64,000 nucleotides of DNA from Natronorubrum halophilum (GTDB taxonomy: Archaea > Halobacteriota > Halobacteria > Halobacteriales > Natrialbaceae): contig NZ_QQTY01000001.1 of assembly GCF_003670115.1 (NCBI RefSeq), forward strand, positions 1,054,001-1,118,000. Reading direction: 5' to 3'. Under the pieces are notes generated by a model. That model did no database searches. It saw only the letters and a program-made list of their open reading frames with translations, and was not told the DNA's origin. A program made the position numbers and the translations under genes. Below, in pieces: positions 1-64,000 of this stretch (position 1 is the first letter of the stretch; each line of letters opens with the position of its first letter).

Positions 1-344
1 ACGTCCTCGGCGACGTTCGCGAGCAGGTCGAGGACGAACTCGCCGCACTCGAGGGAGACACCCGAGCGGAGCTCACGCGAGACTTACTCGACGCGGCAAG
101 CGACGAGTTCGACGCGGACGACGACGTCAGCGTCTACGGTCGCGACGGCGACGAGGAGCTGATCTCGTCGATCCTCACCGAGTACGACGGCTACGAGTAC
201 GCCGGCGAGTACGATTGTCTCGGCGGCGTCGTCGTCGAGAGCGAACAGTCTCGAGTCCGAGTCAACAACACGTTCGACTCGGTTCTCGAGGACGTCTGGG
301 AAGACAACCTCCGAACGATCAGCAACCAACTCTTCGAGCAATGA
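1..344 (+). CDS. atpE: A-type ATP synthase subunit E, C-terminal part (cut by window start)
   Basis: The reading frame is open from the first bases of the window and stops with TGA at 342-344. The C-terminal ~113 residues are rich in Asp and Glu and end in NQLFEQ. Subunit E forms the peripheral stalk that ties the A1 catalytic head to the membrane sector. The identification rests on the acidic C-terminal domain with a GGVVVES motif typical of this family and on position directly before atpC, atpF, atpA and atpB. The stop overlaps the atpC start (ATGA), so the two are probably translationally coupled. The N-terminal coiled-coil half lies outside the window. Confidence 0.9.
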   Translation, partial: VLGDVREQVEDELAALEGDTRAELTRDLLDAASDEFDADDDVSVYGRDGDEELISSILTEYDGYEYAGEYDCLGGVVVESEQSRVRVNNTFDSVLEDVWEDNLRTISNQLFEQ

Positions 345-1408
345 GTGTAGGTGCCTCGAATCCGGAATACGTGAACGCTCGCGTTCGGTCGCGCCGAGCC
401 TCGCTGTTCGCGGACGAAGACTATCGGAAGCTGATCCGGATGGGGCCGAGCGAGATCGCACGGTTCATGGAGGAGACGGAGTACGAACGCGAGATCAACG
501 CACTCGGCGCACGTTTTTCGGGTGTCGACCTGATCGAGTACGCGCTGAACCAGAATCTCGCAAAGCACTTCCACGACTTGCTCGACTGGTCGAAGGGGCG
601 ACTCTACGACCTCATCTCCCGCTACCTCCGCAAGTTCGACGTCTGGAACCTCAAAACCATCATCCGCGGGATCTACACCGACACCGATGCCGAGGACATT
701 CGGACGGACTTGATCATGGCCGGCGAACTCGAGGAGTCGACGATCGACCGACTGCTCGAGGCCGACGAGATCGAAGACGCGGTCGAGATGCTGAACCGGA
801 CGATCTACTACGACCCCCTCACGAGTGCGTTCGAGGAGTTCGAAGAGACCGGCGCACTCGTCGCCCTCGAGAACGCGCTCGATCGGGAGTTCTACGAGCA
901 CCTGCTCGAGGACATCTCGCGCGGACCGGGAGACGAGCCACAGGAGGGGCCGGAAGCGAAGTACGTCGAGTTCCTCCAGGCCGAAATCGACTTCCGGAAC
1001 GCCCGGAACGCGTTGCGACTCGCCCGCAGCGGTGCCGACCTCGATCCCGCCAGCTACTACATCGAGGGCGGCGTCCTGTTCGACCAGTCGGAACTGAGCC
1101 GACTCGTCGGCGACTACGACGCCCTCGTCGACCACATCGGCGAGAACAGGCGCTACGGTGACCGGCTCTCGGGAGCGATGGATCGGTTGCGCGATGCTGA
1201 CAGCCTTATCCAGTTCGAGCACGCACTAGACGCTGCGTTGCTCGAGTACGCGGATACGCTCTCGAGCATCTACCCGGCCTCCATCTCGGCCGTGCTGTCG
1301 TACATCCTCGCGAAAGAGCGCGAGGTCGAGAACATCCGTGCGATCGCGCGCGGTCGCGAGGTCGGACTTTCCGAAAGCGAGATCGAAGAGGAGCTGGTGA
1401 TCCTATGA
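341..1408 (+). CDS. atpC: A-type ATP synthase subunit C
   Basis: This 355-residue protein is the central-stalk cap (V-type d / A-type C subunit) that couples the rotor ring to the A1 stalk. It is strongly helical, with repeated features such as the RLYDLISRYLRKFD segment and three comparable helical lobes expected for the family; the length is normal. The ATG at 341 is preferred because it overlaps the atpE stop and lies in the ATP synthase gene order. Its end overlaps the atpF start by ATGA. An open frame continues upstream, but it would run inside atpE. Confidence 0.94.
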   Translation: MSVGASNPEYVNARVRSRRASLFADEDYRKLIRMGPSEIARFMEETEYEREINALGARFSGVDLIEYALNQNLAKHFHDLLDWSKGRLYDLISRYLRKFDVWNLKTIIRGIYTDTDAEDIRTDLIMAGELEESTIDRLLEADEIEDAVEMLNRTIYYDPLTSAFEEFEETGALVALENALDREFYEHLLEDISRGPGDEPQEGPEAKYVEFLQAEIDFRNARNALRLARSGADLDPASYYIEGGVLFDQSELSRLVGDYDALVDHIGENRRYGDRLSGAMDRLRDADSLIQFEHALDAALLEYADTLSSIYPASISAVLSYILAKEREVENIRAIARGREVGLSESEIEEELVIL

Positions 1409-1740
1409 GTCAGGAAATCGCAGTCATCGGCAGTCCGGAGTTCACCACTGGCTTCCGACTCGCGGGAGTCCGCCGATCCGAGAACGTCCCGGACGACGAG
1501 AAAGACGCGCAACTGGACAACGCGGTCACCGACGTGCTCGACGACGAGGGCGTCGGTATCGTCGTCATGCACGACGACGACCTCGAGTATCTGTCGCGGA
1601 AGGTGCGCCAGAACGTCGAGACGAGCGTCGAACCGGTCGTCGTCACCATCGGCAGCGGAACGGGTGGAGGCGGACTGCGCGATCAGATCAAGCGTGCGAT
1701 CGGTATCGACCTGATGGACGAGGACGAACAAGCAAACTAA
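1405..1740 (+). CDS. atpF: A-type ATP synthase subunit F
   Basis: This 111-residue protein matches the small central-stalk F subunit in size and fold pattern. It starts with an IAVIGSPEFTTGFRLAGV strand-loop-helix, as in the Rossmann-like F subunits, and ends in a helical tail (IGIDLMDEDEQAN). Subunit F contacts the rotor shaft and modulates ATPase activity. The start overlaps the atpC stop and atpA begins three bases after its stop, so it is inside the atp operon. Confidence 0.94.
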   Translation: MSQEIAVIGSPEFTTGFRLAGVRRSENVPDDEKDAQLDNAVTDVLDDEGVGIVVMHDDDLEYLSRKVRQNVETSVEPVVVTIGSGTGGGGLRDQIKRAIGIDLMDEDEQAN

Positions 1741-1743
1741 ACT

Positions 1744-3507
1744 ATGAGCCAGGCAGAAGACACCCAGACCGTCGACGAAGACGGTGTAATCGAAAGCGTG
1801 AGCGGTCCAGTCGTGACCGCCGCGGACCTCGACGCCCGGATGAACGACGTCGTCTACGTCGGCGACGAAGGGCTGATGGGCGAGGTCATCGAGATTGAAG
1901 GCAACCTGACCACGATTCAGGTCTACGAAGAAACCTCCGGCGTCGGCCCGGGCGAACCCGTCGAGAACACGGGCGAGCCACTTTCCGTCGACCTCGGACC
2001 GGGCGTGCTGGACGCCATCTACGACGGTGTCCAGCGCCCGCTCGACGTTCTCGAGGAGAAGATGGGAACGGCGTTCCTCGACCGCGGGGTCGACGCCCCC
2101 GGAATCGACTTCGAGACGGAGTGGGAGTTCACCCCGACCGTCGAGGTCGGCGACGCAGTTGAACCCGGCGACGTCGTCGGTGAAGTTCCCGAGACCGAGA
2201 GCATCACCCACCGCGTGATGGTCCCGCCGGACTACGAAGGTGGCGAGGTGACGTCGACCGAGAGCGGATCGTTCACGGTCGACGAAGCCGTCGTCGAACT
2301 CTCCTCCGGAGAGACCGTTACGATGCACCAGGAGTGGCCCGTCCGCGAGGCCCGTCCCGCGGAAACGAAGGAAACGCCGACGATCCCGCTCGTGTCGGGA
2401 CAGCGCATTCTCGACGGTCTCTTCCCCATCGCGAAAGGCGGGACGGCCGCGATTCCCGGTCCGTTCGGCTCCGGGAAGACGGTCACCCAGCACCAACTCG
2501 CCAAGTGGGCCGACGCGGACATCGTCGTCTACGTCGGCTGTGGCGAGCGCGGTAACGAGATGACCGAGGTTATCGAGGACTTCCCGGAACTGGAAGACCC
2601 CCAGACGGGCAAGCCGCTCATGTCCCGGACCTGCCTCATCGCGAACACGTCCAACATGCCCGTCGCAGCCCGCGAATCCTGCATTTACACGGGGATCACC
2701 ATCGCGGAGTACTTCCGCGACATGGGCTACGACGTCGCGCTGATGGCCGACTCCACCTCCCGGTGGGCCGAAGCCATGCGCGAGATCTCGAGTCGACTCG
2801 AGGAGATGCCCGGCGAGGAGGGGTATCCCGCATACCTGGCCGCGTCGCTCTCGGAGTTCTACGAGCGCGCCGGCAAGTTCCAGTTGCTCAACGGCGACGA
2901 GGGATCGGTGACGGCGATCGGTGCCGTTTCGCCGCCCGGCGGCGACTTCTCGGAACCCGTCACGCAGAACACCCTGCGCATCGTCAAGACGTTCTGGGCG
3001 CTGGACGCCGACCTCGCTGAGCGTCGGCACTTCCCCTCGATCAACTGGAACGAGTCGTACTCGCTGTATCGACAGCAACTCGACCCCTGGTTCCGCGACA
3101 ACGTCGCGGAGGACTGGCCGGAGGTTCGCCAGTGGGCGGTCGACGTCCTCGACGAGGAGGCCGAGCTCCAAGAGATCGTCCAGCTCGTCGGTAAGGACGC
3201 CCTGCCGGAAGACCAGCAGCTGACCCTCGAGGTCGCACGCTACCTGCGTGAAGCCTGGCTCCAGCAGAACGCGTTCCACGACGTCGACACCTACTGCGAT
3301 CCGAAGAAGACCTACCGGATGCTGCTGGCGATCAAGACGTTCAACGACGAGGCCTTCGATGCGCTCGAGGCCGGCGTCCCGGTCGAAGAGATCAACGATG
3401 TCGACGCCACCCCGCGGCTCAACCGGATGGCCACCGCCGAGGAGTGGAACGAGTTCATCGACGAACTCGAGTCCGACCTCGAAGAACAGATTCGGAGTCT
3501 GTACTAA
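1744..3507 (+). CDS. atpA: A-type ATP synthase catalytic subunit A
   Basis: This 587-residue protein is the nucleotide-hydrolysing/synthesising subunit of the A1 head. Its domain order is an N-terminal beta-barrel, the non-homologous insertion typical of A subunits (about residues 110-190), and a RecA-like core with Walker A GPFGSGKT near residue 240. The core also carries the [20 protein letters not shown] signature and the ERAGKF element, followed by the helical C-terminal domain. No intein is present; the Walker A region is uninterrupted. The length is normal for archaea, and atpB follows two bases after its stop. Confidence 0.97.
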
Positions 3508-3509
3508 CC

Positions 3510-4928
3510 ATGAAAGAGTACCAAACAATCACGGAAATCAGCGGTCCGCTGGTGTTCGCCGAAGTCGACGAACCCGTCGGCTACGACGAGATCGTCGAGA
3601 TCGAAACCGACGACGGACGAACGCTGCGCGGACAGGTACTGGAATCGAGCAAAGGGGTCGTCGCGATCCAGGTGTTCGAAGGGACGGGCGGTATCGACCG
3701 CAACGCCTCCGTCCGATTCCTGGGCGAGACCATGAAGATGCCCGTCACCGAGGACCTCCTCGGACGGGTGCTCGACGGCTCCGGCCAGCCGATCGACGGC
3801 GGTCCCGAGATCGTCCCCGAATCGCGCGAGGATATCGTCGGCGAGGCGATCAACCCCTACTCCCGGGAGTATCCCGAGGAGTTCATCCAGACCGGCGTCT
3901 CCGGCATCGACGGCATGAACACGCTCGTTCGTGGCCAGAAGCTGCCGATCTTCTCCGGGTCCGGACTGCCTCACAACGACCTCGCGCTCCAGATCGCCCG
4001 TCAGGCGTCGGTGCCCGAGGAAGAGGAAGGCGACGACGACGAGGGTTCGGAGTTCGCGGTCATCTTCGGTGCGATGGGAATTACCGCCGAGGAAGCAAAC
4101 GAGTTCATGGACGACTTCGAGCGCACCGGCGCGCTCGAGCGATCGGTCGTGTTCATGAACCTCGCGGACGACCCCGCAGTCGAGCGGACGGTCACGCCGC
4201 GACTCGCGCTGACGACGGCGGAATACCTCGCCTTCGAGAAGGACTACCACGTGCTCGTCATCCTCACCGACATCACGAACTACTGCGAGGCGCTTCGTGA
4301 GATCGGTGCCGCGCGTGAGGAGGTTCCGGGCCGGCGTGGCTACCCCGGATACATGTACACCGACCTGGCACAGCTCTACGAGCGTGCCGGTCGAATCGAG
4401 GGCAAGGAGGGGTCGGTCACGCAGATCCCGATCCTCACGATGCCCGGCGACGACGACACCCACCCGATTCCGGACCTGACCGGCTACATTACCGAAGGCC
4501 AGATCGTGATGGATCGGGACTTAAACAGCCAGGGTATCGAGCCGCCGATCAACGTCCTGCCGTCGCTATCCCGACTGATGGACGACGGTATCGGCGAGGG
4601 GCTGACCCGCGGCGACCACGCCGACGTCTCCGACCAGATGTACGCCGCCTACGCGGAGGGTGAGGACCTTCGCGACCTCGTGAACATCGTCGGTCGCGAG
4701 GCGCTGTCCGAACTCGACAACAAGTACCTCGACTTCGCCGACCGGTTCGAGACGGAGTTCGTCCAGCAGGGGTACGACACCAACCGCTCGATCGACGACA
4801 CGATCGAACTCGGCTGGGACCTCCTGTCGGAGCTCCCAAAGGAGTCGCTCAACCGGATCGACGAGGACCTCATCGAGGAGCACTACCGCGAAGACGAAGC
4901 CGAAGCCGCCGAAGTTTCGGCCGACTGA
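3510..4928 (+). CDS. atpB: A-type ATP synthase regulatory subunit B
   Basis: This 472-residue protein is the non-catalytic nucleotide-binding subunit that alternates with AtpA in the A1 hexamer. It begins [16 protein letters not shown] and has a degenerate P-loop region ([11 protein letters not shown]) where AtpA has a true Walker A, which is diagnostic of the B subunit. It also has the [21 protein letters not shown] signature. The ATG at 3510, two bases after the atpA stop, is chosen over an upstream in-frame start inside atpA. The sequence after residue 460 is a short acidic tail. Confidence 0.96.
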
Positions 4929-5293
4929 TCGTCGCGGTTTCGTTTTGCCGTTCCGTTTCCCTCGATCCACACTCCGAACAGCCGATCGGCCGTCTCGAGT
5001 GGATACGGTGGGCCGGGATCTCCGCGGACGGCCTCGTTGCGTTCACTCGAGCGAACCTCGCGGGCTACAAAGCCGTCCGCCGGATCGAATTCTCGAGGAA
5101 CCGCCGACGACCGCGACCGACGAGATCCAGAAGTACGAACTCCGACGGGAAGAGTGGGACGGCGAAGGACGGACGGTCGACCAGGGACGACAGCCGTCAA
5201 GTCGTGAACCGGAGCACGGGTCGCCCGCTTCGAGCGGACGGCCCGCAGCGCCGTCGACGATCAGGACGCTCTTGGTGCCGAGGGTAGGTACCG
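4929..5293. other. Intergenic stretch without a supported gene
   Basis: Right after the atpB stop there is a T-rich run on the plus strand (about 4938-4960, with TTTCGTTTTG and CCGTTTCCC) that could act as the U-rich terminator of the atp operon. The remaining ~330 bases have open frames in several phases, but none shows an acidic composition, a credible start or recognisable motifs. I see no RNA gene here. Confidence 0.4.
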
Positions 5294-5554
5294 CTACTTA
5301 TCGTAGCGGTCGGCGTCGTTCGGACGCGTCCCCCATCCCGATTCCCTTCCCTGGTCGTCAGGGTCGGTCCCCGCCGCGTCCGCACTCGAGTTCGACCGCG
5401 GTTCGCCCCGTCCACCGCGTTCTTTGGCGAGTTGCTCCGCGTCCGAACGATCGACGACCGTCGGATTCGACGTCTCGTTGTCGATCGCGAGCCACAACAC
5501 GAGCGGAACCACGATGGCGAGGAGAACGACGAGGAGAAAGGCGATGGCGAACAT
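5294..5554 (-). CDS. Small single-span membrane protein, unknown function
   Basis: This 86-residue product begins with one hydrophobic helix (residues 2-23, with AFLLVVLLAIVVPLVLW) followed by a hydrophilic acidic and Ser/Gly-rich tail ending in NDADRYDK. It is likely an N-terminally anchored membrane protein of unknown role. It lies between atpB and atpD on the opposite strand, so it is not part of the atp transcript. Support comes from the clean split into a membrane segment and an acidic tail, which is typical of small haloarchaeal proteins. I do not recognise a named family. Confidence 0.6.
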   Translation of the reverse strand: MFAIAFLLVVLLAIVVPLVLWLAIDNETSNPTVVDRSDAEQLAKERGGRGEPRSNSSADAAGTDPDDQGRESGWGTRPNDADRYDK

Positions 5555-5616
5555 GGGTACGTTGTCGCTCGAGTTCCAGACACAAAGAATTTATCGAATG
5601 ACAGGAATCAGAACGT

Positions 5617-5820
5617 ATGAAGGACGAAAATCAGGGCTGTCCCAAGTGTGACCACACGGAGACCGAAATCGACGAAATTTCGACGACCGGAACCGGTCTC
5701 TCGAAGTTTTTCGACATCCAGAATCGAAGGTTCATGGTGATTAGTTGTACGAACTGCGGCTACTCCGAACTCTACCGTGGCCAATCGTCGGGAGAGATGG
5801 TCGACCTCTTCCTCGGGTAA
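5617..5820 (+). CDS. Zinc-ribbon protein, nucleic-acid-binding type
   Basis: This 67-residue protein is built around two CxxC knuckles, CPKCDHTE near the N-terminus and CTNCGYSELY in the second half, separated by about 37 residues. It matches the small family of Zn-ribbon proteins annotated as putative nucleic-acid-binding (COG3478-like). The GYSELY element after the second knuckle is characteristic. An A/T-rich TATA-like sequence (AATTTATC, about 5588-5595) sits about 25 bases before the ATG, which suggests a leaderless or nearly leaderless transcript. The cellular role is unknown. Confidence 0.82.
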   Translation: MKDENQGCPKCDHTETEIDEISTTGTGLSKFFDIQNRRFMVISCTNCGYSELYRGQSSGEMVDLFLG

Positions 5821-5857
5821 ACCCGTACTCGAGGAGTCCGTCAACGGCGGCGGCCAA

Positions 5858-5896
5858 AACTGTAAACAGTTATCCGACTGGGGGCGTAATCCCCCC
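5858..5896 (+). promoter_or_regulatory. Inverted repeat and G/C hairpin upstream of atpD
   Basis: AACTGT and ACAGTT arms (5858-5863 and 5866-5871) flank an AA centre and overlap a TATA-like TGTAAACA. Directly after it, GGGGG (5880-5884) and CCCCC (5891-5895) can pair around a six-base loop and end just before the atpD ATG at 5902. This is the likely promoter and start region of atpD. A regulatory role is inference. Confidence 0.45.
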
Positions 5897-5901
5897 ACAA
5901 G

Positions 5902-6642
5902 ATGGCCAAGGACGTCAAGCCCACCCGCAAGAACCTGATGGAGATCGAGGATCGCATCGAACTCTCCGAGCGGGGGCACGGGACGCTCGAGAAGAAACGG
6001 GACGGGCTGATCATGGAGTTCATGGACATTCTGGACAAGGCCCAGGACGTTCGCGGCGAACTCTCCCAGGACTACGAGGATGCCCAAAAGAAGATCAACA
6101 TGGCTCGAGCCATGGAAGGCGACGTCGCGGTTCGCGGGGCCGCCGCCGCACTGCAGGAACACCCCGAGATCACCACCGAGTCGAAAAACATCATGGGCGT
6201 CGTCGTCCCGCAGATCGAGTCCTCGCGCGTCTCGAAGCGCCTCGACCAGCGCGGCTACGGGATCATGGGAACCTCCGCGCGCATCGACGAGGCCGCCGAA
6301 GCCTACGAGGACCTCCTCGAGAGTATCATCCTCGCCGCCGAAGTCGAGACGGCGATGAAGAAGATGCTCCGCGAGATCGAGACCACCAAACGGCGCGTCA
6401 ACGCCCTCGAGTTCAAACTCCTCCCCGACCTCTACGAGAATCAGGAGTACATCGAGCAGAAACTCGAGGAACAGGAACGCGAGGAGACCTTCCGCCTGAA
6501 GAAGATCAAGGAGAAGAAAGAAGCCGAGGAGAAAGCGGAACGGGAGGCCGAAGCGGCGGAAGAGGCGACGAAGGAGGAGACGGGTACGGCCGAACCGGAT
6601 ATGGAACAGTCGACTGCGGGCGGCGTTCCGGGCGGCGACTGA
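5902..6642 (+). CDS. atpD: A-type ATP synthase subunit D
   Basis: This 246-residue protein is the central rotor shaft (V-type D / A-type D). It has long antiparallel helices at both ends, the [23 protein letters not shown] start typical of the family and a middle segment with [16 protein letters not shown]. The C-terminal coiled coil is highly charged ([15 protein letters not shown]) and ends in a Glu/Ala-rich tail longer than in non-halophiles. It is separated from atpB by about 970 bases containing two small genes, and it has its own promoter-like region, so it is probably transcribed independently. Confidence 0.95.
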
Positions 6643-6663
6643 TCGCTTTTCACGCTCTCTCAG

Positions 6664-7056
6664 ATGGCCTGTTCAGTTTGTAACGAACCGACGATCGCGT
6701 TTTCTATTCCCGAGGAGTACCGCGAATACGCACCGGAACAGTCACCGGCGGCGACGTGCTGTACGCGCTGTCTCACCGTCGAACCGGCGGACGGTGAGGT
6801 GCTCGAGGAGCCCGATTTCACGCGCGTGAGTAACGCGTTTCCGACCGGCGAGGCGGCGATTCCGCTCGCGCTCGCGCTGAGTCTGTGTTCGTCGCTCGCG
6901 ACGAACCGGGCGGCGATCGAGGAGCTACTCGAGGCCGTCGAACGCGCGGGCACGGACCCGTTACTGGTTCTGGATCGGCTGCTCGACGATCCCGAGATCG
7001 AGCCGCGGATCGATCTCGAACGACGACGACATCAACTCGAGCAGTTTCTGTACTAA
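6664..7056 (+). CDS. DUF6276-type haloarchaeal protein
   Basis: This 130-residue protein has an N-terminal CSVC pair and a CCTRC pair about 30 residues later, a likely zinc-binding ribbon. A helical domain with FPTGEAAIPLALALSLCSSLA follows, then a C-terminal helix ending in LEQFLY. I recognise it as the haloarchaeal DUF6276 family, of unknown function. It starts 21 bases after the atpD stop on the same strand and may be co-transcribed with it. Confidence 0.8.
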   Translation: MACSVCNEPTIAFSIPEEYREYAPEQSPAATCCTRCLTVEPADGEVLEEPDFTRVSNAFPTGEAAIPLALALSLCSSLATNRAAIEELLEAVERAGTDPLLVLDRLLDDPEIEPRIDLERRRHQLEQFLY

Positions 7057-7132
7057 ACCGGGGGTACTCTCGGGGGGCTCCGCACGGATCCGGAGACGGG
7101 TGTCTCGTCGACGGAGTTTCCGAAGTACGGAG

Positions 7133-7237
7133 TCACACGGTATCGTCGTTTCTCCACCCGTAGTAGTGGAGGATTTCCATCACAATGACGCCGATCACGA
7201 GGAATATCGTTCCGATTGCAGCGGCGGTGAGGGCCAT
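7133..7237 (-). CDS. 34-residue leaderless small membrane protein
   Basis: The peptide starts MALTAAAIGTIF and continues with one hydrophobic helix through about residue 20, then a short polar tail (HYYGWRNDDTV). A TATA-like box lies on the same strand at 7263-7268, about 26 bases before the ATG, the spacing expected for a leaderless haloarchaeal transcript. There is no overlap with other genes. The family is not known to me; the promoter spacing and membrane-peptide composition are the support. It would be missed by any gene caller with a 60-residue cutoff. Confidence 0.6.
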   Translation of the reverse strand: MALTAAAIGTIFLVIGVIVMEILHYYGWRNDDTV

Positions 7238-7262
7238 AGGTGAATAGTGTCGGACGGAGACC

Positions 7263-7268
7263 ATAAAT
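7263..7268 (-). promoter_or_regulatory. TATA-like box for the 34-residue membrane peptide
   Basis: The minus strand reads TTTATG within ACCATTTATGG, centred about 28 bases upstream of the ATG at 7237. With the usual archaeal TATA-to-start distance of 25-27 bases, transcription would begin at or next to the start codon. Confidence 0.5.
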
Positions 7269-7318
7269 GGTTCTGGTGAGGTATCGTTTGCGAGTAGCCG
7301 CCGGAGAACGAGTAGCGG

Positions 7319-7717
7319 TTACTTGCCGGTCGGCGTTACGTTGTCGCTGACCGCCTGTTTCACCTGCAACGCGGCGCTCGCGGCCAGTCCGCGCGCGACC
7401 TCGTCGCGTTCGTCGGCGGTGATAACTTCCTCGGCGGCCGCGACCTCCTCCAGGTCGGGCGTGAAGCCGGCGCTGACGGCGTGACCGATCGGCGGTCGAA
7501 CGGCGACGGTGACCTGCGGGCCGGTGAGGCCACTCGAGATGTCGGAGTCGACGATGTACTCGTCGGGGAGGAACTCGCGCGTCTGGGCGGCGATCCGCGA
7601 GACGTCACGGTGGAGCAATCGCTTCTGTGCCCTCGAGAGTTCCGGAACGTCCGCCGCGGCGCGCTGACCAGCACCCGTTTCTCCCGGCAGCCCTGCGTAC
7701 GGCGTATTTCCGTTCAT
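7319..7717 (-). CDS. DUF5811-type haloarchaeal protein
   Basis: This 132-residue protein starts MNGNTPYAGLPGETGAGQR, a start typical of the haloarchaeal DUF5811 family, and contains QVTVAVRPPIGHAVSAGFTP in the middle. It has no membrane segment and no obvious catalytic motif. The ATG at 7717 is chosen because this family begins there; nine more residues upstream are possible but lack support. It faces the 34-residue peptide gene and has the arginine decarboxylase gene upstream on the same strand. Confidence 0.8.
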   Translation of the reverse strand: MNGNTPYAGLPGETGAGQRAAADVPELSRAQKRLLHRDVSRIAAQTREFLPDEYIVDSDISSGLTGPQVTVAVRPPIGHAVSAGFTPDLEEVAAAEEVITADERDEVARGLAASAALQVKQAVSDNVTPTGK

Positions 7718-7777
7718 GAGAAGTGTGTACCGGTAGCAATGCACTGACGGGTCAAAAGGATTCGCCTTCGGACAATC

Positions 7778-8257
7778 TCAACAGATCGGCTCGCTCTCGC
7801 CGTAGACCGCGAGTACGAGCGCCGTCGTGTGCGTCCCCGATTCGGCCCGCTGGCTCTCGACGGCGATCCGCGGCTCGGTGAACTCCCAGTCTCGAAGTTC
7901 CTGGCCGGCCTGCAGCCCCTCGCGAACGCGTCGTTCGACGTCTGCGCGGTCCGTCTCGCCCGACGTCTCGTAGAACAGTCCCGGACCGTCGTCCGCCGAC
8001 TGGGACCACGCGAGGGCAGCGCTGACGCGTCCCGGTCCGGTGGCGGTGGCTCGAGCCTCGACGACGGTCAGGCGCTCGCCCGCGGGGCCGAGGTCGGGGG
8101 CGGTGCCGACGGCCTCGACCATCGTGTCCGCCGGAATCACGGAGGAGACCGAGACGAGGTTGTAGTTCTCGATGCCGGCGTCGGCGAGCGCGGCGTCGTA
8201 GGAGGACATCGCCGTGGGTCCGAACGCGGTCCCCCAGACGACTCGAATCGTGCTCAT
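7778..8257 (-). CDS. Pyruvoyl-dependent arginine decarboxylase
   Basis: This 159-residue proenzyme is of the PvlArgDC family. It decarboxylates arginine to agmatine, which in archaea feeds polyamine synthesis and agmatidine formation on tRNA-Ile. The self-processing site is visible as NLVSVSSVIP, with cleavage expected between Ser38 and Ser39 to leave an N-terminal pyruvoyl group on the beta chain. GTAFGPTAMSSYDAAL at the N-terminus also fits. The ATG at 8257 gives the family's usual length; a much longer frame upstream is Arg-rich and improbable. A weak TATA-like CCTTACG lies about 26-31 bases upstream. Confidence 0.88.
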   Translation of the reverse strand: MSTIRVVWGTAFGPTAMSSYDAALADAGIENYNLVSVSSVIPADTMVEAVGTAPDLGPAGERLTVVEARATATGPGRVSAALAWSQSADDGPGLFYETSGETDRADVERRVREGLQAGQELRDWEFTEPRIAVESQRAESGTHTTALVLAVYGESEPIC

Positions 8258-8440
8258 AGTCGGATTCGGGGACCGAGGGCGTAAGGGCTTGCGATCCACG
8301 ACCGAGCCTGTCGTCTCGAGAATCCGTTCAGTGGCCGCGAGCGACGCCTGAAGAACTGAAGGCGGCGGCGAGCCGGGGGAGGGCAGGCAAGTGCACCGAA
8401 ATTCGCCGCGAGCGCAGCGAGCGGGCCGACGACTGACGTG
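8258..8440. other. Non-coding stretch leading into the hairpin cluster
   Basis: Together with the hairpin cluster, about 420 bases separate the arginine decarboxylase start from the PAN stop. This part contains the decarboxylase promoter and a CGCGAGCGCAGCGAGCG repeat-like string (about 8407-8423). Open frames here are Arg/Ser-rich and unconvincing. Confidence 0.4.
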
Positions 8441-8637
8441 GAGAGCGCGGCGCCACGCGCCGCGCATAGGCGAACGGCGACGCCGTGAGCCGAGGTCCCG
8501 AAGGGACCGAAACGGAAGGAGGGGGCTTTTCATCGAAGCGAAGCGGGATCGAAGATCCCGCGAGGTCCGAGAGAGCGTTGCTCTCTCGAGATTTTGCCGA
8601 GGGACGTTGCGCTGCGCGGCGAAGCCGCCAGCGCAAC
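8441..8637. repeat. Cluster of six consecutive hairpins (dispersed palindromic element, copy 1)
   Basis: Six perfect or near-perfect inverted repeats follow one another. Their arms are 8445-8452/8458-8465 (GCGCGGCG), 8474-8479/8481-8486 (ACGGCG), 8494-8499/8503-8508 (GGTCCC, loop GAA), 8543-8550/8554-8561 (GCGGGATC, loop GAA), 8568-8576/8580-8588 (CGAGAGAGC, loop GTT) and 8606-8614/8629-8637 (GTTGCGCTG), which encloses GCGGC-GAA-GCCGC. No credible gene overlaps. The first ~50 bases recur in inverted orientation at 35502-35550. The element sits between convergently and divergently read housekeeping genes, downstream of pan. Confidence 0.7.
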
Positions 8638-8677
8638 AGACCGCAGCGCAAAAGTTCGCAGCGTAAAACTTCGTTGG

Positions 8678-9910
8678 TTACTGGTAGAAGTAGCCGGCCG
8701 AAGAGATGACCTCGCTCGAGTCGTCCTTCTCGATCTTCTCCAGGGCCTCGACGAAGTCCTGGTGGATGACTTCGTCGCGGTCGCCGCGGATGGCGAACAT
8801 GCCGGCTTCGGTGGCGAGGCTCTCGATTTCGGCACCGGAGTAGCCGTCGGTGTCGTCGGCGAGGTCCGCAAAGTCCACCGCGTCGTCGACGTTCATGCCG
8901 CGGGTGTGGATCTCGAGGATCTGCTCGCGGCCGTCGCGGTCCGGTTCGGGCACTTCGATGAGGCGGTCGAATCGGCCGGGGCGGAGGATCGCGCGGTCGA
9001 GCATGTCGAAGCGATTGGTCGCGGCGATGATACGGATCTCGCCGCGGGCCTCGAAGCCGTCCATTTCGCTCAGGAGTTGCATCATGGTTCGCTGGACCTC
9101 GGCGTCGCCGGAGGTCTTCGACTCCGAGCGGGTGGTGGCGATGGCGTCGATCTCGTCGATGAAGATGATAGCCGGTTCGCGTTCGCGGGCCATCTCGAAG
9201 AGGTCGCGGACGAGTCGGGAGCCCTCGCCGATGAACTTGCGGACGAGTTCCGAGCCGGCCATCTTGATGAACGTGGCGTTGGTCTCGTTGGCGACGGCTT
9301 TGGCGAGCATCGTCTTGCCGGTTCCCGGCGGACCGTGGAGGAGAACGCCGCTCGGGGGATCGATCCCGACTTCGTCGAACAGTTCGGGCTCGGCGAGCGG
9401 CTGCTCGACGGCCTCGCGGACTTCCCGAACCTGGTCATTGATGCCGCCAATATCCGCGTAGGTGACCTCGGGACGCGCCGTGATCTCCATCGACTGCGCG
9501 CGCGCGTCGGTCTCGGCGTTGAGCACGGTCTGAATCGCGAAGGAATCGTTGACGGCGACGCGATCGCCGGGCTCGACCTGCTCGACGATCTGCGGCGAGA
9601 CGTCGGTGAGCACCTCCTGATTGTTGCCGTGTTGCTTGACGATTACCTCGTCGTCGCCGAGGACGTCCTCGACGGTGGCGATGTACAGCGACGAGCTTTT
9701 GAGCGTCTCGTTTTCTCGTTCGACGCGGTCGACGCGCTCGCGCAGGCGCTGGCGGCGCTGGTCGGCGTCTTCGAGTTGCTCGGAGAGTTGTTCGTTGACG
9801 TCCACGAGATCCGTATAATGCCCGCGGAGCGCCTCGAGCCGCTCATCGTCGGGAAGGTCGGGATCGATATCGCGGTGAGGTCGGTCTGGGATAGACGGGC
9901 TTCGAGACAT
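8678..9910 (-). CDS. pan: Proteasome-activating nucleotidase (PAN)
   Basis: This 410-residue AAA+ ATPase unfolds substrates and opens the gate of the 20S proteasome. It shows an N-terminal coiled coil (about residues 30-75), an OB-fold domain, Walker A GPPGTGKT, Walker B IIFIDEIDAI, the second-region-of-homology ATNRFDMLDRAILRPGRFD, and the C-terminal HbYX-type motif FYQ that docks on the proteasome. The start MSRSPSIPD at 9910 is preferred over a 24-residue longer frame because a TATA-like box lies 28-33 bases upstream. Haloarchaea often carry two PAN genes; which paralogue this is cannot be told here. Confidence 0.95.
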   Translation of the reverse strand: MSRSPSIPDRPHRDIDPDLPDDERLEALRGHYTDLVDVNEQLSEQLEDADQRRQRLRERVDRVERENETLKSSSLYIATVEDVLGDDEVIVKQHGNNQEVLTDVSPQIVEQVEPGDRVAVNDSFAIQTVLNAETDARAQSMEITARPEVTYADIGGINDQVREVREAVEQPLAEPELFDEVGIDPPSGVLLHGPPGTGKTMLAKAVANETNATFIKMAGSELVRKFIGEGSRLVRDLFEMAREREPAIIFIDEIDAIATTRSESKTSGDAEVQRTMMQLLSEMDGFEARGEIRIIAATNRFDMLDRAILRPGRFDRLIEVPEPDRDGREQILEIHTRGMNVDDAVDFADLADDTDGYSGAEIESLATEAGMFAIRGDRDEVIHQDFVEALEKIEKDDSSEVISSAGYFYQ

Positions 9911-9937
9911 CCTGACGTACGCTGGTAAGTCCCGGAT

Positions 9938-9943
9938 GATAAA
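9938..9943 (-). promoter_or_regulatory. TATA-like box of pan
   Basis: The minus strand reads TTTATC within ACATTTATCATCC, about 28-33 bases upstream of the PAN ATG at 9910, giving a very short or absent leader. This supports the shorter PAN start. Confidence 0.55.
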
Positions 9944-10136
9944 TGTGCCTTTGGGTCCCGGACGGTTTTCGAATCCGACCACAGACGGGGGAATACCTGC
10001 GAGATACGGGCCTCTGATCGGGGTACAGCGGTGATGACGGCGCTAGCGGCTGTTCGACGCGAGACGGCGGTTTGTCCGGTGGTCCCGGACTCGAGTCCGA
10101 GTCGGACGCGAGAGCGAACCTGCGAAGGTGACCGGG

Positions 10137-10400
10137 TCAGGAAAGCGTGTAGCGTTCGAACTGAGAGACGGCACGCCGGTACAGCAGACGTGCGACGACG
10201 ACACCGCCGACGGTGACGCCGGCGACGGTTCCGCTCGAGGGCCGGACGAGACTGGTCAGCAACCGCATCGTCGTCTTGCCCGCGCCGTTCGGACCGAGGA
10301 AGCCGTAGACGACACCCTCGGGGATCGACAACTCGAAGTCGTCGACGGCGAGCGTCTCACCGTACCGCTTCGTCAGTCCGGTCGTCTCGATTGCAGCCAT
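10137..10400 (-). pseudogene. ABC transporter remnant: ATPase N-terminus fused to a permease-like tail
   Basis: The first ~58 residues are a normal ABC ATPase N-terminus ([19 protein letters not shown], Walker [10 protein letters not shown], then [12 protein letters not shown]). The sequence then jumps to one hydrophobic segment followed by [13 protein letters not shown] and stop. That ending resembles the last membrane helix and basic tail of an ABC permease. The signature LSGGQ motif, Walker B, the switch His and nearly the whole permease are missing. At 87 residues it cannot be a working transporter. The simplest reading is one internal deletion joining the 5' end of the ATPase gene to the 3' end of the adjacent permease gene. 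Confidence 0.75.
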
Positions 10401-10411
10401 TCGTTAGGCCA

Positions 10412-10435
10412 CGTTACATATCACTACCAGTAGTG
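10412..10435 (-). promoter_or_regulatory. Operator-like palindrome and TATA region before the ABC remnant
   Basis: CACTAC (10422-10427) and GTAGTG (10430-10435) are perfect inverted arms around CA. They abut an A/T-rich GATATGTAAC (about 10412-10421) that would serve as TATA box about 15-20 bases before the remnant's ATG. The palindrome is in the position of an archaeal activator/repressor site. Its presence suggests the promoter outlived the genes. Confidence 0.4.
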
Positions 10436-10470
10436 GTTTCGGTTCGATCGACAGGGGAAAACGCAGCGGG

Positions 10471-12282
10471 TTACTCGAGCAACGCGTCCATCTCCTCGAG
10501 ACGCTGCCCGTACGTCCCCAGGGCCCGATCGATCGGCTCCGAACTGCTCATGTCGACGCCGGCGATCCGGAGCAGGTCGAGCGGGTATTCCCGGGAACCG
10601 CGGCGGAGGAACTCGAGGTAGTCCTCGGCGGCGTCGCGGTTCGGTTCGCTTCCGGGTCCGTTTGGAAGGATGTCGTCGACGATAGCCAACGCGGCCGAGA
10701 TGCCGGTCGCGTACTGGTAGACGTAGAACGCCCGGTAGAAGTGGGGAATCCGCATCCATTCGGTGGCGATTCGGTCGTCGATCGTTGCGGGTTCGTAGTA
10801 GTCCTCCTTGAGCCCCCGGTAGATTTCGTCCAGCCGGTCGGCCGTGAGCGGTTCGCCCCCCTCCTCGAGTTCGTGCGTGTCGTGTTCGAACTCGGCGAAC
10901 AGGGTCTGGCGGTAGAGGGTCGAGCGCACGCGTTCTAAGAACTCGTTCAAGACGTGTTTCCGGAACTCGGGGTCGTCGACGGTCTCGAGGAGGTGGTTCG
11001 TCAACAGCGTCTCGTTGACCGTGCTCGCGACCTCGGCGACGAAGATCTCGTAACCCGAGTAGACGTACGGCTGGGCGTCCTGTGTCAACTCGGAGTGCAT
11101 CGAGTGGCCGAGTTCGTGGGCCAGCGTGTACATCGAGGAGATGTCGTCCTGGTAGTTCATCAGGATGAACGGCTGGGTGTCGTAGGTGCCGCCCGAATAT
11201 GCGCCGGACTGTTTGCCCTCGTTCTCGTAGACGTCGACCCACTGGGAGTCGAGCCCGTCCGCGACGCGGGACTGGTACTCGTCGCCGAGGGGAGCCAGCG
11301 CGTCGACGATGTACTCGGTCGCCCGATCGTACTCGACGTCGGGTCCCTCGTCGCCGGTCAGGGGCATGTACACGTCCCACATCTGAAGATCGTCGACCTC
11401 GAGGGCCTGTCGTTTGAGTTCGGCGTGGTGGTGAAGCTTGTCGAGGTTGTCGTGGACGGTATCGACGAGCGTGTCGTAGACGTCGACCGGGACGTTCGGC
11501 CCGTCGAGGGCGGCCTCGCGTGCGGTGTCGTAGTTTCGCGCCTGGGCTATCTTGACGTCAGCCTTCACGCTGTTCTTGTAGGCGGCCGCGACCGTGTTCC
11601 GGACGGACTCCCACTCGTCGAAGTACCCCTCGTAGACGCGCTGGCGGAACTCCCGATCGGGGCGTTTGAGCAGGTTGACGAAGTTGCTCTGGGTGATCTC
11701 GACGGGCTCGCCGTCGCCGTCTTCGACCGTCGGAAACGCCATATCCGCGTTCGAGAGCATGGTGTACACTTCACCGGTCGCGCCCGTGACCTCGCTCAGG
11801 TCCGCGAGGAGTTCCTCGACCTCCGCCGAGCGCGTGTGGGGTTTCATCCGGAGCACGTCGTCGATATAGTGGTCGTAAGTCTCGAGACCGGATTCGGTCT
11901 CGACCATCGTCTCGAACTCCTCGCGAGTCAGCTCCTGAATCTCGGGGTCGATGAAGGAGGCCGCGGACTGCGCGTCGGCTGCGAGCGACTGCGCGCGGGC
12001 GGTCAGCGCCTGGTACTGCTGGTTCGTCGTGTCCTCGTCGCGGCGCATCCGAGCGTAGGCTGCGACCATCGAGACCTCGCGCATGATCTCGTCGCGGAGC
12101 TCGAGCACCTCGAGAAGCGTTTTGGCGTCGTCGGTAACCTGTCCCTCGTAGGCGGCGAGATCGGTGACGCGCTCGGCGACGGCCTCGGAGGCGTCCTCCC
12201 AGTCGTCGTCCGTCGCATAGATGCTCTCGAGATCCCAGGTATATTCCTCGTCGACCTCGGAGCGTTCGGGAACGGAACTCAT
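10471..12282 (-). CDS. pepF: Oligoendopeptidase F (M3 family)
   Basis: This 603-residue cytosolic zinc metallopeptidase cleaves short peptides of about 7-17 residues. The catalytic HELGHSMHSE (HExxH plus downstream Glu ligand region) lies around residue 390, within the conserved AHELGHSMHSELTQDAQPYVYSG context. The N-terminal EYTWDLESIY is typical of PepF. The start MSSVPERSEVDEEYTWDL at 12282 is chosen; a longer frame extends upstream but is Arg-rich and enters the promoter of the divergent M28 gene. It is likely to act downstream of the proteasome in peptide recycling. Confidence 0.93.
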   Translation of the reverse strand: MSSVPERSEVDEEYTWDLESIYATDDDWEDASEAVAERVTDLAAYEGQVTDDAKTLLEVLELRDEIMREVSMVAAYARMRRDEDTTNQQYQALTARAQSLAADAQSAASFIDPEIQELTREEFETMVETESGLETYDHYIDDVLRMKPHTRSAEVEELLADLSEVTGATGEVYTMLSNADMAFPTVEDGDGEPVEITQSNFVNLLKRPDREFRQRVYEGYFDEWESVRNTVAAAYKNSVKADVKIAQARNYDTAREAALDGPNVPVDVYDTLVDTVHDNLDKLHHHAELKRQALEVDDLQMWDVYMPLTGDEGPDVEYDRATEYIVDALAPLGDEYQSRVADGLDSQWVDVYENEGKQSGAYSGGTYDTQPFILMNYQDDISSMYTLAHELGHSMHSELTQDAQPYVYSGYEIFVAEVASTVNETLLTNHLLETVDDPEFRKHVLNEFLERVRSTLYRQTLFAEFEHDTHELEEGGEPLTADRLDEIYRGLKEDYYEPATIDDRIATEWMRIPHFYRAFYVYQYATGISAALAIVDDILPNGPGSEPNRDAAEDYLEFLRRGSREYPLDLLRIAGVDMSSSEPIDRALGTYGQRLEEMDALLE

Positions 12283-12465
12283 ACCACGCGCTTCGGAACG
12301 GAGGTGGTAAAGCGTGTCGGACAGCGAACACGGCACACGGCGGGGCGCAACGGTGGTGATAGGGAGGGACGAGTCGAGCGAAACGGTGGCCACGCGCCGC
12401 CGTCGCGCACCCGGTCCGATTTCGACGACCGCTAGCATATTCCGTTCGAACGTGGAAGTCCGAGT

Positions 12466-13902
12466 ATGGACGAGAGCGCACCCATCGACGACCGCCTCGA
12501 GCGCGCGCTCGGTCGCGCGTGGACCGACGATCGAGCGTGGAACCTGCTGACGCGGTTAACCGAACTCCCCCATCGAATGGGAGGCTCGCCGAGCGAACGA
12601 CGAGCGGCCGAGATCGTTCGCGAGACGCTTTCGAGCGCGGGCCTCGAGAACGTGCAGTTCCAGTCGTTCCCGATGCAGTACTGGGAGCGGGCCATCACCG
12701 AGTTCGCCGTGCTGGAGGGCAAAGATGACGACGCGGCGAGCGGGAACACCGGAGGCATCGATCGCTCGTTCGAGGCGATCGCGCTCCCGTACTCGCCGGC
12801 GGGCGATGTCGAGGGGCCGCTGGTCGACGTCGGCTACGGCACGCCGCCGGAACTCGAGGACGTCGACCTCCAGGGCGGCGTTGCGGTCGCGAGCACCACG
12901 ACGCCGTCGGGTCAGCGGTTCGTCCACCGGATGGAGAAGTACGGCCACGCGGTCGCGGCGGGCGCGGAAGCGTTCGTCTTCGCCAACCACGTCCCCGGAC
13001 AACTGCCGCCGACGGGAGCCCTGAAGTTCGACGGCGAAGCCGCCGTTCCCGGCGTCGGCGTCAGCGCCGAGACCCACGACTGGCTGACGGAGTACGCCGA
13101 CCGCGGGGGCCGCGCTCGACTTCGGGTGGACGCCGCGACCGAAGACGGCTCGAGTCAGAACGTTCACGGAACGCTCGGCGGTGAGACGCCGCGCGCCTCG
13201 GAGCGTTCGAGCGAGCACGACTCGCGAGATGCGGAGACGGACGACGAGGTACTCGTCGTGGCCCACTACGACGCCCACGACATCGCCGAGGGCGCGCTCG
13301 ACAACGGCTGTGGCATCGCGACGGTCGCGGCCGCGACGTCGATTCTGTCCGCGATCGAGGATACCCTCGAGTGCCGCGTCAGAATCGCCGGCGTCGGCTG
13401 CGAGGAGATCGGATTGCTGGGTGCCGGGGCGATGGCCGACGCGTTCGACCTCGAGTCGATCCGCGCGGTGGTCAACGTCGACGGCGCGGGGCGGTTCCGG
13501 AACCTGCGGGCGTACTCGCACGGCTCCGAGGCGCTGGCGGAGGTGGCCGAGGAGGTAACGGACGCGGCGGGGCAACCGGTCGTCCACGAGCCGGATCCGC
13601 ACCCGTTCAGCGATCACTGGCCGTTCCTGCAGGCGGGCGTGCCGGCGCTGCAGTTGCACAGCGAACCGCCGTCGGGCGGCGAACGCGGTCGCGGCTGGGG
13701 GCATACGGCGGCGGATACGCGGGACAAGGTCGATCCCCGGAATCTGCGGGAGCACGCCATGCTGACGGCGCTGCTGGTTCGAGAGCTGACGCGGACGGAC
13801 GTGGCGCGGATCGAGGCGGAGGAACTGCGCGCGCAACTGCGAGAACAGGAGTACGAGCCGGGAATGAAGGCCGCGGAGATCTGGCCCGAGGCGTGGGAGT
13901 GA
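12466..13902 (+). CDS. M28 family zinc peptidase
   Basis: This 478-residue protein has the aminopeptidase core of family M28. Metal ligands are visible in VVAHYDAHD (His and Asp), ALDNGCGIA (bridging Asp), GCEEIGLLGAGAMAD (Glu pair), VNVDGAG (Asp) and the terminal HPFSDHWPF (His). An inserted PA-like domain (about residues 100-200) is suggested by the long beta-rich segment before the catalytic core. No signal peptide is evident, so a cytoplasmic location is likely. It is divergently transcribed from pepF, and the 183-base gap holds both promoters. Confidence 0.88.
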   Translation: MDESAPIDDRLERALGRAWTDDRAWNLLTRLTELPHRMGGSPSERRAAEIVRETLSSAGLENVQFQSFPMQYWERAITEFAVLEGKDDDAASGNTGGIDRSFEAIALPYSPAGDVEGPLVDVGYGTPPELEDVDLQGGVAVASTTTPSGQRFVHRMEKYGHAVAAGAEAFVFANHVPGQLPPTGALKFDGEAAVPGVGVSAETHDWLTEYADRGGRARLRVDAATEDGSSQNVHGTLGGETPRASERSSEHDSRDAETDDEVLVVAHYDAHDIAEGALDNGCGIATVAAATSILSAIEDTLECRVRIAGVGCEEIGLLGAGAMADAFDLESIRAVVNVDGAGRFRNLRAYSHGSEALAEVAEEVTDAAGQPVVHEPDPHPFSDHWPFLQAGVPALQLHSEPPSGGERGRGWGHTAADTRDKVDPRNLREHAMLTALLVRELTRTDVARIEAEELRAQLREQEYEPGMKAAEIWPEAWE

Positions 13903-13923
13903 CCCGAACGGTGGCCGACGCAC

Positions 13924-14244
13924 TCAGAACGGGACGTCGTCGGAGATATCGCGGGACGTTCCCTCCGAGAGGCCGTCGAACCCGGTGCTTACCGAGACGG
14001 TGTCGATCGCCTCGACCTCGTTCGGAAGGCGACGCTGGATCGCCTGCGTCGTCATCGGACTGACGCCGCAGCCGCTACACGCGCCGCTGAGGTTGATCGA
14101 GACGCGGCCCTCCTCCAAGTCGACCTCGGTGATCGACGAGTCGCCGCCGTGGGCCTGGATCTGGGGGAAGTTCCGCTGGAGAAACAGGGAGACCGCTTCT
14201 CGAACCTCGTCCTCTGGGGACTGCTCCGGGGCGGATTCGCTCAT
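13924..14244 (-). CDS. NifU C-terminal-domain protein (Fe-S scaffold type)
   Basis: This 106-residue protein carries the NifU/Nfu C-terminal domain, with HGGDSSITEVDLEEGRVSI and the cluster-binding CSGC inside LSGACSGCGVSPMTT. It probably carries or transfers Fe-S clusters. The start MSESAPEQSPEDEV at 14244 is preferred: a TATA-like box at 14267-14273 sits 23-29 bases upstream, fitting a leaderless transcript. A 13-residue longer form would begin inside the promoter. The C-terminal ~20 residues after the domain are a polar tail. Confidence 0.88.
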   Translation of the reverse strand: MSESAPEQSPEDEVREAVSLFLQRNFPQIQAHGGDSSITEVDLEEGRVSINLSGACSGCGVSPMTTQAIQRRLPNEVEAIDTVSVSTGFDGLSEGTSRDISDDVPF

Positions 14245-14266
14245 GAGAGAGCCAAGGGACCGGACG

Positions 14267-14273
14267 AATATAT
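14267..14273 (-). promoter_or_regulatory. TATA-like box of the NifU-like gene
   Basis: GATATATTC on the minus strand lies 23-29 bases upstream of the ATG at 14244. This is the expected distance for a leaderless haloarchaeal mRNA and sets the start of the gene. Confidence 0.5.
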
Positions 14274-14382
14274 CTCTGTTCACGAACCGAAATCGGTTAC
14301 GCGGGAACGGAGCACGGATCGCGTTGACACGCGCTGTGGGAGACAGCGGGTAGTCTCTCGAAGACCGGTCGAACCGCGGAAC

Positions 14383-14916
14383 CTACACGTGGAGTAGCGC
14401 GACGAGCGCGAGCAACACGATCGGGACCAACACGTCGGTGACGAGAATTCCCCCCGCGTTGTCGGGATTGAGATCCCCCCGCGTGCGGATATCACGGACG
14501 TGTACGGAGGCGGCACCGAGCAGGAAGATCGAGACACCGATCGTGGTCGCGATCCAGAATCCGCCGTCAAAGACGAGACAGAGCAGACCGAGGACGCCGA
14601 ACGCGAGGTTCGCGAACGCGATCTCCGTCTGGAAGGGGTTCCCGGTCGGCCAGCCGATGAGCGCGGCGACCATATCGGCTTTGAAGTAGTGACCGAGAAA
14701 CGCCCAGATGCCCTGGAGTCCGACCGTAACGATCAGAAACGAGAGCAAAAACGCCTCGACGGCGGGCGCGTTCCAGACCGTGATCTGGACGACTGCGAGG
14801 ACGATCGCGCCGGCCGGAAACGCGAGCGGTTGGACGTAGTCCCGTACTCTCAGTTCCTCCCTTCCCGGCCGCTGAACGCCGTCTTCGCAAGACGATCGCG
14901 TGGAATCTGTGAACAT
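14383..14916 (-). CDS. DUF6790-like multi-span membrane protein
   Basis: This 177-residue protein has four to five hydrophobic helices. Its central part, with FKADMVAALIGWPTGNPFQ followed by ANLAFGVLGLL, I associate with the DUF6790 membrane family. The function is unknown. The start at 14916 (MFTDSTRSSCEDG) removes ten Arg-rich residues of the longer frame; the first ~30 residues are polar and likely cytoplasmic. The neighbours (NifU-like gene downstream, small membrane protein upstream) give no functional hint. Confidence 0.75.
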   Translation of the reverse strand: MFTDSTRSSCEDGVQRPGREELRVRDYVQPLAFPAGAIVLAVVQITVWNAPAVEAFLLSFLIVTVGLQGIWAFLGHYFKADMVAALIGWPTGNPFQTEIAFANLAFGVLGLLCLVFDGGFWIATTIGVSIFLLGAASVHVRDIRTRGDLNPDNAGGILVTDVLVPIVLLALVALLHV

Positions 14917-15142
14917 ATGTACTCCCCGCACTCGCGTGCGTCGCAAATCGTAGCACTCGACTCGAACGCTGATAAAAGAATCAGCGGACGGTGGAGAGTG
15001 TCGTTCCGACGGACACGAGCACTCCCGTTCATCGAACCCGTACGTAGCGTTCGGCTCCGGCGGTAGCGCGTGTTACTGCGGGACGCTGAGACGGGAGTAG
15101 AATCGCCGCAGGAATCGCCCCTCAAGCGACCGGTAACCGAAC

Positions 15143-15385
15143 TCAGCCGCGCATTTCGGCGTCGACGGCCGTCCGAACGGTGCGAGCGACGCCGAGCATC
15201 GCGACGAACGACCCCGCGACGACGAGCGCGACGAACAGGAAAATTCCGATGCCGACCGCACCGGCGGTGGAGTACGCGAACAGCGGCGAGGCGACCTGAT
15301 AACCCAGAAAGACGATTATCACACCCGCTGCGACGTGAAGTGACGCTCGCCAGTACGCACCGTACTCTTCCGGCGACAGTTCCAT
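15143..15385 (-). CDS. Small two-span membrane protein
   Basis: This 80-residue product starts MELSPEEYGAYWRASLHV, has two clear hydrophobic segments (about residues 17-36 and 42-66) and a short polar C-terminus (TVRTAVDAEMRG). No catalytic motifs are seen. The acidic N-terminus plus two helices is a common haloarchaeal pattern. It lies on the same strand as truA and ends 240 bases before the DUF6790-like gene. Confidence 0.65.
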   Translation of the reverse strand: MELSPEEYGAYWRASLHVAAGVIIVFLGYQVASPLFAYSTAGAVGIGIFLFVALVVAGSFVAMLGVARTVRTAVDAEMRG

Positions 15386-15427
15386 GCTCGAAACCGTTCG
15401 TCCCGATTATCAAAAGCGTTCGTGCGC

Positions 15428-16267
15428 TCACCGGACGCCGTCGGCCAACCGCCCCGCCACTCGCGCGCCCGTTCGGCGCTCGATCCGCCGCGCCTCGAAG
15501 AGTTCTCGCGCGCTCGCAGCCGCCTCCTCGTCGGTGTCGAACTCGAGGCCGGGGTAGTCGACGGCGGTCAGCACGAGCGGCTCCGGGGGTGCGGGCGCGA
15601 CGCCCTCGTGGCCGGGCAGCGGTTCGGAGTCGAACGCGCGGTCGATCTTCGCGGGCGAATCCATCCCGGCTCCGACGGCGCGGGCGAGCGAGACGAGGCG
15701 ACGGACGAGTTCGCGGGCGAAGCCGCCGGCGGTGACCGTCACGATCAGGTAGTCGCCGTCGCGGGTCGCCTCGAGCGTCGGCGAGCGCTCGGTGTTGTGA
15801 TCGTCAGGCGTGAGGTTGTGAACGTCGTGGGTGCCGGAGAGGGCCGCACAGGCGGCGTGGAAGCGGTCGTCGTCGACGGGTTCGGCCTCGGTCTCGATCG
15901 AATCGCCGGCGTCGGTCGGCGCGTACAGGTGGTACGTATACTCCCGACGGCTCGCGTCGTGGGTCGCGTGGAACGCGGCGGGCACGTCCGTAGCCGCCCA
16001 CGCCCGGATATCGGCGGGGAGTTCGGCGTTGAACGCCCGCGGCGAGAGCCACTCCGGGCTCTCGAACGCGATGGTCTGGGCGAGCGCGGAGACGCCGGCG
16101 TCGGTTCGACCGGCCGCGGCGTAGCCGACGGGTTTGTCGGCGTCGAGGACCTCGAGCGCGCGCAGGGCGTCGAAGACGGTATCCTCGACGGTAGCGACGT
16201 CGGGCTGGCGCTGGAAGCCGTAGTAGCCGGTGCCGTCGTAGGCGATCCGGAACGCGCGCGGTGGCAT
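15428..16267 (-). CDS. truA: tRNA pseudouridine synthase A
   Basis: This 279-residue enzyme converts uridines 38-40 of the tRNA anticodon stem to pseudouridine. The catalytic aspartate sits in AGRTDAGVSA near residue 55. The start PRAFRIAYDGTGYYGFQRQP and the DARRR-like region SRREYTYHLYAP are family hallmarks. Length and domain order are normal for archaeal TruA. It begins 42 bases upstream of the small membrane protein gene on the same strand. Confidence 0.93.
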   Translation of the reverse strand: MPPRAFRIAYDGTGYYGFQRQPDVATVEDTVFDALRALEVLDADKPVGYAAAGRTDAGVSALAQTIAFESPEWLSPRAFNAELPADIRAWAATDVPAAFHATHDASRREYTYHLYAPTDAGDSIETEAEPVDDDRFHAACAALSGTHDVHNLTPDDHNTERSPTLEATRDGDYLIVTVTAGGFARELVRRLVSLARAVGAGMDSPAKIDRAFDSEPLPGHEGVAPAPPEPLVLTAVDYPGLEFDTDEEAAASARELFEARRIERRTGARVAGRLADGVR

Positions 16268-16558
16268 CGGTTCGACCGAAGAGGGCGAGCGAGTTAGGAG
16301 CGTCGAACGATCCGCGACGGCTCGAGTGCACGCGTCGTCCGCCAGCCGCGCGTGTACCCGCTGCTACGTGGAGAATCACCGACCTGCGGCCGTCGCCACG
16401 ACTGCGCGATCGTCCTGTTCGATCGGGACGGACTGACACTGCCGGTGGAGGATCTCGTGGCCGATAATATCGAGGTTTCGGGCACATTCCAATATCGTGA
16501 ACCACCTGCATACTCCGGGGCGGTGGCCTTCCCTGCGAAGGGCGGAGTTGTGATAACC

Positions 16559-18070
16559 ATGGCGGGATCTACCGAAACCGAGAGTTCGTCGGCTAACGGG
16601 CGTGATTCGGAGTCACATCAATCCGTGCGGAACGTCGTCCTCGTCGTTCTCGATACGGCTCGAGCAAAGAGCAGCGGTCCGAAGACGACCCCGGCGCTGA
16701 CCGAACTTGCCGAGGAGGGAACGACCTTCGACAACGCTTTCGCGACCGCCCCGTGGACGTTGCCCTCCCACGCGTCGATGTTCACGGGGACGTATCCTTC
16801 CGAACACGGCACGCACGGCGGTCACACCTACCTCGACGAGGGGTTGCGGTCCCTCCCCGAGTCGTTCGCCGACTCGGGGTACGAGACGATCGGCGTCTCG
16901 AACAACACCTGGATCACCGAGGAGTTCGGGTTCCACCACGGCTTCGACGACCTCCGGAAGGGCTGGCAGTACATCCAGTCCGACTCGGATATGGGTGCCG
17001 TCGTCCGCGGCGAGGACGTTCGCGAGAAACTGCAGGCCACCCGAAATCGGCTGTTCGACGGCAACCCGTTCGTCAACGCGGCCAACATCCTCTACAGCGA
17101 AGTGTTCCAGCCGGCCGGCGACGACGGTGCCAACCGGTCAACGAAGTGGATCGCGAACTGGCTCGAGGCGCGCGAGGACGACCGCCCATTCTTCCTGTTC
17201 TGTAACTTCATCGAACCCCACGTCACGTACGATCCGCCTCGAGAGTACGCCGAACGGTTCCTTCCCGAGGACGCGAGCTACGACGAGGCGACGGACGTTC
17301 GACAGGACCCCCGCGCTTACGACTGCGAGGACTACGCTCTCTCCGAACGGGATCTCGAACTTCTCAGTGGGCTGTACGAAGCCGAACTCTCCTACGTGGA
17401 TGACCAACTCGGCCGGCTCCGAGCAGCGCTCGAGGACGCCGGCGAGTGGGAGGACACCCTCTTCGTCGTCTGTGGCGACCACGGCGAGCACATCGGCGAA
17501 CACGGCTTCTTCGGTCACCAGTACAACCTCTACGATACGCTGATCAACGTGCCGCTCGTGCTCCACGGCGGCCCGTTCACCGGCGGCGGGCGTCGGACTG
17601 ATCTCGTCCAGTTGCTCGACCTGCCAGCGACGTTCCTCGATACCCTCGAAATCGACGATCCCGAACTCACGAAACAGGGATCCGGACGCTCGATGCATCC
17701 GAGTTCGAAGGCCGAACCGCGAGCGGCCGTCTTCGCCGAGTACGTCGCTCCACAGCCCTCAATCGATCGGCTCGAGGCCCGTTTCGGCGAGATTCCCGAC
17801 CGAGTTCGGGAGTTCGACCGTCGACTCCGGGCCGTCCGCACGGACGAGTACAAGTACGTCCACGGGGACGATGGGTTCGAGCGACTCCACCACGTGAAGA
17901 CGGATCCGCACGAACGCACCGACATCTCGGCCAGGAAGCCCGAGCGGGTCCGAGCGCTCCGCGATCGACTCGACAAGCGGTTCGAACCGATCGAAGAGAC
18001 CAGAGAGAGAACCGACGTCGCGATGCGCGCGGGAACGAAAGAGCGACTGGCGGATCTGGGATACCTCTGA
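16559..18070 (+). CDS. Sulfatase-fold hydrolase (alkaline phosphatase superfamily)
   Basis: This 503-residue protein has the sulfatase fold. It shows a first metal-site motif VVLDTARA, the active-site segment PWTLPSHASMFTG, and C-terminal metal ligands in VCGDHGEHIGEHGFFGHQYN. The nucleophile position is Thr67 where true sulfatases have Cys or Ser that matures to formylglycine. It may therefore be a phosphatase or phosphotransferase rather than an arylsulfatase. No signal peptide is seen, so it is probably cytoplasmic. The ATG at 16559 is preferred over one 69 residues upstream because the extra segment is not family-like and contains AT-rich promoter-type sequence. Confidence 0.85.
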   Translation: MAGSTETESSSANGRDSESHQSVRNVVLVVLDTARAKSSGPKTTPALTELAEEGTTFDNAFATAPWTLPSHASMFTGTYPSEHGTHGGHTYLDEGLRSLPESFADSGYETIGVSNNTWITEEFGFHHGFDDLRKGWQYIQSDSDMGAVVRGEDVREKLQATRNRLFDGNPFVNAANILYSEVFQPAGDDGANRSTKWIANWLEAREDDRPFFLFCNFIEPHVTYDPPREYAERFLPEDASYDEATDVRQDPRAYDCEDYALSERDLELLSGLYEAELSYVDDQLGRLRAALEDAGEWEDTLFVVCGDHGEHIGEHGFFGHQYNLYDTLINVPLVLHGGPFTGGGRRTDLVQLLDLPATFLDTLEIDDPELTKQGSGRSMHPSSKAEPRAAVFAEYVAPQPSIDRLEARFGEIPDRVREFDRRLRAVRTDEYKYVHGDDGFERLHHVKTDPHERTDISARKPERVRALRDRLDKRFEPIEETRERTDVAMRAGTKERLADLGYL

Positions 18071-18184
18071 ATCCGTTCTGCGTGCGAGGGAAAACGCTCG
18101 ATAGGGGTTGCAAAACGGGTGGGGATATCAAGGGGACACCAGTACACGGGGAGCGATTTCCGACTGGCTCCGGAACGCGGTACC

Positions 18185-18493
18185 GTGTCCCCCTCCACGA
18201 ACACCGTGACGCGAGCGTTTCCGACGCGGGCGATCTACGATCACGCCGCCGACCGACTGACCGTCGCCGCGGATCTCTTTCCCGACGACGTGGACGATAT
18301 CACGGTCACCGTAAGCCCGAGGGAGATTAGACTGCTGGTCGACCGCGACGAGACGACGCTCGAGCGGTCCGTCGCACCACCGGCCCCTCGCCGCGTCTTT
18401 ACGGACGATCGCGAGGCCGTCTACAACAACGGTATTCTCACCGTTTCCGTCGGGACGGCGCGCCGGCCTCGTCGAAGCGGCCTCGTCGAGTAG
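18185..18493 (+). CDS. Hsp20/alpha-crystallin-like small protein
   Basis: The product is about 102 residues from a GTG at 18185. An in-frame ATG at 18119 would add 22 residues, and the start is uncertain. The core has alternating beta strands (HAADRLTVAADLFPDDVDDITVTVSPREIRLLVD) and the terminal YNNGILTVSV resembles the GVL-type strand of Hsp20 proteins. A small chaperone-like or ligand-binding role is inference. It follows the sulfatase gene by about 110 bases on the same strand. Confidence 0.65.
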   Translation: MSPSTNTVTRAFPTRAIYDHAADRLTVAADLFPDDVDDITVTVSPREIRLLVDRDETTLERSVAPPAPRRVFTDDREAVYNNGILTVSVGTARRPRRSGLVE

Positions 18494-18672
18494 CGATCGT
18501 TTCGGCAGAACGCAGCCGAACGGGTGAACGCCCCGTTCGCCACCGTTCCATCGGTCGTCTCGACGGAGTGCGTTCGCCTGCAGTGAACTTTTGCCCGCCG
18601 ATCCGATACGGTGTACTCGAGTCGCGATCGTGCCGCCCGCACCGGTCGCTCGCAGAAATCACAGATACGACG

Positions 18673-20085
18673 ATGAGTACCACCACCGCTCGCGACGACA
18701 CGAACGGATTCGTTCGCTTCTTTCGCAACTACACGAAGACGTGGATCCACGCCGTCGCGACGGCCGGGCTGACGGCGTTCGGGACGCTTACGATCGTCCA
18801 CCGCTGGTTCGCCGCCCTCGCACTCGCATCGTACGCCGTCCCGCCCGTCGTGTTGTATCTTCGACGCGGGCGGGCACGACCGCGCGACGAGACGCCCTCG
18901 AGCAGCGGGTCCGAGCCCTCGAGCGAAGACGGGCGGGAACGAAAGAGCGGAGCGGAACGCGCCGGATCAGAAGCGGAGGCCGACTCAGTCACGACGCCGG
19001 GTGCATCCGAGAGCCCAACGGCCTCGACCGCATCCCCAAGCGCGACGACGGCGGAGACGCCCGGTTCCGAGTCGCAGAAGACGACGGCGGAGCGCTCGAT
19101 CGAGCGCCAAACCGGCGCGAAGACGCTCGAGAACGCCGGATCGGCGGCCGGCGACGAGCGCGGCGAGCCGCGAGAGGAGACGGCGACTGCATCCACGGAC
19201 GCCGGCATATCGTGGCACTCCGTCGATGCATCCGCTGACGCGACGTTACGCGACGTAACCGTTCCGGCGACGGGCGGGGTCTACGCGGTCGGTGACGGCG
19301 GTACCGTCCTCGCCGGCGACGGCGCCGACGAGTGGTCGGTCGTTCTCGAGGACGGGCCGGCGGCCCGGGGAAACGACCTCCGCGGGGCCGACGCGACGGT
19401 CGACGGCGACGCGGTGTGGGTCGCGGGCGACAGCGGCTCGCTGGGCCGCATCGACGTCGAGACCGGACGCCACACGGACTACACGGCCCCGGAGGACGTC
19501 ACCAACAACTGGCTCGGCGTCGCCGTCGGCGGCGGAAGCGACGCGGAGACGGTCCTCCTGATAACCGGCTCCGGGGCGATCCTCCGCGGACGGTATCGCG
19601 ACGGTGCGCTCGAGTGGGTCGGTCCCGACAAGCCGGGCGGCGGCTCGAGTCTGAGCGGCGTCGCGCTCGCCGACGACGGCGTCGGCTACTGCTGTGACAC
19701 CAACGACGGCATCTTCGAGACGACCGACGGCGGCGAGTCGTTCGAGCGGATCGGGCTCGAGAGCGCCGACGGGACGCTCACCGATATCGCGACGACGGGG
19801 CGCGAAGACTGCCTGGTGAGCGCCGACGACGGCGTCGTCCACCGCCACGATGGGGCGACGTGGACCCCCGAACGCGTCGCCGACGGCTCGCTGAACGGGA
19901 TCGCTCGCCGCGGAGAGCGAACGGTCGTCTGTACCGGCGACGGCACGGTTTGCGAGCGAGCGACGCCGACGGCCGACTGGGAGCAGTTCGACGCCGACGC
20001 ATCCGGCGCGCTCCTGGCGGTCTCGACCGGCCCCGACCGCTCGGTCGCGGTCGGAGAGCGCGGAGCCATCGTCGAACGAAGGTAA
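18673..20085 (+). CDS. Membrane-anchored beta-propeller protein
   Basis: This 470-residue protein has three parts. A basic N-terminus is followed by two hydrophobic helices (about residues 20-60). A ~115-residue disordered linker rich in Ser, Thr, Glu and Ala follows. The remainder is a C-terminal propeller of repeated strands with GDGGTV, VWVAGDSGSLGRID and GAILRGRYRDG-type blades, comparable to YCF48/WD-like propellers. It is likely a scaffold facing the cytoplasm or exterior; the topology is not determined. It lies 31 bases before the P-type ATPase gene on the same strand, so co-transcription is likely and a joint role in metal handling is possible. The ATG at 18673 avoids an upstream non-acidic stretch. 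Confidence 0.72.
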   Translation: MSTTTARDDTNGFVRFFRNYTKTWIHAVATAGLTAFGTLTIVHRWFAALALASYAVPPVVLYLRRGRARPRDETPSSSGSEPSSEDGRERKSGAERAGSEAEADSVTTPGASESPTASTASPSATTAETPGSESQKTTAERSIERQTGAKTLENAGSAAGDERGEPREETATASTDAGISWHSVDASADATLRDVTVPATGGVYAVGDGGTVLAGDGADEWSVVLEDGPAARGNDLRGADATVDGDAVWVAGDSGSLGRIDVETGRHTDYTAPEDVTNNWLGVAVGGGSDAETVLLITGSGAILRGRYRDGALEWVGPDKPGGGSSLSGVALADDGVGYCCDTNDGIFETTDGGESFERIGLESADGTLTDIATTGREDCLVSADDGVVHRHDGATWTPERVADGSLNGIARRGERTVVCTGDGTVCERATPTADWEQFDADASGALLAVSTGPDRSVAVGERGAIVERR

Positions 20086-20116
20086 CGGAACGGACGGCCC
20101 ACCGTCGGTCACTGTT

Positions 20117-22795
20117 ATGGCGCTCGAGGATGGAGCTACTCGCGTGGTGAGCGACCGCGAAACCAAACGCAACCGCTGTCAACTGTGCGGGACGGCGTAC
20201 GGCGGGACGGCGAAGTCGGGTTCACGGCTCGAGGAGCCGTTCTGTTCGCCCGGCTGTCGCGAGATCGATCGAGTGCTCGACGATCCCGACCGCGAGAGCG
20301 AACGTGCCGACAGCGGCGGTAGCGGCGGAAACGACGACAGCAGCAAAAGTGAAAGGGGCAGCGGTAGCGGAGAAAGCGACGGCAGCGGCGGCAGCGACGA
20401 CAGTGATGGAAACGGTGACGCGAACCCCGTCGTTGCCCCCGAGGGTCGCAACGGCCCGAGCGAGGATCGCGAGCGCACGTTCTTCCGAATCGACGGCATG
20501 CACTCGGCGCTCTGTGAGTCCTACCTCGAATCGATCGCCGAGAACCAACGCGGCGTCTCGGCCGCGGCGGCGAGCTACGTCACGGAGACGGTCCGGGTCG
20601 ATCACGATCCCGATCGCATCTCGGCGACGGCCCTCGAGGACGCCCTGAGCACGACCGGTTACACGGCGTATCGACGGAAGGCGGCCACGGAGAGGGGGGA
20701 TACTAACGATGCGACGACCGACGCAAGTACCACTCACCGGTCACGAGAGATGCGGGGCATGCGAAAGCGCCGCTCGGAGACCGTCCTCGAGTTGCGCTAC
20801 ATCATCGGGGTCGTCTTCGGTTCGTTCCTGCTGGTTCCGTACGCGACGGTGTTTTACCCGGTCTACCTCTCGGAAGTGTCCGACTACTGGCTGTTCGAGA
20901 CCTACGGGGAGGCGTTCGCGAGTTTCGACGGCCTCCTGTTTCTGCCGGCGTTCCTCGTGACGACCGGGATCGTCCTCTACCTGACCGGGATGCCGATCCT
21001 GCGCGGCGCGTACGTGAGTCTGAAACTCCGGCAGCCGAGTACGCACCTGCTCGCGGCGTTCACGATCGTCGCCGCCTACTGCTACGGAACGGTCGCCTTC
21101 GCCGTCGGTCGACCGGAGATCTACTACGACCTGACGATCCTCGTCGCCGCGACCGTGATGGCCGCGGTCTTCTACGAGGCGACGGTCAAGCGCACGGCGT
21201 TGAACCGACTGACCGACCTCACGGTTTCGCAGGTCGGGACGGCCCGCATCCTCGAGTCCGACGGAACGACGCGCGAGCGTCCGGTCGAGGACGTCGCGGC
21301 CGACGACCGCCTGCTCGTTCGCGCTGGCGAGCGAATCCCGGTCGACGGCCACCTCGCAGAAGGGGAGTGTACCGTCGACGAGGCGGTCGTGACCGGCGAG
21401 TCCCTCCCCGTCTCGAAAAGCGCGGGAGACGCGGTGATTGGCGGATCGATCGTGACCGACGACGCCGCGGTCGTCGCCGTCGGCGATCGGACGACGAGCA
21501 GTATCGATCAGCTCACGCGCACCGTCTGGAATCTCCAGAGCGCCACCCACGGCGTCCAGCACCGGGCCGACGCGCTCGCTGCGATGGCGCTCCCCTTCGT
21601 TATCGGTGCTGTCGCCGTCGTCGGCCTGGGCAGCCTCCTGCTGGGCGCGAGCGCGACTGCCGCGGCGATGGCCGCGCTCCTGACGCTCGTCGTCGCGAGT
21701 CCGTGGGCGTTCGGGCTCGCAACCCCGTGTTCGATCGCCTCGAGCATCCGCGACGCCCTCGATGCCGGGATCGTCGTTTTCGACGAGAGTGTCTTCGAGC
21801 GGCTCCGAACCGTCGACGTCGTCGTCTTCGACAAGACCGGGACGCTGACGACCGGCGAGATGACCGTCCTCGAAGCGGACGCGCCGCCGGACCTCTTACG
21901 AGCGGCGGGGGCGATAGAGCGGCGCGCGTCGCACCCGGCGGCGGCAGCAATCGCGGACGCCTTCGCCGACGATAGCGACGGAAGCGACGGAACCGAGTCG
22001 GCGCGAACCGACGGCGGGGTCGCCGACGAAAACGCGGACGAGGAGCCTGGGGCCGGCGCGGTGCGGGAGTTCGAGCGCCACGCCACCGGCGTCGAGGGGC
22101 TCGTCGACGGACGGCGGATCCTCGTCGGCCATCCCGACTGCTTTCGGGAACGTGGGTGGACGCTCGAGGACGACCTCGAGTCGCGGGTCGCGGACGCGCG
22201 AGAATCCGGACTGCTCCCCGTCGTCGTCGGTCGGGACGGGCGCGCGGAGGGACTCGCCGTCGTCGGCGACGAAACGCGCGACGAGTGGGCGGAGACCGTG
22301 ACGGCGTTGGACGAGAGCGGCGTCGACGTCGTGGTACTCACCGGAGACGACGACGCGGCGGCGACTCGGTTCCGCCAGCATCCGGGCGTCGAACGCGTCT
22401 TCGCGGACGTCCCGCCCGCCGGAAAGACGGCGGCGATCCGACGGCTCCGCGCCGAGAACCGCGTGGCGATGGTCGGCGACGGGACGAACGACGCCCCCGC
22501 CCTCGCCGCGGCGGACCTGGGCATCTCGCTGGGCAGCGGGACGGCTCTCGCCGCCGACGCGGCCGATCTCGCGATCGTCGAGGACGACCTGGCCGCGGTC
22601 GAGCGGGCGTTCGCGCTGGCGCGTGCCGCCCACGGTCGCGTCGTCCAGAACCTCGGGCTGGCGCTCGTCTACAACGCGATCGTGATCCCCGCCGCGCTGG
22701 CGGGGCTGTTGAATCCGCTGGTGACGACCGTCGCGCTGGTCGCCAGCGGCGTGTTGATCGTCGGGAACTCCTCGAGGGCGCTGCTCGAGGCGTAG
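20117..22795 (+). CDS. Heavy-metal P1B-type ATPase with non-canonical SPW metal motif
   Basis: This 892-residue protein pumps a metal ion across the membrane using ATP. In order it has a TRASH-like Cys motif (CQLC ... FCSPGC, residues 15-55), a Ser/Gly/Asp-rich linker, and a degenerate HMA domain (GMHSALC in place of GMxCxxC). Eight predicted membrane helices follow, with actuator VTGES, phosphorylation site DKTGT (Asp572), ASHP, and hinge GDGTNDAPALAAADLGISLG. The transmembrane metal site that normally reads CPC is Ser528-Pro529-Trp530, with Cys538 eight residues later. Metal specificity cannot be predicted from known P1B classes. It is probably co-transcribed with the propeller gene upstream. 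Confidence 0.9.
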   Translation: MALEDGATRVVSDRETKRNRCQLCGTAYGGTAKSGSRLEEPFCSPGCREIDRVLDDPDRESERADSGGSGGNDDSSKSERGSGSGESDGSGGSDDSDGNGDANPVVAPEGRNGPSEDRERTFFRIDGMHSALCESYLESIAENQRGVSAAAASYVTETVRVDHDPDRISATALEDALSTTGYTAYRRKAATERGDTNDATTDASTTHRSREMRGMRKRRSETVLELRYIIGVVFGSFLLVPYATVFYPVYLSEVSDYWLFETYGEAFASFDGLLFLPAFLVTTGIVLYLTGMPILRGAYVSLKLRQPSTHLLAAFTIVAAYCYGTVAFAVGRPEIYYDLTILVAATVMAAVFYEATVKRTALNRLTDLTVSQVGTARILESDGTTRERPVEDVAADDRLLVRAGERIPVDGHLAEGECTVDEAVVTGESLPVSKSAGDAVIGGSIVTDDAAVVAVGDRTTSSIDQLTRTVWNLQSATHGVQHRADALAAMALPFVIGAVAVVGLGSLLLGASATAAAMAALLTLVVASPWAFGLATPCSIASSIRDALDAGIVVFDESVFERLRTVDVVVFDKTGTLTTGEMTVLEADAPPDLLRAAGAIERRASHPAAAAIADAFADDSDGSDGTESARTDGGVADENADEEPGAGAVREFERHATGVEGLVDGRRILVGHPDCFRERGWTLEDDLESRVADARESGLLPVVVGRDGRAEGLAVVGDETRDEWAETVTALDESGVDVVVLTGDDDAAATRFRQHPGVERVFADVPPAGKTAAIRRLRAENRVAMVGDGTNDAPALAAADLGISLGSGTALAADAADLAIVEDDLAAVERAFALARAAHGRVVQNLGLALVYNAIVIPAALAGLLNPLVTTVALVASGVLIVGNSSRALLEA

Positions 22796-22948
22796 TCGGC
22801 TTCCGTGAGGAACAGACGGCGACGACAGAGTTCGTAGAGACGGTCGCATCTGGGATTTCGCACGTTGCCTTCGTAATGGGTACAGCCGATCCGCGAACCC
22901 GATGGTCCGCGGTCCGGTCTCGCCAGCAGCGTCCGAACCCGGTACAGC

Positions 22949-24322
22949 CTACACCAGTCCGGCCGAACTCGCGGCGAAAATCGCCACGGAAAGCGCCACT
23001 AACAGCACACAGACGGCGGTCCCGATGGCCAGTGGCACGTTCTCCGTCGCCTTCTCGTGGATTGGCATCTCGGCGTACTCCTCGCGGAAGGCCTCGAGGT
23101 TCGCCTCGTCGTAGAAGTACTTGGTATCGAACGCGAATTGCCCGGTCACCGCACAGTCGGTACAGACGGGTTCGCCCTCGAGGCGCTCCGTTTCGATGTG
23201 ATCGTCGCAGTTGATGCTGCCGCAGTTGTCGCAGTACGTGTAGTTCGCGCTCGCTCCGTTCGTATCGCAGTGAACGCACTGGCGGAGTTCGTTCGTCGTG
23301 GTCGACCGCGAGGGGCCGGCAGCGTAGTACGCGTACTGATAGTCGTACTCTCCGAGCGGAAGCCGGGACCGGACGTGGGGCACGTAGACGGGATCGATCG
23401 ACCAGATCGAGACGTCCGATCGCTTCGGCGTGCACGTCTTCTCGTAGTCGACGTGGTTGCCGCCCGTGTACTGGACCGTCGTCGTGTGAACCTGCTGAAG
23501 CCGATCGATGGCCCACTGCTTGTAGGTCGTCTCGGTCCGGCCGAACCGCGCGCGCGTGACGTCGTCGAAGGTGCCCTCGATATCGCCGGCCTCGAGATCG
23601 ATCCGGGGTGCCGACGGGTTCGCGACGAGGTCTCTGACGTCACCGGTCGCGATCCGCGGCGAGTCGCCGTCGGCGCGGATCACGAGGTCGTTCGACTCGT
23701 CGACCTGGTGGACGACGCCGACGGTCGTCTCGAACGTCGCGCTCGTCTTCGTGTGGACGGTCACCATCGGCTCGAGGGAGACGGTCGTCTCGGGCGTCGG
23801 AATCGTCGCGGCCTCGAGATTTTCGATCTCGTGTGCGGCCTCGAAGACGGGCGCGTCCCGGCCGGCGGTCGGGTGAGTCGGTCGAAGCGCCTCTTCACAG
23901 AGGATCTCGATCCGGCCGTTGTAGAGGTCCATGCCGATCTCACCGCTGATCTCTCTGATGTCTTTCCCGTCTATGAGTTCGACGCCGCCGTCCCGTCTGG
24001 TTCCCAGACCCCGCGCGTACTCTCGGGCGGGGTCGGTAAAGCGTCCGGACGTTACCACCAGTCCTCGAACCGGCCCGTCGTAGTCGTAGGTCTCGACCGC
24101 CGAGTGCAGCTTCTGGATCACCGGTCGGCCCACGGTCTCCGTGTGCTTGCACTCGACGACGATCGCCCGCCGTCGACCGTCGACGACCTCTTCCATCAAG
24201 ATGTCCCGCCCTTCGTCGGCCGTTCGCCTCGATTGGCGGACGCTCTCGTAGCCGAGGTTTCGAAACACGTCCTCCATGAGATCCTCGAACTCGTAGCCCG
24301 AGAGATCGTCGAGTATCGCCAT
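22949..24322 (-). CDS. Mrr-type restriction endonuclease domain protein with zinc ribbon and C-terminal membrane helix
   Basis: This 457-residue protein begins with an Mrr-like PD-(D/E)XK nuclease domain: GYEFEDLMEDVFRNLGY, then GRDILMEE and IVVECKHTE (the D...ECK catalytic core), then LVVTSGRFTDPAREYA. A long middle region with beta-rich segments follows, then a double zinc ribbon (CVHC ... CDNCGSINCDDH ... CTDC) and one hydrophobic helix near the C-terminus (VPLAIGTAVCVLLVALSVAIF). The start at 24322 puts the nuclease domain at the N-terminus; GTG or ATG codons 10-28 residues upstream are possible. The membrane helix predicts an anchored nuclease. No methyltransferase gene is next to it. 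Confidence 0.8.
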   Translation of the reverse strand: MAILDDLSGYEFEDLMEDVFRNLGYESVRQSRRTADEGRDILMEEVVDGRRRAIVVECKHTETVGRPVIQKLHSAVETYDYDGPVRGLVVTSGRFTDPAREYARGLGTRRDGGVELIDGKDIREISGEIGMDLYNGRIEILCEEALRPTHPTAGRDAPVFEAAHEIENLEAATIPTPETTVSLEPMVTVHTKTSATFETTVGVVHQVDESNDLVIRADGDSPRIATGDVRDLVANPSAPRIDLEAGDIEGTFDDVTRARFGRTETTYKQWAIDRLQQVHTTTVQYTGGNHVDYEKTCTPKRSDVSIWSIDPVYVPHVRSRLPLGEYDYQYAYYAAGPSRSTTTNELRQCVHCDTNGASANYTYCDNCGSINCDDHIETERLEGEPVCTDCAVTGQFAFDTKYFYDEANLEAFREEYAEMPIHEKATENVPLAIGTAVCVLLVALSVAIFAASSAGLV

Positions 24323-24443
24323 CGCGTTCACGAAGTATAGACAGTCCATCATTGATAGCGTTTCGCCCTCGGTCTCGTCGTCGAGTATCGGTACCGGTTG
24401 CCACACCTGAAACGTCTTTTAGCGTGTCCGTGGTTCGACGGCT

Positions 24444-24848
24444 ATGACGAGTGATCCGGACGACCTCGAGTTGACCGACGCCGAAGCGAAAGCTCTCCAC
24501 GAGATGCAACTCGGCACCGAGCACCTCCACCGCGCCTACGGCAGTCTGCTCGAGTTCCACCACGAACTCGGCCACGCGATGGATCGGATGAGCGACGCCG
24601 AGGACGCCCTCCGCGAGGCCGACCACGACGAGTGGGCCGACGCCCTCCGCGACGATCACCTCCCCGCTGGCGCGGTCAGCGACCAGTGGACCTTCGAACT
24701 CGTCGAGGAGTTCTCGACCGAGTTCCTCGAGGAGGTCGACGACTTCGAGACCGAGGTCAGAGACGAGTTGGCCGACGGCATCGACCACGTGACCGAGCGT
24801 CGACAGAAGCGACGGCTCCGCGAACGCAGCGACGACGCCGACGACTGA
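24444..24848 (+). CDS. Acidic helical protein, unknown function
   Basis: This 134-residue protein is Asp/Glu-rich, with predicted long helices and His-containing segments (EMQLGTEHLHRAYGSLLEFHHELGHAMDRM) and a basic C-terminal patch (RRQKRRLRERS). It has no membrane segments or known catalytic motif; the HELGH string resembles a zinc-protease HExxH pattern but is isolated and probably coincidental. It is divergent from the Mrr-type gene, with about 120 bases between them. It looks like a real, conserved haloarchaeal gene by codon use and composition. Confidence 0.7.
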   Translation: MTSDPDDLELTDAEAKALHEMQLGTEHLHRAYGSLLEFHHELGHAMDRMSDAEDALREADHDEWADALRDDHLPAGAVSDQWTFELVEEFSTEFLEEVDDFETEVRDELADGIDHVTERRQKRRLRERSDDADD

Positions 24849-24998
24849 TACGGACGGGTCGGTCGGACAAGGCGGACGTCGAACCCGTCCCATCGCGCGG
24901 GAGACGATCGGACAAACCGATCGAGAAGCCGGACGACCGACGACGTGACGGTCGCCAGTATGCCAACTGTTTTCGCTACCCCCGTTGCAGCGCCACCT

Positions 24999-26129
24999 AT
25001 GACCGATCGATACGACGCGATCGTCGTCGGCGTCGGCGGAATGGGCAGCGCGGCGGTCGCTCACCTCGCCGATCGAAGCGCGGACGTTCTCGGCCTCGAG
25101 CGCTACGACGTACCCCACGGCTACGGCTCCTCGCACGGCAGCACCCGGATCTTCCGACTGGCTTACTACGAGGGGAGCGCCTACGTCCCGCTCCTCCGAC
25201 GGGCGGACGAACTGTGGCGGGACCTCGAGGTCGACCACGACCGGAAACTGCTGTACAGAACCGGGTCGATCGACGCCGGCCCCGCCGACGACCCCCTCGT
25301 GGAGCGCTCGAGGGAGTCCTGCGCGGAACACGACCTCGAGTACGAACGGCTCTCGAGTGCGGAACTCTCGGAACGGTATCCCGGGTACGACCTTCCCGAG
25401 GGGTACGAGGCGATCTACCAGCCCGACGGCGGCTTCCTCGTACCGGAACAGTGTATCGTCGCACACGTCGACCGCGCCCACCGTGCGGGAGCGACGATCC
25501 GCGCGAGAGAGCGCGTCGTCGACTGGCGGCCCACGGCCGACGGCGGCGTCCGGGTCGAGACGGACTACGACGCGTACGAGGCGGACAGGCTGGTGATCAC
25601 GGCGGGTGCCTGGGCGGCCCGGTTCGTCGATGCGCTCGAGGGAATCGCCGTTCCCGAACGACAGGTGCTCGCGTGGCTCCAGCCCCGCGTGCCCGAACAC
25701 TTCGAGCCCGACCGATTCCCGGTCTGGAACCTGCAGGTCCCCGAGGGCCGATACTACGGCTTCCCCGTCCACGACGTTCCGGGGTTCAAGTTCGGTCGCT
25801 ATCACCACCGCGAGGAGACGGTCGATCCCGACGCTTTCGAGCGCGAACCGACGCAGGCGGACGAGCGACTGCTCCGCGAGTTCGCCGAGGGGTACTTCCC
25901 CGAGGGGGCCGGTCCGACGATGGGCCTGCAGACCTGCCTCTTTACGAACACGCCGGACGGTCACTTCGTCCTCGACACGCTGCCCGACCACCCGCAGGTG
26001 ACCGTCGCCGCCGGCTTCTCCGGTCACGGCTTCAAGTTCGCCAGCGTGATCGGCGAGATCGCGGCCGACCTCGCACTCGAGGGCGAAACGACCCACCCGA
26101 TCGAGCAGTTCTCGATCGATCGCTTCTGA
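24999..26129 (+). CDS. solA: FAD-dependent sarcosine / N-methyltryptophan oxidase family protein
   Basis: This 376-residue flavoprotein oxidises N-methyl amino acids such as sarcosine or N-methyltryptophan. It has the N-terminal dinucleotide-binding VGVGGMGSA, the family segment SSHGSTRIFRLAYYEGSAYVPLL, and TCLFTNTPDGHFVLD with the Cys equivalent to the covalent FAD-linking cysteine of monomeric sarcosine oxidase. The terminal GFSGHGFKFASVIGE is typical. The start MTDRYDAIVVG at 24999 is preferred over one 18 residues upstream because the flavin-binding strand begins immediately. The exact substrate is not resolved. Confidence 0.87.
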   Translation: MTDRYDAIVVGVGGMGSAAVAHLADRSADVLGLERYDVPHGYGSSHGSTRIFRLAYYEGSAYVPLLRRADELWRDLEVDHDRKLLYRTGSIDAGPADDPLVERSRESCAEHDLEYERLSSAELSERYPGYDLPEGYEAIYQPDGGFLVPEQCIVAHVDRAHRAGATIRARERVVDWRPTADGGVRVETDYDAYEADRLVITAGAWAARFVDALEGIAVPERQVLAWLQPRVPEHFEPDRFPVWNLQVPEGRYYGFPVHDVPGFKFGRYHHREETVDPDAFEREPTQADERLLREFAEGYFPEGAGPTMGLQTCLFTNTPDGHFVLDTLPDHPQVTVAAGFSGHGFKFASVIGEIAADLALEGETTHPIEQFSIDRF

Positions 26130-26191
26130 AAGCGGAGCACCGGCGTTGCACCTCGCGTTCGCGACGCTCGCCGTCCCGTATCGACGAGTGG

Positions 26192-27253
26192 TCAGATGTC
26201 GACGGCGAACGGCTCGAACTCGCCTGCGCGACTCGCGAAGTCGCCGAGCAACGTCGCGACGGCCTCGAGATCGTCGGTGTCGATCACCTCGACGGGGGTG
26301 TGCATGTACCGGTTGGGCACGCTGACCACCTGCGAGGGGATCCCGCCGGCCGCGGTGAAGAAGCCGTCGGCGTCCGTGCCCGTCCCGAGGCCCAGCGCTT
26401 CGACCTGTACGTCGATCTCGCCATCATCGGCGACCGAGCGGAGCGCCTCGAAGAGCGTCGGGTGGTTCGTACTCCCCCGTCCCAGGGCCGGCCCTTCGCC
26501 GAGTTCCATCCGACTCGTCTTCTCGCTCGGTGCCGAGGGGTAGTCGATCGCGTGACCGACGTCGACGACGACCACGGCGTCGGGCTCTAAGTCGAATCCG
26601 ACCATCTGCGCCCCTTTGACGCCGACTTCCTCCTGGACGGTCGAGACGGCGTAGACGGTCGCCTCGGTGCCGTCCTCGACCGCGTTGCGAAACCCCTCGG
26701 CGGCGGCCCACGTCCCGACGCGGTTGTCGAGCCCGCGGGCGGCCAGCCGCGTCTCGGAGAGCCAGGAGACCGTCGACGAGAACGTGATCGGATCGCCGAC
26801 CTCGAGGCGTTCGTTCGCCTCCTCCTCGTCTTCGGCCCCGACGTCGATCCAGAGGTCAGAGATGTCGGTATCGCCGTCGTCGTCCTCGCGGAGGTGGATC
26901 GCGGTCTGCCCGATCACGCCCTCGACGGGGCCGTCCGCGGCGTGGATCGTGACGTGTTGACCCTGCGAAACCGACGGGTCGCTGCCGCCGATGCGTCCCG
27001 GTCTGACGAATCCGTTCTCGTCGATCGATCTGACGATGAATCCGATCTCGTCGGCGTGGCCGGTGAGGACCACTTCGGGCGCGTCGGGATCACCCTCGTG
27101 GACGGCGATGGCGTTCCCGTAGGCGTCCGTCCGAACGTCGTCCGCGAACCGTTCGACGTAGTCGAGCCAGACGCGCTGACCACGCGTTTCGTAGCCCGAC
27201 GGCGAGGGCGTCTCGAGCAGTTCGACGAGGAAGTCACGCGACGGAGATTCCAT
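26192..27253 (-). CDS. M42 family metallopeptidase (TET-like aminopeptidase)
   Basis: This 353-residue di-metal aminopeptidase is of the M42 (TET/glucanase-like) family and degrades peptides released by the proteasome. Metal ligands and catalytic residues are visible in LTGHADEIGF (His), ARGLDNRVGTWAA (bridging Asp), STVQEEVGVKGA (catalytic Glu pair), VVDVGHAIDYP (Asp) and YMHTPVEVID (His). Normal length, no signal peptide. It likely assembles into a dodecamer, as in the family. A TATA-like box at 27275-27280 lies 22-27 bases upstream of the ATG, indicating a leaderless transcript. Confidence 0.92.
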   Translation of the reverse strand: MESPSRDFLVELLETPSPSGYETRGQRVWLDYVERFADDVRTDAYGNAIAVHEGDPDAPEVVLTGHADEIGFIVRSIDENGFVRPGRIGGSDPSVSQGQHVTIHAADGPVEGVIGQTAIHLREDDDGDTDISDLWIDVGAEDEEEANERLEVGDPITFSSTVSWLSETRLAARGLDNRVGTWAAAEGFRNAVEDGTEATVYAVSTVQEEVGVKGAQMVGFDLEPDAVVVVDVGHAIDYPSAPSEKTSRMELGEGPALGRGSTNHPTLFEALRSVADDGEIDVQVEALGLGTGTDADGFFTAAGGIPSQVVSVPNRYMHTPVEVIDTDDLEAVATLLGDFASRAGEFEPFAVDI

Positions 27254-27274
27254 AGCCGATCTGTACGGCCGGTG

Positions 27275-27280
27275 GATAAA
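27275..27280 (-). promoter_or_regulatory. TATA-like box of the M42 peptidase gene
   Basis: TTTATC on the minus strand, within ACTATTTATCC, lies 22-27 bases upstream of the ATG at 27253. The spacing implies transcription starting at or next to the start codon. Confidence 0.5.
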
Positions 27281-27351
27281 TAGTATCGGCTACGGAGTGT
27301 TCGTCGGAGCGAAAAAATCGAATTGGCGTCTCGGTTCGGCGAGCGAGCCGA

Positions 27352-29322
27352 TCAGTCGTCGGCGGGCGTCGCTCCGCTGCCGCCTTCGGCCTGCTCTTTC
27401 GTCCACGCGAGCTTGCCGCCGGCAGCGAGGATTGCGCGCTCGCGTTCGGAGGCGTCCAGCGTCGCGGTGTACTCCTCGTCGCCGACGCGGACGGTGAACT
27501 CCTCCTGTCCGCTCGTGACGGCGTCGTAGACGTCGTCGACGATCTCGATTTCGTCGCCCTGATCGATGTTCTCGTAGGTGTCCTCGTCGATCGTCAGCGG
27601 GACGATCCCGAAGTTAAAGAGGTTCGCGCGGTGGATCCGGGCGAAGCTCTGTGCGAGGACGCCCTCGATGCCCAGATACATCGGACAGAGGGCGGCGTGT
27701 TCTCGCGAGGAGCCCTGGCCGTAGTTCTCGCCCGCGACGAGGAATCCGCCGTCGGCCTCGAGGGCGCGCTGGGCGAAGGTGTCGTCGACGCGCGAGAGGG
27801 TGAACTCGGAGAGTTTGGGGACGTTCGACCGGTACATCAGGATGTCCTGGGTCGCCGGGATGATGTGATCGGTCGTGATGTTGTCCTCCATCTTCAGGAG
27901 CGCCTCGCCGGAGATGTCCGAATCCAGCTGGTCTTTCAGCGGGACGTCGCCGATGTTCGGCCCCTTGATGAGTTCGTCGTCGACGGCCTCGTCGGGGGCG
28001 ATGAGGTCCGTCTTGGAGCCGTCGTACTCGTCGGGGAGTTCGACGCCGGGGGCCTCGAGATCGTCGAGTTCGTCGGCGAGGTTCCGTGGGTCGATGATTT
28101 CGCCCTTGAGCGACGCGGCGGCGGCGACCTCCGGCGAACAGAGATAGACGTTGTCGTCTTCGATTCCGGAGCGACCCTCGAAGTTGCGGTTGAACGTTCG
28201 CAGCGAGACGGAATCGGAGGACGGGACGTGACCGATACCGATACACGCACCGCAGGTCGCCTCGGAGAAGTTGACGCCGGCGGCCATCATCTCCGCGACC
28301 CAGCCCTCGCGGGCGAGCATTTCACTCGCTTGTTTGGAGCCGGGGGCGACGATCGTCTCGGTCTCCATCGAGGTCTCGCGACCCTCGAGCATCTTGGCGA
28401 CGGGGAGGATGTCCTCGTAGCCGCCGTTGGTACAGGAGCCGACGATGACCTGCTCGACGGACTCGCCTTCGACTTCGCTGACGGGAACGACCTTGTCCGG
28501 CATCGAGGGCTGGGCGATCAGCGGCTCGAGGTCGGAGAGGTCGACGACGATTTCGTCGTCGTAGTCGGCGTCGTCGTCGGGCTGGAGTTCGACGTACTCG
28601 TCGCCGCGGCCGACGCGCTCTAGGTAATCCTCGGTCTGGTGGTCGGTCGGGAAGATCGAGGTGGTCGCGCCGAGTTCCGTGCCCATGTTGGTGATCGTCA
28701 TGCGCTCGGGTGCGGTGAGCGTCTCGACACCCGGACCCGTGTACTCGAGGATCTTGCCGACGCCGCCTTTGACGGAGAGGCGACGGAGCAGCTCCAAGAT
28801 GACGTCCTTCGCGGTGGCCCACTCGGGGAGTTCGCCCTCGAGGCGAACGCTGACGATCTCGGGCATCTCGATGTAGTAGGGTGCGCCGCCCATGGCGACG
28901 GTGACGTCGATCCCGCCGGAGCCGATGGCGAGTTCGCCGATCCCGCCGGGGGTCGGCGTGTGGCTGTCCGAACCCAGCAGGGTCTTGCCGGGTGCGGCGA
29001 AGTTTTCGCGGTGAACGTTGTGACAGATACCGTTGCCGGGGCGAGAGAAATGTGCGCCGTATGTGCCGGCTGCAGAGCGGAGGAAACGGTGGTCGTCGGT
29101 GTTCTTAAAGTCGAACTGGTAGGTCTGGTGATCGCAGTACTGGGCTGCGATCTCGGTCTGGACCTCGTCCAGTCCCATCGCTTCGAACTGGAGCCAAACC
29201 ATGGTCCCAGTCGTGTCCTGAGTAAGCACCTGGTCGATCTCGATACCGATCTCCTCGCCGGTTTCGAGTTCGCCCTCGACGAGGTGATCGTCAAGAATCT
29301 TCTCGGTGAGTGTTTGTCCCAT
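27352..29322 (-). CDS. acn: Aconitate hydratase
   Basis: This 656-residue enzyme isomerises citrate and isocitrate in the TCA cycle. The Fe-S cluster cysteines are seen in VGSCTNGG and ATCGACIGIGH. Substrate-binding segments LGSDSHTPTPGGIGELAIGSGG and YGQGSSREHAAL are present, together with the C-terminal swivelling domain. The form is the compact archaeal/mitochondrial-like aconitase rather than the 900-residue AcnA. A TATA-like box at 29350-29355 is 28-33 bases upstream, so the leader is only a few bases. Confidence 0.95.
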   Translation of the reverse strand: MGQTLTEKILDDHLVEGELETGEEIGIEIDQVLTQDTTGTMVWLQFEAMGLDEVQTEIAAQYCDHQTYQFDFKNTDDHRFLRSAAGTYGAHFSRPGNGICHNVHRENFAAPGKTLLGSDSHTPTPGGIGELAIGSGGIDVTVAMGGAPYYIEMPEIVSVRLEGELPEWATAKDVILELLRRLSVKGGVGKILEYTGPGVETLTAPERMTITNMGTELGATTSIFPTDHQTEDYLERVGRGDEYVELQPDDDADYDDEIVVDLSDLEPLIAQPSMPDKVVPVSEVEGESVEQVIVGSCTNGGYEDILPVAKMLEGRETSMETETIVAPGSKQASEMLAREGWVAEMMAAGVNFSEATCGACIGIGHVPSSDSVSLRTFNRNFEGRSGIEDDNVYLCSPEVAAAASLKGEIIDPRNLADELDDLEAPGVELPDEYDGSKTDLIAPDEAVDDELIKGPNIGDVPLKDQLDSDISGEALLKMEDNITTDHIIPATQDILMYRSNVPKLSEFTLSRVDDTFAQRALEADGGFLVAGENYGQGSSREHAALCPMYLGIEGVLAQSFARIHRANLFNFGIVPLTIDEDTYENIDQGDEIEIVDDVYDAVTSGQEEFTVRVGDEEYTATLDASERERAILAAGGKLAWTKEQAEGGSGATPADD

Positions 29323-29792
29323 AGCACACAGAACTCGGCTTTCCGGCGTGATAAATCCAGCGTGTTTCCATAGGATCGACCATGTAGAATCTTCCCAGGA
29401 TGGTATTTTTCACGTAATTATTGCCGAGTGGTTGGGCATACGTGAGAAGAAATATGTTGGTTTGAGTGATGTTGCCGTCGTCCGTCGAGACGCTCACCCG
29501 GTCGTTTGGCGTCTTACCCGATCACGTCCGAGGAACTGGTAAGTTCAAAGACGTTCATGATTTGATCGGTACACTTCACGGTCGACAGCCCGGCTGTCGG
29601 GTCCGACACAGGTAACCGGTCGGCAAGGAAGTCGTCTTCGACGCCGGTGCCTCGACGGCGAGCGGCGAAATCGCCGAACACCGGAGGTTACGCCAGACAA
29701 AGGGAAGGGACGGCTCGGCACCCCTGTAGTCGACGTTCGTCTATCGGGGAGAAATCGAAACGCACTCACCAGTAAGCCTTCTTGCTGTTCGT
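29323..29792. promoter_or_regulatory. Divergent intergenic region between aconitase and the dUTPase-family gene
   Basis: About 470 bases without a supported gene. It contains the aconitase TATA-like box (29350-29355), an AT-richer stretch (about 29370-29470 with GTATTTTTCACGTAATTATTG), and a palindrome CGACAGCC-C-GGCTGTCG at 29583-29599. Short open frames here are not acidic and show no motifs. Confidence 0.45.
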
Positions 29793-30275
29793 ATGTTCCG
29801 TTCCGGTGCGTTCGTCGCCGAGCACGTCTCGCCGACGACCGACGAGCAGATCCAGCCCAACGGCGTCGATCTCACCCTCGACGTCGTCTTCGAGCAACTC
29901 GAGCCGGGTCGCATCGGTCGAGACGGCAAAGAGGTCGGCGACCGCGTCGCCCGCCCGCTCGAGGAACTCGAGAAGAAAGATCCCGACACCTACTACCTGC
30001 CCGAGGGGATTTACGTTGCCAGATACGGCGAGCAGATTCGGATCCCCGAGGGACACATCGGCTTCGTCTATCCCCGCTCGTCGCTGATGCGCAACTCGTG
30101 TATGTTGAACACGGCGGTCTGGGACGCCGGCTACGAGGGGCGCGGCGAAGGACTGTTGCAGGTTCACCACGACATCGAAATCGCACGCGGTGCTCGGATC
30201 GCTCAGTTGGTCTTCGCCGAAGCCGATCACGAGGACGTCTACGAGGGCAGCTATCAGGGCGAGAACCTCGAGTAG
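29793..30275 (+). CDS. dUTPase / dCTP deaminase family nucleotide hydrolase
   Basis: This 160-residue trimeric nucleotide enzyme likely hydrolyses dUTP to dUMP, removing dUTP from DNA precursor pools. It shows the family motifs QPNGVDLTLD, HIGFVYPRSSLMRN, NTAVWDAGYEGRGEGLL and GARIAQLVFAEAD. It follows the dCTP-deaminase-like layout rather than the classical short dUTPase, and haloarchaeal members are annotated as dUTP nucleotidohydrolase. Deaminase versus dUTPase specificity is not settled by sequence alone. Starts at ATG 29793. Confidence 0.85.
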   Translation: MFRSGAFVAEHVSPTTDEQIQPNGVDLTLDVVFEQLEPGRIGRDGKEVGDRVARPLEELEKKDPDTYYLPEGIYVARYGEQIRIPEGHIGFVYPRSSLMRNSCMLNTAVWDAGYEGRGEGLLQVHHDIEIARGARIAQLVFAEADHEDVYEGSYQGENLE

Positions 30276-30337
30276 GCCGTCCGTGGACCGCCGGTTCGCG
30301 TACCCTTTTCCCGCTCCCGGTGGAGCGTTTCGTACCG

Positions 30338-30892
30338 ATGATGGCGACCACGCACGTCTTCGCCGGGCTCGCCGTCGTCGCTCCCGTCGCGTATCAGGTC
30401 CCCGAATTCGCACTGTCGCTCGCGGTCGGTGCGATCCTCGGCGGGTTCGCGCCGGATTTCGACCTCGTGCTCGTCCATCGACGAACGTTCCACTACCCGA
30501 TCGGCGGGCTCGCGGTCGCCGTTCCGGCCGTCGCGATTGCGATCGAATTCCCCTCGAGCGTCACGACAGCGCTCGCGGCGTTCGCCGTCGCCGCGTGGCT
30601 TCACGCCGCCAGCGACGCGATCGGCGGCGGTCCCGAGATGGACCCGTGGAACGACCGGAGCGAGCGGGCGGTGTACGACCACGTCCGCGGACGGTGGATC
30701 CGGCCCCGACGCTGGATCCGGTACGACGGTGCACCCGAGGATGCCGCCCTCGCCGTCGCGCTCGCCGTCCCCGCACTGGTCGTCTTCGGGGGGTGGATTC
30801 GCACCGTCGTGCTCGGCGGCGTCACCCTGTCGCTCGCCTACGCCCTGTTCCGGCGACGACTGGTGGCGTGGGTTCCCGACTGGCTCGAGTGA
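30338..30892 (+). CDS. Membrane-bound metal-dependent hydrolase (YdjM-like)
   Basis: This 184-residue protein has about five hydrophobic helices. The N-terminal MATTHVFAGLAVVAP and the metal-binding-like GGFAPDFDLVLVHRRTFHYP (the Asp/His cluster of the YdjM/DUF457 family) are visible. It is likely a membrane enzyme with a divalent metal and unknown substrate. Two ATGs are adjacent (30338 and 30341). It follows the dUTPase-family gene by about 60 bases and may share its transcript. Confidence 0.8.
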   Translation: MMATTHVFAGLAVVAPVAYQVPEFALSLAVGAILGGFAPDFDLVLVHRRTFHYPIGGLAVAVPAVAIAIEFPSSVTTALAAFAVAAWLHAASDAIGGGPEMDPWNDRSERAVYDHVRGRWIRPRRWIRYDGAPEDAALAVALAVPALVVFGGWIRTVVLGGVTLSLAYALFRRRLVAWVPDWLE

Positions 30893-31055
30893 CTGATCGT
30901 ACGGCGTCGTCTCGCTGTATCGGAACGCCGTTATCCCCAGCGCGAGCGTTCGTGCTCGAGTTCGTTCCCGCTCGGACGTGGAAACCGCGAACGGGGGGCG
31001 GCGGAGACGGCCGCGAGTCGGAACGCTGATACACCCACTCGCCGAGCAACTCGGT

Positions 31056-31520
31056 ATGGTTGATACGTTCCTCGCCCAGACGATTCACCTCGTATTCGCC
31101 GCGATCTGGGCTGGAAGCGTCTTCTACGTCACGTTCGTCATCTTGCCGCTTGCCAGGGACGGTGCGTTCAACACGACGAAACCCCTCGAGGTCATCTCGG
31201 GAAAGCTTACGACGATTTCCCGCGTGAGCGCCCTCGTCTTGCTCGCCTCGGGCGGCCATCTCGCCGGAACGCGATACACCTCCGAGAGCCTCTTCAACAC
31301 GACCAACGGGCACCTCGTGCTCGGGATGGTCGCACTCTGGGCGGTTCTGGCCGGACTCATCGAGATCGGCGGAAAGCAACTCGAGGCGGGGCTCAACGGC
31401 AAGAAATTACGCGAACCGGCGAGCGATGTCCTGTCGCTCTATCGGGCGGCATCGGTCGTCGCCATCGCCTTGCTCGTGGTCGGTGGGATGATCACGACGA
31501 ACGTGACGCGACTCGTGTAG
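31056..31520 (+). CDS. CopD-like four-helix membrane protein
   Basis: This 154-residue protein has four hydrophobic helices. The first contains TIHLVFAAIWAGSVFYVTFVILP, and a His occurs in LASGGHLAG, features shared with CopD-type (copper resistance D domain) and related haem/copper membrane proteins. The substrate is unproven. The start MVDTFLAQ at 31056 is chosen over an Arg-rich upstream extension. It is on the same strand as its upstream neighbour but separated by about 160 bases. Confidence 0.75.
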   Translation: MVDTFLAQTIHLVFAAIWAGSVFYVTFVILPLARDGAFNTTKPLEVISGKLTTISRVSALVLLASGGHLAGTRYTSESLFNTTNGHLVLGMVALWAVLAGLIEIGGKQLEAGLNGKKLREPASDVLSLYRAASVVAIALLVVGGMITTNVTRLV

Positions 31521-31633
31521 GGACGTAGAAGGAGGTAACTCAGCCGAACGTCGAGATTGTTTTTCGGAAACAAACGTATTAGAAAGAAACATTCTTGCGA
31601 AAGATACTTAGTCAGTTACTGTAACGTACTCCC

Positions 31634-32083
31634 ATGATGATCAGGGGTAGAGAGATGGCGCTGTCGTTGCTCGCCGTCGGAACGGCTGCAGTCGCCGGCT
31701 ACATGCTTCAACAGGGCCAACGGACCGACTGCCCGTCGCGATCGAAGGCGGACCTCGGTGCCCGAATCGTCGGCCACGACGGGATCCCAGCAGGGGCAAC
31801 CATCGTCGACAGCAGTTCGCAACGACTGGACGAGATCCCCAGCGCCCGACGCGCGCTCGACCGCGCCGTTCAGAACGACGCCCGCGACGAGTGGGAACAC
31901 GTCACCCTCGAGCACGAGGGAGCCTGGTCCGTCGTCGACGCCGTTCGCGGCTCACTGCCGTACCACAACGGGGCGGGTCGCGAGTACAACGGCGTCTACG
32001 TCCGTCACAGGGGGCGAATCGTCGTGCTCGATGCGATCGGCTGGGCGCGACTCGAGGAGCCGATCCACTCGAGTAACAACTGA
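31634..32083 (+). CDS. Small protein with N-terminal hydrophobic helix, unknown function
   Basis: This 149-residue protein has an N-terminal helix (MALSLLAVGTAAVAGYML) that could be a signal anchor, followed by a soluble mixed domain with YHNGAGREYNGVYVRHRGRIVVLDAIGW. No known family is recognised. The region before the start is AT-rich (ATACTTAGTCAG, about 31605-31616), consistent with a promoter. The ATG at 31634 is followed by an in-frame ATG and another at MALS; the start is uncertain by a few residues. Confidence 0.7.
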   Translation: MMIRGREMALSLLAVGTAAVAGYMLQQGQRTDCPSRSKADLGARIVGHDGIPAGATIVDSSSQRLDEIPSARRALDRAVQNDARDEWEHVTLEHEGAWSVVDAVRGSLPYHNGAGREYNGVYVRHRGRIVVLDAIGWARLEEPIHSSNN

Positions 32084-32222
32084 AACGAGTTACGCACCGA
32101 TCGCATCGTCCGCGCTCCTCGCTCAGGTCTATCAGTGCGGCCACCGGTCGGTTTCGACGGCGGCTCGCGACCGCGGCCTCCAAATCACAACCACTACCTC
32201 ACACCCCCGCAGAGTGACTCCC

Positions 32223-33122
32223 ATGCAAGTGGGCGTAATCGGACTCGGACGCATGGGACAGATCGTCGTCGATCGCGCGCTCGAAGCGGGCCACGACGTC
32301 GTCGCCTTCGACCTCGAGCCGGAAGCCGTCGCGACGGCCGCCGACGCGGGTGCCGAGCCGGCCGATTCGATCGCGGATCTGGTGGACCGACTCGGGACGG
32401 AAAAACGCATCTGGCTCATGGTGCCCGCGGGCGGAGCCGTCGACGCGACGCTCGAGGAACTCGAGGGTCACCTGACCGACGACGATATCGTCGTCGACGG
32501 CGGGAACTCCTACTTCGAGGACTCCGTTCGGCGGGCGGAAACCTGTGCTGCAGCCTATCTCGACTGCGGGACCTCGGGCGGCCCCGCGGGCGCGGAACTC
32601 GGCTTTTCGCTCATGGTCGGCGGCCCCGAGTGGGCCTACGACGAGCTCGCACCCGTCTTCGATGCCGTCGCAACCGGCCCTGACGGCCACGAGCGAATGG
32701 GGCCTGCGGGCTCGGGCCACTACGTGAAGATGATCCACAACGGGGTCGAGTACGCGCTGATGCAGACCTACGGCGAGGGATTCGAACTGCTCCACGAGGG
32801 CCGGTACGACCTCGACCTGGAGAACGTGGCGTCGGTCTGGAACAACGGGGCGGTGATTCGCTCGTGGCTGCTCGAGCTCTGCGAGGAAGCCTTCCGCGAG
32901 GAAGGGGCGGACCTCGGCGACGTCGCGGATCGCATCGAAGGCGGTTCGACTGGGACCTGGACCGTTCAGGAGGCTCTCGAACAGGAGGTCCCGCTCCCGC
33001 TGATCTACACGGCGCTCTCCGAGCGCTTCGGCTCGCGGGCCGACGACGGCCGGTTCTCGCGGCGACTGGCGAACCGACTCCGGTACGGCTTCGGTCGACA
33101 CGAAGTCCCGCGACGGGAGTAA
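32223..33122 (+). CDS. gnd: 6-phosphogluconate dehydrogenase, decarboxylating (short form)
   Basis: This 299-residue enzyme oxidatively decarboxylates 6-phosphogluconate to ribulose 5-phosphate. It has the NAD(P)-binding GVIGLGRMG, the catalytic-loop DGGNSYFEDSVRR, the GTSGGPAGAELG substrate loop and the catalytic Lys in HYVKMIHNGVEY. The length matches the short NAD-preferring GntZ/YqeC type rather than the 470-residue Gnd. Starts at ATG 32223, after the intergenic CCCGCAGAGTGACTCC. Confidence 0.93.
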   Translation: MQVGVIGLGRMGQIVVDRALEAGHDVVAFDLEPEAVATAADAGAEPADSIADLVDRLGTEKRIWLMVPAGGAVDATLEELEGHLTDDDIVVDGGNSYFEDSVRRAETCAAAYLDCGTSGGPAGAELGFSLMVGGPEWAYDELAPVFDAVATGPDGHERMGPAGSGHYVKMIHNGVEYALMQTYGEGFELLHEGRYDLDLENVASVWNNGAVIRSWLLELCEEAFREEGADLGDVADRIEGGSTGTWTVQEALEQEVPLPLIYTALSERFGSRADDGRFSRRLANRLRYGFGRHEVPRRE

Positions 33123-33287
33123 CGCGGGGCTCTCGAGGGGGAGGGCGCTACCGAAATCACCCCACTGGAATCCGACGAGACGCTACTCACGTCAACATCA
33201 CACGCGATCAAACTGTGATTTTGCCTGGTGAACCCGGGTCGAAATATTGGGTTATTTTCTTTACTCCCGGTCCCAACAGCAGTAGTG

Positions 33288-33599
33288 ATGAACGCATCCC
33301 GTTCGACGACAGTAGCGATGACCGACGACCAGCAACCAAGTATGGCCGTCGTCGATCTCATCGCTCAGGTAGACGGAATCGATCCGCTCGACCTCGAGCC
33401 GCTCTATCACGCCGTCGATCCCGAACATCTCGACACGCTCTGTACGTCCAGCGCCGGTTTTTCGACGCTCGAGTTCGTATACGCGGACCACACGGTCACC
33501 GTCGAACGATCCGACGACGGACTCGAGATTTCGCTCGAGCCGGTGACGATCGGCGGCGATAGCTCCCACGGCGTCGCCGATAGCGGCCCATCGGCGTAA
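33288..33599 (+). CDS. HalOD1 output-domain protein
   Basis: This 103-residue single-domain protein matches the haloarchaeal HalOD1 family: VVDLIAQVDGIDPLDLEPLYHAVDPEHLDTL followed by FVYADHTVTVE. HalOD1 domains occur alone or as output modules of sensory response regulators. Two starts are possible, ATG 33288 and ATG 33318 (MTDDQQPSMA). An A/T-rich promoter-like stretch (GAAATATTGGGTTATTTTCTT, about 33241-33262) lies just upstream. It marks the left edge of a lower-GC accessory region. Confidence 0.82.
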   Translation: MNASRSTTVAMTDDQQPSMAVVDLIAQVDGIDPLDLEPLYHAVDPEHLDTLCTSSAGFSTLEFVYADHTVTVERSDDGLEISLEPVTIGGDSSHGVADSGPSA

Positions 33600-33626
33600 T
33601 CATCGCAGTAGCAGAACGCCCGCCGA

Positions 33627-33836
33627 GTGGTGTGCCATCGTGTCCGAAGACCCGTCTGCAATTTCGGTCGACGAGCCGTGCTTCTCTACAGTGACAGCGT
33701 CCTCGACCTCGAGGGCTACGAGGAGTTTTCGCGACTCGAGGGTGAGGAACTGACGTTGCCTACCGCCGACGAGCAGCGGCCGCACGCGACGTTCCTCGCT
33801 GCACACCGAGGGATGCACGGGTTCGAATCGGTGTGA
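33627..33836 (+). CDS. Short open frame, possible gene fragment
   Basis: The 69-residue frame starts at GTG 33627. From about residue 17 on, its composition (LLYSDSVLDLEGYEEFSRLEGEELTLPTADEQRPHATFLAAHRGMHGF) looks coding, acidic and haloarchaeal. The first residues are Arg-rich and Cys-containing and less convincing. It may be the C-terminal remainder of a larger gene. No family recognised. Confidence 0.35.
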   Translation: MVCHRVRRPVCNFGRRAVLLYSDSVLDLEGYEEFSRLEGEELTLPTADEQRPHATFLAAHRGMHGFESV

Positions 33837-33892
33837 GGATCGCCGTCCTGCGTGGGTAATAGGAACCTCCGTAGGGTGAACCGAAACCGCCG

Positions 33893-33919
33893 TTTTAACA
33901 AGCGCGATCAGTACTGATC
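33893..33919. promoter_or_regulatory. TATA-like sequence next to a perfect 14-base palindrome
   Basis: TTTTAACA (33893-33900) is followed by GATCAGTACTGATC (33906-33919), a perfect palindrome. The layout resembles a promoter with an operator near the transcription start, but no complete gene begins downstream on the plus strand. From 33899 there is an open frame without a usual start codon that contains LLEALEVDNTAREFVTLVAKG, possibly a fragment of a lost gene. Confidence 0.35.
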
Positions 33920-34037
33920 TGGTACTGCACCGGTTCTTGTGATCTTCTCGAGGCACTCGAGGTCGACAACACGGCCCGCGAGTTCGTCACACTGGTCGCG
34001 AAGGGGACCGAGTGCTCAACGGCCAGTGCTGTGGTCG

Positions 34038-34616
34038 TTACTCATCGTGATCACCCTGTTCTCGGATGTTCCGTTCGTCGTTCCGATAATTATCAGCTCG
34101 TTCGTCGTTGTCCACTTGACTGTCATCAGTCTGTTCGTTACAATCGCATTCGTCGTCACTTCGTTCGCTATCAGGTTTGTCGGTATTCGGACCGTCCCGC
34201 TTACATTGGCGTTTCCGTTCGTGCTCGAAGGCCCCCGGAGCCGGACCGGAGTACGTCGTTACGATCGATCCCTGACGGTCGGTGGAGGGAATACCGTGTT
34301 CGGAATTCTCCGGTGGCCGGTAAGGGATCGACGACGCCGGGCCAAACAATGCGAGCCCAGCGTGGCTTACCTCCGCTCTGACCTCGCGGATATGTCGCGC
34401 GGCTTTCTGCCGGGTCTCGTCGTCGACATCCGCGAGTTCGGTGGTCGTGACTTGCTGGATGTCCACGAGCAGCGTGCGCGTGAGATGGTCGATCGATTCG
34501 AGTCGCTCGCGGATGGGTCGGGTTGGTCTTCCGCCGTCGGTGCGAACTCGAGTGATTGATGTCGATGCTCCAGATCGGTCGAGGCTTTCAAGATTCCGTG
34601 AATCGTCGGTGAACAT
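34038..34616 (-). CDS. Hydrophilic protein with low-complexity acidic tail, unknown function
   Basis: The product is 192 residues. The N-terminal half (RPIRERLESIDHLTRTLLVDIQQVTTTEL and ETRQKAARHIREV) looks helical and normal for a haloarchaeon. The C-terminal ~65 residues are dominated by Asp, Glu, Arg and Asn, and look disordered. A long opposite-strand frame overlaps it, so the strand is not beyond doubt; the acidic composition favours the minus strand. It starts at ATG 34616 in an AT-rich divergent promoter region shared with the winged-helix gene. Confidence 0.5.
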   Translation of the reverse strand: MFTDDSRNLESLDRSGASTSITRVRTDGGRPTRPIRERLESIDHLTRTLLVDIQQVTTTELADVDDETRQKAARHIREVRAEVSHAGLALFGPASSIPYRPPENSEHGIPSTDRQGSIVTTYSGPAPGAFEHERKRQCKRDGPNTDKPDSERSDDECDCNEQTDDSQVDNDERADNYRNDERNIREQGDHDE

Positions 34617-34845
34617 GGCTTCCGTACCAGAGTTACGGGAGCTGCTGCGGCTCGGTGCCACTACACCGGACCGCTTTTTCCGCGTGGTCAGTCCGTAGAC
34701 GGACCCGCGTGTCGTTCCCGTGTTACACAGAGCTGTTTGCAGACATTTTAAACCTAGCTACAGCATTGTTTGTAAAAAAACTATATTGTTTCTCCATAAC
34801 ACCCAATGAAAATAGTCAAACGGGGAGAGAACATCTTCGGAACAG
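34617..34845. promoter_or_regulatory. AT-rich divergent promoter region
   Basis: The region between the minus-strand gene starting at 34616 and the plus-strand winged-helix gene at 34846 is far richer in A/T than its surroundings, with CATTTTAAACC at about 34743-34753 and GTAAAAAAACTATATTG at about 34772-34788. Both could hold TATA elements. It is a plausible target for the adjacent winged-helix protein. Confidence 0.45.
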
Positions 34846-35127
34846 ATGCGCCCGAGGTTGGCAGACTGGATGACGCCGGTCGATAGGGATATCCTCGAGT
34901 TGCTCACTAACGAGGGTGGGCCACACGAACTCGTTCTGTCGCCCCGGATTATCGCAGAGAACACCGATTGGAGCCGTCAAACTGTTCGAGACCATCTGAT
35001 GACGCTTCGAGATCGTCGTCTCGTTGAATACCATGATGAAAGCGGCGGGATCTATCGGCTCTCCGATCGCGGTCGGTCGTATCTCGAGGGCGAACTCGAT
35101 GTCGCCGAACTCGAGGACGAGGAGTAG
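34846..35127 (+). CDS. Small winged-helix regulator (phage phiH1-repressor-like)
   Basis: This 93-residue protein is a single winged helix-turn-helix: DRDILELLTNEGGPHELVLSPRIIAENTDWSRQTVRDHLMTLRDRRLVEY, then a wing and RLSDRGRSYLEGELD. It matches the haloarchaeal family that includes the phiH1 phage repressor and many stand-alone regulators. Probably a DNA-binding repressor with local targets. It stands alone, with an AT-rich region upstream and a palindrome-rich region downstream, typical of accessory islands. Confidence 0.82.
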   Translation: MRPRLADWMTPVDRDILELLTNEGGPHELVLSPRIIAENTDWSRQTVRDHLMTLRDRRLVEYHDESGGIYRLSDRGRSYLEGELDVAELEDEE

Positions 35128-35715
35128 ACTGCAACGTGGGAGAGTTAGCCACAGCAGTCTAAGCGTGTGGTATTAGGCTTCGCCCGTGGCGGTATTCGTC
35201 GAAACCGAAGAATGCAGCAGTTATCGGACGGCTAGCAACAAAACCGATCGCTCGGCTCTCGGACCATCCAGCCGACTCTGATTTTGACGCACCGAGGCGT
35301 GTGGCGAAGACCGACCAGATGGCTGGAGACGAGTGTCAGAACGGACGGCCAACCGAATCCAGAGAGACTCGAGGACTCACTCTGAGCCGTCGGCCCGCGC
35401 TATAAGTGCAGTTGTAACACTGTACTGGCGAGAGTGAGCGTGCTGCTCACACTGGCGGCGATGAATCACCACACCCTCCCCAGCCGATTCGTCCGCTCGC
35501 GGGCTCACGGCGACGCCGTTCGCGTCCGCGGCGCTACGCGCCGCGCTCTCGCTCATTCATCTCTCGCGCGGTATCGTACGATCGTTCCTCGCTATCGCTC
35601 GGACACGATCGACAGCGCACGCCACCGCCCGAAGATCGACCGGAACGATACGTAGACTCCCTCGACTCGCCTTCGAGAAACCGAAGCTCTCACCGACGGA
35701 GATAGCAGAGCCGGG
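35128..35715. other. Long intergenic region without a supported gene
   Basis: Almost 590 bases between the winged-helix gene and the nuclease-like gene. It contains a TATA-like CTATAAGTG (about 35400-35408), a GTGAGC...GCTCAC inverted repeat (about 35434-35452), and the second copy of the palindromic element (35502-35550). Open frames are Arg/Ser/His-rich and not credible. I see no tRNA or other recognisable RNA. Confidence 0.5.
35502..35550 (-). repeat. Dispersed palindromic element, copy 2 (inverted relative to copy 1)
   Basis: Reading the minus strand gives GAGAGCGCGGCGC, a short variable loop, CGCCGCG, a variable spacer, then GCGAACGGCG-T-CGCCGTGAGCC. The same blocks occur on the plus strand at 8441-8491 with different loop bases. 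The palindromes here are 35507-35512/35514-35519 (ACGGCG) and 35527-35533/35539-35545 (CGCGGCG, loop CTACG). The conserved arms with divergent loops suggest the structure is what is kept. Confidence 0.65.
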
Positions 35716-36957
35716 TCAAACCGGCTCCCGAAGCGCCCAGACGTCCTCGAGCGGCTCGAGCCGATTCGGCTCTCGCCCTCGCTCAGTGAGAATCCCGGTG
35801 TGGTACAGCATGGCCTTGAGCTGAAACACCGTCGGCGAGTGGTAGACGTGTCCGTCCTCGAGCGCCTCGCGCCGAAGCGCCCCGTCTTCGGTCAACACCC
35901 GGCTCCGAACGTCGTCGTCGCCGCGGACGAACAACTCGATCGCGAACGTCGGATGCAGCGTGTGCAGGTGCTCGAGCAAGTCCACGAGCGACGGCTCGGG
36001 CAGCCAGTCGTCGTGCATGGTCTGGAGTTCGGTCACGAGCAACTCCGTCGCCGGATACTCGAACACCACCCGCCGCGCCAACTGGCCCCACGCCGGCGCG
36101 ACCTCGACGAAGCGTCTCGAGGATCGGTACCAGTCCTCGAACTCGGACAGCGCCGCCTCGACGGAGCCACAGCGCGCTTTCGCGAAGCGAACTACCTCCT
36201 GGCCGAGCGACGTCAACTCGACGCTGACACCGTCTTCGATCAGCCCCAGGAACGTAGCGCCCCGTCTGGCCTCCGCGACCGCGTTGACGACCTCGTACTC
36301 GGACAGCAGCGTGTCGGTATCGCCCGCAGCGGTGTGAGCCAGCGGGTAGCCGAGGTAGTTCTTCGGATGGTTCAGACTGAAGGACGCGTCCGCGACCCCC
36401 TGCGCCCCGGCCTGAAATCGCAACGCCGTGGCGTCGCTCGAGGTCCGATTGCCCACGACCCGCGGGACTTCGAGCACCGCGACCTCCCCCGCACCGTCCA
36501 CGCCGAGGACGCCGACGTTCAACTCCCGCGCCAGCGTCCGATCGGTTTCGGTGATCGCAGCTATCGGTGCGGCGAAGTACGCCGCGTTGGCCTCGTGGAG
36601 CCGGTCGTACGCCTGGACGATCCCGAGTTGGGTATCGACACCGCCGCTGGTCTCCCCTTTCGCCTCGATGGCGATCAGCGGCGGCTCGTCGCCCAGCCGT
36701 TCGACGGCGAGCAGGTCCGACTCGAGCGCACGCACGCCGACCAGATCCGGATAGCCGCCGCCGATCTGGACGTGGTTAAACGGCGCGAGAACGTCGCGAA
36801 CAGCCGGCTCGACGGGACGGCCGGGGAGCCACTCCGCTTTCGAGAACTGGGTGTCGGACACGACGTACGACGGCCCATCGTCCTCGTCGCTCGGAAAGAG
36901 CCGCCGCTTGGTGTGGGCCAGCACCTGCGGTTCCGAGAGCCGCGCCGCGCTACTCAT
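35716..36957 (-). CDS. PD-(D/E)XK nuclease-like protein of unknown function
   Basis: This 413-residue protein has in its N-terminal ~150 residues a nuclease-fold signature: HVQIGGGYPDLVGVR (Asp), PPLIAIEAKGET (E-x-K) and LGIVQAYDRLHEANAAYFAAP. The middle region contains SFSLNHPKNYLGYPLAHTAAGDTDTLLSEYEVVNAV and looks like a winged-helix-type domain. The C-terminal part ends in FQLKAMLYHTGILTERGREPNRL. Possibly a DNA repair or defence nuclease; no partner gene is evident. Starts at ATG 36957. A haloarchaeal conserved hypothetical is the safest name. Confidence 0.7.
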   Translation of the reverse strand: MSSAARLSEPQVLAHTKRRLFPSDEDDGPSYVVSDTQFSKAEWLPGRPVEPAVRDVLAPFNHVQIGGGYPDLVGVRALESDLLAVERLGDEPPLIAIEAKGETSGGVDTQLGIVQAYDRLHEANAAYFAAPIAAITETDRTLARELNVGVLGVDGAGEVAVLEVPRVVGNRTSSDATALRFQAGAQGVADASFSLNHPKNYLGYPLAHTAAGDTDTLLSEYEVVNAVAEARRGATFLGLIEDGVSVELTSLGQEVVRFAKARCGSVEAALSEFEDWYRSSRRFVEVAPAWGQLARRVVFEYPATELLVTELQTMHDDWLPEPSLVDLLEHLHTLHPTFAIELFVRGDDDVRSRVLTEDGALRREALEDGHVYHSPTVFQLKAMLYHTGILTERGREPNRLEPLEDVWALREPV

Positions 36958-37106
36958 GGCTCTCGATTAGTCACGACCACCAATAACCTTCTGGCAGTCC
37001 GACGGGTCGCTTCTCACCGCACGGTTGTCGGCCCGTCGAGCCACGCCGGGCGGGACCGAAGAACGACCTGACTTTCGTGGGTTCGCTGTCCGCCGAGAGA
37101 GCGCCC

Positions 37107-37292
37107 TCACAGCGACAGCGCGCTCGCCTCGAGTTCGCTGAAAATCCCCGCGGTCAGCATCCCGGTCCCGAGAACTGCGAGTGCGATTCCGACGATCCAG
37201 AGCATCGATCCCCGTTCGAACAGCGCCGCGAGCCAGAGCGCGACGACGAGGACGACGCCGCCGGCGACGATCAACCGGACGAACCGCTCCAT
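37107..37292 (-). CDS. Small two-span membrane protein
   Basis: This 61-residue product (MERFVRLIVAGGVV...) has two hydrophobic segments separated by a short loop FERGSM and ends ASALSL. No motif is recognised. The start at ATG 37292 is taken; nine more residues upstream (MIRDVEADP) are possible. It is divergent from the DCC-family gene, with about 105 bases between them. Confidence 0.6.
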   Translation of the reverse strand: MERFVRLIVAGGVVLVVALWLAALFERGSMLWIVGIALAVLGTGMLTAGIFSELEASALSL

Positions 37293-37398
37293 AGGGTCGG
37301 CTTCGACGTCCCGGATCAAGTATCCCGCCCTCCCGCTCCCTTCGACACCCCGACGATGTCGAGTCAGGCGTTAGTGTCTCGAGCCCGTACGCCCATCC

Positions 37399-37800
37399 AT
37401 GACCCAGCCAACGCTCGTCTACGACGACGACTGCGGCTTCTGTACGTGGTGGGCCGACTACTTCGACGAGCGGACGAACGTCCGCATCGTCGGCTTCAGC
37501 GACCTGCCCGACCATCCCGACCTCCGCGAGCGACTGCCCGAGTACTACGAGGAGTGCTCGCATTTCGTAACCGACGACCGCGTCTACTCCTGTGGCGCGT
37601 CGATCGAGGAGGCGCTGCGCCGCTACGACCGCGACGGCCCCGTGCGCGAGGGGATCGACTTCCTCCGGAATTTCGAGGACTACGAGCGCGTCCGCGAATG
37701 GGGGTATCGCCGCGTCGCTGACAACCGCGACAAGTGGGGCCAAATCATGTCGAAGACGCCGCCGGCGCGCCGAGACCGACAGTCGGATCAGGATCGGTGA
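37399..37800 (+). CDS. DCC-family thiol-disulfide oxidoreductase-like protein (DUF393)
   Basis: This 133-residue protein has the DCC signature LVYDDDCGFCTWW at the N-terminus, the defining Asp-Cys-x-x-Cys motif of the thioredoxin-like DUF393 family. RVYSCGASIEEALRRY follows, as usual. It is likely a redox-active cytoplasmic protein. It converges tail-to-tail (31-base gap) on a lipase-maturation-factor gene; DCC proteins are often found near or fused to such multi-span membrane proteins, so a common pathway is plausible. Confidence 0.87.
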   Translation: MTQPTLVYDDDCGFCTWWADYFDERTNVRIVGFSDLPDHPDLRERLPEYYEECSHFVTDDRVYSCGASIEEALRRYDRDGPVREGIDFLRNFEDYERVREWGYRRVADNRDKWGQIMSKTPPARRDRQSDQDR

Positions 37801-37831
37801 GCCACAACCGGGCGTCCCCACGACATCAGCG

Positions 37832-39322
37832 TTACAGCCCCGGACCGCGAATCCGCAAGTCCTCGGGCGTCACCGGCTCGACGTACGTCCTCACCCGCTC
37901 TCGACGCCACCAGTCCCCGGTCTCGGCTCGCTCTTCGGGCGTCGTGTACCGGTACCGGTACCGAGTCGCCCGAACGTGCGTTGGCCCCTCCTCCCGCCCG
38001 GCGAACGGGTCCTCGGCCAGCAGGCCGCGTATCGACTCGTCTCCCTCGAGCAACGTCGCCAGAAATCGCGGAAACCAGGGGTGTCGACGCGGCGTCGGTG
38101 CCATGGCGGCGAACCACAGCTGCCAGTCCAAGCGCAGGTGATACAGCGCGATCTGTGGCGGCCGCCGCCCGGGATCGGTCGGCTTCCCTTTGAACCGATA
38201 CGCCTCCCAATCGGTCTCCTCGTCGATCCGCCCGTCCGTCGTCCCTTCGATCACGATTTCGTAGCGATCCCGCGTCACCGAACCGAACGCACCGTAGGTG
38301 TTCACCAGGTGTAGCGGATCGAAGGCGGTGTTCATGGTCTGGCTCTCCGAGAGCATGTTCGCGACCGGGCGGACGCTCATGGCGATCACGATCACCGCGA
38401 CCACGACCGCCGCCCCCTCGAGATACAGCGGCGTGGCTACCGGGTCCGGCGACGAAACCGGCAGTACGGCCTCGATCGCGGAGACGGGAAGTACGGCCTC
38501 GAGGACGCCGTCGCTGAACGTCGCGATCGCGAGGACGATCGTCAGCGCGTTCAGCCAGGCGAAGTTCCCGGTGAGCATCAGCCAGCCCATGAAGCCGATC
38601 GTCGCCGCACCCGCCAGCGCTGATGCAGGTTGTGGCGCGAAGTACAGAAACGAAACCGCGAGTTCGACGACGTGGTTCCCGAACGTCTCGACGCGGTGAA
38701 AGCGATCCGATCGGTGGTGGACGTACCAGCTCAGGGGGTTGGGAATCGGCTGCGTCTCGTAGTGGTAGTTCATACACGAGAGATCGCGCCAGCACGCATC
38801 CCCGCGGAGTTTGATCAGGCCCGCACCGAACATGTTCCGAAATAGCACCCACTGCAGGAGCAAGAAGACGATCGCGGGCGGCGATACCGCGCCGGCACCC
38901 AGAAAAATCGCGAGGAAGCCGGTCTCGAGGAGCATCGACTCCCAGCCGTAGCCGTAGAAGGTCTGGCCAGCGTTGACGAAGGAGAGGTACAGGAACCACA
39001 TCGCAGCCCACAGCACCATCGAGACCGGCGTCGGATACGGCTCCGGGAGCCAGTACGGAACGCCCGCCAGCGCGAGTGTCGACAGTCCGACTCCCGTCCA
39101 CGCGCAGATCCCGATCGCCCGGTCGCTCGGGACGAAGTAGAAGAGACTCGGCCGCTCGCGAACGGACCCGCCCTCGGCGTACCACTCGAGGGGCAACAGG
39201 CCGTCCTCGCCGGCCAGCGGACGGAACTGAAACGCCGCGACGAGAAACGCCAGCAGAAATAAGAGCGCGAGCCCTCGCTGGAAGAGGAAGCGAACGAGCC
39301 AGAACTCCTCGCCGTGGAACAT
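37832..39322 (-). CDS. Lipase maturation factor family membrane protein
   Basis: This 496-residue polytopic membrane protein has about nine hydrophobic helices in the first 330 residues, then a soluble C-terminal domain. Motifs of the LMF1 family are present: WESMLLETGFLAIFLGA, RNMFGAGLIKLRGDACWRDLSCMNYHYETQPIPNPLSWYVHH, and in the C-terminal part RFKGKPTDPGRRPPQIALYH and LDWQLWFAA. In animals LMF1 supports folding of lipases in the ER; in archaea the role is unknown and may involve disulfide or membrane protein maturation. It is convergent with the DCC gene. Confidence 0.87.
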   Translation of the reverse strand: MFHGEEFWLVRFLFQRGLALLFLLAFLVAAFQFRPLAGEDGLLPLEWYAEGGSVRERPSLFYFVPSDRAIGICAWTGVGLSTLALAGVPYWLPEPYPTPVSMVLWAAMWFLYLSFVNAGQTFYGYGWESMLLETGFLAIFLGAGAVSPPAIVFLLLQWVLFRNMFGAGLIKLRGDACWRDLSCMNYHYETQPIPNPLSWYVHHRSDRFHRVETFGNHVVELAVSFLYFAPQPASALAGAATIGFMGWLMLTGNFAWLNALTIVLAIATFSDGVLEAVLPVSAIEAVLPVSSPDPVATPLYLEGAAVVVAVIVIAMSVRPVANMLSESQTMNTAFDPLHLVNTYGAFGSVTRDRYEIVIEGTTDGRIDEETDWEAYRFKGKPTDPGRRPPQIALYHLRLDWQLWFAAMAPTPRRHPWFPRFLATLLEGDESIRGLLAEDPFAGREEGPTHVRATRYRYRYTTPEERAETGDWWRRERVRTYVEPVTPEDLRIRGPGL

Positions 39323-39416
39323 ACCCGTGTTTCATCCGCGAAGAGCCAAAGGGCTGATGCGTTCCGAAGCGGCGAACAGTGATCCGAGCGGACGGTCACG
39401 TCTCGAGACGACCGCC

Positions 39417-40598
39417 CTAGGGCGTCAACATCACTTTGATGCACTCGTCGTCCTTCTCGTTGAACGTCTCGTACAGGTCCGGTCCGTCCTCGAGATCGGC
39501 CCGATGAGTGAGGATGAACGACGGGTCGATCTCGCCGTCCTCGATCGTTTCTAAGAGCGGATCGAGGTAGCGCTGCATGTGCGTCTGTCCCGTCTTCACC
39601 GTCAGGGCTTTGTTCATCACCGATCCGAAGGGGATGTTCGTCCGCCCGAGATAGACGCCGGGGACCGAGAGCGTGCCGCCCTTCCGGCAGCACTTGATCG
39701 CCTCTCGAAGCACGTACGGCCGATCGTCCTGCAGTTTCAGCCCCGTTTTCACCCGATCGGACATCCCGTCGAGACCCGTGCCGTGGGCCTCGGTTCCGAC
39801 CGCGTCGATGCACCGGTCGGGCCCGCGACCGCCGGTCATCGCCATTAGCCGATCGTAAACGTCCTCGTTCTCGTAGTCGATGGTTTCCGAATCGCCGTGC
39901 GAGCGGGCCATTTCCAGTCGTTCTTGAACGCGGTCGATGGCGACTACGCGGCCGGCCCCGAGCATCCAGGCGCTCTGGATGGCGAACTGTCCGACCGGGC
40001 CGCAGCCCCAGACCGCGACGGTGTCCTCCTCCTCGATATCGGCGTTCTCGGCGGCCATGTACCCCGTCGGGAAGACGTCGGAGAGGAAGAGCACCTGCTC
40101 GTCGGGCAGGCCGGAGTCGACGTTGATCGGCCCGACGTCGGCGTAGGGGACCCGGAGGTACTCCGCCTGCCCGCCGGCGTAGCCGCCCAGCATGTGCGAG
40201 TAGCCGAATAGGCCGGCCGGCGAGTGCCCCATCATCTTGCGAGCCATCTCGGCGTTCGGGTTCGAGTTGTCACAGAGCGAGTACTGCTCGGTCTCGCAGA
40301 ACCAACACGAGCCACAACTGATCGTAAAGGGCACGACGACGCGATCGCCCCGTTCCAGCGTCTCGACCTCGCTGCCGACCTCGACGACCTCGCCCATCGG
40401 CTCGTGGCCGAGCACGTCGCCCTCCCGCATCGACGGCATCTTGCCGTTATAGAGGTGGAGGTCGGAGCCACAGATCGCGGTGGCCGTGATCTCGACGATC
40501 GCGTCGGTCGGATTGACGATCTCGGGTTTCGGAACCTCGTCGACGCGGACGTCCTTCTCGCCGTGCCAGGTGAGCGCTCGCATCGATTCGTCGCTCAC
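39417..40598 (-). CDS. Zinc-dependent alcohol dehydrogenase (formaldehyde-dehydrogenase-like MDR)
   Basis: This 393-residue medium-chain dehydrogenase has catalytic zinc ligands in [10 protein letters not shown] and LGHEPMGEV. The structural zinc site is [15 protein letters not shown], and the NAD-binding segment [15 protein letters not shown] is present. The FDH-like inserts ([36 protein letters not shown]) place it with glutathione-independent formaldehyde dehydrogenase-like enzymes. The substrate is not determined. Its start overlaps the stop of the upstream SRPBCC gene (40595-40598), so the two form an operon. Confidence 0.88.
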
Positions 40599-41323
40599 AG
40601 CAGATCACCCCGGCCGCGGGCCGACGGGTTCCCTTCGGTCGTCGGGATCTCCCCCGTCTCGGCGAGGCTCTTGAATCGGTCGAGTACGCCGCCGACGAGC
40701 GACTCGGGAACGACGTCGAGTTTCTCGATCACCGCGGTGCCGAGCGAACCACCCGGCGGAGCGAAGCCGACCTCGAGCGTCACTTCGGTCCCCCGGTCAC
40801 CCGGGGCCGGCCGAAAGGACATCGACCAGCCGTCGATCAACGCCGTCCCGTCCGCCGGTTCCCAGCGGAGGCGGTCGCCGGGGCGATCCTCCACGAGGCG
40901 GGTTTCCCACGACAGGCGCTGATCGGGCGACTCGTGGACGGTCCAGCGGTGGCGATCCGCCTCGAGCGCGGTAACGTCCGCGAACGGACCGACGAGGCGA
41001 TTCAGGTTCGCCGCGTCGCGGGCGAACTCCGACAGTTCGTCCGCCGGTTTACCGATCGTGATCGACTCCGCGACCGTCTCCGCGCCGGTGGAGCCCTCGG
41101 AACGGGCGCCGACGGCTCGGTAGGCCATCCAGCCGCCGACGAGCGCGATCGCCGCCCCGCCGAGCGAGCGCCGTCCGAGGCCGAACGCCACGAGCGCGCC
41201 GCCGACCGCGCCAGCGCCGATCCGTTTCCACCGAGAGAGATCGGAGTCCGACCTCGAGAGCGCCGGGTCCCGCGTCCGATCCGACCATTCGTCAGCCGCC
41301 GTATCGAGCGAGTAACTGAACAT
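40595..41323 (-). CDS. SRPBCC-family protein with N-terminal membrane anchor
   Basis: This 242-residue protein has a hydrophobic Gly/Ala-rich hairpin at about residues 34-70 ([38 protein letters not shown]). A START/polyketide-cyclase-type domain follows, with the [22 protein letters not shown] start and [22 protein letters not shown]. It is similar to bacterial proteins joining a DUF2892-like membrane part to SRPBCC. A ligand-binding role is likely. The gene is translationally coupled (ATGA-type overlap) to the alcohol dehydrogenase gene. Confidence 0.82.
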
Positions 41324-41676
41324 GAATTATCGTCCTGGGGCGGTACGACGCGCGGTTGTGCGAGCGGTCACGATCGTATCGAGCGACGCGCATCGGGAGT
41401 GGTCGCGCCCAGCCGTTCGATCGCGGTGACGCTCGTCGATCGGTCCATCGTCCACCCCGTGGAAACCGGGACTCAGTTCTGACATACAGTACCAATCCTC
41501 GTCCGTACTCGAGGCGAAATATCGGCTTAGAGACCCGGGCTGAAAGTGAAGGCACGCCACCCGGAGCGACTGCACTCGGAACGGTAGTTACCCGTCGTGA
41601 CCCGACCGGGCCGGACACACCGACGACGGACCGACCCCACCACAGCATTATCCCGCTCAGGCCCGTGTCTCACTGT
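41324..41676. other. Divergent intergenic region, no supported gene
   Basis: About 350 bases between the SRPBCC gene (minus) and a zinc-finger-like gene (plus). An AT-rich TGAATTATCG adjoins the SRPBCC start, and CACAGCATTATCCC (about 41641-41654), 25-35 bases before the ATG at 41677, may be the promoter of the plus-strand gene. Other frames are shadows. Confidence 0.4.
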
Positions 41677-42042
41677 ATGGCAGATACGAAAAAAGGCCGG
41701 AACAAGAAATCCCGTAACGTAGAGGACCGCCAGCGGGAACGGGAGGTCGCGGAGGCGCGCGACCGCGACGACGAAGCCGAACCGCCACAGGATGCGGCGG
41801 ACGAGGCGCAGTACGAAGCGGACGAATCGTGTCACCGCCGAGGGTGCAGCGAGCAGGCGGCGTTCGTCGTCGTCGAACGATACCAGGAGGAAACCGGGAA
41901 AGGTGCCGTCGAGGCGACGGCAACCCTGTGCCGAGAGCACACCGCCGAGGAGAGTCCCGCGAACCTCGAGGGCGTCTACGCGGACTATCTGTTTCGCGTC
42001 GAGGCGCTTCCTGGGACGGGCGACACGGAGCCGGAGCACTGA
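41677..42042 (+). CDS. Small zinc-finger-like haloarchaeal protein
   Basis: This 121-residue protein has a basic/acidic N-terminal third (KKGRNKKSRNVEDRQRERE and Glu/Asp-rich), probably disordered. A compact domain with CHRRGC and, 33 residues later, TLCREH could bind zinc. The ending LEGVYADYLFRVEALPG is structured. It is likely cytoplasmic and of unknown function. Starts at ATG 41677. Confidence 0.72.
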   Translation: MADTKKGRNKKSRNVEDRQREREVAEARDRDDEAEPPQDAADEAQYEADESCHRRGCSEQAAFVVVERYQEETGKGAVEATATLCREHTAEESPANLEGVYADYLFRVEALPGTGDTEPEH

Positions 42043-42138
42043 CCCTGCTGCCCCGTTCTCCGTCGTCCGCTCGGGTTCGCTGACCGCGATGGCTCGCCAG
42101 CTACGGGAGGCCGTCGCCCTATCGCACCCCGTATCGCC

Positions 42139-42927
42139 TTATCGCTCTTCGTACTCGTCGAGCCACGACTGCACCACGCCCTGCAACGCGCCGGTGGTGC
42201 TCCCGAGGTTCAGTAGCTGATATCCCGACGACGCCTTCTCGTTGACGTCCGCCATTCCGAACCCGAGGCCGCCGAGGGGGACGTCGCCCTCGAGCGCCGC
42301 CTCCCGAATCTCCTCGACCAGTTCCTCGACGTCTTCGTGGGTCGGCTCTCCGGGATGCCCCGTCGACACGGCGAGATCGAGCGGCCCGGCGAAGACGAAT
42401 CCCAGTTCGGGGACCGCGAGGATCTCGTCCAGATTCGCCACCGCCGTCGGGTTCTCGATCGTCACGCCGACGACGACTTCCTCGTCCTCAGTGTCGGCGT
42501 AGTCGTCGGTCGTTCCCCACCGACTCGCACGCGGGGCCGCGAACCCTCGCTTTCCGGGACCGTCGTCGTACCGAAATCGCGCCGCCTGAACCGCCCGGCG
42601 GACGTCGTCAGCCGTCTCGATTCGGGAGACGAACAGGGATCGAACGCCGGCATCCAGCGCTTTCCGCACCATCCCCGGATCGGGTTTCGGCAACCGAACG
42701 AGCAGTTCCGTCCCGGTCACGTCCGCGGCCCGAAGCAGTTCCTCCAGTCGCTCGCCGTCCCACGGGCTCGGCCCGGCGTGTTCCAGATCGATCCAGACGA
42801 AGTCCAGCCCGAGTTCGCCGTAGAACTCGACGAGAGAGGGATTGTACGTGCTCTCGAGGACGCCGAGCGCGACGTCGTCGTCTGCGAGCGTGCGTCGGAG
42901 AAGGTTGGTTCGCGGTGAGGTCGCCAT
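42139..42927 (-). CDS. HpcH/HpaI aldolase / citrate lyase family protein
   Basis: This 262-residue TIM-barrel lyase has the class II pyruvate-aldolase pattern: YNPSLVEFYGELGLDFVWIDLEHAGPS (Asp-Glu-His cluster), LVRLPKPDPGMVRKALDAGVRSLFVSRIETADDV, VGVTIENPTAVANLDEILAVPELGFVFAGPLDLAVSTGHPG. It probably performs a metal-dependent retro-aldol cleavage of a 2-keto acid; the substrate is unknown. The start MATSPRTNLLRRT at 42927 is chosen because the upstream extension is Arg/Ser/Pro-rich. Confidence 0.87.
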   Translation of the reverse strand: MATSPRTNLLRRTLADDDVALGVLESTYNPSLVEFYGELGLDFVWIDLEHAGPSPWDGERLEELLRAADVTGTELLVRLPKPDPGMVRKALDAGVRSLFVSRIETADDVRRAVQAARFRYDDGPGKRGFAAPRASRWGTTDDYADTEDEEVVVGVTIENPTAVANLDEILAVPELGFVFAGPLDLAVSTGHPGEPTHEDVEELVEEIREAALEGDVPLGGLGFGMADVNEKASSGYQLLNLGSTTGALQGVVQSWLDEYEER

Positions 42928-43202
42928 AGGGGACGGACGCCGGCGAGCGGGATAACGCTTGGCGGTGGGGTTGGTGGTCGAGGATTCGATCGAACCACGT
43001 GCGGTGGCGCGCGCTGTCGGCGGCCGAACGAGTGTGAGGGCAGCCGACGAATGCGTGCGAGGGATGAGGACCACAGCGACCGACGGGAGCGAGGACCGCA
43101 ATCGGCTGGGGAGGACGTGGAATTCACCGCCGCCAGCGACTGCAGACCATTCGGCTTCCTCGTGTCTCTTCTACACGCTCGAGTGTTCGATACGCAGTCC
43201 AA

Positions 43203-43628
43203 CTGGTCGCTCGAGCGATCGACATCACCCGCTACGTCCTCGAGCCGGGCGAGCGATTCAGCGGCTCGGTACACGCCCACTTCGACCAGGAGGAGGTGTT
43301 CGTCGTCCTCGAGGGCGAGGCCACGTTCGAGACTCGAGCGAGCGGCGACGACCGAACCGAAATCACGGTGAGCGAAAACGAGGCGATCCGGTTCGCCCCC
43401 GGCGAGTTCCAGTCCGGGCGCAACGCTAGCGACGAACCGGTCGTCGCACTGGCCCTCGGCGCGCCCCGCGAGAGCGAGGACGTCCATCTCTCTCGAATAT
43501 CCGTCCTCGACGACAGGACCATCGAGTGCCCCGACTGCGAGACGAACCACATGCGAATCTCGAGGGCCGAGGCCGCCGACTTCGAGTGTCCTGCGTGCGA
43601 CGCGACGTTCGCGTTGGACCCCGAGTAG
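43203..43628 (+). CDS. Cupin-domain protein with unresolved or disrupted N-terminus
   Basis: The frame encodes a cupin domain: RYVLEPGERFSGSVHAHFDQEEVFVVLEG carries metal-binding motif 1, and AIRFAPGEFQSGRNASDEPVVALALGAPRES is the second motif region typical of haloarchaeal cupins. A zinc ribbon (CPDCETNHM, CPACDATF) closes the protein. The frame is open back to 43068 but contains no in-frame ATG, GTG or TTG before the GTG at 43296, which lies after motif 1. Either a frameshift upstream removed the true start (pseudogene) or an unusual start codon is used. The start given here is approximate. Confidence 0.6.
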   Translation: MVARAIDITRYVLEPGERFSGSVHAHFDQEEVFVVLEGEATFETRASGDDRTEITVSENEAIRFAPGEFQSGRNASDEPVVALALGAPRESEDVHLSRISVLDDRTIECPDCETNHMRISRAEAADFECPACDATFALDPE

Positions 43629-43652
43629 CCCGCGCCGTGGCGAACCGCTCGG

Positions 43653-44867
43653 CTACCGATCCAGCGACCACAGCGCCGCGCCGGCGAGGACGACCACGAG
43701 CCCCCCGCCTGCGAGCACGGCCAGTCCGGGCGCGAACGAGCCCGTGGCGTCGTGTAACACCCCGATGAGCAGCGGCCCGACGAAGCCGCCGATCTCGCCG
43801 ACGGCGAAGATGAAGCCGACCGCCGTTCCGGTCAGCCGGGCACCGATTCCCTCGAGATCCGGCGGAATCGCCCGGAGGAGCGGCGAAATCCCGCCGATTC
43901 CGAGCCCGGTGACGACGATGCCGAGGAGCACGAGCGCGCCGGTACCGCCGGCGATCACCCCCGCGACGCCGAGGAACGCGACGAACCCGCAGCCCGTTAG
44001 CGCGAGCCGTCGCGACTCGAACCGCTGCGACACCGCGGGCACCGTGAGTACGCCGACGACGTAGGCACCGATCAAGAGGCTCGTCGCCTGACCGGCCGGC
44101 CCGGCCGAGAGCCCGCGGGACTCGAGCACCGTCGGGAGCCACCCCTGCAGGCCGTGGTTGAGCAGCAGGTACATCGTCCCGATGGCGACTACCAACTGGA
44201 GTTCGCGGTGGGAAAGTACCAGCCGAAGGTCGGCGACGACCGACTCGAGGGAGAACGAATCGTCGGTGGCCATCCGCTCGTCGATCCGCACTCGGCGGGC
44301 GACGAGCGACCAACAGAGCCCGTAGGCCACCGCGACGACGCCGCTCCAGAAGAACAGCGGGCGCCAGCCGCCGAGCCACGGTCCCAGCACGGGTCGGCCG
44401 ACGGCGAAGACGAGCGCCGAGCCCGCGGAAGCGCCGACGAGGTAGATCGACGAGGGCCGGTCGGTCTTCTCGGGCGGGAACAACACGCCGACGAGTTTCG
44501 GAAGGCCGAACGTGATCGCGGTCGCGCCGACGCCGAGTAGCAGCGTCGTCGCGAACAACGAGGGAAAGCCGGGCGCAACGCTTCTGAGGATCTGAGCGAC
44601 GCCGTAGAGCAACACCCCGGCCGCGAGGCTCCGACCGGGACTGATCCGGTCCACCGCGAGCCCCGAGAGGAGGGCGATCGGAATGTACGTCAGCGGGACG
44701 GCCCCGGCGAGGATCCCAGCCTGCGTGCTCGAGAGTCCCACGTCGTCGATGATCACCGGGAGGTACGCCGGCAGCGAGAACCAGACGAACATCAGGCAGG
44801 TGTAGCTTCCCGACCCGAGGAGGACGAGGCCGTACTCCCGACGAAACTCGCCGGTCCCGAGACTCAT
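43653..44867 (-). CDS. Major facilitator superfamily transporter
   Basis: This 404-residue protein has about twelve hydrophobic helices and typical MFS loops, including the helix 2-3 loop motif LLSGLAVDRISPGRSLA (GxxxDRxGxR/K-like). LGVGATAITFGLPKLVGVLFPPEK and the symmetric second half (LNHGLQGWLPTVLESRGLSAG) follow. It is most like CynX/NarK-type MFS exporters or anion/organic-solute carriers; the substrate cannot be assigned. Starts at ATG 44867. Confidence 0.87.
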   Translation of the reverse strand: MSLGTGEFRREYGLVLLGSGSYTCLMFVWFSLPAYLPVIIDDVGLSSTQAGILAGAVPLTYIPIALLSGLAVDRISPGRSLAAGVLLYGVAQILRSVAPGFPSLFATTLLLGVGATAITFGLPKLVGVLFPPEKTDRPSSIYLVGASAGSALVFAVGRPVLGPWLGGWRPLFFWSGVVAVAYGLCWSLVARRVRIDERMATDDSFSLESVVADLRLVLSHRELQLVVAIGTMYLLLNHGLQGWLPTVLESRGLSAGPAGQATSLLIGAYVVGVLTVPAVSQRFESRRLALTGCGFVAFLGVAGVIAGGTGALVLLGIVVTGLGIGGISPLLRAIPPDLEGIGARLTGTAVGFIFAVGEIGGFVGPLLIGVLHDATGSFAPGLAVLAGGGLVVVLAGAALWSLDR

Positions 44868-45057
44868 CTAGCCGAAACGAGTGGCGACGCGACCGAGTAG
44901 TTTGGCGTAGCGGTCGATAGGACCGGGTCCGTTCGAGATGGTCGCCGTCTCGGTGGATCGATGCGACTGCTCGAACCCCACAGGCCAGTTTCGAACGCAC
45001 CTGGGTCCGGTTCGATCGGCCGCTCGAGCTCCGACGAACCGCCAACTCCACTGCCCA

Positions 45058-46416
45058 TCATACCGTCACGGTCTCGCCGAGTTCGGGCGCGCTCGAGTCG
45101 AAGCCGTCGCCCTGCAACTCCGCCGCGAACGCCTCGCAGCGGTCGCCGTGGTTGACCAGCACCGTGCTGTCGCGGTACGACTCGAGGTACTCGAGCAACC
45201 CGTCCCGATCCGCGTGGGCGGAGAAATCGTACTGCTCGACCCGGGCGCTGACGGGCATCACCCGACCGTCGATCTCGGCGCTGCCGGTCTCGAGCAGGTC
45301 GCGCCCGGGCGTCCCCTCGACCTGGTAGCCGGTCATCGCGATCTTGTTCGCCGGGTTCCCCCGGACCTCGGGGATGTACGTCATCGCCGGCCCGCCCGAG
45401 AGCATGCCGCTGGTGGTGATGATCGCCGCCTTCTGATCGACGATTCGCTTTCGCTGTCCGCGAGACGGCCCCCGTCTCACGTGGCCAGCAAGAGTTCCGC
45501 TCTTGCGCTGGCCGGTGACGAACCGGGCGTGAGAGATCGCTCGCCGGAACGCGTCGGGATCGCGGACGTATTCGGGATACCGCCGGAGCATCTCGGTCAC
45601 GCGTTTGCCCATTCCGTCGACGTAACACGGGATGTCGTACGCCTCGCAGACGAGCATCAGTTCCTGCGTCCGACCGATCGCGAACGCGGGGACGACGACC
45701 GAACCGCCGTCCCAGAGCGTCGTCTCGACGCTCTCCACGAATCGCTCCTCGACGACGCGTCGGTCCTCGTGTTCGACGTCGGAGTACGTGCTCTCGCAGA
45801 CGACGACGTCAGCGTCGGGACGTGCGGTCGTGCCCGAAACCAGTCGCTGTCCGCCTGCGGGCGAGACGCGGTCGCTCGAGCGGTCGCGTCTCGAATCCGT
45901 ACCGCTCTCATCCCGACTGCTGTCCCCCTGCTCGTCCAGGTGGAAGTCGCCGGTGTAGAGCAGTCGCGTCTCCCCGTCGTCGACGAGGACGTGGGCGCTG
46001 CCGGGAATGTGGCCGGCGTTGTAGAACGTGATTTCGTGGCCGGCAGCCTCGAAGGGCTCCCGATAGCCGTGCGTCTCCGAGACCTGCGTGACGCGCTTGA
46101 GGTCGGGTTCGGTGAACGGACAGTTGTATGAGCCACCGTGCAGTTTGAGCGTGTCTCGAGCGAGCGTCCGGGCCAGTTCGGCGGTCGGCGGCGTCCAGTG
46201 GATCGACGGCCGAGCGGTCCCCGAGAGGAGGGCCGGAATCGTCCCGACGTGGTCTAGGTGACCGTGGGAGACGACGACCGCCTCGGGATCGGGCGTCTCG
46301 ACCGGAAACTGCGGCGGGTCGGCCGTCAGCATCCCGAAATCGAGAAGCAGGGCGTCGTTCACGAGGAGCGCGCTTCGGCCCACCTCGCGAGCGCCGCCGA
46401 GAAATCGAAGCTTCAT
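45058..46416 (-). CDS. beta-CASP metallo-beta-lactamase RNase (CPSF/Int11-like)
   Basis: This 452-residue enzyme has the metallo-beta-lactamase core (SHGHLDHVG motif 2, GSAHVLVDD motif 3, YTGDFH) and the beta-CASP cap (CESTYSDVEHEDRR, AFAIGRTQELML, ITTSGMLSGGP, FSAHADRDGLLEY, LVNHGD). It is probably an RNA endo/exonuclease of the archaeal aCPSF/RNase J-like class, of the shorter type without KH domains. A hydrophilic insertion of ~35 residues (Ser/Arg/Asp-rich) lies between motif GDFH and CESTYSD. Starts at ATG 46416. Confidence 0.88.
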   Translation of the reverse strand: MKLRFLGGAREVGRSALLVNDALLLDFGMLTADPPQFPVETPDPEAVVVSHGHLDHVGTIPALLSGTARPSIHWTPPTAELARTLARDTLKLHGGSYNCPFTEPDLKRVTQVSETHGYREPFEAAGHEITFYNAGHIPGSAHVLVDDGETRLLYTGDFHLDEQGDSSRDESGTDSRRDRSSDRVSPAGGQRLVSGTTARPDADVVVCESTYSDVEHEDRRVVEERFVESVETTLWDGGSVVVPAFAIGRTQELMLVCEAYDIPCYVDGMGKRVTEMLRRYPEYVRDPDAFRRAISHARFVTGQRKSGTLAGHVRRGPSRGQRKRIVDQKAAIITTSGMLSGGPAMTYIPEVRGNPANKIAMTGYQVEGTPGRDLLETGSAEIDGRVMPVSARVEQYDFSAHADRDGLLEYLESYRDSTVLVNHGDRCEAFAAELQGDGFDSSAPELGETVTV

Positions 46417-46682
46417 TACCGTCTATCCGTGCTCGAGTCGTTTTCCTCCATCGATTCCGGTCGCCGTTCGGACGCGTTGCAGACCACGTGCGAACGCGCG
46501 GATCGCCGACGAACGAGCGCCGATTCGAACGCGCCTCGCCGCACGGATCGACGTTCAGCCAATAAAAACCCAGTATGCGGAATACGGTTTACTATCTAAC
46601 GGGATAGCCGTACTCGGTGCAACATCGTCCAAAGGATACATTACGGGCGTACGTGATAGACGTTACCTACGTCACACTGACT

Positions 46683-48092
46683 ATGTCGAATACCACACAA
46701 AGCGGGCTCGAGAAGTCGTTAGGGCGAAAAGAGATGCTTATTCTGGCGTTCGGTGCGATGATCGGCTGGGGGTGGATCGTCCTCGCCGGCGACTGGATCC
46801 AGGAGGGCGGTCCGCTGGGAGCGATCGCCGCGTTCCTCGCCGGCGGCGTCGTCGTCGGCATCGTCGCGATCATCTACAGCGAACTGGCGTCGTCGATGCC
46901 GCTGGTCGGTGGCGAACACGTCTACAGCCTCCGCGCGCTCGGGCCGATCGGCTCGTTCGTCTGTACCTGGTCGATCATCTTCGGCTACGTCACCGTCGCT
47001 GCCTTCGAGGCGGTCGCGTTGCCGTCGGCGATGGCGTTTATCGTTCCCGGATTCGACGCGATTCCCCTCTGGAGCGTCGCCGGCGAACCCGTCTACGCGA
47101 CCTGGATCCTCGTCGGCGTGCTGGGCACGCTCTGTGTGACGTACCTGAACTACATCGGCATTCGCGTCGCCGCGCAGTTCCAGATCATCATGACCGTCGT
47201 GATCGCGTTCGCCGGGGTCGTCCTGATCGCTGGAGCGTTCACGAACGGACAACCCTCGCCCGACGCGTCGTTCGGCGCGGGAACGGCCGGCATCTTCGCC
47301 GTCATCCTGATGACGCCGTTCATGTTCGTCGGGTTCGACGTCATCCCGCAGTCGGCCGAGGAGGCCGACGTCCCGGCGCGAACGCTCGGCCTCCTCATCC
47401 TGCTGTCGGTCGGGATGGCCGCCCTGTTCTACATCGCCGTCATCTGGGGCTCGAGTCGCGCCCTCTCGGGGTCGGCACTCGTCGACAGCTCGCTCCCCGC
47501 CGCGGAGGCGATGGCCGTCCTGTACGATAGCCGGACGATCGGACAGCTCATGGCGCTGGCTGGCGTCGCGGGGATCCTCACGAGCTGGAACGCGTTCATC
47601 ATCGGCGGTAGCCGCGCGCTCTTTGCGCTCTCGGAGTCGGGAATGCTCCCGGAATCCCTCTCGACGGTCCACCCGCAACACAACACGCCCAGCAACGCAA
47701 TCTTGCTCGTGGGCGGTCTGTCGGCGCTCGCGCCGTTCTTCGGTGAGCAGATGCTCACGTGGGTCGTCAACGCGGGCGGACTCGGCATCGTCGTCGCGTG
47801 GTTCCTCGTCGCCGTCTCGTTTCTGGTGCTCCGGTACCGCGAACCGGAGATGGACCGTCCGTACGAGGTGCCGGGTGGGTCGGTCGTCGGCGTCGTCGCG
47901 CTCGTGTTGACCGGCATCTTCGTCACGCTCTACCTGCCGGGCGGTCAATCCGCGCTGGTCTGGCCCTACGAGTGGCTCATTGTCATCGGCTGGAGCGCGC
48001 TCGGACTCGTGCTCTATGCGCTCTCGGGCGATACGCCGGTCGAGACGACCGACGAAGTGGTTCGCAGAATCGAATCGCTAGATCGGGAGTAA
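46683..48092 (+). CDS. APC superfamily amino acid permease
   Basis: This 469-residue transporter has twelve predicted membrane helices. The first carries the substrate-binding-type AFGAMIGWGWIVLAGDWI, in which the usual GxG of helix 1 appears as GWG. It continues with the APC order ELASSMPLVGGEHVYSLRALG and RALFALSESGMLPESLSTVHPQHNTPSNAIL. It probably imports amino acids or amines; the substrate is unknown. The start MSNTTQSGLEKSLGR at 46683 is preferred over a longer frame starting at 46617. AT-rich GTTTACTATC (about 46587-46596) lies in the promoter region. Confidence 0.88.
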   Translation: MSNTTQSGLEKSLGRKEMLILAFGAMIGWGWIVLAGDWIQEGGPLGAIAAFLAGGVVVGIVAIIYSELASSMPLVGGEHVYSLRALGPIGSFVCTWSIIFGYVTVAAFEAVALPSAMAFIVPGFDAIPLWSVAGEPVYATWILVGVLGTLCVTYLNYIGIRVAAQFQIIMTVVIAFAGVVLIAGAFTNGQPSPDASFGAGTAGIFAVILMTPFMFVGFDVIPQSAEEADVPARTLGLLILLSVGMAALFYIAVIWGSSRALSGSALVDSSLPAAEAMAVLYDSRTIGQLMALAGVAGILTSWNAFIIGGSRALFALSESGMLPESLSTVHPQHNTPSNAILLVGGLSALAPFFGEQMLTWVVNAGGLGIVVAWFLVAVSFLVLRYREPEMDRPYEVPGGSVVGVVALVLTGIFVTLYLPGGQSALVWPYEWLIVIGWSALGLVLYALSGDTPVETTDEVVRRIESLDRE

Positions 48093-48177
48093 GGACAGAG
48101 TTCTCTTCGACGCCGGTCGCTCGAGCGACGACGGGCGGCGTCTCGCTCTCGCGTCTGCGGTCGACTCGCGGTCGGGG

Positions 48178-48579
48178 CTAGCGATCCCAGAGCCGCGTGC
48201 GATCGCTCGCGGTTCGCGAAGGGGCGTCGCCGAGACCGTCCGTGCGGTCGGAATCGTCGGTCTCGAGCAGACGATCCAGTTCGCGTTCGAACTCATCGTC
48301 GTCAAGTCGGCCGTCGACGTACCGGGAACGGAGTCGATCCGCCGGGTCGTCGTCGGTCGCGTCGGGACCGACGGACGCGGGATCGTCGTCGGTACCGTCG
48401 CGAAGTAACGACGTGAGGCCGACGACCGCCAGCACGCAGATGGCGAGGAATGCGAGCGTGACGACCGCCGCGACGATCGACAGCACGATACTCACGATCG
48501 TCGCGATGACACCGAGCACGACGAGGGCGAGCAAGAGGACGCCAGCACCTTTCAGGAGGGCGGTTCCCAGACGGGACAT
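48178..48579 (-). CDS. Membrane protein with C-terminal SHOCT domain
   Basis: This 133-residue protein has two hydrophobic segments in the first ~70 residues (VLLLALVVLGVIATIVSIVL and TLAFLAICVLAVVGLTSL), an acidic linker, and a SHOCT-type short helical hairpin (SRYVDGRLDDDEFERELDRLLE). SHOCT modules mediate protein-protein contacts in membrane proteins. The start MSRLGTALLKG at 48579 avoids a short Arg-rich extension. Function unknown. Confidence 0.8.
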   Translation of the reverse strand: MSRLGTALLKGAGVLLLALVVLGVIATIVSIVLSIVAAVVTLAFLAICVLAVVGLTSLLRDGTDDDPASVGPDATDDDPADRLRSRYVDGRLDDDEFERELDRLLETDDSDRTDGLGDAPSRTASDRTRLWDR

Positions 48580-48640
48580 ACGTGTAATTCGTCTCACACG
48601 CACAAAAACCTACAGCGTCCGACCCGATTCCGTCGGCTGC

Positions 48641-48985
48641 TCACGGACCGTTCGAGCGGGGGCCGTTCGGTCCTCCCTCGAACGAGGCAGTCCGCTTTGC
48701 GAGTCCGACGAGGTAGACGTCGAGCAGACAGACCAGCAAGACTGCGAGCGGGACGGCGACGTCGGTGTAGTCGACCGACTCGAACTGCAGCGCCGTCACG
48801 AAAAACGGCTCGCTGAATCCGAGCGCACCCGACAGCGACCGGGCGCTCAGAAACGCGAGCGCGAGGCCGTAGCAGGCGAACCAGATCGCCCCGCGTTTCC
48901 ACTGACCGAGATAACAGTGACCGAGGCCGGCGACGAACACCGACAGCGGATACGCAGGCCAGATCGGCCGCGAGAGGTCACTCAT
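48641..48985 (-). CDS. Small multi-span membrane protein
   Basis: This 114-residue protein has three to four hydrophobic helices; the first region SVFVAGLGHCYLGQWKRGAIWF resembles TM2-domain-type proteins. The C-terminus (FEGGPNGPRSNGP) is polar. The start at 48985 overlaps the stop of a tiny upstream frame by ATGA, which hints at translational coupling. Function unknown. Confidence 0.72.
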   Translation of the reverse strand: MSDLSRPIWPAYPLSVFVAGLGHCYLGQWKRGAIWFACYGLALAFLSARSLSGALGFSEPFFVTALQFESVDYTDVAVPLAVLLVCLLDVYLVGLAKRTASFEGGPNGPRSNGP

Positions 48986-49104
48986 CGGTCGACGTTGTCG
49001 TCCCCCGCGTGGTAGATGGACTCGCCCGGGAGGACGCGAGCGGCGTTCGCTCGAGGATCGGTATCGGTGGCCGCAGCCGTCGACTGGGACGCGAGTGCGG
49101 TCAT
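48982..49104 (-). CDS. Possible 40-residue upstream small gene coupled by ATGA overlap
   Basis: A short frame from ATG 49104 encodes MTALASQSTAAATDTDPR and ends RVLPGESIYHAGDDNVDR. Its stop overlaps the start of the membrane protein gene by four bases. The C-terminal segment looks coding and acidic. Without a wider comparison this is tentative; an alternative start lies upstream at 49188. Confidence 0.35.
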   Translation of the reverse strand: MTALASQSTAAATDTDPRANAARVLPGESIYHAGDDNVDR

Positions 49105-49274
49105 CGGGCCGTGACTATCGGTTCGCAGGATGGTCTGTGTTTCGGTTGGTGGCGATAATGACCGCATCGCAGGTCTCGAATCGGTCACGAACGGGTCGAC
49201 TGGTCAGTCAGGGAGAGAGCAGGCGTTCGGTTCTACTGTCCTGTTCGTTCTCGAAACCGGAATCGAACGCGCTC

Positions 49275-49559
49275 TCACTCGCGGTTTTGATACCGCTGAA
49301 TTCCGAATCGACCGTAGCCACCGTAGGCGATCTCGAGCGAGCCGATCCACCAGTTCCACCGATCCGTCGGCGCGCCCTCGGGCGCATCCGAGAGTTCCTC
49401 GATGACCACGTCGTTCGTCAGCGTCGCCCCGACGTCCGCCGTGTACTGGCCGGAATCCGCGAGGTCGACGGCCTGACGGACGACCACGCGGGATTGCCCC
49501 TTCGTGCCGCCGAACTCGTCGCGCAGGCGGATCTCGAGTCGTCCGGGATCGATGAACAC
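49275..49559 (-). CDS. Small conserved-looking protein, unknown function
   Basis: The product is about 94 residues from a GTG at 49559. Composition and strand pattern (GRLEIRLRDEFGGTKGQSRVVVRQAVDLADSGQ, then DRWNWWIGSLEIAYGGYGRFGIQRYQNRE) look like a compact beta-rich domain. No family is recognised. The longer frame running to 49724 would overlap the S6e start region and is Arg-rich, so the GTG is preferred. Divergent from rps6e, with about 150 bases for both promoters. Confidence 0.6.
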   Translation of the reverse strand: MFIDPGRLEIRLRDEFGGTKGQSRVVVRQAVDLADSGQYTADVGATLTNDVVIEELSDAPEGAPTDRWNWWIGSLEIAYGGYGRFGIQRYQNRE

Positions 49560-49710
49560 GGTCTCACCGTAGGTGGCCGACGCACTTGACTGTTCGAGTG
49601 AACGGAGAGGGACGGCGGTTCGCCGGTCGGGAGCAGCCGTTCTCGAACGACAGCGCGACAGTTCGGGGACTATCGATGTTCTTTTGAGCCACGACCGTCT
49701 TCCGTGGGGT

Positions 49711-50112
49711 ATGGTAAGTTTCACTGTCGTCGTCGGCGACCCCGAATCCGGGTCGTCCTACCAGCTTGAGGCGGAGGAACAGGACGCGAACCGATTCATC
49801 GGCAAGTCCATCGGCGAGGAAGTCGACGGCGGGGCGGTCGGCCTCGACGGCTACACGCTCGAGATCACTGGCGGCTCCGACAACGCCGGGCGACCGCTCA
49901 ACCCGGAGGTCGCCGGCGCGAACCTGAAGGAAGTGCTCATGAAGGAGCGCCAGACGGGCTACAAACCGTCGCGTGACGGCGAGCGCCGTCGAATCACGGT
50001 TCGCGGCCGCGAAGTTTCGGACGCCGTCGCACAGATCAACGCCTCGGTCACCGACCACGGGAGCACCGACATCGACTCGCTGCTCGGCGACGGTGACGCC
50101 GAGGACGAATAA
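49711..50112 (+). CDS. rps6e: 30S ribosomal protein S6e
   Basis: This 133-residue protein matches archaeal S6e: [35 protein letters not shown] with the conserved GxxxGxE turn, then [12 protein letters not shown]-like [16 protein letters not shown] and [28 protein letters not shown]. It is part of the small ribosomal subunit. Starts at ATG 49711; a run GAGCCACG and a weak TATA-like TTCTTTTGAG lie about 25-32 bases upstream. It is followed by a conserved haloarchaeal gene 26 bases after its stop, probably in the same transcript. Confidence 0.95.
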
Positions 50113-50138
50113 CCCCCTCGCGAATTTTCGCTTCGTCA

Positions 50139-50576
50139 ATGGCAGATCGAATCTCGAGCGACCACCCGTCAGTACGGACGGTTCGGTCGACGTGTACCGA
50201 GACGGCGACCGGCGTCCGTCTCGAGGTACCGGCCGACGATCGCGATGCGTTCCCGACCGACGAGGTCGTCCGAATCATCCTCGACGGCGACGAGCTATTC
50301 GCACGAGTCGAACGGGCGTTAACCGGCGACGATCTTTCGATTCCGGGCGTCTACGAGACGCCGGATCAGGCCCGCGATCCGACCGGAGCGACGGACCGGC
50401 TTGCGACGTGGGTCGACGACCACGACGTGTCGATGAGCGGGTCGGTACTGGTCGACGTTATCGAACCCGAATTCCTCTACGGACTTCGATCCCCCGGCGA
50501 GACGACCTACTACGATGCCAGGGAGCCACCAAGCGATAGCCTGAGTGATATCGCGAAGAACGTAGAAGACCAGTAG
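50139..50576 (+). CDS. Conserved haloarchaeal protein downstream of S6e (DUF7112-like)
   Basis: This 145-residue protein starts MADRISSDHPSVRTVRSTC and contains the barrel-like VPADDRDAFPTDEVVRIILDGDELFARVERALTGDD and a C-terminal LADIAKN-like tail (DSLSDIAKNVEDQ). I associate it with the DUF7112 family found next to rps6e in haloarchaea; function unknown. Acidic, soluble, no membrane segment. Likely co-transcribed with rps6e. Confidence 0.78.
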   Translation: MADRISSDHPSVRTVRSTCTETATGVRLEVPADDRDAFPTDEVVRIILDGDELFARVERALTGDDLSIPGVYETPDQARDPTGATDRLATWVDDHDVSMSGSVLVDVIEPEFLYGLRSPGETTYYDAREPPSDSLSDIAKNVEDQ

Positions 50577-50668
50577 GTACAGCCACCGTCCTCGAGCGAG
50601 AGTTCGGATCGCGGTGGCTGAACGACGTCTTCGGAAGAACGCGACGGGTTGTGAAACAGCGTCGTTGC

Positions 50669-51169
50669 TTAGAGCCGCGGCAAGAACGCATAGAGTAACA
50701 GCCCAAATGCGAGGTGTTGAACCATCGTTCGCTCGACGGTCGTTCGAACGTACTCCTCGTCAGCGATCGAATACTCTTTCGTTCGAACCTTTGCGTGCAT
50801 CGAGAGCACGTCCGCTTCCTCCAGATTGTGCAATCCCGGATAGACGGTACCCGGACTGAGTTGGGCACCGAAGAGGTGGGTCAGATCCGAAAGGAGTTCC
50901 TTCCCGTGAGTCTCTTCGTGCAGAGCGATGAGCATCAGGAGAATTTCGTCGAGGTTCTCCTTGATAATCGCCTCGTCGAACTGCACGTCGTCCGTCGGCA
51001 ACGCGCCGTTTACCTGTGCCATCAACTCGTCAAGTTCGTGTTCGACGTCTTTGGTCGACTTCTCAGCAGCTCCGAAAGAAATGTCGTACGATTCCGACTG
51101 ATTGTCTGCAGCCGCCGCCCTCGACAGTTGGTCGAGTACGGACTCGGTATCGGGTGTATCCTCACGCAT
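50669..51169 (-). CDS. PadR-family winged-helix regulator with hydrophobic C-terminal tail
   Basis: The product is 166 residues. A ~65-residue acidic N-terminal extension precedes the PadR-like winged helix (HEETHGKELLSDLTHLFGAQLSPGTVYPGLHNLEEADVLSMHAK, the GTVYPxLHxLE signature, and a wing ending TKEYSIAD). The C-terminal helix ends in a hydrophobic stretch (MVQHLAFGLLLYAFLPRL), unusual for a soluble regulator and possibly a dimer or membrane contact. It sits downstream of the archaellum cluster behind a 337-base AT-rich promoter region. Regulation of the archaellum is an inference from position. Confidence 0.8.
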   Translation of the reverse strand: MREDTPDTESVLDQLSRAAAADNQSESYDISFGAAEKSTKDVEHELDELMAQVNGALPTDDVQFDEAIIKENLDEILLMLIALHEETHGKELLSDLTHLFGAQLSPGTVYPGLHNLEEADVLSMHAKVRTKEYSIADEEYVRTTVERTMVQHLAFGLLLYAFLPRL

Positions 51170-51506
51170 TAACGATCACCAGTTGGGGGGTTCGTGAGTG
51201 GAGCGTACACGGCAGTCGGCCACGCACTACCGACGGAGCAGTGGATACGACACCAATCACGACTATTGAGTTCCTGGCACGGACAGATATTAAACGACAG
51301 GGTATTAGACATTCACAGGTTTAATAATTAAATAGTATCTGAATAATATAATAACTAATTATTTCATCGTTGGTTAGGAATACGGAGAATACGGTCATGG
51401 AAAATAACATTTGTGGTGTGAGGGAGAGATATATAATTAGAAGTGCAATTCCTTCCCATAACACGTTACCTCTGATAAATCTATTGGCCACTTTCCAAAT
51501 ATATGA
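51170..51506 (-). promoter_or_regulatory. AT-rich regulatory region of the PadR-like gene
   Basis: This stretch, between two minus-strand genes, has several A/T runs of low GC quite unlike the genome. They include AGAGATATATAATTAG (about 51426-51441) and an inverted repeat AATAATT (51323-51329) / AATTATT (51357-51363). It holds at least one TATA box and probably regulator sites for the gene at 50669-51169. No open frame of note. Confidence 0.5.
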
Positions 51507-51965
51507 TCAGTGAGTCGCCCCCCCATCGCGGATGATACTGACCATCTCGTCTTGCTCGTCGGCCTCCTCGTCTTCGTCGATCTGTCGCTCGACGCGCCGT
51601 TCGGCCATCCGGGCGATCATGACGTGTTCCTCAAGATCGTCGCCCCTGATCCTCGCAACGTACTCGAGGCTCTGGGCGTGGGCGCTAAACAGCGTCCCGC
51701 TGAGCGACTCGAGGGGGTACTCGAGGGTGGTCGGTTCGTCGTAGCGCTTGTTGTGGATCTCGCCGAGCGAGAGGCCGCGCAGGTACGACGTCATCTGGTC
51801 GCGGACGAGCGGGCTGATCCAGCCGATATCCTCGTAGTAGCGCAGACAGTTCAGTGCACCCGTGGTCCCGAACGTCTCGCCGAGAAACCGGGCCCACTGA
51901 ATGGTCGCGTCGGTTCGCCCGGCCGATCGTTCGAGGGTCTCGAGGTAGGGATTTGAGTCTGACAT
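51507..51965 (-). CDS. ArlD/ArlE-type archaellum accessory protein (stand-alone FlaE domain)
   Basis: This 152-residue protein contains the FlaE-type domain: QWARFLGETFGTTGALNCLRYYEDIGWISPLVRDQMTSYLRG parallels EWLTQLVRTAGSAATLRAISYYAEIGWIDERVKTHLEG in the ArlCE protein of the same cluster. YPLESLSGTLFSAHAQSLEYVARI follows. ArlCDE proteins link the archaellum motor to the chemotaxis system. It lies downstream of arlJ in the same orientation but after a 408-base gap, so it has its own promoter or is a distal gene. The start MSDSNPYLETLERSAG at 51965 avoids a poor extension. Confidence 0.85.
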   Translation of the reverse strand: MSDSNPYLETLERSAGRTDATIQWARFLGETFGTTGALNCLRYYEDIGWISPLVRDQMTSYLRGLSLGEIHNKRYDEPTTLEYPLESLSGTLFSAHAQSLEYVARIRGDDLEEHVMIARMAERRVERQIDEDEEADEQDEMVSIIRDGGATH

Positions 51966-52373
51966 GGTAGCTGGCCGACGTGGCCGATCTATACCGATGA
52001 CAGTGATGGAACTATCAAGAAGGTTCGTTCGATTACGAACGGTGAGTCGCCGGCTTGGCGGGTTCTGCGACGGTTTTACGCCGAAACCGGCCATAGCGGG
52101 CTCTCGTCGAAACTGACGGAGGTGGCCGGATCGACCGATCGCTCACTCCGGTTCGCTCACACTGATGAGGGTACCCACGGAGCCGAGGACCGCTCGACGG
52201 TTCATACTGAAAGTGTGCGGAGAGTGTACATATCGTTTTCAACTAGCAACTCAGCGGGCGATCTGGACGAGACGAGAGCCCCGGTGAGCGCGCGTGTCAC
52301 GCCGGTATCGCTCGAAAAACGGATGCGACACCACTTGGCAGGGGCTGAACCGACCACCTACCGAGCAGTTACG
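51966..52373. other. Intergenic region between arlJ and the ArlE-type gene
   Basis: About 408 bases. It holds the promoter of the 51507-51965 gene and the 3' flank of arlJ. A TACATATCGTTTTC stretch (about 52226-52239) is locally AT-rich. Open frames on both strands lack family features. No RNA gene seen. Confidence 0.4.
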
Positions 52374-54104
52374 CTAGACGCTGATGACGAAGTTGACCAC
52401 GTACTGGGTGACGACGGCGATGATGGCACCGAGCCAACTCATGAAGACGAAATGGACCAGTCCGCTGATGATGTGGCCGCGGTCCGTCATGCGGATCATG
52501 ATCGCGGAGAGCAACGCGTTGATGAAGATCGTCGCGATCAGGAGGTACTCGATCACGACGAGGTTGTACTGGCTCGTGTGGAGAAACGAACCGGCGATAT
52601 TGCTCGCATCTCCCTGATCGAGGTTCATCTCGCCCGTGATATCGATCATGATCTCGACGACCTCGAGACCGATGAAAAAGGCGAAGACGCTCGCAGCCGT
52701 GATACCGTACAGGACCCCGACTAGCGTCGTCGTCGCCTGCTGGCGCTGCTCGCGAACTTTGAGCACTTCGTTCTGGTTCTGGCTGATCACCTTGCCCAGT
52801 TCCTTCGGGTCGCCGCCCATCTGTCGGCCGACGACGTACATGTCGCCGAACTTCTGAATGAGGTAAGAGCCGGTTTCGGCGGCGAACAGCCGCCACGATT
52901 GAACGTTGTCGATTCGCATGTTGAGTCGCTTGTAGAGGGCGTCGATGTTGTCGGTTAGCGCGCCGAAATCCTTCTTTCGCAGGCTCTCGAGAACGCTTCC
53001 AGTCGAGGTCTGTTTGACGCTCTCGACGGCTCCGAGCGCCCGGATAAAGCTGGGAAACTCCCCGTCGCGGACTTTGACCTTTTGTTCCTCCTGGCGCATC
53101 CGCCAGCCGGGGTAGAGCAACGGGGTTACCGGAGTCGCCAGAAGAATCGGGACCGGGACCTCGATGGGGGACGGGACCGCGCCGACCAGAACGCCGACGG
53201 CGACCACCGCGAGGAGGAGGCTGCTTCCGCCGCCGATCAACAGCGCTCGAGGGATTCGATCGAGCGGGGTAGATCCGGCGGTGTCCTCGATGTACCAGAG
53301 CGGGTCGTACGGCGAAATGACGTGGATCGCGTAGACGAACGCGACCTGGACGATCGCGAACATGGCTATCGTCCCGGCGATGAGTAGCGTGGGACTCGTA
53401 CCGATCAGAATCGGCAACACGATCGCAAAGACGAGGATGAACGCCACCGACAGCATCATCGACATGTACAGTTCCTTCATCACGTCGATCTTCGCCAGGT
53501 CGGCCTCGTAGCGCGTGACGAACTGCTGGATGATCGTATCTTGCTCTTCCATCAGGAAGTCGCTGATCTGCTGGCCGCCACCGACCGTGTACGCGAGTCG
53601 CTCGAGAAAGTCGGTCAACAGGGGGCTCGAGGTCTGTTTGGCTCGAATCCGACAGGCGTCGTCGAGGCTCTGGTTCCACGTGTCGACCATCGCGACGAGG
53701 TGTCCCATCTCCTCGGCCAGCGCGTCGTACTCGTCCTCCTCCGCGAGCGTTCGAAAGATCTCGACGCGGTTGATGTTCGTCATCGAGAGGACGGTGATGT
53801 GGGTCAAAAAGAGGTGAAAGCGCTGGCGAACCTGCTTTCGCCTGCGATCCTGGGACAGTTTCGGGTAGATGATCGCAACCACCATCGCCAGCAGGCCGAG
53901 CAACACGACGGGAATCGCGACGAACAACGAGAGGCCGAAGACGATCGCCACCACTATCGCCCCGACGAACAGGCTGAATGCGGGTGCGAGCGCGATCAGG
54001 AGATATCGCCGGGTGGACATCTCCATGTTCGCATACGCCACGTTGAGCGACTCGAGTACCGAACGGGCGCTCATATCGGGCGCGGAGTGGGAATCTGTCG
54101 ACAT
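52374..54104 (-). CDS. arlJ: Archaellum platform membrane protein ArlJ (FlaJ)
   Basis: This 576-residue polytopic protein forms the membrane platform of the archaellum motor, homologous to type IV pilus PilC/TadB. It has several hydrophobic helices (YLLIALAPAFSLFVGAIVVAIVFG onward) and conserved cytoplasmic loops with GGGQQISDFL and SFIRALGAVESVKQTSTGSVLESLRKK, the FlaJ duplicated loop. The start MSTDSHSAPD at 54104 is 26 bases after arlI. It ends the arlCE-F-G-H-I-J run. Confidence 0.93.
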   Translation of the reverse strand: MSTDSHSAPDMSARSVLESLNVAYANMEMSTRRYLLIALAPAFSLFVGAIVVAIVFGLSLFVAIPVVLLGLLAMVVAIIYPKLSQDRRRKQVRQRFHLFLTHITVLSMTNINRVEIFRTLAEEDEYDALAEEMGHLVAMVDTWNQSLDDACRIRAKQTSSPLLTDFLERLAYTVGGGQQISDFLMEEQDTIIQQFVTRYEADLAKIDVMKELYMSMMLSVAFILVFAIVLPILIGTSPTLLIAGTIAMFAIVQVAFVYAIHVISPYDPLWYIEDTAGSTPLDRIPRALLIGGGSSLLLAVVAVGVLVGAVPSPIEVPVPILLATPVTPLLYPGWRMRQEEQKVKVRDGEFPSFIRALGAVESVKQTSTGSVLESLRKKDFGALTDNIDALYKRLNMRIDNVQSWRLFAAETGSYLIQKFGDMYVVGRQMGGDPKELGKVISQNQNEVLKVREQRQQATTTLVGVLYGITAASVFAFFIGLEVVEIMIDITGEMNLDQGDASNIAGSFLHTSQYNLVVIEYLLIATIFINALLSAIMIRMTDRGHIISGLVHFVFMSWLGAIIAVVTQYVVNFVISV

Positions 54105-54130
54105 TGGCGGTGGTGTGGGTCGGTCGTCGC

Positions 54131-55810
54131 TCAGGCGAACTGGTTGAGCCCGCGGATCTGGATCGGCAGGCCCTCGAGGCCGTCGCGCTGGTAGTCGGCG
54201 ATCGCGTCGTTGACCTCGTGGTAGCCGAGCACGTCGGCGTCGATGAGTTGACGGATGATCTCCGCACGCCGATCGAGTTCGTCGTAGATCTTCCGGGTGT
54301 CCTGGTAGCCCAACAGGGTCGCGATCTGTTCCTCCAGAACGTAGGAGTTGTTCCGGCCCGTGAAGGCGACGTCGTCGTCTCGAGGGTCCCACTTGAACGC
54401 CTGCCGGGTGACGACGCCGCCCTCGTAGTCGGAGTAGCCCTCGATCTCCTGTACGGAGGTCACGCGGCGGAGGACATCGTCGCCCTGTTTGACCCGATTC
54501 TGGAAGAGGGCGACGTCGCAGTTGTCCATGAACGTCTCCGGGACGTTGATCGGGGCTCCGGTAAACCGCTGGATCATCGAAACGATGTCGCTCGCGTGGA
54601 AGGTCAACATGACGGGATGACCGGTCTGGGCCGCCTGGAACGCCATCTGCCCTTCCGCTCCGCGGACCTCGCCGACGATGATGTAGTCCGGCCGCGAACG
54701 GAGGGCGGCCGCGACGAGATCGAACATGTCGACGTCGGCCGACTCGTCACCCGATCCCTCGCGCGTCAGGAGTTGCTGCCAGGTGTCGTGGGGCGGCAAC
54801 ACTTCCGCCGTATCCTCCGCGGTGTAGATCTTCGAATCCTGCGGGATGAACGAGAGGATCGCGTTCAGCGTCGTCGTCTTTCCCGAAGCCGTCTCGCCGA
54901 CGACGAACACCGTCTGCTCGTTCTCGAGGCAGAGCCAGAGGTACGCGGCGAGTTCGGGACTGAGCGTTCCCCACTTCGTGATCTGGAAGATCGACAGCGG
55001 GATCTCCTCGCCCTGCCGGATCGTCATCGACGGTCCCTGGACGGAGACGTCGTCGGAGTAGATGATGTTGATACGCGACCCGTTGGGTAGCGTCGCGTCG
55101 ATGACCGGATCCGAGTCGCTGATCGGGTGGTTCATCCGCTCGCCCATGTTTCGCAGCCACTGTTCGAACTCTTCGGGCGTGCCGAAGTCGACGGTCGCCG
55201 AGATCATGCCGTAGGTGCCGTGATCGAGGTAACACTGCTTCGGGCCGATCACGTGAATGTCCTCGTTTGCCGTGTCGGCCATCACCGGTTCCAGCGGGCC
55301 GAGTCCGACGATGTCCCGCTGTAGCTGGTAGCGCAGCCGATCGAACTGGTCTCGCGAGAGGGAGATCTTGCTGGACCCGAACGATTTGAGTCGGCCGATC
55401 GATTGCCCGGTTATCCCCGACGTGATCTCGACGACGGCGTCGAGCAGTTCGTCGAGGTGCTCCTCGAACTCCTCGTTGTCGCTCGGGGCCGGTCGAGTGA
55501 CGCTCTTATCGAGGATTCGCTGGCGGATCTTGTTGTACAGCGCCGTATCCTCGTCCTCGAGGGTCGGTTCGACGCAGTAGTACGTCGTGGAGATCCCCAT
55601 GTCACCGTAGACGTGACAGAAGATCGGAGCCTCGGCCTCGTAGATGACGTTCGGCCGGTTGGATTCCCACTCGCCGCTCGGTTCGTCGATGAGTTTCGGG
55701 TACTCGTTGTACTCCTCGTAGAACCACTCGAGGTGCTGTCGAAGGTGCGGGTGCTCGTCCGCCAGCGCGTCGAGTTCGTTCTCGAGTCGCGCGGAGCCGA
55801 AGTCGGCCAT
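54131..55810 (-). CDS. arlI: Archaellum motor/assembly ATPase ArlI (FlaI)
   Basis: This 559-residue secretion-superfamily ATPase drives assembly and rotation of the archaellum. It shows an N-terminal regulatory part, Walker A VVGETASGKTTTLNAI, the Asp box IYTAEDTAEVLPPHDTW, Walker B SRPDYIIVGEVRG, and the His box GHPVMLTFHASD. Starts at ATG 55810, one base before the arlH stop, so the genes are tightly coupled. The N-terminal ~60 residues are acidic and haloarchaeon-specific. Confidence 0.95.
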   Translation of the reverse strand: MADFGSARLENELDALADEHPHLRQHLEWFYEEYNEYPKLIDEPSGEWESNRPNVIYEAEAPIFCHVYGDMGISTTYYCVEPTLEDEDTALYNKIRQRILDKSVTRPAPSDNEEFEEHLDELLDAVVEITSGITGQSIGRLKSFGSSKISLSRDQFDRLRYQLQRDIVGLGPLEPVMADTANEDIHVIGPKQCYLDHGTYGMISATVDFGTPEEFEQWLRNMGERMNHPISDSDPVIDATLPNGSRINIIYSDDVSVQGPSMTIRQGEEIPLSIFQITKWGTLSPELAAYLWLCLENEQTVFVVGETASGKTTTLNAILSFIPQDSKIYTAEDTAEVLPPHDTWQQLLTREGSGDESADVDMFDLVAAALRSRPDYIIVGEVRGAEGQMAFQAAQTGHPVMLTFHASDIVSMIQRFTGAPINVPETFMDNCDVALFQNRVKQGDDVLRRVTSVQEIEGYSDYEGGVVTRQAFKWDPRDDDVAFTGRNNSYVLEEQIATLLGYQDTRKIYDELDRRAEIIRQLIDADVLGYHEVNDAIADYQRDGLEGLPIQIRGLNQFA

Positions 55811-55811
55811 C

Positions 55812-56540
55812 TTACGCCACCGTCCGACTGACGATCGAGATGCCACGCCCCTGCTGGACGTTGAAGCCGATCGAATCGTCGACCGGCGTTTTCATGTTCT
55901 GGAAGCGACGCACGAGGATCTTCCGGCGGATCTCCTGGCCGACCGCGTTCGTCTCGATCTGGAAGTACACGTCGGCCACGTTTCGCAGCGGACGCAGGGC
56001 GTCGTCCCGGACGCTCGTCGGGTCGATCGTCAACACGATCGTCTTGTCCCGCATGGTCACCTGCCGAAGGAACGTGACGAGCCGCTGGATGACGTGATCC
56101 TCGTTCCCCTCGTCGATAACGGCCTCGTAGTTGGGATCGTTTCGCAACAGCGCGGAGAGCGTGTCGATGTAGACGACGTCGGCTTTCCAGAGCGTTTCCG
56201 CGCTCGCGAGTCGGGCGAGCAGTTGCCGTTTTTTCCCCTCGTCGTGCGTGTCGACGTTCGCGTGAAGGAAGAGCAGCTGCTCGTCTAACAGCAGGTCGAC
56301 GACGTCGTACGACAGCGAGTGCATCTGCTGGACGTACTCCCAGGACTCGAGTTCCGTCGAGATGTAGGTCACGTACGCGTCCTCGGTTGCCATCCCGTAG
56401 GAGAAGCGCTGAGAGAGGGCGCTCTTGCCAGCGCCGTCTTCACCCTCGATGAGCACGATGCTCCCCTCCGGGATGCCGCCACCGATAGCCGTGTTCACGC
56501 GATCACTGTCGGTCAGTCCGATGGAGTAGTAGTCAGTCAT
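55812..56540 (-). CDS. arlH: Archaellum regulatory ATPase ArlH (FlaH)
   Basis: This 242-residue RecA/KaiC-like ATPase binds ArlI and regulates archaellum assembly. The Walker A is GEDGAGKSALSQR near residue 32, and the Walker B strand is KADVVYIDTLSALL. In crenarchaeal FlaH the ATP-bound form docks on the motor ring. Its stop precedes the arlI start by one base, and it follows arlG by two bases. Confidence 0.94.
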   Translation of the reverse strand: MTDYYSIGLTDSDRVNTAIGGGIPEGSIVLIEGEDGAGKSALSQRFSYGMATEDAYVTYISTELESWEYVQQMHSLSYDVVDLLLDEQLLFLHANVDTHDEGKKRQLLARLASAETLWKADVVYIDTLSALLRNDPNYEAVIDEGNEDHVIQRLVTFLRQVTMRDKTIVLTIDPTSVRDDALRPLRNVADVYFQIETNAVGQEIRRKILVRRFQNMKTPVDDSIGFNVQQGRGISIVSRTVA

Positions 56541-56542
56541 GA

Positions 56543-57004
56543 TTAGGGCACGTAGATCTCGAGGGTTTCCCGGTCGCCGATAGCGATGACGACGACTCGG
56601 TGCTCCTCGCCCGTCTCGAGGGTCTGGTCGCTTACGTCGAGTTGGGCAACCTCGCCGCTGCGCAAACTGGAGTCGCCCGCATCCCCGTAGACCGTAGCCG
56701 TCACCGAGTTCGTGACGTACTCGCCGTTGACCAGAACGTCGATATCGCTTCCGTCGACGGCGAGCGTCTTCTGGCCGGTGTTTTTGACGAGGATCGAGAC
56801 GGTGTCGCCGTCGTACACCGCGTCGCTGCCGGGGTCGCTGATGATCTCGATGTCGGTATCGATCTGGTCGCTGACGTCGCCGCTGTGCGTGTCGATCGAC
56901 CCGCTAATATCGGTAACCGTCGTGACGAGCGTACCGGCGACAGTGGCCGCGACGAGCATCGCCGCGATGAACAGGATCAGCGTCGAAACGGATTCGCCTG
57001 CCAT
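56543..57004 (-). CDS. arlG: Archaellum stator-like protein ArlG (FlaG)
   Basis: This 153-residue protein has an N-terminal archaellin-like hydrophobic helix (TLILFIAAMLVAATVAGTLVTTV) followed by a soluble beta domain facing the pseudoperiplasm (SIDTHSGDVSDQIDTDIEIISDPG, VSILVKNTGQKTLAVDGSDIDVLVNG). ArlG with ArlF forms a filament that anchors the motor to the S-layer. It lies between arlF and arlH with gaps of 2-3 bases. Confidence 0.92.
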   Translation of the reverse strand: MAGESVSTLILFIAAMLVAATVAGTLVTTVTDISGSIDTHSGDVSDQIDTDIEIISDPGSDAVYDGDTVSILVKNTGQKTLAVDGSDIDVLVNGEYVTNSVTATVYGDAGDSSLRSGEVAQLDVSDQTLETGEEHRVVVIAIGDRETLEIYVP

Positions 57005-57007
57005 CGA

Positions 57008-57439
57008 TCACACCTCGAGCGTCTTTGCGAGTCCGTGTTCGGTCACGATCTTCACCCGTTCGGGCCGGTCGGCCTCGACGGTGATCGAGAGCGTTTCGCC
57101 TGGCTGCCAGAGCTCCCTGCGCTCGCTTCCGTCGACGAGCGTATCGCCGTCGTCCAGTTCCACGTACTTCCCGTCGACCAAGAGATCTGTCGCCGGCACC
57201 GACAGCGTCGTCGATCCGGCGTTGGTCACGTTCACCGTCAGTGCACGCTCCGTCTCGTTGTACCTCGACTCCTCGAGCGCGAGGTCGCTATTGTAAATCT
57301 CGAGGGTCCGATCGTCGCGGTCGTCGATCGCCGTCAGCCGTTCGTCGTGGGCCGTCTGGAGGACCGGATAGGCGATGCCGGCGGCCATGAGCACGCCGAC
57401 GAAGATGATTGCCGTCGCCCCGCTGGTACTGAATCCCAC
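57008..57439 (-). CDS. arlF: Archaellum stator protein ArlF (FlaF)
   Basis: This 143-residue protein starts MGFSTSGATAIIFVGVLMAAGIAYPVLQ, the N-terminal helix shared by ArlF, and has a beta-sandwich ectodomain with NVTNAGSTTLSVPATDLLVDG. ArlF binds S-layer protein and stabilises the rotating machine. The gene follows arlCE by 23 bases and precedes arlG by three. Confidence 0.92.
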   Translation of the reverse strand: MGFSTSGATAIIFVGVLMAAGIAYPVLQTAHDERLTAIDDRDDRTLEIYNSDLALEESRYNETERALTVNVTNAGSTTLSVPATDLLVDGKYVELDDGDTLVDGSERRELWQPGETLSITVEADRPERVKIVTEHGLAKTLEV

Positions 57440-57462
57440 GCGTGATCACCTCTCGAGTCGGG

Positions 57463-58584
57463 TCACGGTCCCGGCCCCGATCCCGCCGACTGCTTCGGTT
57501 CGACCTCCCGTTTCGTCTCGTGGATCTCCCGTATCTTCATGATGTACGTGTAGCTGTCGGCGTGATCCTCGGCGGTCAGCTCCTCCGGTGCCGTCCCCGG
57601 ATCGACGTGAATATCGAGATCCGGACCGCTGAGCACGCCCTCGAGGTGCGTTTTGACCCTCTCGTCGATCCAGCCGATCTCGGCGTAGTAGGAGATGGCT
57701 CGCAATGTCGCCGCCGAACCGGCCGTCCGAACTAACTGGGTGAGCCACTCGAAGACGATAATGTCGGTCGCGTACGTGTTCGGGAGCGCCGTGAGAGTGA
57801 CGTCATCTTCGTCGGCGGCAGCGGCGTCGGTGGCGTCACTGCTCGCTGTTGCGTCGGACGGCTCATCAGCCGGCTGGTCGACGCTCTCGGTCGCCCGCAC
57901 TTCGACATGCGTATCGTCCGGTTCCTCGTCCTCGTCGAACGTGATCGTCCGCCCGCCCGCGGACTGGGCCTCCGCCGCGTCCTCGATTACCCCCTTGAGG
58001 TCGTCGAACGAGACCGTCTCGTCGCCGCTCGAGGGCTGCTCAGTCGCATCGAGATCGAATCCGCCCTGCGTCCGGCTCTCGTCACCGGCTTCGTCCTCGC
58101 CGAAGACGCCGAAGCCGTTTCGCTCTTCGCCCGCCCCGGTGAACGGGTTGACGTCGTCCGTGACCATATCGTAGACGCCCAGAAGCTGGCGAACCGTTTC
58201 GTTTACCTCCTCGACCTGATCCGCGACCTGTTCCTGAGAGTCCCGAACCGAACCGAGTCGAGCGCTTTTGGACTCGAGTTCCGCCTCGAGTTCCTCGATT
58301 CGGTAGTAGAGGTCGTCGATGTCCTCGTCGCCATCCGAACCGCGGCTGAAAATGCCGCCGCCGCTGTCGCTCCGTTTCGCGGAGTCGGACTCGGTGCTCT
58401 CGTCGTCCGTCTCGTCGGACGCCGTTTCGCTCCCCTGAGACTGCTCCCCAGCAGCGGCGTCCGCGTCGTCGAGCGACTCGTCGTCCGCTTCTCGACGTTG
58501 CTCGCGCTCGCGACCGCGGCGACCCCCACTGCTGGTGAGGAAGTCTTCGATAACGTTGCGGAAGTGCTCGAGTCCGAAATTCAT
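57463..58584 (-). CDS. arlCE: Archaellum/chemotaxis-linker protein ArlCE (FlaC-FlaE fusion)
   Basis: This 373-residue protein joins an N-terminal FlaC-like part to a C-terminal FlaE domain. A long acidic Ser/Glu linker is followed by a coiled coil (DLYYRIEELEAELESKSARLGSVRDSQEQVADQVEEVNETVRQLLG) and, near the C-terminus, EWLTQLVRTAGSAATLRAISYYAEIGWID. ArlCDE proteins form the cytoplasmic switch complex receiving CheY. A Shine-Dalgarno-like GGAG sits right before the ATG at 58584. Confidence 0.93.
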   Translation of the reverse strand: MNFGLEHFRNVIEDFLTSSGGRRGREREQRREADDESLDDADAAAGEQSQGSETASDETDDESTESDSAKRSDSGGGIFSRGSDGDEDIDDLYYRIEELEAELESKSARLGSVRDSQEQVADQVEEVNETVRQLLGVYDMVTDDVNPFTGAGEERNGFGVFGEDEAGDESRTQGGFDLDATEQPSSGDETVSFDDLKGVIEDAAEAQSAGGRTITFDEDEEPDDTHVEVRATESVDQPADEPSDATASSDATDAAAADEDDVTLTALPNTYATDIIVFEWLTQLVRTAGSAATLRAISYYAEIGWIDERVKTHLEGVLSGPDLDIHVDPGTAPEELTAEDHADSYTYIMKIREIHETKREVEPKQSAGSGPGP

Positions 58585-58590
58585 GATCTC

Positions 58591-58695
58591 CTACGTGTCG
58601 TGACTCGTCGGTTCGATTCGCGCGGGCGCTACGGCCGTCTCGAGATCGGCGATACCCGCCGACGGCGTGTCTCCAGTCGCGGATCGAACGGTCAT
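58591..58695 (-). CDS. 34-residue open frame at the head of the arl operon
   Basis: The peptide starts MTVRSATGDTPSAGIADLE and ends in IEPTSHDT. A strong Shine-Dalgarno sequence GAGGAG lies four bases before its ATG at 58695. Its TAG at 58591 abuts the GGAG (58588-58591) of arlCE, so translation could couple the two. Pro/Ser/Thr-rich, no hydrophobic segment. Either a real small protein or a leader that affects arlCE translation. Confidence 0.5.
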   Translation of the reverse strand: MTVRSATGDTPSAGIADLETAVAPARIEPTSHDT

Positions 58696-59039
58696 ACTAC
58701 TCCTCAGTAATGGGCAAGTTCCTAAAGGTGTACGCTCGAGTTCGCCCGCCGTTTCGAGACGTGAGTCGAGTCTCGATACGCCCGCTGAAACCGTACAGAG
58801 CTTGATAGTATCCCTAGCCATTGTCTCCGCCGGGGTGCATCCCCAGATACTGTGATGCCAACCATCTCGCCACGCTCCGGCCTTCGACGGGACCCAATCG
58901 ACATTCCGTCGCCACGCCCGCGGAGGGAGCGACGGGCTCGCCCCGTCAGGCCGGAAGGGAGCGTCCACGCGGATTCTCGAGTGCGTTACACGCGGTGTGA
59001 CGCGCTGTCGGCGAGGAGGGCACGCAGGGTGTACGCATA
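58696..59039. promoter_or_regulatory. Shared divergent region between arlCE operon and archaellin genes
   Basis: This 344-base region lies between the minus-strand arl operon and the plus-strand archaellins. An imperfect inverted repeat GCGTTACAC (58983-58991) / GTGTGACGC (58995-59003) with a GCG loop lies 37-57 bases before the archaellin ATG. A GAGGAGGG (about 59013-59020) is in the leader. A second hairpin GACGGG/CCCGTC occurs at about 58931-58947. No TATA box is obvious near the archaellin start, so its leader is probably long. Confidence 0.5.
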
Positions 59040-59615
59040 ATGTTCGAAACAATAACAGACGACGACGAACGTGGCCAGGTGGGTATCGGTACCCTCATCG
59101 TATTCATCGCGATGGTGCTGGTTGCAGCGATTGCGGCAGGTGTACTGATCAATACGGCCGGCTCGCTCCAGAGTCAGGCCTCCGATACCGGTTCAGAAAC
59201 CCAACAGGCGGTGGCGAACCAGATCGAGGTTATTCACGCATACGGAGACGTTGATGGGAATAGTAGTATCAGCGACGTTAATCTGGTCGTCAAGAAATCG
59301 GCCGGCTCCGACGTGATCGACCTCGATTCGATGACGGTGCAGTTCACGAGTGAAACCACGTCAGAGACGCTCGAGCTGGGAGACGGTGCACTCACCAGTA
59401 GTGGGCTTGCTGGAACGGACTCCGATACGGCGCTCGTAAACACCGACGATCGAATCGAACTGCAGATCGATCTCACGGCGGTTGACGGGGGTTCCTCGAT
59501 GGGAACTGGCGATAGCGCGACGGTCGAAATCGTCGACCAGTCCGGTGCGACGTTCACCTACGGCGTGACCGTCCCGCAGACGTTTAGCGACGACGCGAAT
59601 GTCGTGGAAGTATAA
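59040..59615 (+). CDS. Archaellin, copy 1
   Basis: This 191-residue archaellum filament subunit has a class III signal peptide ending ...DDERG, with processing by the prepilin-like peptidase expected before [16 protein letters not shown]. The hydrophobic helix that packs the filament core follows. The outer beta domain is Ser/Thr/Asp-rich, with one N-glycosylation sequon in GNSSIS and the C-terminal [13 protein letters not shown]. It is two bases before its paralogue. The first ~68 residues differ from copy 2 at only four positions. Confidence 0.94.
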
Positions 59616-59617
59616 TA

Positions 59618-60217
59618 ATGTTCGAACGAATCACAGCCGAAGACGAACGCGGACAGGTCGGGATCGGGACGCTCATCGTGTTCATCGCGATGGTGCTGGT
59701 CGCGGCGATCGCGGCAGGCGTGTTGATCAATACGGCCGGTTCGCTCCAGAGCCAGGCCTCCGATACCGGTTCGGAAACCCAACAGGCGGTGGCGAACCAG
59801 ATCGAAGTCGTACACGCCTACGCGGAGACCGGTACCCCTGGCGACCCGTACCAGGATCTGAATCTGGTCATCAAGAAATCGGCCGGCTCCGACGTGATCG
59901 ACATGGAGTCCGCAACAATCCAGTACACGAGTGAGGTCGATTCGGTAACCCTCGCTCACGAAACCAATCCCGATTCGGTGGCTGGAGAGGAATTCAGCAC
60001 GGTTAATGCGACCGATGGGACCGTTCAGAGCTCGCTGACGAGTACGGAAGACCGGCTCGAGCTCTCGATCGATCTGGATGCGACGACCGGAACTGATCCG
60101 CTCTCGCCCGGCGACAGTGCGACAGTTGCGATCGTCGATCAGTCCGGTGCGACGTTTACCTACGGCGTGACGATGCCACAGACGGTCAGCGGCAACCAGA
60201 CGGTCGTCAACGTCTAG
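59618..60217 (+). CDS. Archaellin, copy 2
   Basis: This 199-residue archaellum filament subunit follows copy 1 directly. The signal peptide and helix are nearly identical to copy 1, but the surface domain is diverged and eight residues longer (Pro/Gly-containing [28 protein letters not shown]). It has N-glycosylation sequons NAT and NQT, and the C-terminus [13 protein letters not shown]. Tandem archaellins in haloarchaea build filaments together or in alternative forms. It is likely co-transcribed with copy 1. Confidence 0.94.
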
Positions 60218-60429
60218 ACACTTCACACGATCCGACGGACGAGATGGTCCCGGATCGCGTGTCACATTCTCGATCCCGAAGCCGATACGGTATCATTTCC
60301 ACCCGAAACCGATGGCGAATCTCGGTAGTGGTCACTCCCGTCCGAGGCGACTCACGGCTCGAGTTCCGTTCCGACTCAGCGTTCGATATCGTCCGGGTCT
60401 TTTTGCGAGATCCGTGCGGAGAGCAGTAC

Positions 60430-61134
60430 ATGACGGACGATTCCGTTCGGACCCCCTCTCGACGGCATTTTCTCGGCGCGGCCGCCGGGACGGCCACGAC
60501 GGCCGTCACGGCCGGCTGTCTCGGCTCGCTGGTCGACACCACGTCGAGCACTCAGATCGAACCCGAACCCCCCTCTGATCCTCGGGAGGGGTCGCCCGGC
60601 GAGTTCTACTACTTCCTCGAGGAGAACGGCATCGAAGTCGACGAACTCGCTCGAGAGGACGACGAACTGTACCTCACCTATCGCTCCGAGGCCGAAGCCG
60701 TCGAGGAGTCCGACGAGGAGATCTGGCTGATCTACGAGGTCTACAAACGGGCGCTGATTCGCCGCGGCTCGGAGATCGAGTTTCTCTACACCGAGATCGC
60801 GAACCCCTTCGATGGTCAGGCGCTGGGCTGGGGAATCAACTCCGAGTGGGTCCACCAGTTCGACAGCGACGAAACCGCACGCGACGAAAACGAGTCGGAT
60901 ATCGACGGATCGACCACCCCAGACAGGAACGAGACTGCCGGCAACGGGACCGCTGGAAACGAGACCACCGAAGACGGGCTCGATATGAACCAGATCACCC
61001 TCTGGAACAACATCATGAACTCGAAAGTCTACGCGGAAGACCTCGAGGACGACGATAGCGCCCCCGACGACGGCAACCAAACTAGCGACGACTCGAACGC
61101 CGACGAGACGGTCGATAACGAAAGCGACGACTGA
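60430..61134 (+). CDS. Tat-exported lipoprotein, unknown function
   Basis: The product is 234 residues. A twin-arginine signal with lipobox is visible: SRRHFLGAAAGTATTAVTAGCLG, with the Cys as the likely lipidation site. An acidic soluble domain follows (GEFYYFLEENGIEVDELAREDDELYLTYRSEAEAVEESDEEIWLIYEVYKRALIRRG), then a C-terminal low-complexity Asn/Asp/Gly/Thr tail. It resembles the haloarchaeal DUF8159-type lipoproteins. It lies 212 bases after the archaellin genes; a functional link is unproven. Starts at ATG 60430. Confidence 0.8.
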   Translation: MTDDSVRTPSRRHFLGAAAGTATTAVTAGCLGSLVDTTSSTQIEPEPPSDPREGSPGEFYYFLEENGIEVDELAREDDELYLTYRSEAEAVEESDEEIWLIYEVYKRALIRRGSEIEFLYTEIANPFDGQALGWGINSEWVHQFDSDETARDENESDIDGSTTPDRNETAGNGTAGNETTEDGLDMNQITLWNNIMNSKVYAEDLEDDDSAPDDGNQTSDDSNADETVDNESDD

Positions 61135-61191
61135 GAACCCGTTCGGGAGCCGTAGACTTACAACCCTCACGCACGCACGTAGCATCGACAG

Positions 61192-61632
61192 ATGACCTCC
61201 GACCCGACACCGGACGACGGCGTTCTCACCCCCGACGAACTTTCGCTCGAGGACGGCGTCGCCGAATTGGGTGACAACCGGTATCTCGTTCGCACGGACG
61301 AGTCGGACGACGCCGCTGCGACGAACGCCGCCCTGACCGGTCACGCCCGTAGAACCGGCACGGATCTCGAGGACCGAACCGCGGACACCGTCGGGATCGA
61401 GTCCGGATCGTCCGCCCGTACACGCGGGGCTCTCGCCGACGCGGCCGAACCTCACGGGATCGACATTGCGCTGAAAACCGACGGGGAGATCGCCCACCAC
61501 TACGCGACGTCACACGACGTTCGCGAGGTGTTCGTGGACCTCCTGACGTGGTATGCGGGCCAACTCGACGACGACATGTCGCCCGAAGAAGCGCTGGGGG
61601 TTATGCTGGCCGCGTCCGATCTCGAGGTTTGA
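61192..61632 (+). CDS. Conserved haloarchaeal acidic protein (DUF7500-like)
   Basis: This 146-residue soluble protein starts with an acidic DDGVLTPDELSLEDGVAELGDNRYLVRT and has a C-terminal helical domain (IALKTDGEIAHHYATSHDVREVFVDLLTWYAGQLDDDMSPEEALGVML). No membrane segment. I link it to DUF7500 with moderate certainty. Function unknown. Starts at ATG 61192, 57 bases after the lipoprotein gene, same strand. Confidence 0.72.
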   Translation: MTSDPTPDDGVLTPDELSLEDGVAELGDNRYLVRTDESDDAAATNAALTGHARRTGTDLEDRTADTVGIESGSSARTRGALADAAEPHGIDIALKTDGEIAHHYATSHDVREVFVDLLTWYAGQLDDDMSPEEALGVMLAASDLEV

Positions 61633-61780
61633 GTACGCACCGTCGACGGCCTCGCGTGAAAGCGCCGGAGACGGAGAACGCGAAGTGCGGTGATCGCTTG
61701 CACCGGCGATCGCTCGAGCGAACCGAACCCCGCTGCCCGATGACGCGCCCTTTTTCCACCTCGAGCGACGATGGTAGTCC

Positions 61781-62209
61781 ATGACCGACCCACGCGAGGA
61801 GTTCCTCGCCGGCGAGCGACCGGACGACGTGGCGCTGTTCCTGGCTGACTCCTACGTTTCCGACGACCGACTCGAGCGCTTCGGCGAGCGCGTCGAGGAC
61901 GGAATCGTGATCGTCGTCGACGGCGAGAGCGGCCGGAACGCGTTCCAGGCGGCGACCGACATGGAGGCCATGCAGTTCGCCAAGTCGGCGATGGATCTCG
62001 AGGGGGCGATCGACGACGACCTCGCCGACGGGACGTGCCCGGACGCGACCGAGGGCGAGGAGCACGCGGTCCAGTTCGTCTTCGCTTTCGCCGAAGAGCA
62101 AAACGAGGACGTCGGCGGGATCTACGCCGAGGGAGACGTCGTTCACGCCTACGCGCAGTGTACGTGTGGCACGGCGTACTCGGATCGGTGGAACGCCACG
62201 AACGCGTAG
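61781..62209 (+). CDS. DUF5807-type haloarchaeal protein
   Basis: This 142-residue protein starts MTDPREEFLAGERPDDVALFLADSYVSDDRLERFG and ends with a Cys pair CTCGTAYSDRW that could bind metal. Matches the DUF5807 family common in haloarchaea; function unknown. The ATG at 61781 is preceded by a T-rich CCCTTTTTCC (about 61748-61757), perhaps the promoter. Confidence 0.78.
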   Translation: MTDPREEFLAGERPDDVALFLADSYVSDDRLERFGERVEDGIVIVVDGESGRNAFQAATDMEAMQFAKSAMDLEGAIDDDLADGTCPDATEGEEHAVQFVFAFAEEQNEDVGGIYAEGDVVHAYAQCTCGTAYSDRWNATNA

Positions 62210-62361
62210 GCGACCGTAAACGCGCGGACGGTCACGAGCGCGGAGAGTGCTACAAACTCGGAGGGGATTCGAATACCCGGAACGAATGCGATCGAGTCGC
62301 GGTCCGATTGCTGTTCTCTGTAAGGACCACCCTTTTGCGACCGGACCGACTACGTTCGGCG

Positions 62362-63060
62362 ATGAGTTCCTTCGAAACGCCCCAGAACTCCGAGCGCGGA
62401 TTCGGCCTCTCGAGTCGCGAGGTGCAGGTGATCAGCGGCGCGACCGGATTGATGGCGATCACCGTCGCGCTGATGTACGTCTTCGCGGCGACGCCGCTCG
62501 CGGTCGTCAACGACTACCTGTTCTCGTTCCCGATCGTCGGCGTGCTCGTCTACGGGGCGGCGATCACGGGCGGAGAGATACTCGCCGAACGCGGGATCAA
62601 GGGCGGTGATATGTGGATCGCCTTCGTCGGGATGGTCGTCCTCCAACTGGCCTTCGGGACCTTCGGGGCCGGAATCCTCTCGATCGTCCCGCAGGAGACC
62701 CAGCTTACGGTGCTGGGAATTACGGCGATCGTCACCGCGCTGATGACGGCGCTGGTGTCGGGCTACGTCTACGCCCGCTCGACGACGTTCGAACACTGGG
62801 GACGGTTTGCGAACTACGCCTTCCTCGGCGGCATCGGCGTGATCCTCGTCGGGACGTTCGTCCTGCAGACCCTGTTGCTGGTCGGATTCGTCCTCATCTT
62901 CCTGGGCTTTATCCTCCGACTTGGCTACGAGATCTGGCAGGTGCGCGACAACCGCGACGCCTCGATCGGGCTGCAGACGATCGGCGTCTACGTCGCCGTC
63001 GCCGGCGTGTTCGTCCACGTCCTGCAACTCGTGATGCGGTACGTACTCTCTCGAGGGTGA
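62362..63060 (+). CDS. Seven-span membrane protein, unknown function
   Basis: This 232-residue protein has about seven hydrophobic helices, beginning after a short polar N-terminus (SSFETPQNSERGFGLSSREVQVISG). The loops are short; the pattern TFGAGILSIVPQETQLTVLGITAIVTALMTALVSGYVYARS and LGYEIWQVRDNRDASIGLQTIGVYVAVAG is regular, but no catalytic motif is visible. Starts at ATG 62362. It may be a conserved haloarchaeal membrane protein or permease-like. Confidence 0.75.
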   Translation: MSSFETPQNSERGFGLSSREVQVISGATGLMAITVALMYVFAATPLAVVNDYLFSFPIVGVLVYGAAITGGEILAERGIKGGDMWIAFVGMVVLQLAFGTFGAGILSIVPQETQLTVLGITAIVTALMTALVSGYVYARSTTFEHWGRFANYAFLGGIGVILVGTFVLQTLLLVGFVLIFLGFILRLGYEIWQVRDNRDASIGLQTIGVYVAVAGVFVHVLQLVMRYVLSRG

Positions 63061-63130
63061 CCGAGCGCGTCCGAGCGGCCGTTTTCGCACCGTTCCACGC
63101 TCAAAGCGGAATTTGACCTTCCAACAGATC

Positions 63131-63136
63131 TTATAC
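63131..63136 (+). promoter_or_regulatory. TATA-like box of the terminal lipoprotein gene
   Basis: TTATAC lies 22-27 bases before the ATG at 63158, consistent with a leaderless transcript and supporting that start. Confidence 0.5.
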
Positions 63137-63157
63137 GGCCCCTGTCGACGAGCCTCT

Positions 63158-64000
63158 ATGAACAGGAGAGCGTACCTCGCCGGCGCTGGAATCGGGCTCT
63201 CGGGGGCTCTCGGCGGCTGCCTCGAGTCGGCGTCGATTCGGTCCTCGCCGTCCGGGGCGAGCGGCGAGTTCGAACTGACCGATCTGACGGCGTCGACGAG
63301 CGTCGATCGGCCGTCGGGCGGTTACGCTCTCGAGCGGTCGGCGTCGTACTCGGCGGACGCGGTCACGCGGGAGGAGGAGCGAACGGGCGAGGAGCGCGTC
63401 GTCGTCGATATCTCCAAGGTCGACGACGACGAGGTTCGCGAGGCGCTCGAGGTCACCATCGAGACCGGCGAGTGGCGGTCGGAGACGCTTCCCGATGGAC
63501 TCGAGGAAACCGTTGAGACGGTCGACTTCGTCACCGGCGTTACGACGGGAACGGCCACGCACGTCGGGCTCACGTTACACTACGTCGATCCGGACCGCTC
63601 GCCCGCGATCGAGTTCGGTGCGACGATCACGGACGCAGCCGTTTCGGAAGACGGTCCCGGCGCGATCGATCTCGAGTTGACGAACGTCAGTTCGACGGTT
63701 CAGGAGGTGTTTTCGGGGACGGTGCCGCCGTTCGGAATGGTACGCGCGGCGTCGGTCGACGAAGATGACGAGTTTCTGCTCTGGCGGGAGTACGAGGAGG
63801 AAGGCTGTTACGGATTCGACGGCTCCGGCTGGACCAGGTGTGATATCGGCGCAATTACGCCGATCCAACCGGACGAAACGCTCTCCCGGCAGTACGAAGT
63901 TCTTCAGGGTTCGACGGCCCACTATCCCGATCAAACGGTGCCTCCGGGACCGGGAACCTATCGGATCGCGGACATCCTCACCTACAGCGAGGGCGAAGGA
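63158..64000 (+). CDS. Exported lipoprotein, truncated by window end
   Basis: The first 281 residues are visible and the frame is open at the window end. MNRRAYLAGAGIGLSGALGGCLES is a lipoprotein signal with a lipobox Cys; NRRAYL looks like a Tat-type twin-arginine start. The mature part is acidic and beta-rich (GEFELTDLTASTSVD, VDISKVDDDEVREALEVTIETGEW, TVPPFGMVRAASVDEDDEFLLWREYEEEGCYGFDG). It may be an immunoglobulin-like or substrate-binding extracellular protein. The C-terminus is not visible, so the function is open. Confidence 0.8.
   Translation, partial: MNRRAYLAGAGIGLSGALGGCLESASIRSSPSGASGEFELTDLTASTSVDRPSGGYALERSASYSADAVTREEERTGEERVVVDISKVDDDEVREALEVTIETGEWRSETLPDGLEETVETVDFVTGVTTGTATHVGLTLHYVDPDRSPAIEFGATITDAAVSEDGPGAIDLELTNVSSTVQEVFSGTVPPFGMVRAASVDEDDEFLLWREYEEEGCYGFDGSGWTRCDIGAITPIQPDETLSRQYEVLQGSTAHYPDQTVPPGPGTYRIADILTYSEGEG

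Follow-up and report, generated by a model that had tools for sequence, protein, structure and literature searches.

A haloarchaeal clade of P1B-type ATPases with Pro-Trp in the M4 motif, possibly repurposed from copper-pump ancestors

The window, a stretch of 64,000 nucleotides of haloarchaeal DNA (C1:1054001-1118000 of a 4.67 Mb assembly), carries a gene for a P-type ATPase whose product has a CxxC...CxxxC segment at its N-terminus, followed by an HMA domain and a full P1B ATPase (Table 1); proteins of this kind are annotated merely as 'cation-translocating P-type ATPase'. P1B ATPases are classified by the metal ligands in membrane helices M4-M6, and the generic M4 motif Cys/Ser/Thr-Pro-Cys/His is not matched here: as a first-pass annotation of the sequence had claimed, SPW replaces CPC. 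Its distance to the DKTGT aspartate equals that of CPC, and the alignment with CopA is gap-free around it (CopA VVACPCAFGLATP vs. VVASPWAFGLATP in the window protein). That annotation had also described the catalytic ATPase motifs as intact and the metal site of the HMA domain as degenerate, and both descriptions hold: TGES, DKTGT, SHP, TGD and GDGTNDAP (GDGxNDxP) are all found, the M5 motif YN(X)4P is present (YNAIVIP at 852), and GMHSALC stands at residues 127-133 in place of the canonical HMA motif GMxCxxC. It had pointed out Cys538 as well, but a role for this residue is not supported: in the 61 xPW proteins described below (x being Ser, Cys, Thr or Ala) the position is Leu in 35, Tyr in 13, Val in 7, Cys in only 5 and Ala in 1.

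Table 1. Features of the ATPase gene and its neighbours, in window coordinates
Feature	Position	Strand	Basis or remark
Sulfatase-like gene	16352..18070	+	Synteny with the ATPase gene kept in Natrialbaceae; name based on sequence
Membrane-anchored YCF48-like beta-propeller gene, directly upstream, 31-bp gap	18673..20085	+	Weak PF14870 match below cut-off
xPW-type P1B ATPase gene, 892 aa	20117..22795	+	Pfam E1-E2_ATPase, Hydrolase, HMA; TIGR01525
N-terminal four-Cys site C21xxC24...F-C43-S-P-G-C47	20177..20257	+	TRASH-like by eye, without Pfam match
HMA domain, residues 123-183	20483..20665	+	First CxxC Cys replaced by Ser130; second is Cys133
Thr309, position of the CopA entry Met158	21041..21043	+	Alignment to CopA
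Cys418, A (actuator) domain, 8 residues ahead of TGES	21368..21370	+	Invariant in the xPW clade
TGES phosphatase motif, residues 426-429	21392..21403	+	Motif match
M4 motif Ser528-Pro529-Trp530, replacing CPC	21698..21706	+	Codons AGT CCG TGG
Cys538	21728..21730	+	Codon TGT; Cys in 5/61 xPW proteins
DKTGT phosphorylation motif, residues 572-576	21830..21844	+	Motif match
Tyr852-Asn853, sole CopA transport-site motif retained	22670..22675	+	Tyr 59/61, Asn 61/61
M6 LVASG, a degraded MxxSS	22736..22750	+	CPC sister M, S and S, 43/43 each
Mrr-type restriction endonuclease domain protein, convergent to the ATPase	22952..24409	-	PF04471, E 4.7e-25

We sampled 114 loci, comprising 80 of 542 relatives, 30 drawn from 195 genomes of the order and four from the window's own genome. 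They contained 124 P1B ORFs (CPC 48, SPW 46, CPW 15, CPH 8, TPW 4 and APW 3), 68 of which have Trp at the position of the second CPC cysteine; these shares are not frequencies, because the loci were chosen by similarity to the window protein. Dropping identical rows left 116 sequences (61 xPW, 48 CPC and 7 CPH), and all 61 distinct xPW proteins carry Trp530. A sequencing error at 21698-21706, which the first-pass annotation had named as a possible refutation, is ruled out because 61 distinct sequences share the Trp, and SPW is not the one-off motif it had seemed, since at least 61 proteins form a clade. In the phylogeny proposed as a check, which we built without the motif columns, the xPW proteins form one clade (support 100, stem 0.28) nested within the haloarchaeal CPC (CopA2/CcoI-like) ATPases and do not cluster with a characterised subclass; the fork uniting them with three CPC rows has a support of 82. 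Trp530 has a single origin on this tree, the residue ahead of the Pro changes 9 times, and the M6 positions change 15-20 times. Pairwise identity within xPW falls to 0.49, and the Trp has therefore persisted through deep divergence.

A Pro-Trp...DKTGT pattern at the correct spacing occurs in 127 of 392 genomes of the order, representing 35 of 95 genera (reversed control 0), and in 84 of 96 genomes of the window's family (hand count from the table). In a phylum-wide draw it was found in 29 of 392 genomes, all among the 81 drawn from the order, with one match in the reversed control; none of the 311 genomes outside the order in the same phylum contained it (hand count). An initial version of the pattern had matched one genome outside the order (G407), which proved to be chance, the reading frame containing stops, and among 11 pattern matches in viral contigs none was an ATPase. 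Excerpts of the open-access literature searched gave no description of a Pro-Trp P1B ATPase.

An excerpt of PMC9433437 gives the Cu+ residues of CopA as M158 (entry), C380 and C382 (CPC), Y682, N683, M711, S714 and S715. We compared the equivalent positions in the xPW proteins with those in 43 of the 48 CPC rows, namely the rows in the same haloarchaeal group (the CPC sister), excluding the five that belong to other P1B groups (L001, L003 and the minus-strand rows of L017, L020 and L028). Position 309 (M158) is Met in 42/43 CPC sister proteins and Thr in 54/60 xPW proteins; position 528 (C380) is Cys in 43/43 vs. Ser in 43, Cys in 11, Thr in 4 and Ala in 3 of 61; position 530 (C382) is Cys in 43/43 vs. 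Trp in 61/61; position 874 (M711) is Met in 43/43 vs. Val in 40, Ala in 9, Leu in 6, Thr in 3, Ile in 2 and Phe in 1; and positions 877 and 878 (S714 and S715), each Ser in 43/43, are mixtures in xPW. Tyr-Asn is retained at 852 and 853. Outside the transport domain, the first HMA cysteine (position 130) is present in 42/42 CPC sister proteins vs. 6/60 xPW proteins and the second (Cys133) in 59/60 xPW proteins; four N-terminal cysteines (Cys21, 24, 43 and 47) are retained in xPW, and position 44, Cys in the CPC sister, is Ser in the window protein and in 51/59 xPW proteins. Judged by this alignment, the xPW clade has dropped almost all of the Cu+ ligands established for CopA, and Tyr-Asn alone remains. 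The M4 motif is without any Cys in 50/61 xPW proteins and has one (CPW) in 11/61; five CPW members hold all three checked cysteines (C44, C130 and C528). When Cys at 44, 130 and 528 was cross-tabulated in the 61 xPW proteins, 34 read SSS and 5 CCC; a correlated loss was considered and dropped, and coevolution of the three positions is not claimed, because there are just 1-2 phylogenetically independent pairs and the sign test is empty.

The domains have not diverged evenly. With rows thinned to <85% identity (41 xPW, 35 CPC), overall identity is alike in the two sets (xPW 0.586, CPC 0.572), M3-M6 are less conserved in xPW (0.488 vs. 0.689), and the A domain (0.652 vs. 0.579), P domain (0.705 vs. 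0.654) and N domain (0.529 vs. 0.442) are more conserved; a bootstrap of the difference gave -0.26 (95% -0.28 to -0.24), although the resampled rows are related to one another and the procedure does not amount to a phylogenetic test. Values of dN/dS in xPW range from 0.10 to 0.33 with a median of 0.18 (129 non-independent pairs), vs. a median of 0.25 in CPC (51 pairs). Taken with the domain identities, these values indicate that xPW is under purifying selection, which is far weaker on the Cu+ path. A CopA2-like gene decaying towards loss, i.e., a pseudo-pump, would account for the change from Cys to Ser at three metal sites (C44, C130 and C528) and for the relaxed M3-M6, but dN/dS is lower than in CPC, the gene is retained in 84/96 genomes of the family, and Trp530, Cys418 and the catalytic residues are invariant; we regard decay as very improbable. 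The relaxation of M3-M6 beside an engine tighter than that of the CPC sister would also suit a non-transporting regulatory ATPase with a plugged path, in which the four-Cys site, Cys133 and Cys418 sense metal or redox state and the cycle acts on a partner.

Residues were scored as gained when present in >=95% of xPW and <=10% of CPC sister proteins, which yielded ten: L224, Y228, F237, L251, L339, T366, L413, C418, A451 and W530. Cys418 occurs in 61/61 xPW proteins, 1/43 CPC sister proteins and 0/12 other P1B rows used as outgroups, and is possibly a redox or metal switch. Position 451 is likewise altered in this clade, from Leu to Ala. In the xPW membrane helices, no acidic residue, His, Cys or Met was found to be newly conserved. 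The steric bulk of Trp530 might, at a guess, be offset at 309, 491 and 874, where the residues are smaller; of these, 491 has no established contact with the site. A regulatory ATPase would be in keeping with a membrane domain that has gained no conserved ligand set, and with the retention of Cys21, 24, 43, 47 and 133 and the gain of Cys418; P-type cycles are, however, normally coupled to a cargo.

Family models place the protein among the P1B ATPases and outside their Cu+ and Zn2+/Cd2+ classes. The window protein (P0001) scores 395.7 bits with TIGR01525 (cut-off 346.25), 346.2 with TIGR01511 for Cu+ (cut-off 397; a CPW member from locus L018 is also below it, at 372.7), 275 with TIGR01512 for Zn2+/Cd2+ (cut-off 313.5) and 134.4 with TIGR01497 for KdpB, P1A (cut-off 527.9); a CPC sister protein from locus L054 exceeds both the Cu+ and the Cd NCBIfam cut-offs. 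An AlphaFold2 model built from 72 sequences has the P1B fold (pLDDT 84.7, pTM 0.84), with a helix break at M4, one helix ending at 527 and the next starting at 532, as is usual at the M4 proline. Its best solved match is the Cu+ ATPase 4bbj (Z 30.8, rmsd 3.6 over 630 residues). The nearest clade is the haloarchaeal CPC group of the CopA2/CcoI/FixI kind (42-49% identity to the window protein in 18 rows), whose CopA2/CcoI-like nature is suggested by resemblance and context; the two share the architecture of N-terminal CxxC...C..GC, HMA and P1B ATPase, but CPC, Met309, Met874, Ser877/878 and CxxC are retained in the CPC group and not in xPW. With P1B-1 (CopA, LpCopA and ATP7B) the xPW proteins have the fold, the catalytic motifs and Tyr-Asn in common, whereas the hallmarks CPC, MxxSS, entry Met (AfCopA M158) and HMA CxxC are missing in the window protein. 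P1B-2 is marked by a Lys after QN in M5 and an Asp in M6, as stated in an excerpt of PMC4932525; the window protein shares the general P1B fold with ZntA (4umw, Z 28.6) but has neither these residues nor CPC, and falls below the TIGR01512 cut-off. By the features compared, the protein is a P1B ATPase in descent and predicted fold and belongs to neither P1B-1 nor P1B-2. An orphan class, P1B-7, has its substrate listed as unknown in an excerpt of PMC7558416.

We surveyed the neighbours of 38 xPW and 42 CPC loci with heuristic gene calling, which may misplace or miss genes. A TauE/SafE-like gene, named from the family sequence and the annotation of one neighbour, adjoins 21/42 CPC loci and 0/38 xPW loci, a zero that may miss some, several xPW contigs being short. 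Metal islands surround 10/38 xPW loci, all in one branch and several near-identical, with some of the following at each locus: cupredoxin, multicopper oxidase, CPH or other P1B ATPases, cation diffusion facilitator, DsbB and cytochrome bd; a named example is plasmid pNG600 of Haloarcula marismortui (ATPase copy RR_RS01705), and further copies were also found. Another 11/38 loci are chromosomal and of the window type, lying by a YCF48-like propeller protein, a sulfatase or TruA (several of the names taken from sequence alone), and none of the metal genes looked for was found at them. The YCF48-like neighbour recurs in several Natrialbaceae (8/38 xPW loci), and at 17/38 loci no listed neighbour is present.

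Each of the 10 island loci also holds a multipass membrane protein of an undescribed family close to or directly beside the ATPase, which could be a partner of a regulatory ATPase; no partner is, however, common to all branches, since 17/38 loci are without listed neighbours. With evidence on both sides, we rate a regulatory role as unlikely, if deserving serious consideration. This membrane protein (in L021 at 10800-12008, minus strand) has a conserved ..SAHG near its N-terminus and an invariant CxCGCCGP; the L021 copy matches no Pfam or NCBIfam model, and an AF2 model of the protein has a pLDDT of 55. It was also seen in L017, L018, L020, L022-L025, L027, L028 and L034, and further in L100, L104, L105, L108, L109, L111, L112, L123, L125, L129 and L130.

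The islands bear equally on whether xPW proteins still transport Cu+ or Ag+ through a rebuilt site, in which Trp530 would make a cation-pi contact aided by Tyr-Asn and, in CPW members, by one Cys. In CusF, a Trp binds Cu+ through such a contact, and a copper role would fit the island loci, pNG600 included, the retention of Tyr852-Asn853 and the single M4 Cys of the CPW members. Against it, the path has lost its Met and most of its Cys/Ser ligands, no conserved Met was found in the xPW membrane helices, most members are without any M4 Cys, and the window-type chromosomal loci are without the metal neighbours looked for. The window's genome, moreover, encodes separate CPC and CPH ATPases: its three further P1B ATPases are a CPC (CopA-like) protein, a CPH protein and one reading CPCAFVISTP, and no member of the haloarchaeal CPC group was found among its PF00122 matches. 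We therefore consider a rebuilt Cu+/Ag+ pump improbable.

An intact engine, a dismantled copper path and the recurrence of both in many relatives suggest that the xPW protein probably has a function other than copper transport, and, as far as sequence comparison can tell, it is best read as not being a canonical Cu+ or Zn2+ pump. The first-pass suggestion of a different metal chemistry or a non-metal cargo stands in its direction and appears strengthened by the clade-wide loss of ligands and the missed Cu+ and Cd cut-offs. The reading we favour, to which we give about an even chance, is that xPW is a P1B ATPase repurposed from CPC (CopA2/CcoI-like) ancestors for a cargo without soft-metal ligands. 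In a copper-pump ancestor, the membrane site would have been rebuilt once around Trp and then freed from Cu+ constraints, and the engine (A, P and N domains) would have been held under continued selection. Trp530 would close the old ion path, so that neither Cu+ nor Zn2+ could pass by the canonical thiolate/thioether route, while the phosphorylation cycle via Asp572 would still run; Trp530, the conserved first-helix aromatics Tyr228, Phe234 and Phe237, and Tyr852-Asn853 may shape a new cargo path, and the N-terminal cysteines with Cys418 may preserve a regulatory metal or redox input. Against repurposing for another cargo stand the copper/heavy-metal islands, which fit a metal role; the retained N-terminal cysteines, together with the five CPW proteins that keep C44, C130 and C528; and the lack of a new conserved charged or metal-ligand membrane residue that would point to such a cargo. 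A Trp-plugged, P1B-derived engine might also move no metal at all, the N-terminal cysteines and Cys418 feeding an ATP-driven metal/redox sensor or the drive of a partner, which we think rather unlikely.

An engine kept while nearly all ligands were dropped, in 84/96 genomes of the family, suggests that the P1B scaffold can take on another task, and the xPW proteins caution against reading 'heavy-metal pump' from annotation. CPW, SPW, TPW and APW, together with a close CPC sister, form a natural series for studying what M4 requires for transport. Several genomes hold more than one xPW copy, with three in G043 (contigs C5 and C6) and two each in G514, G555, G639 and G673.
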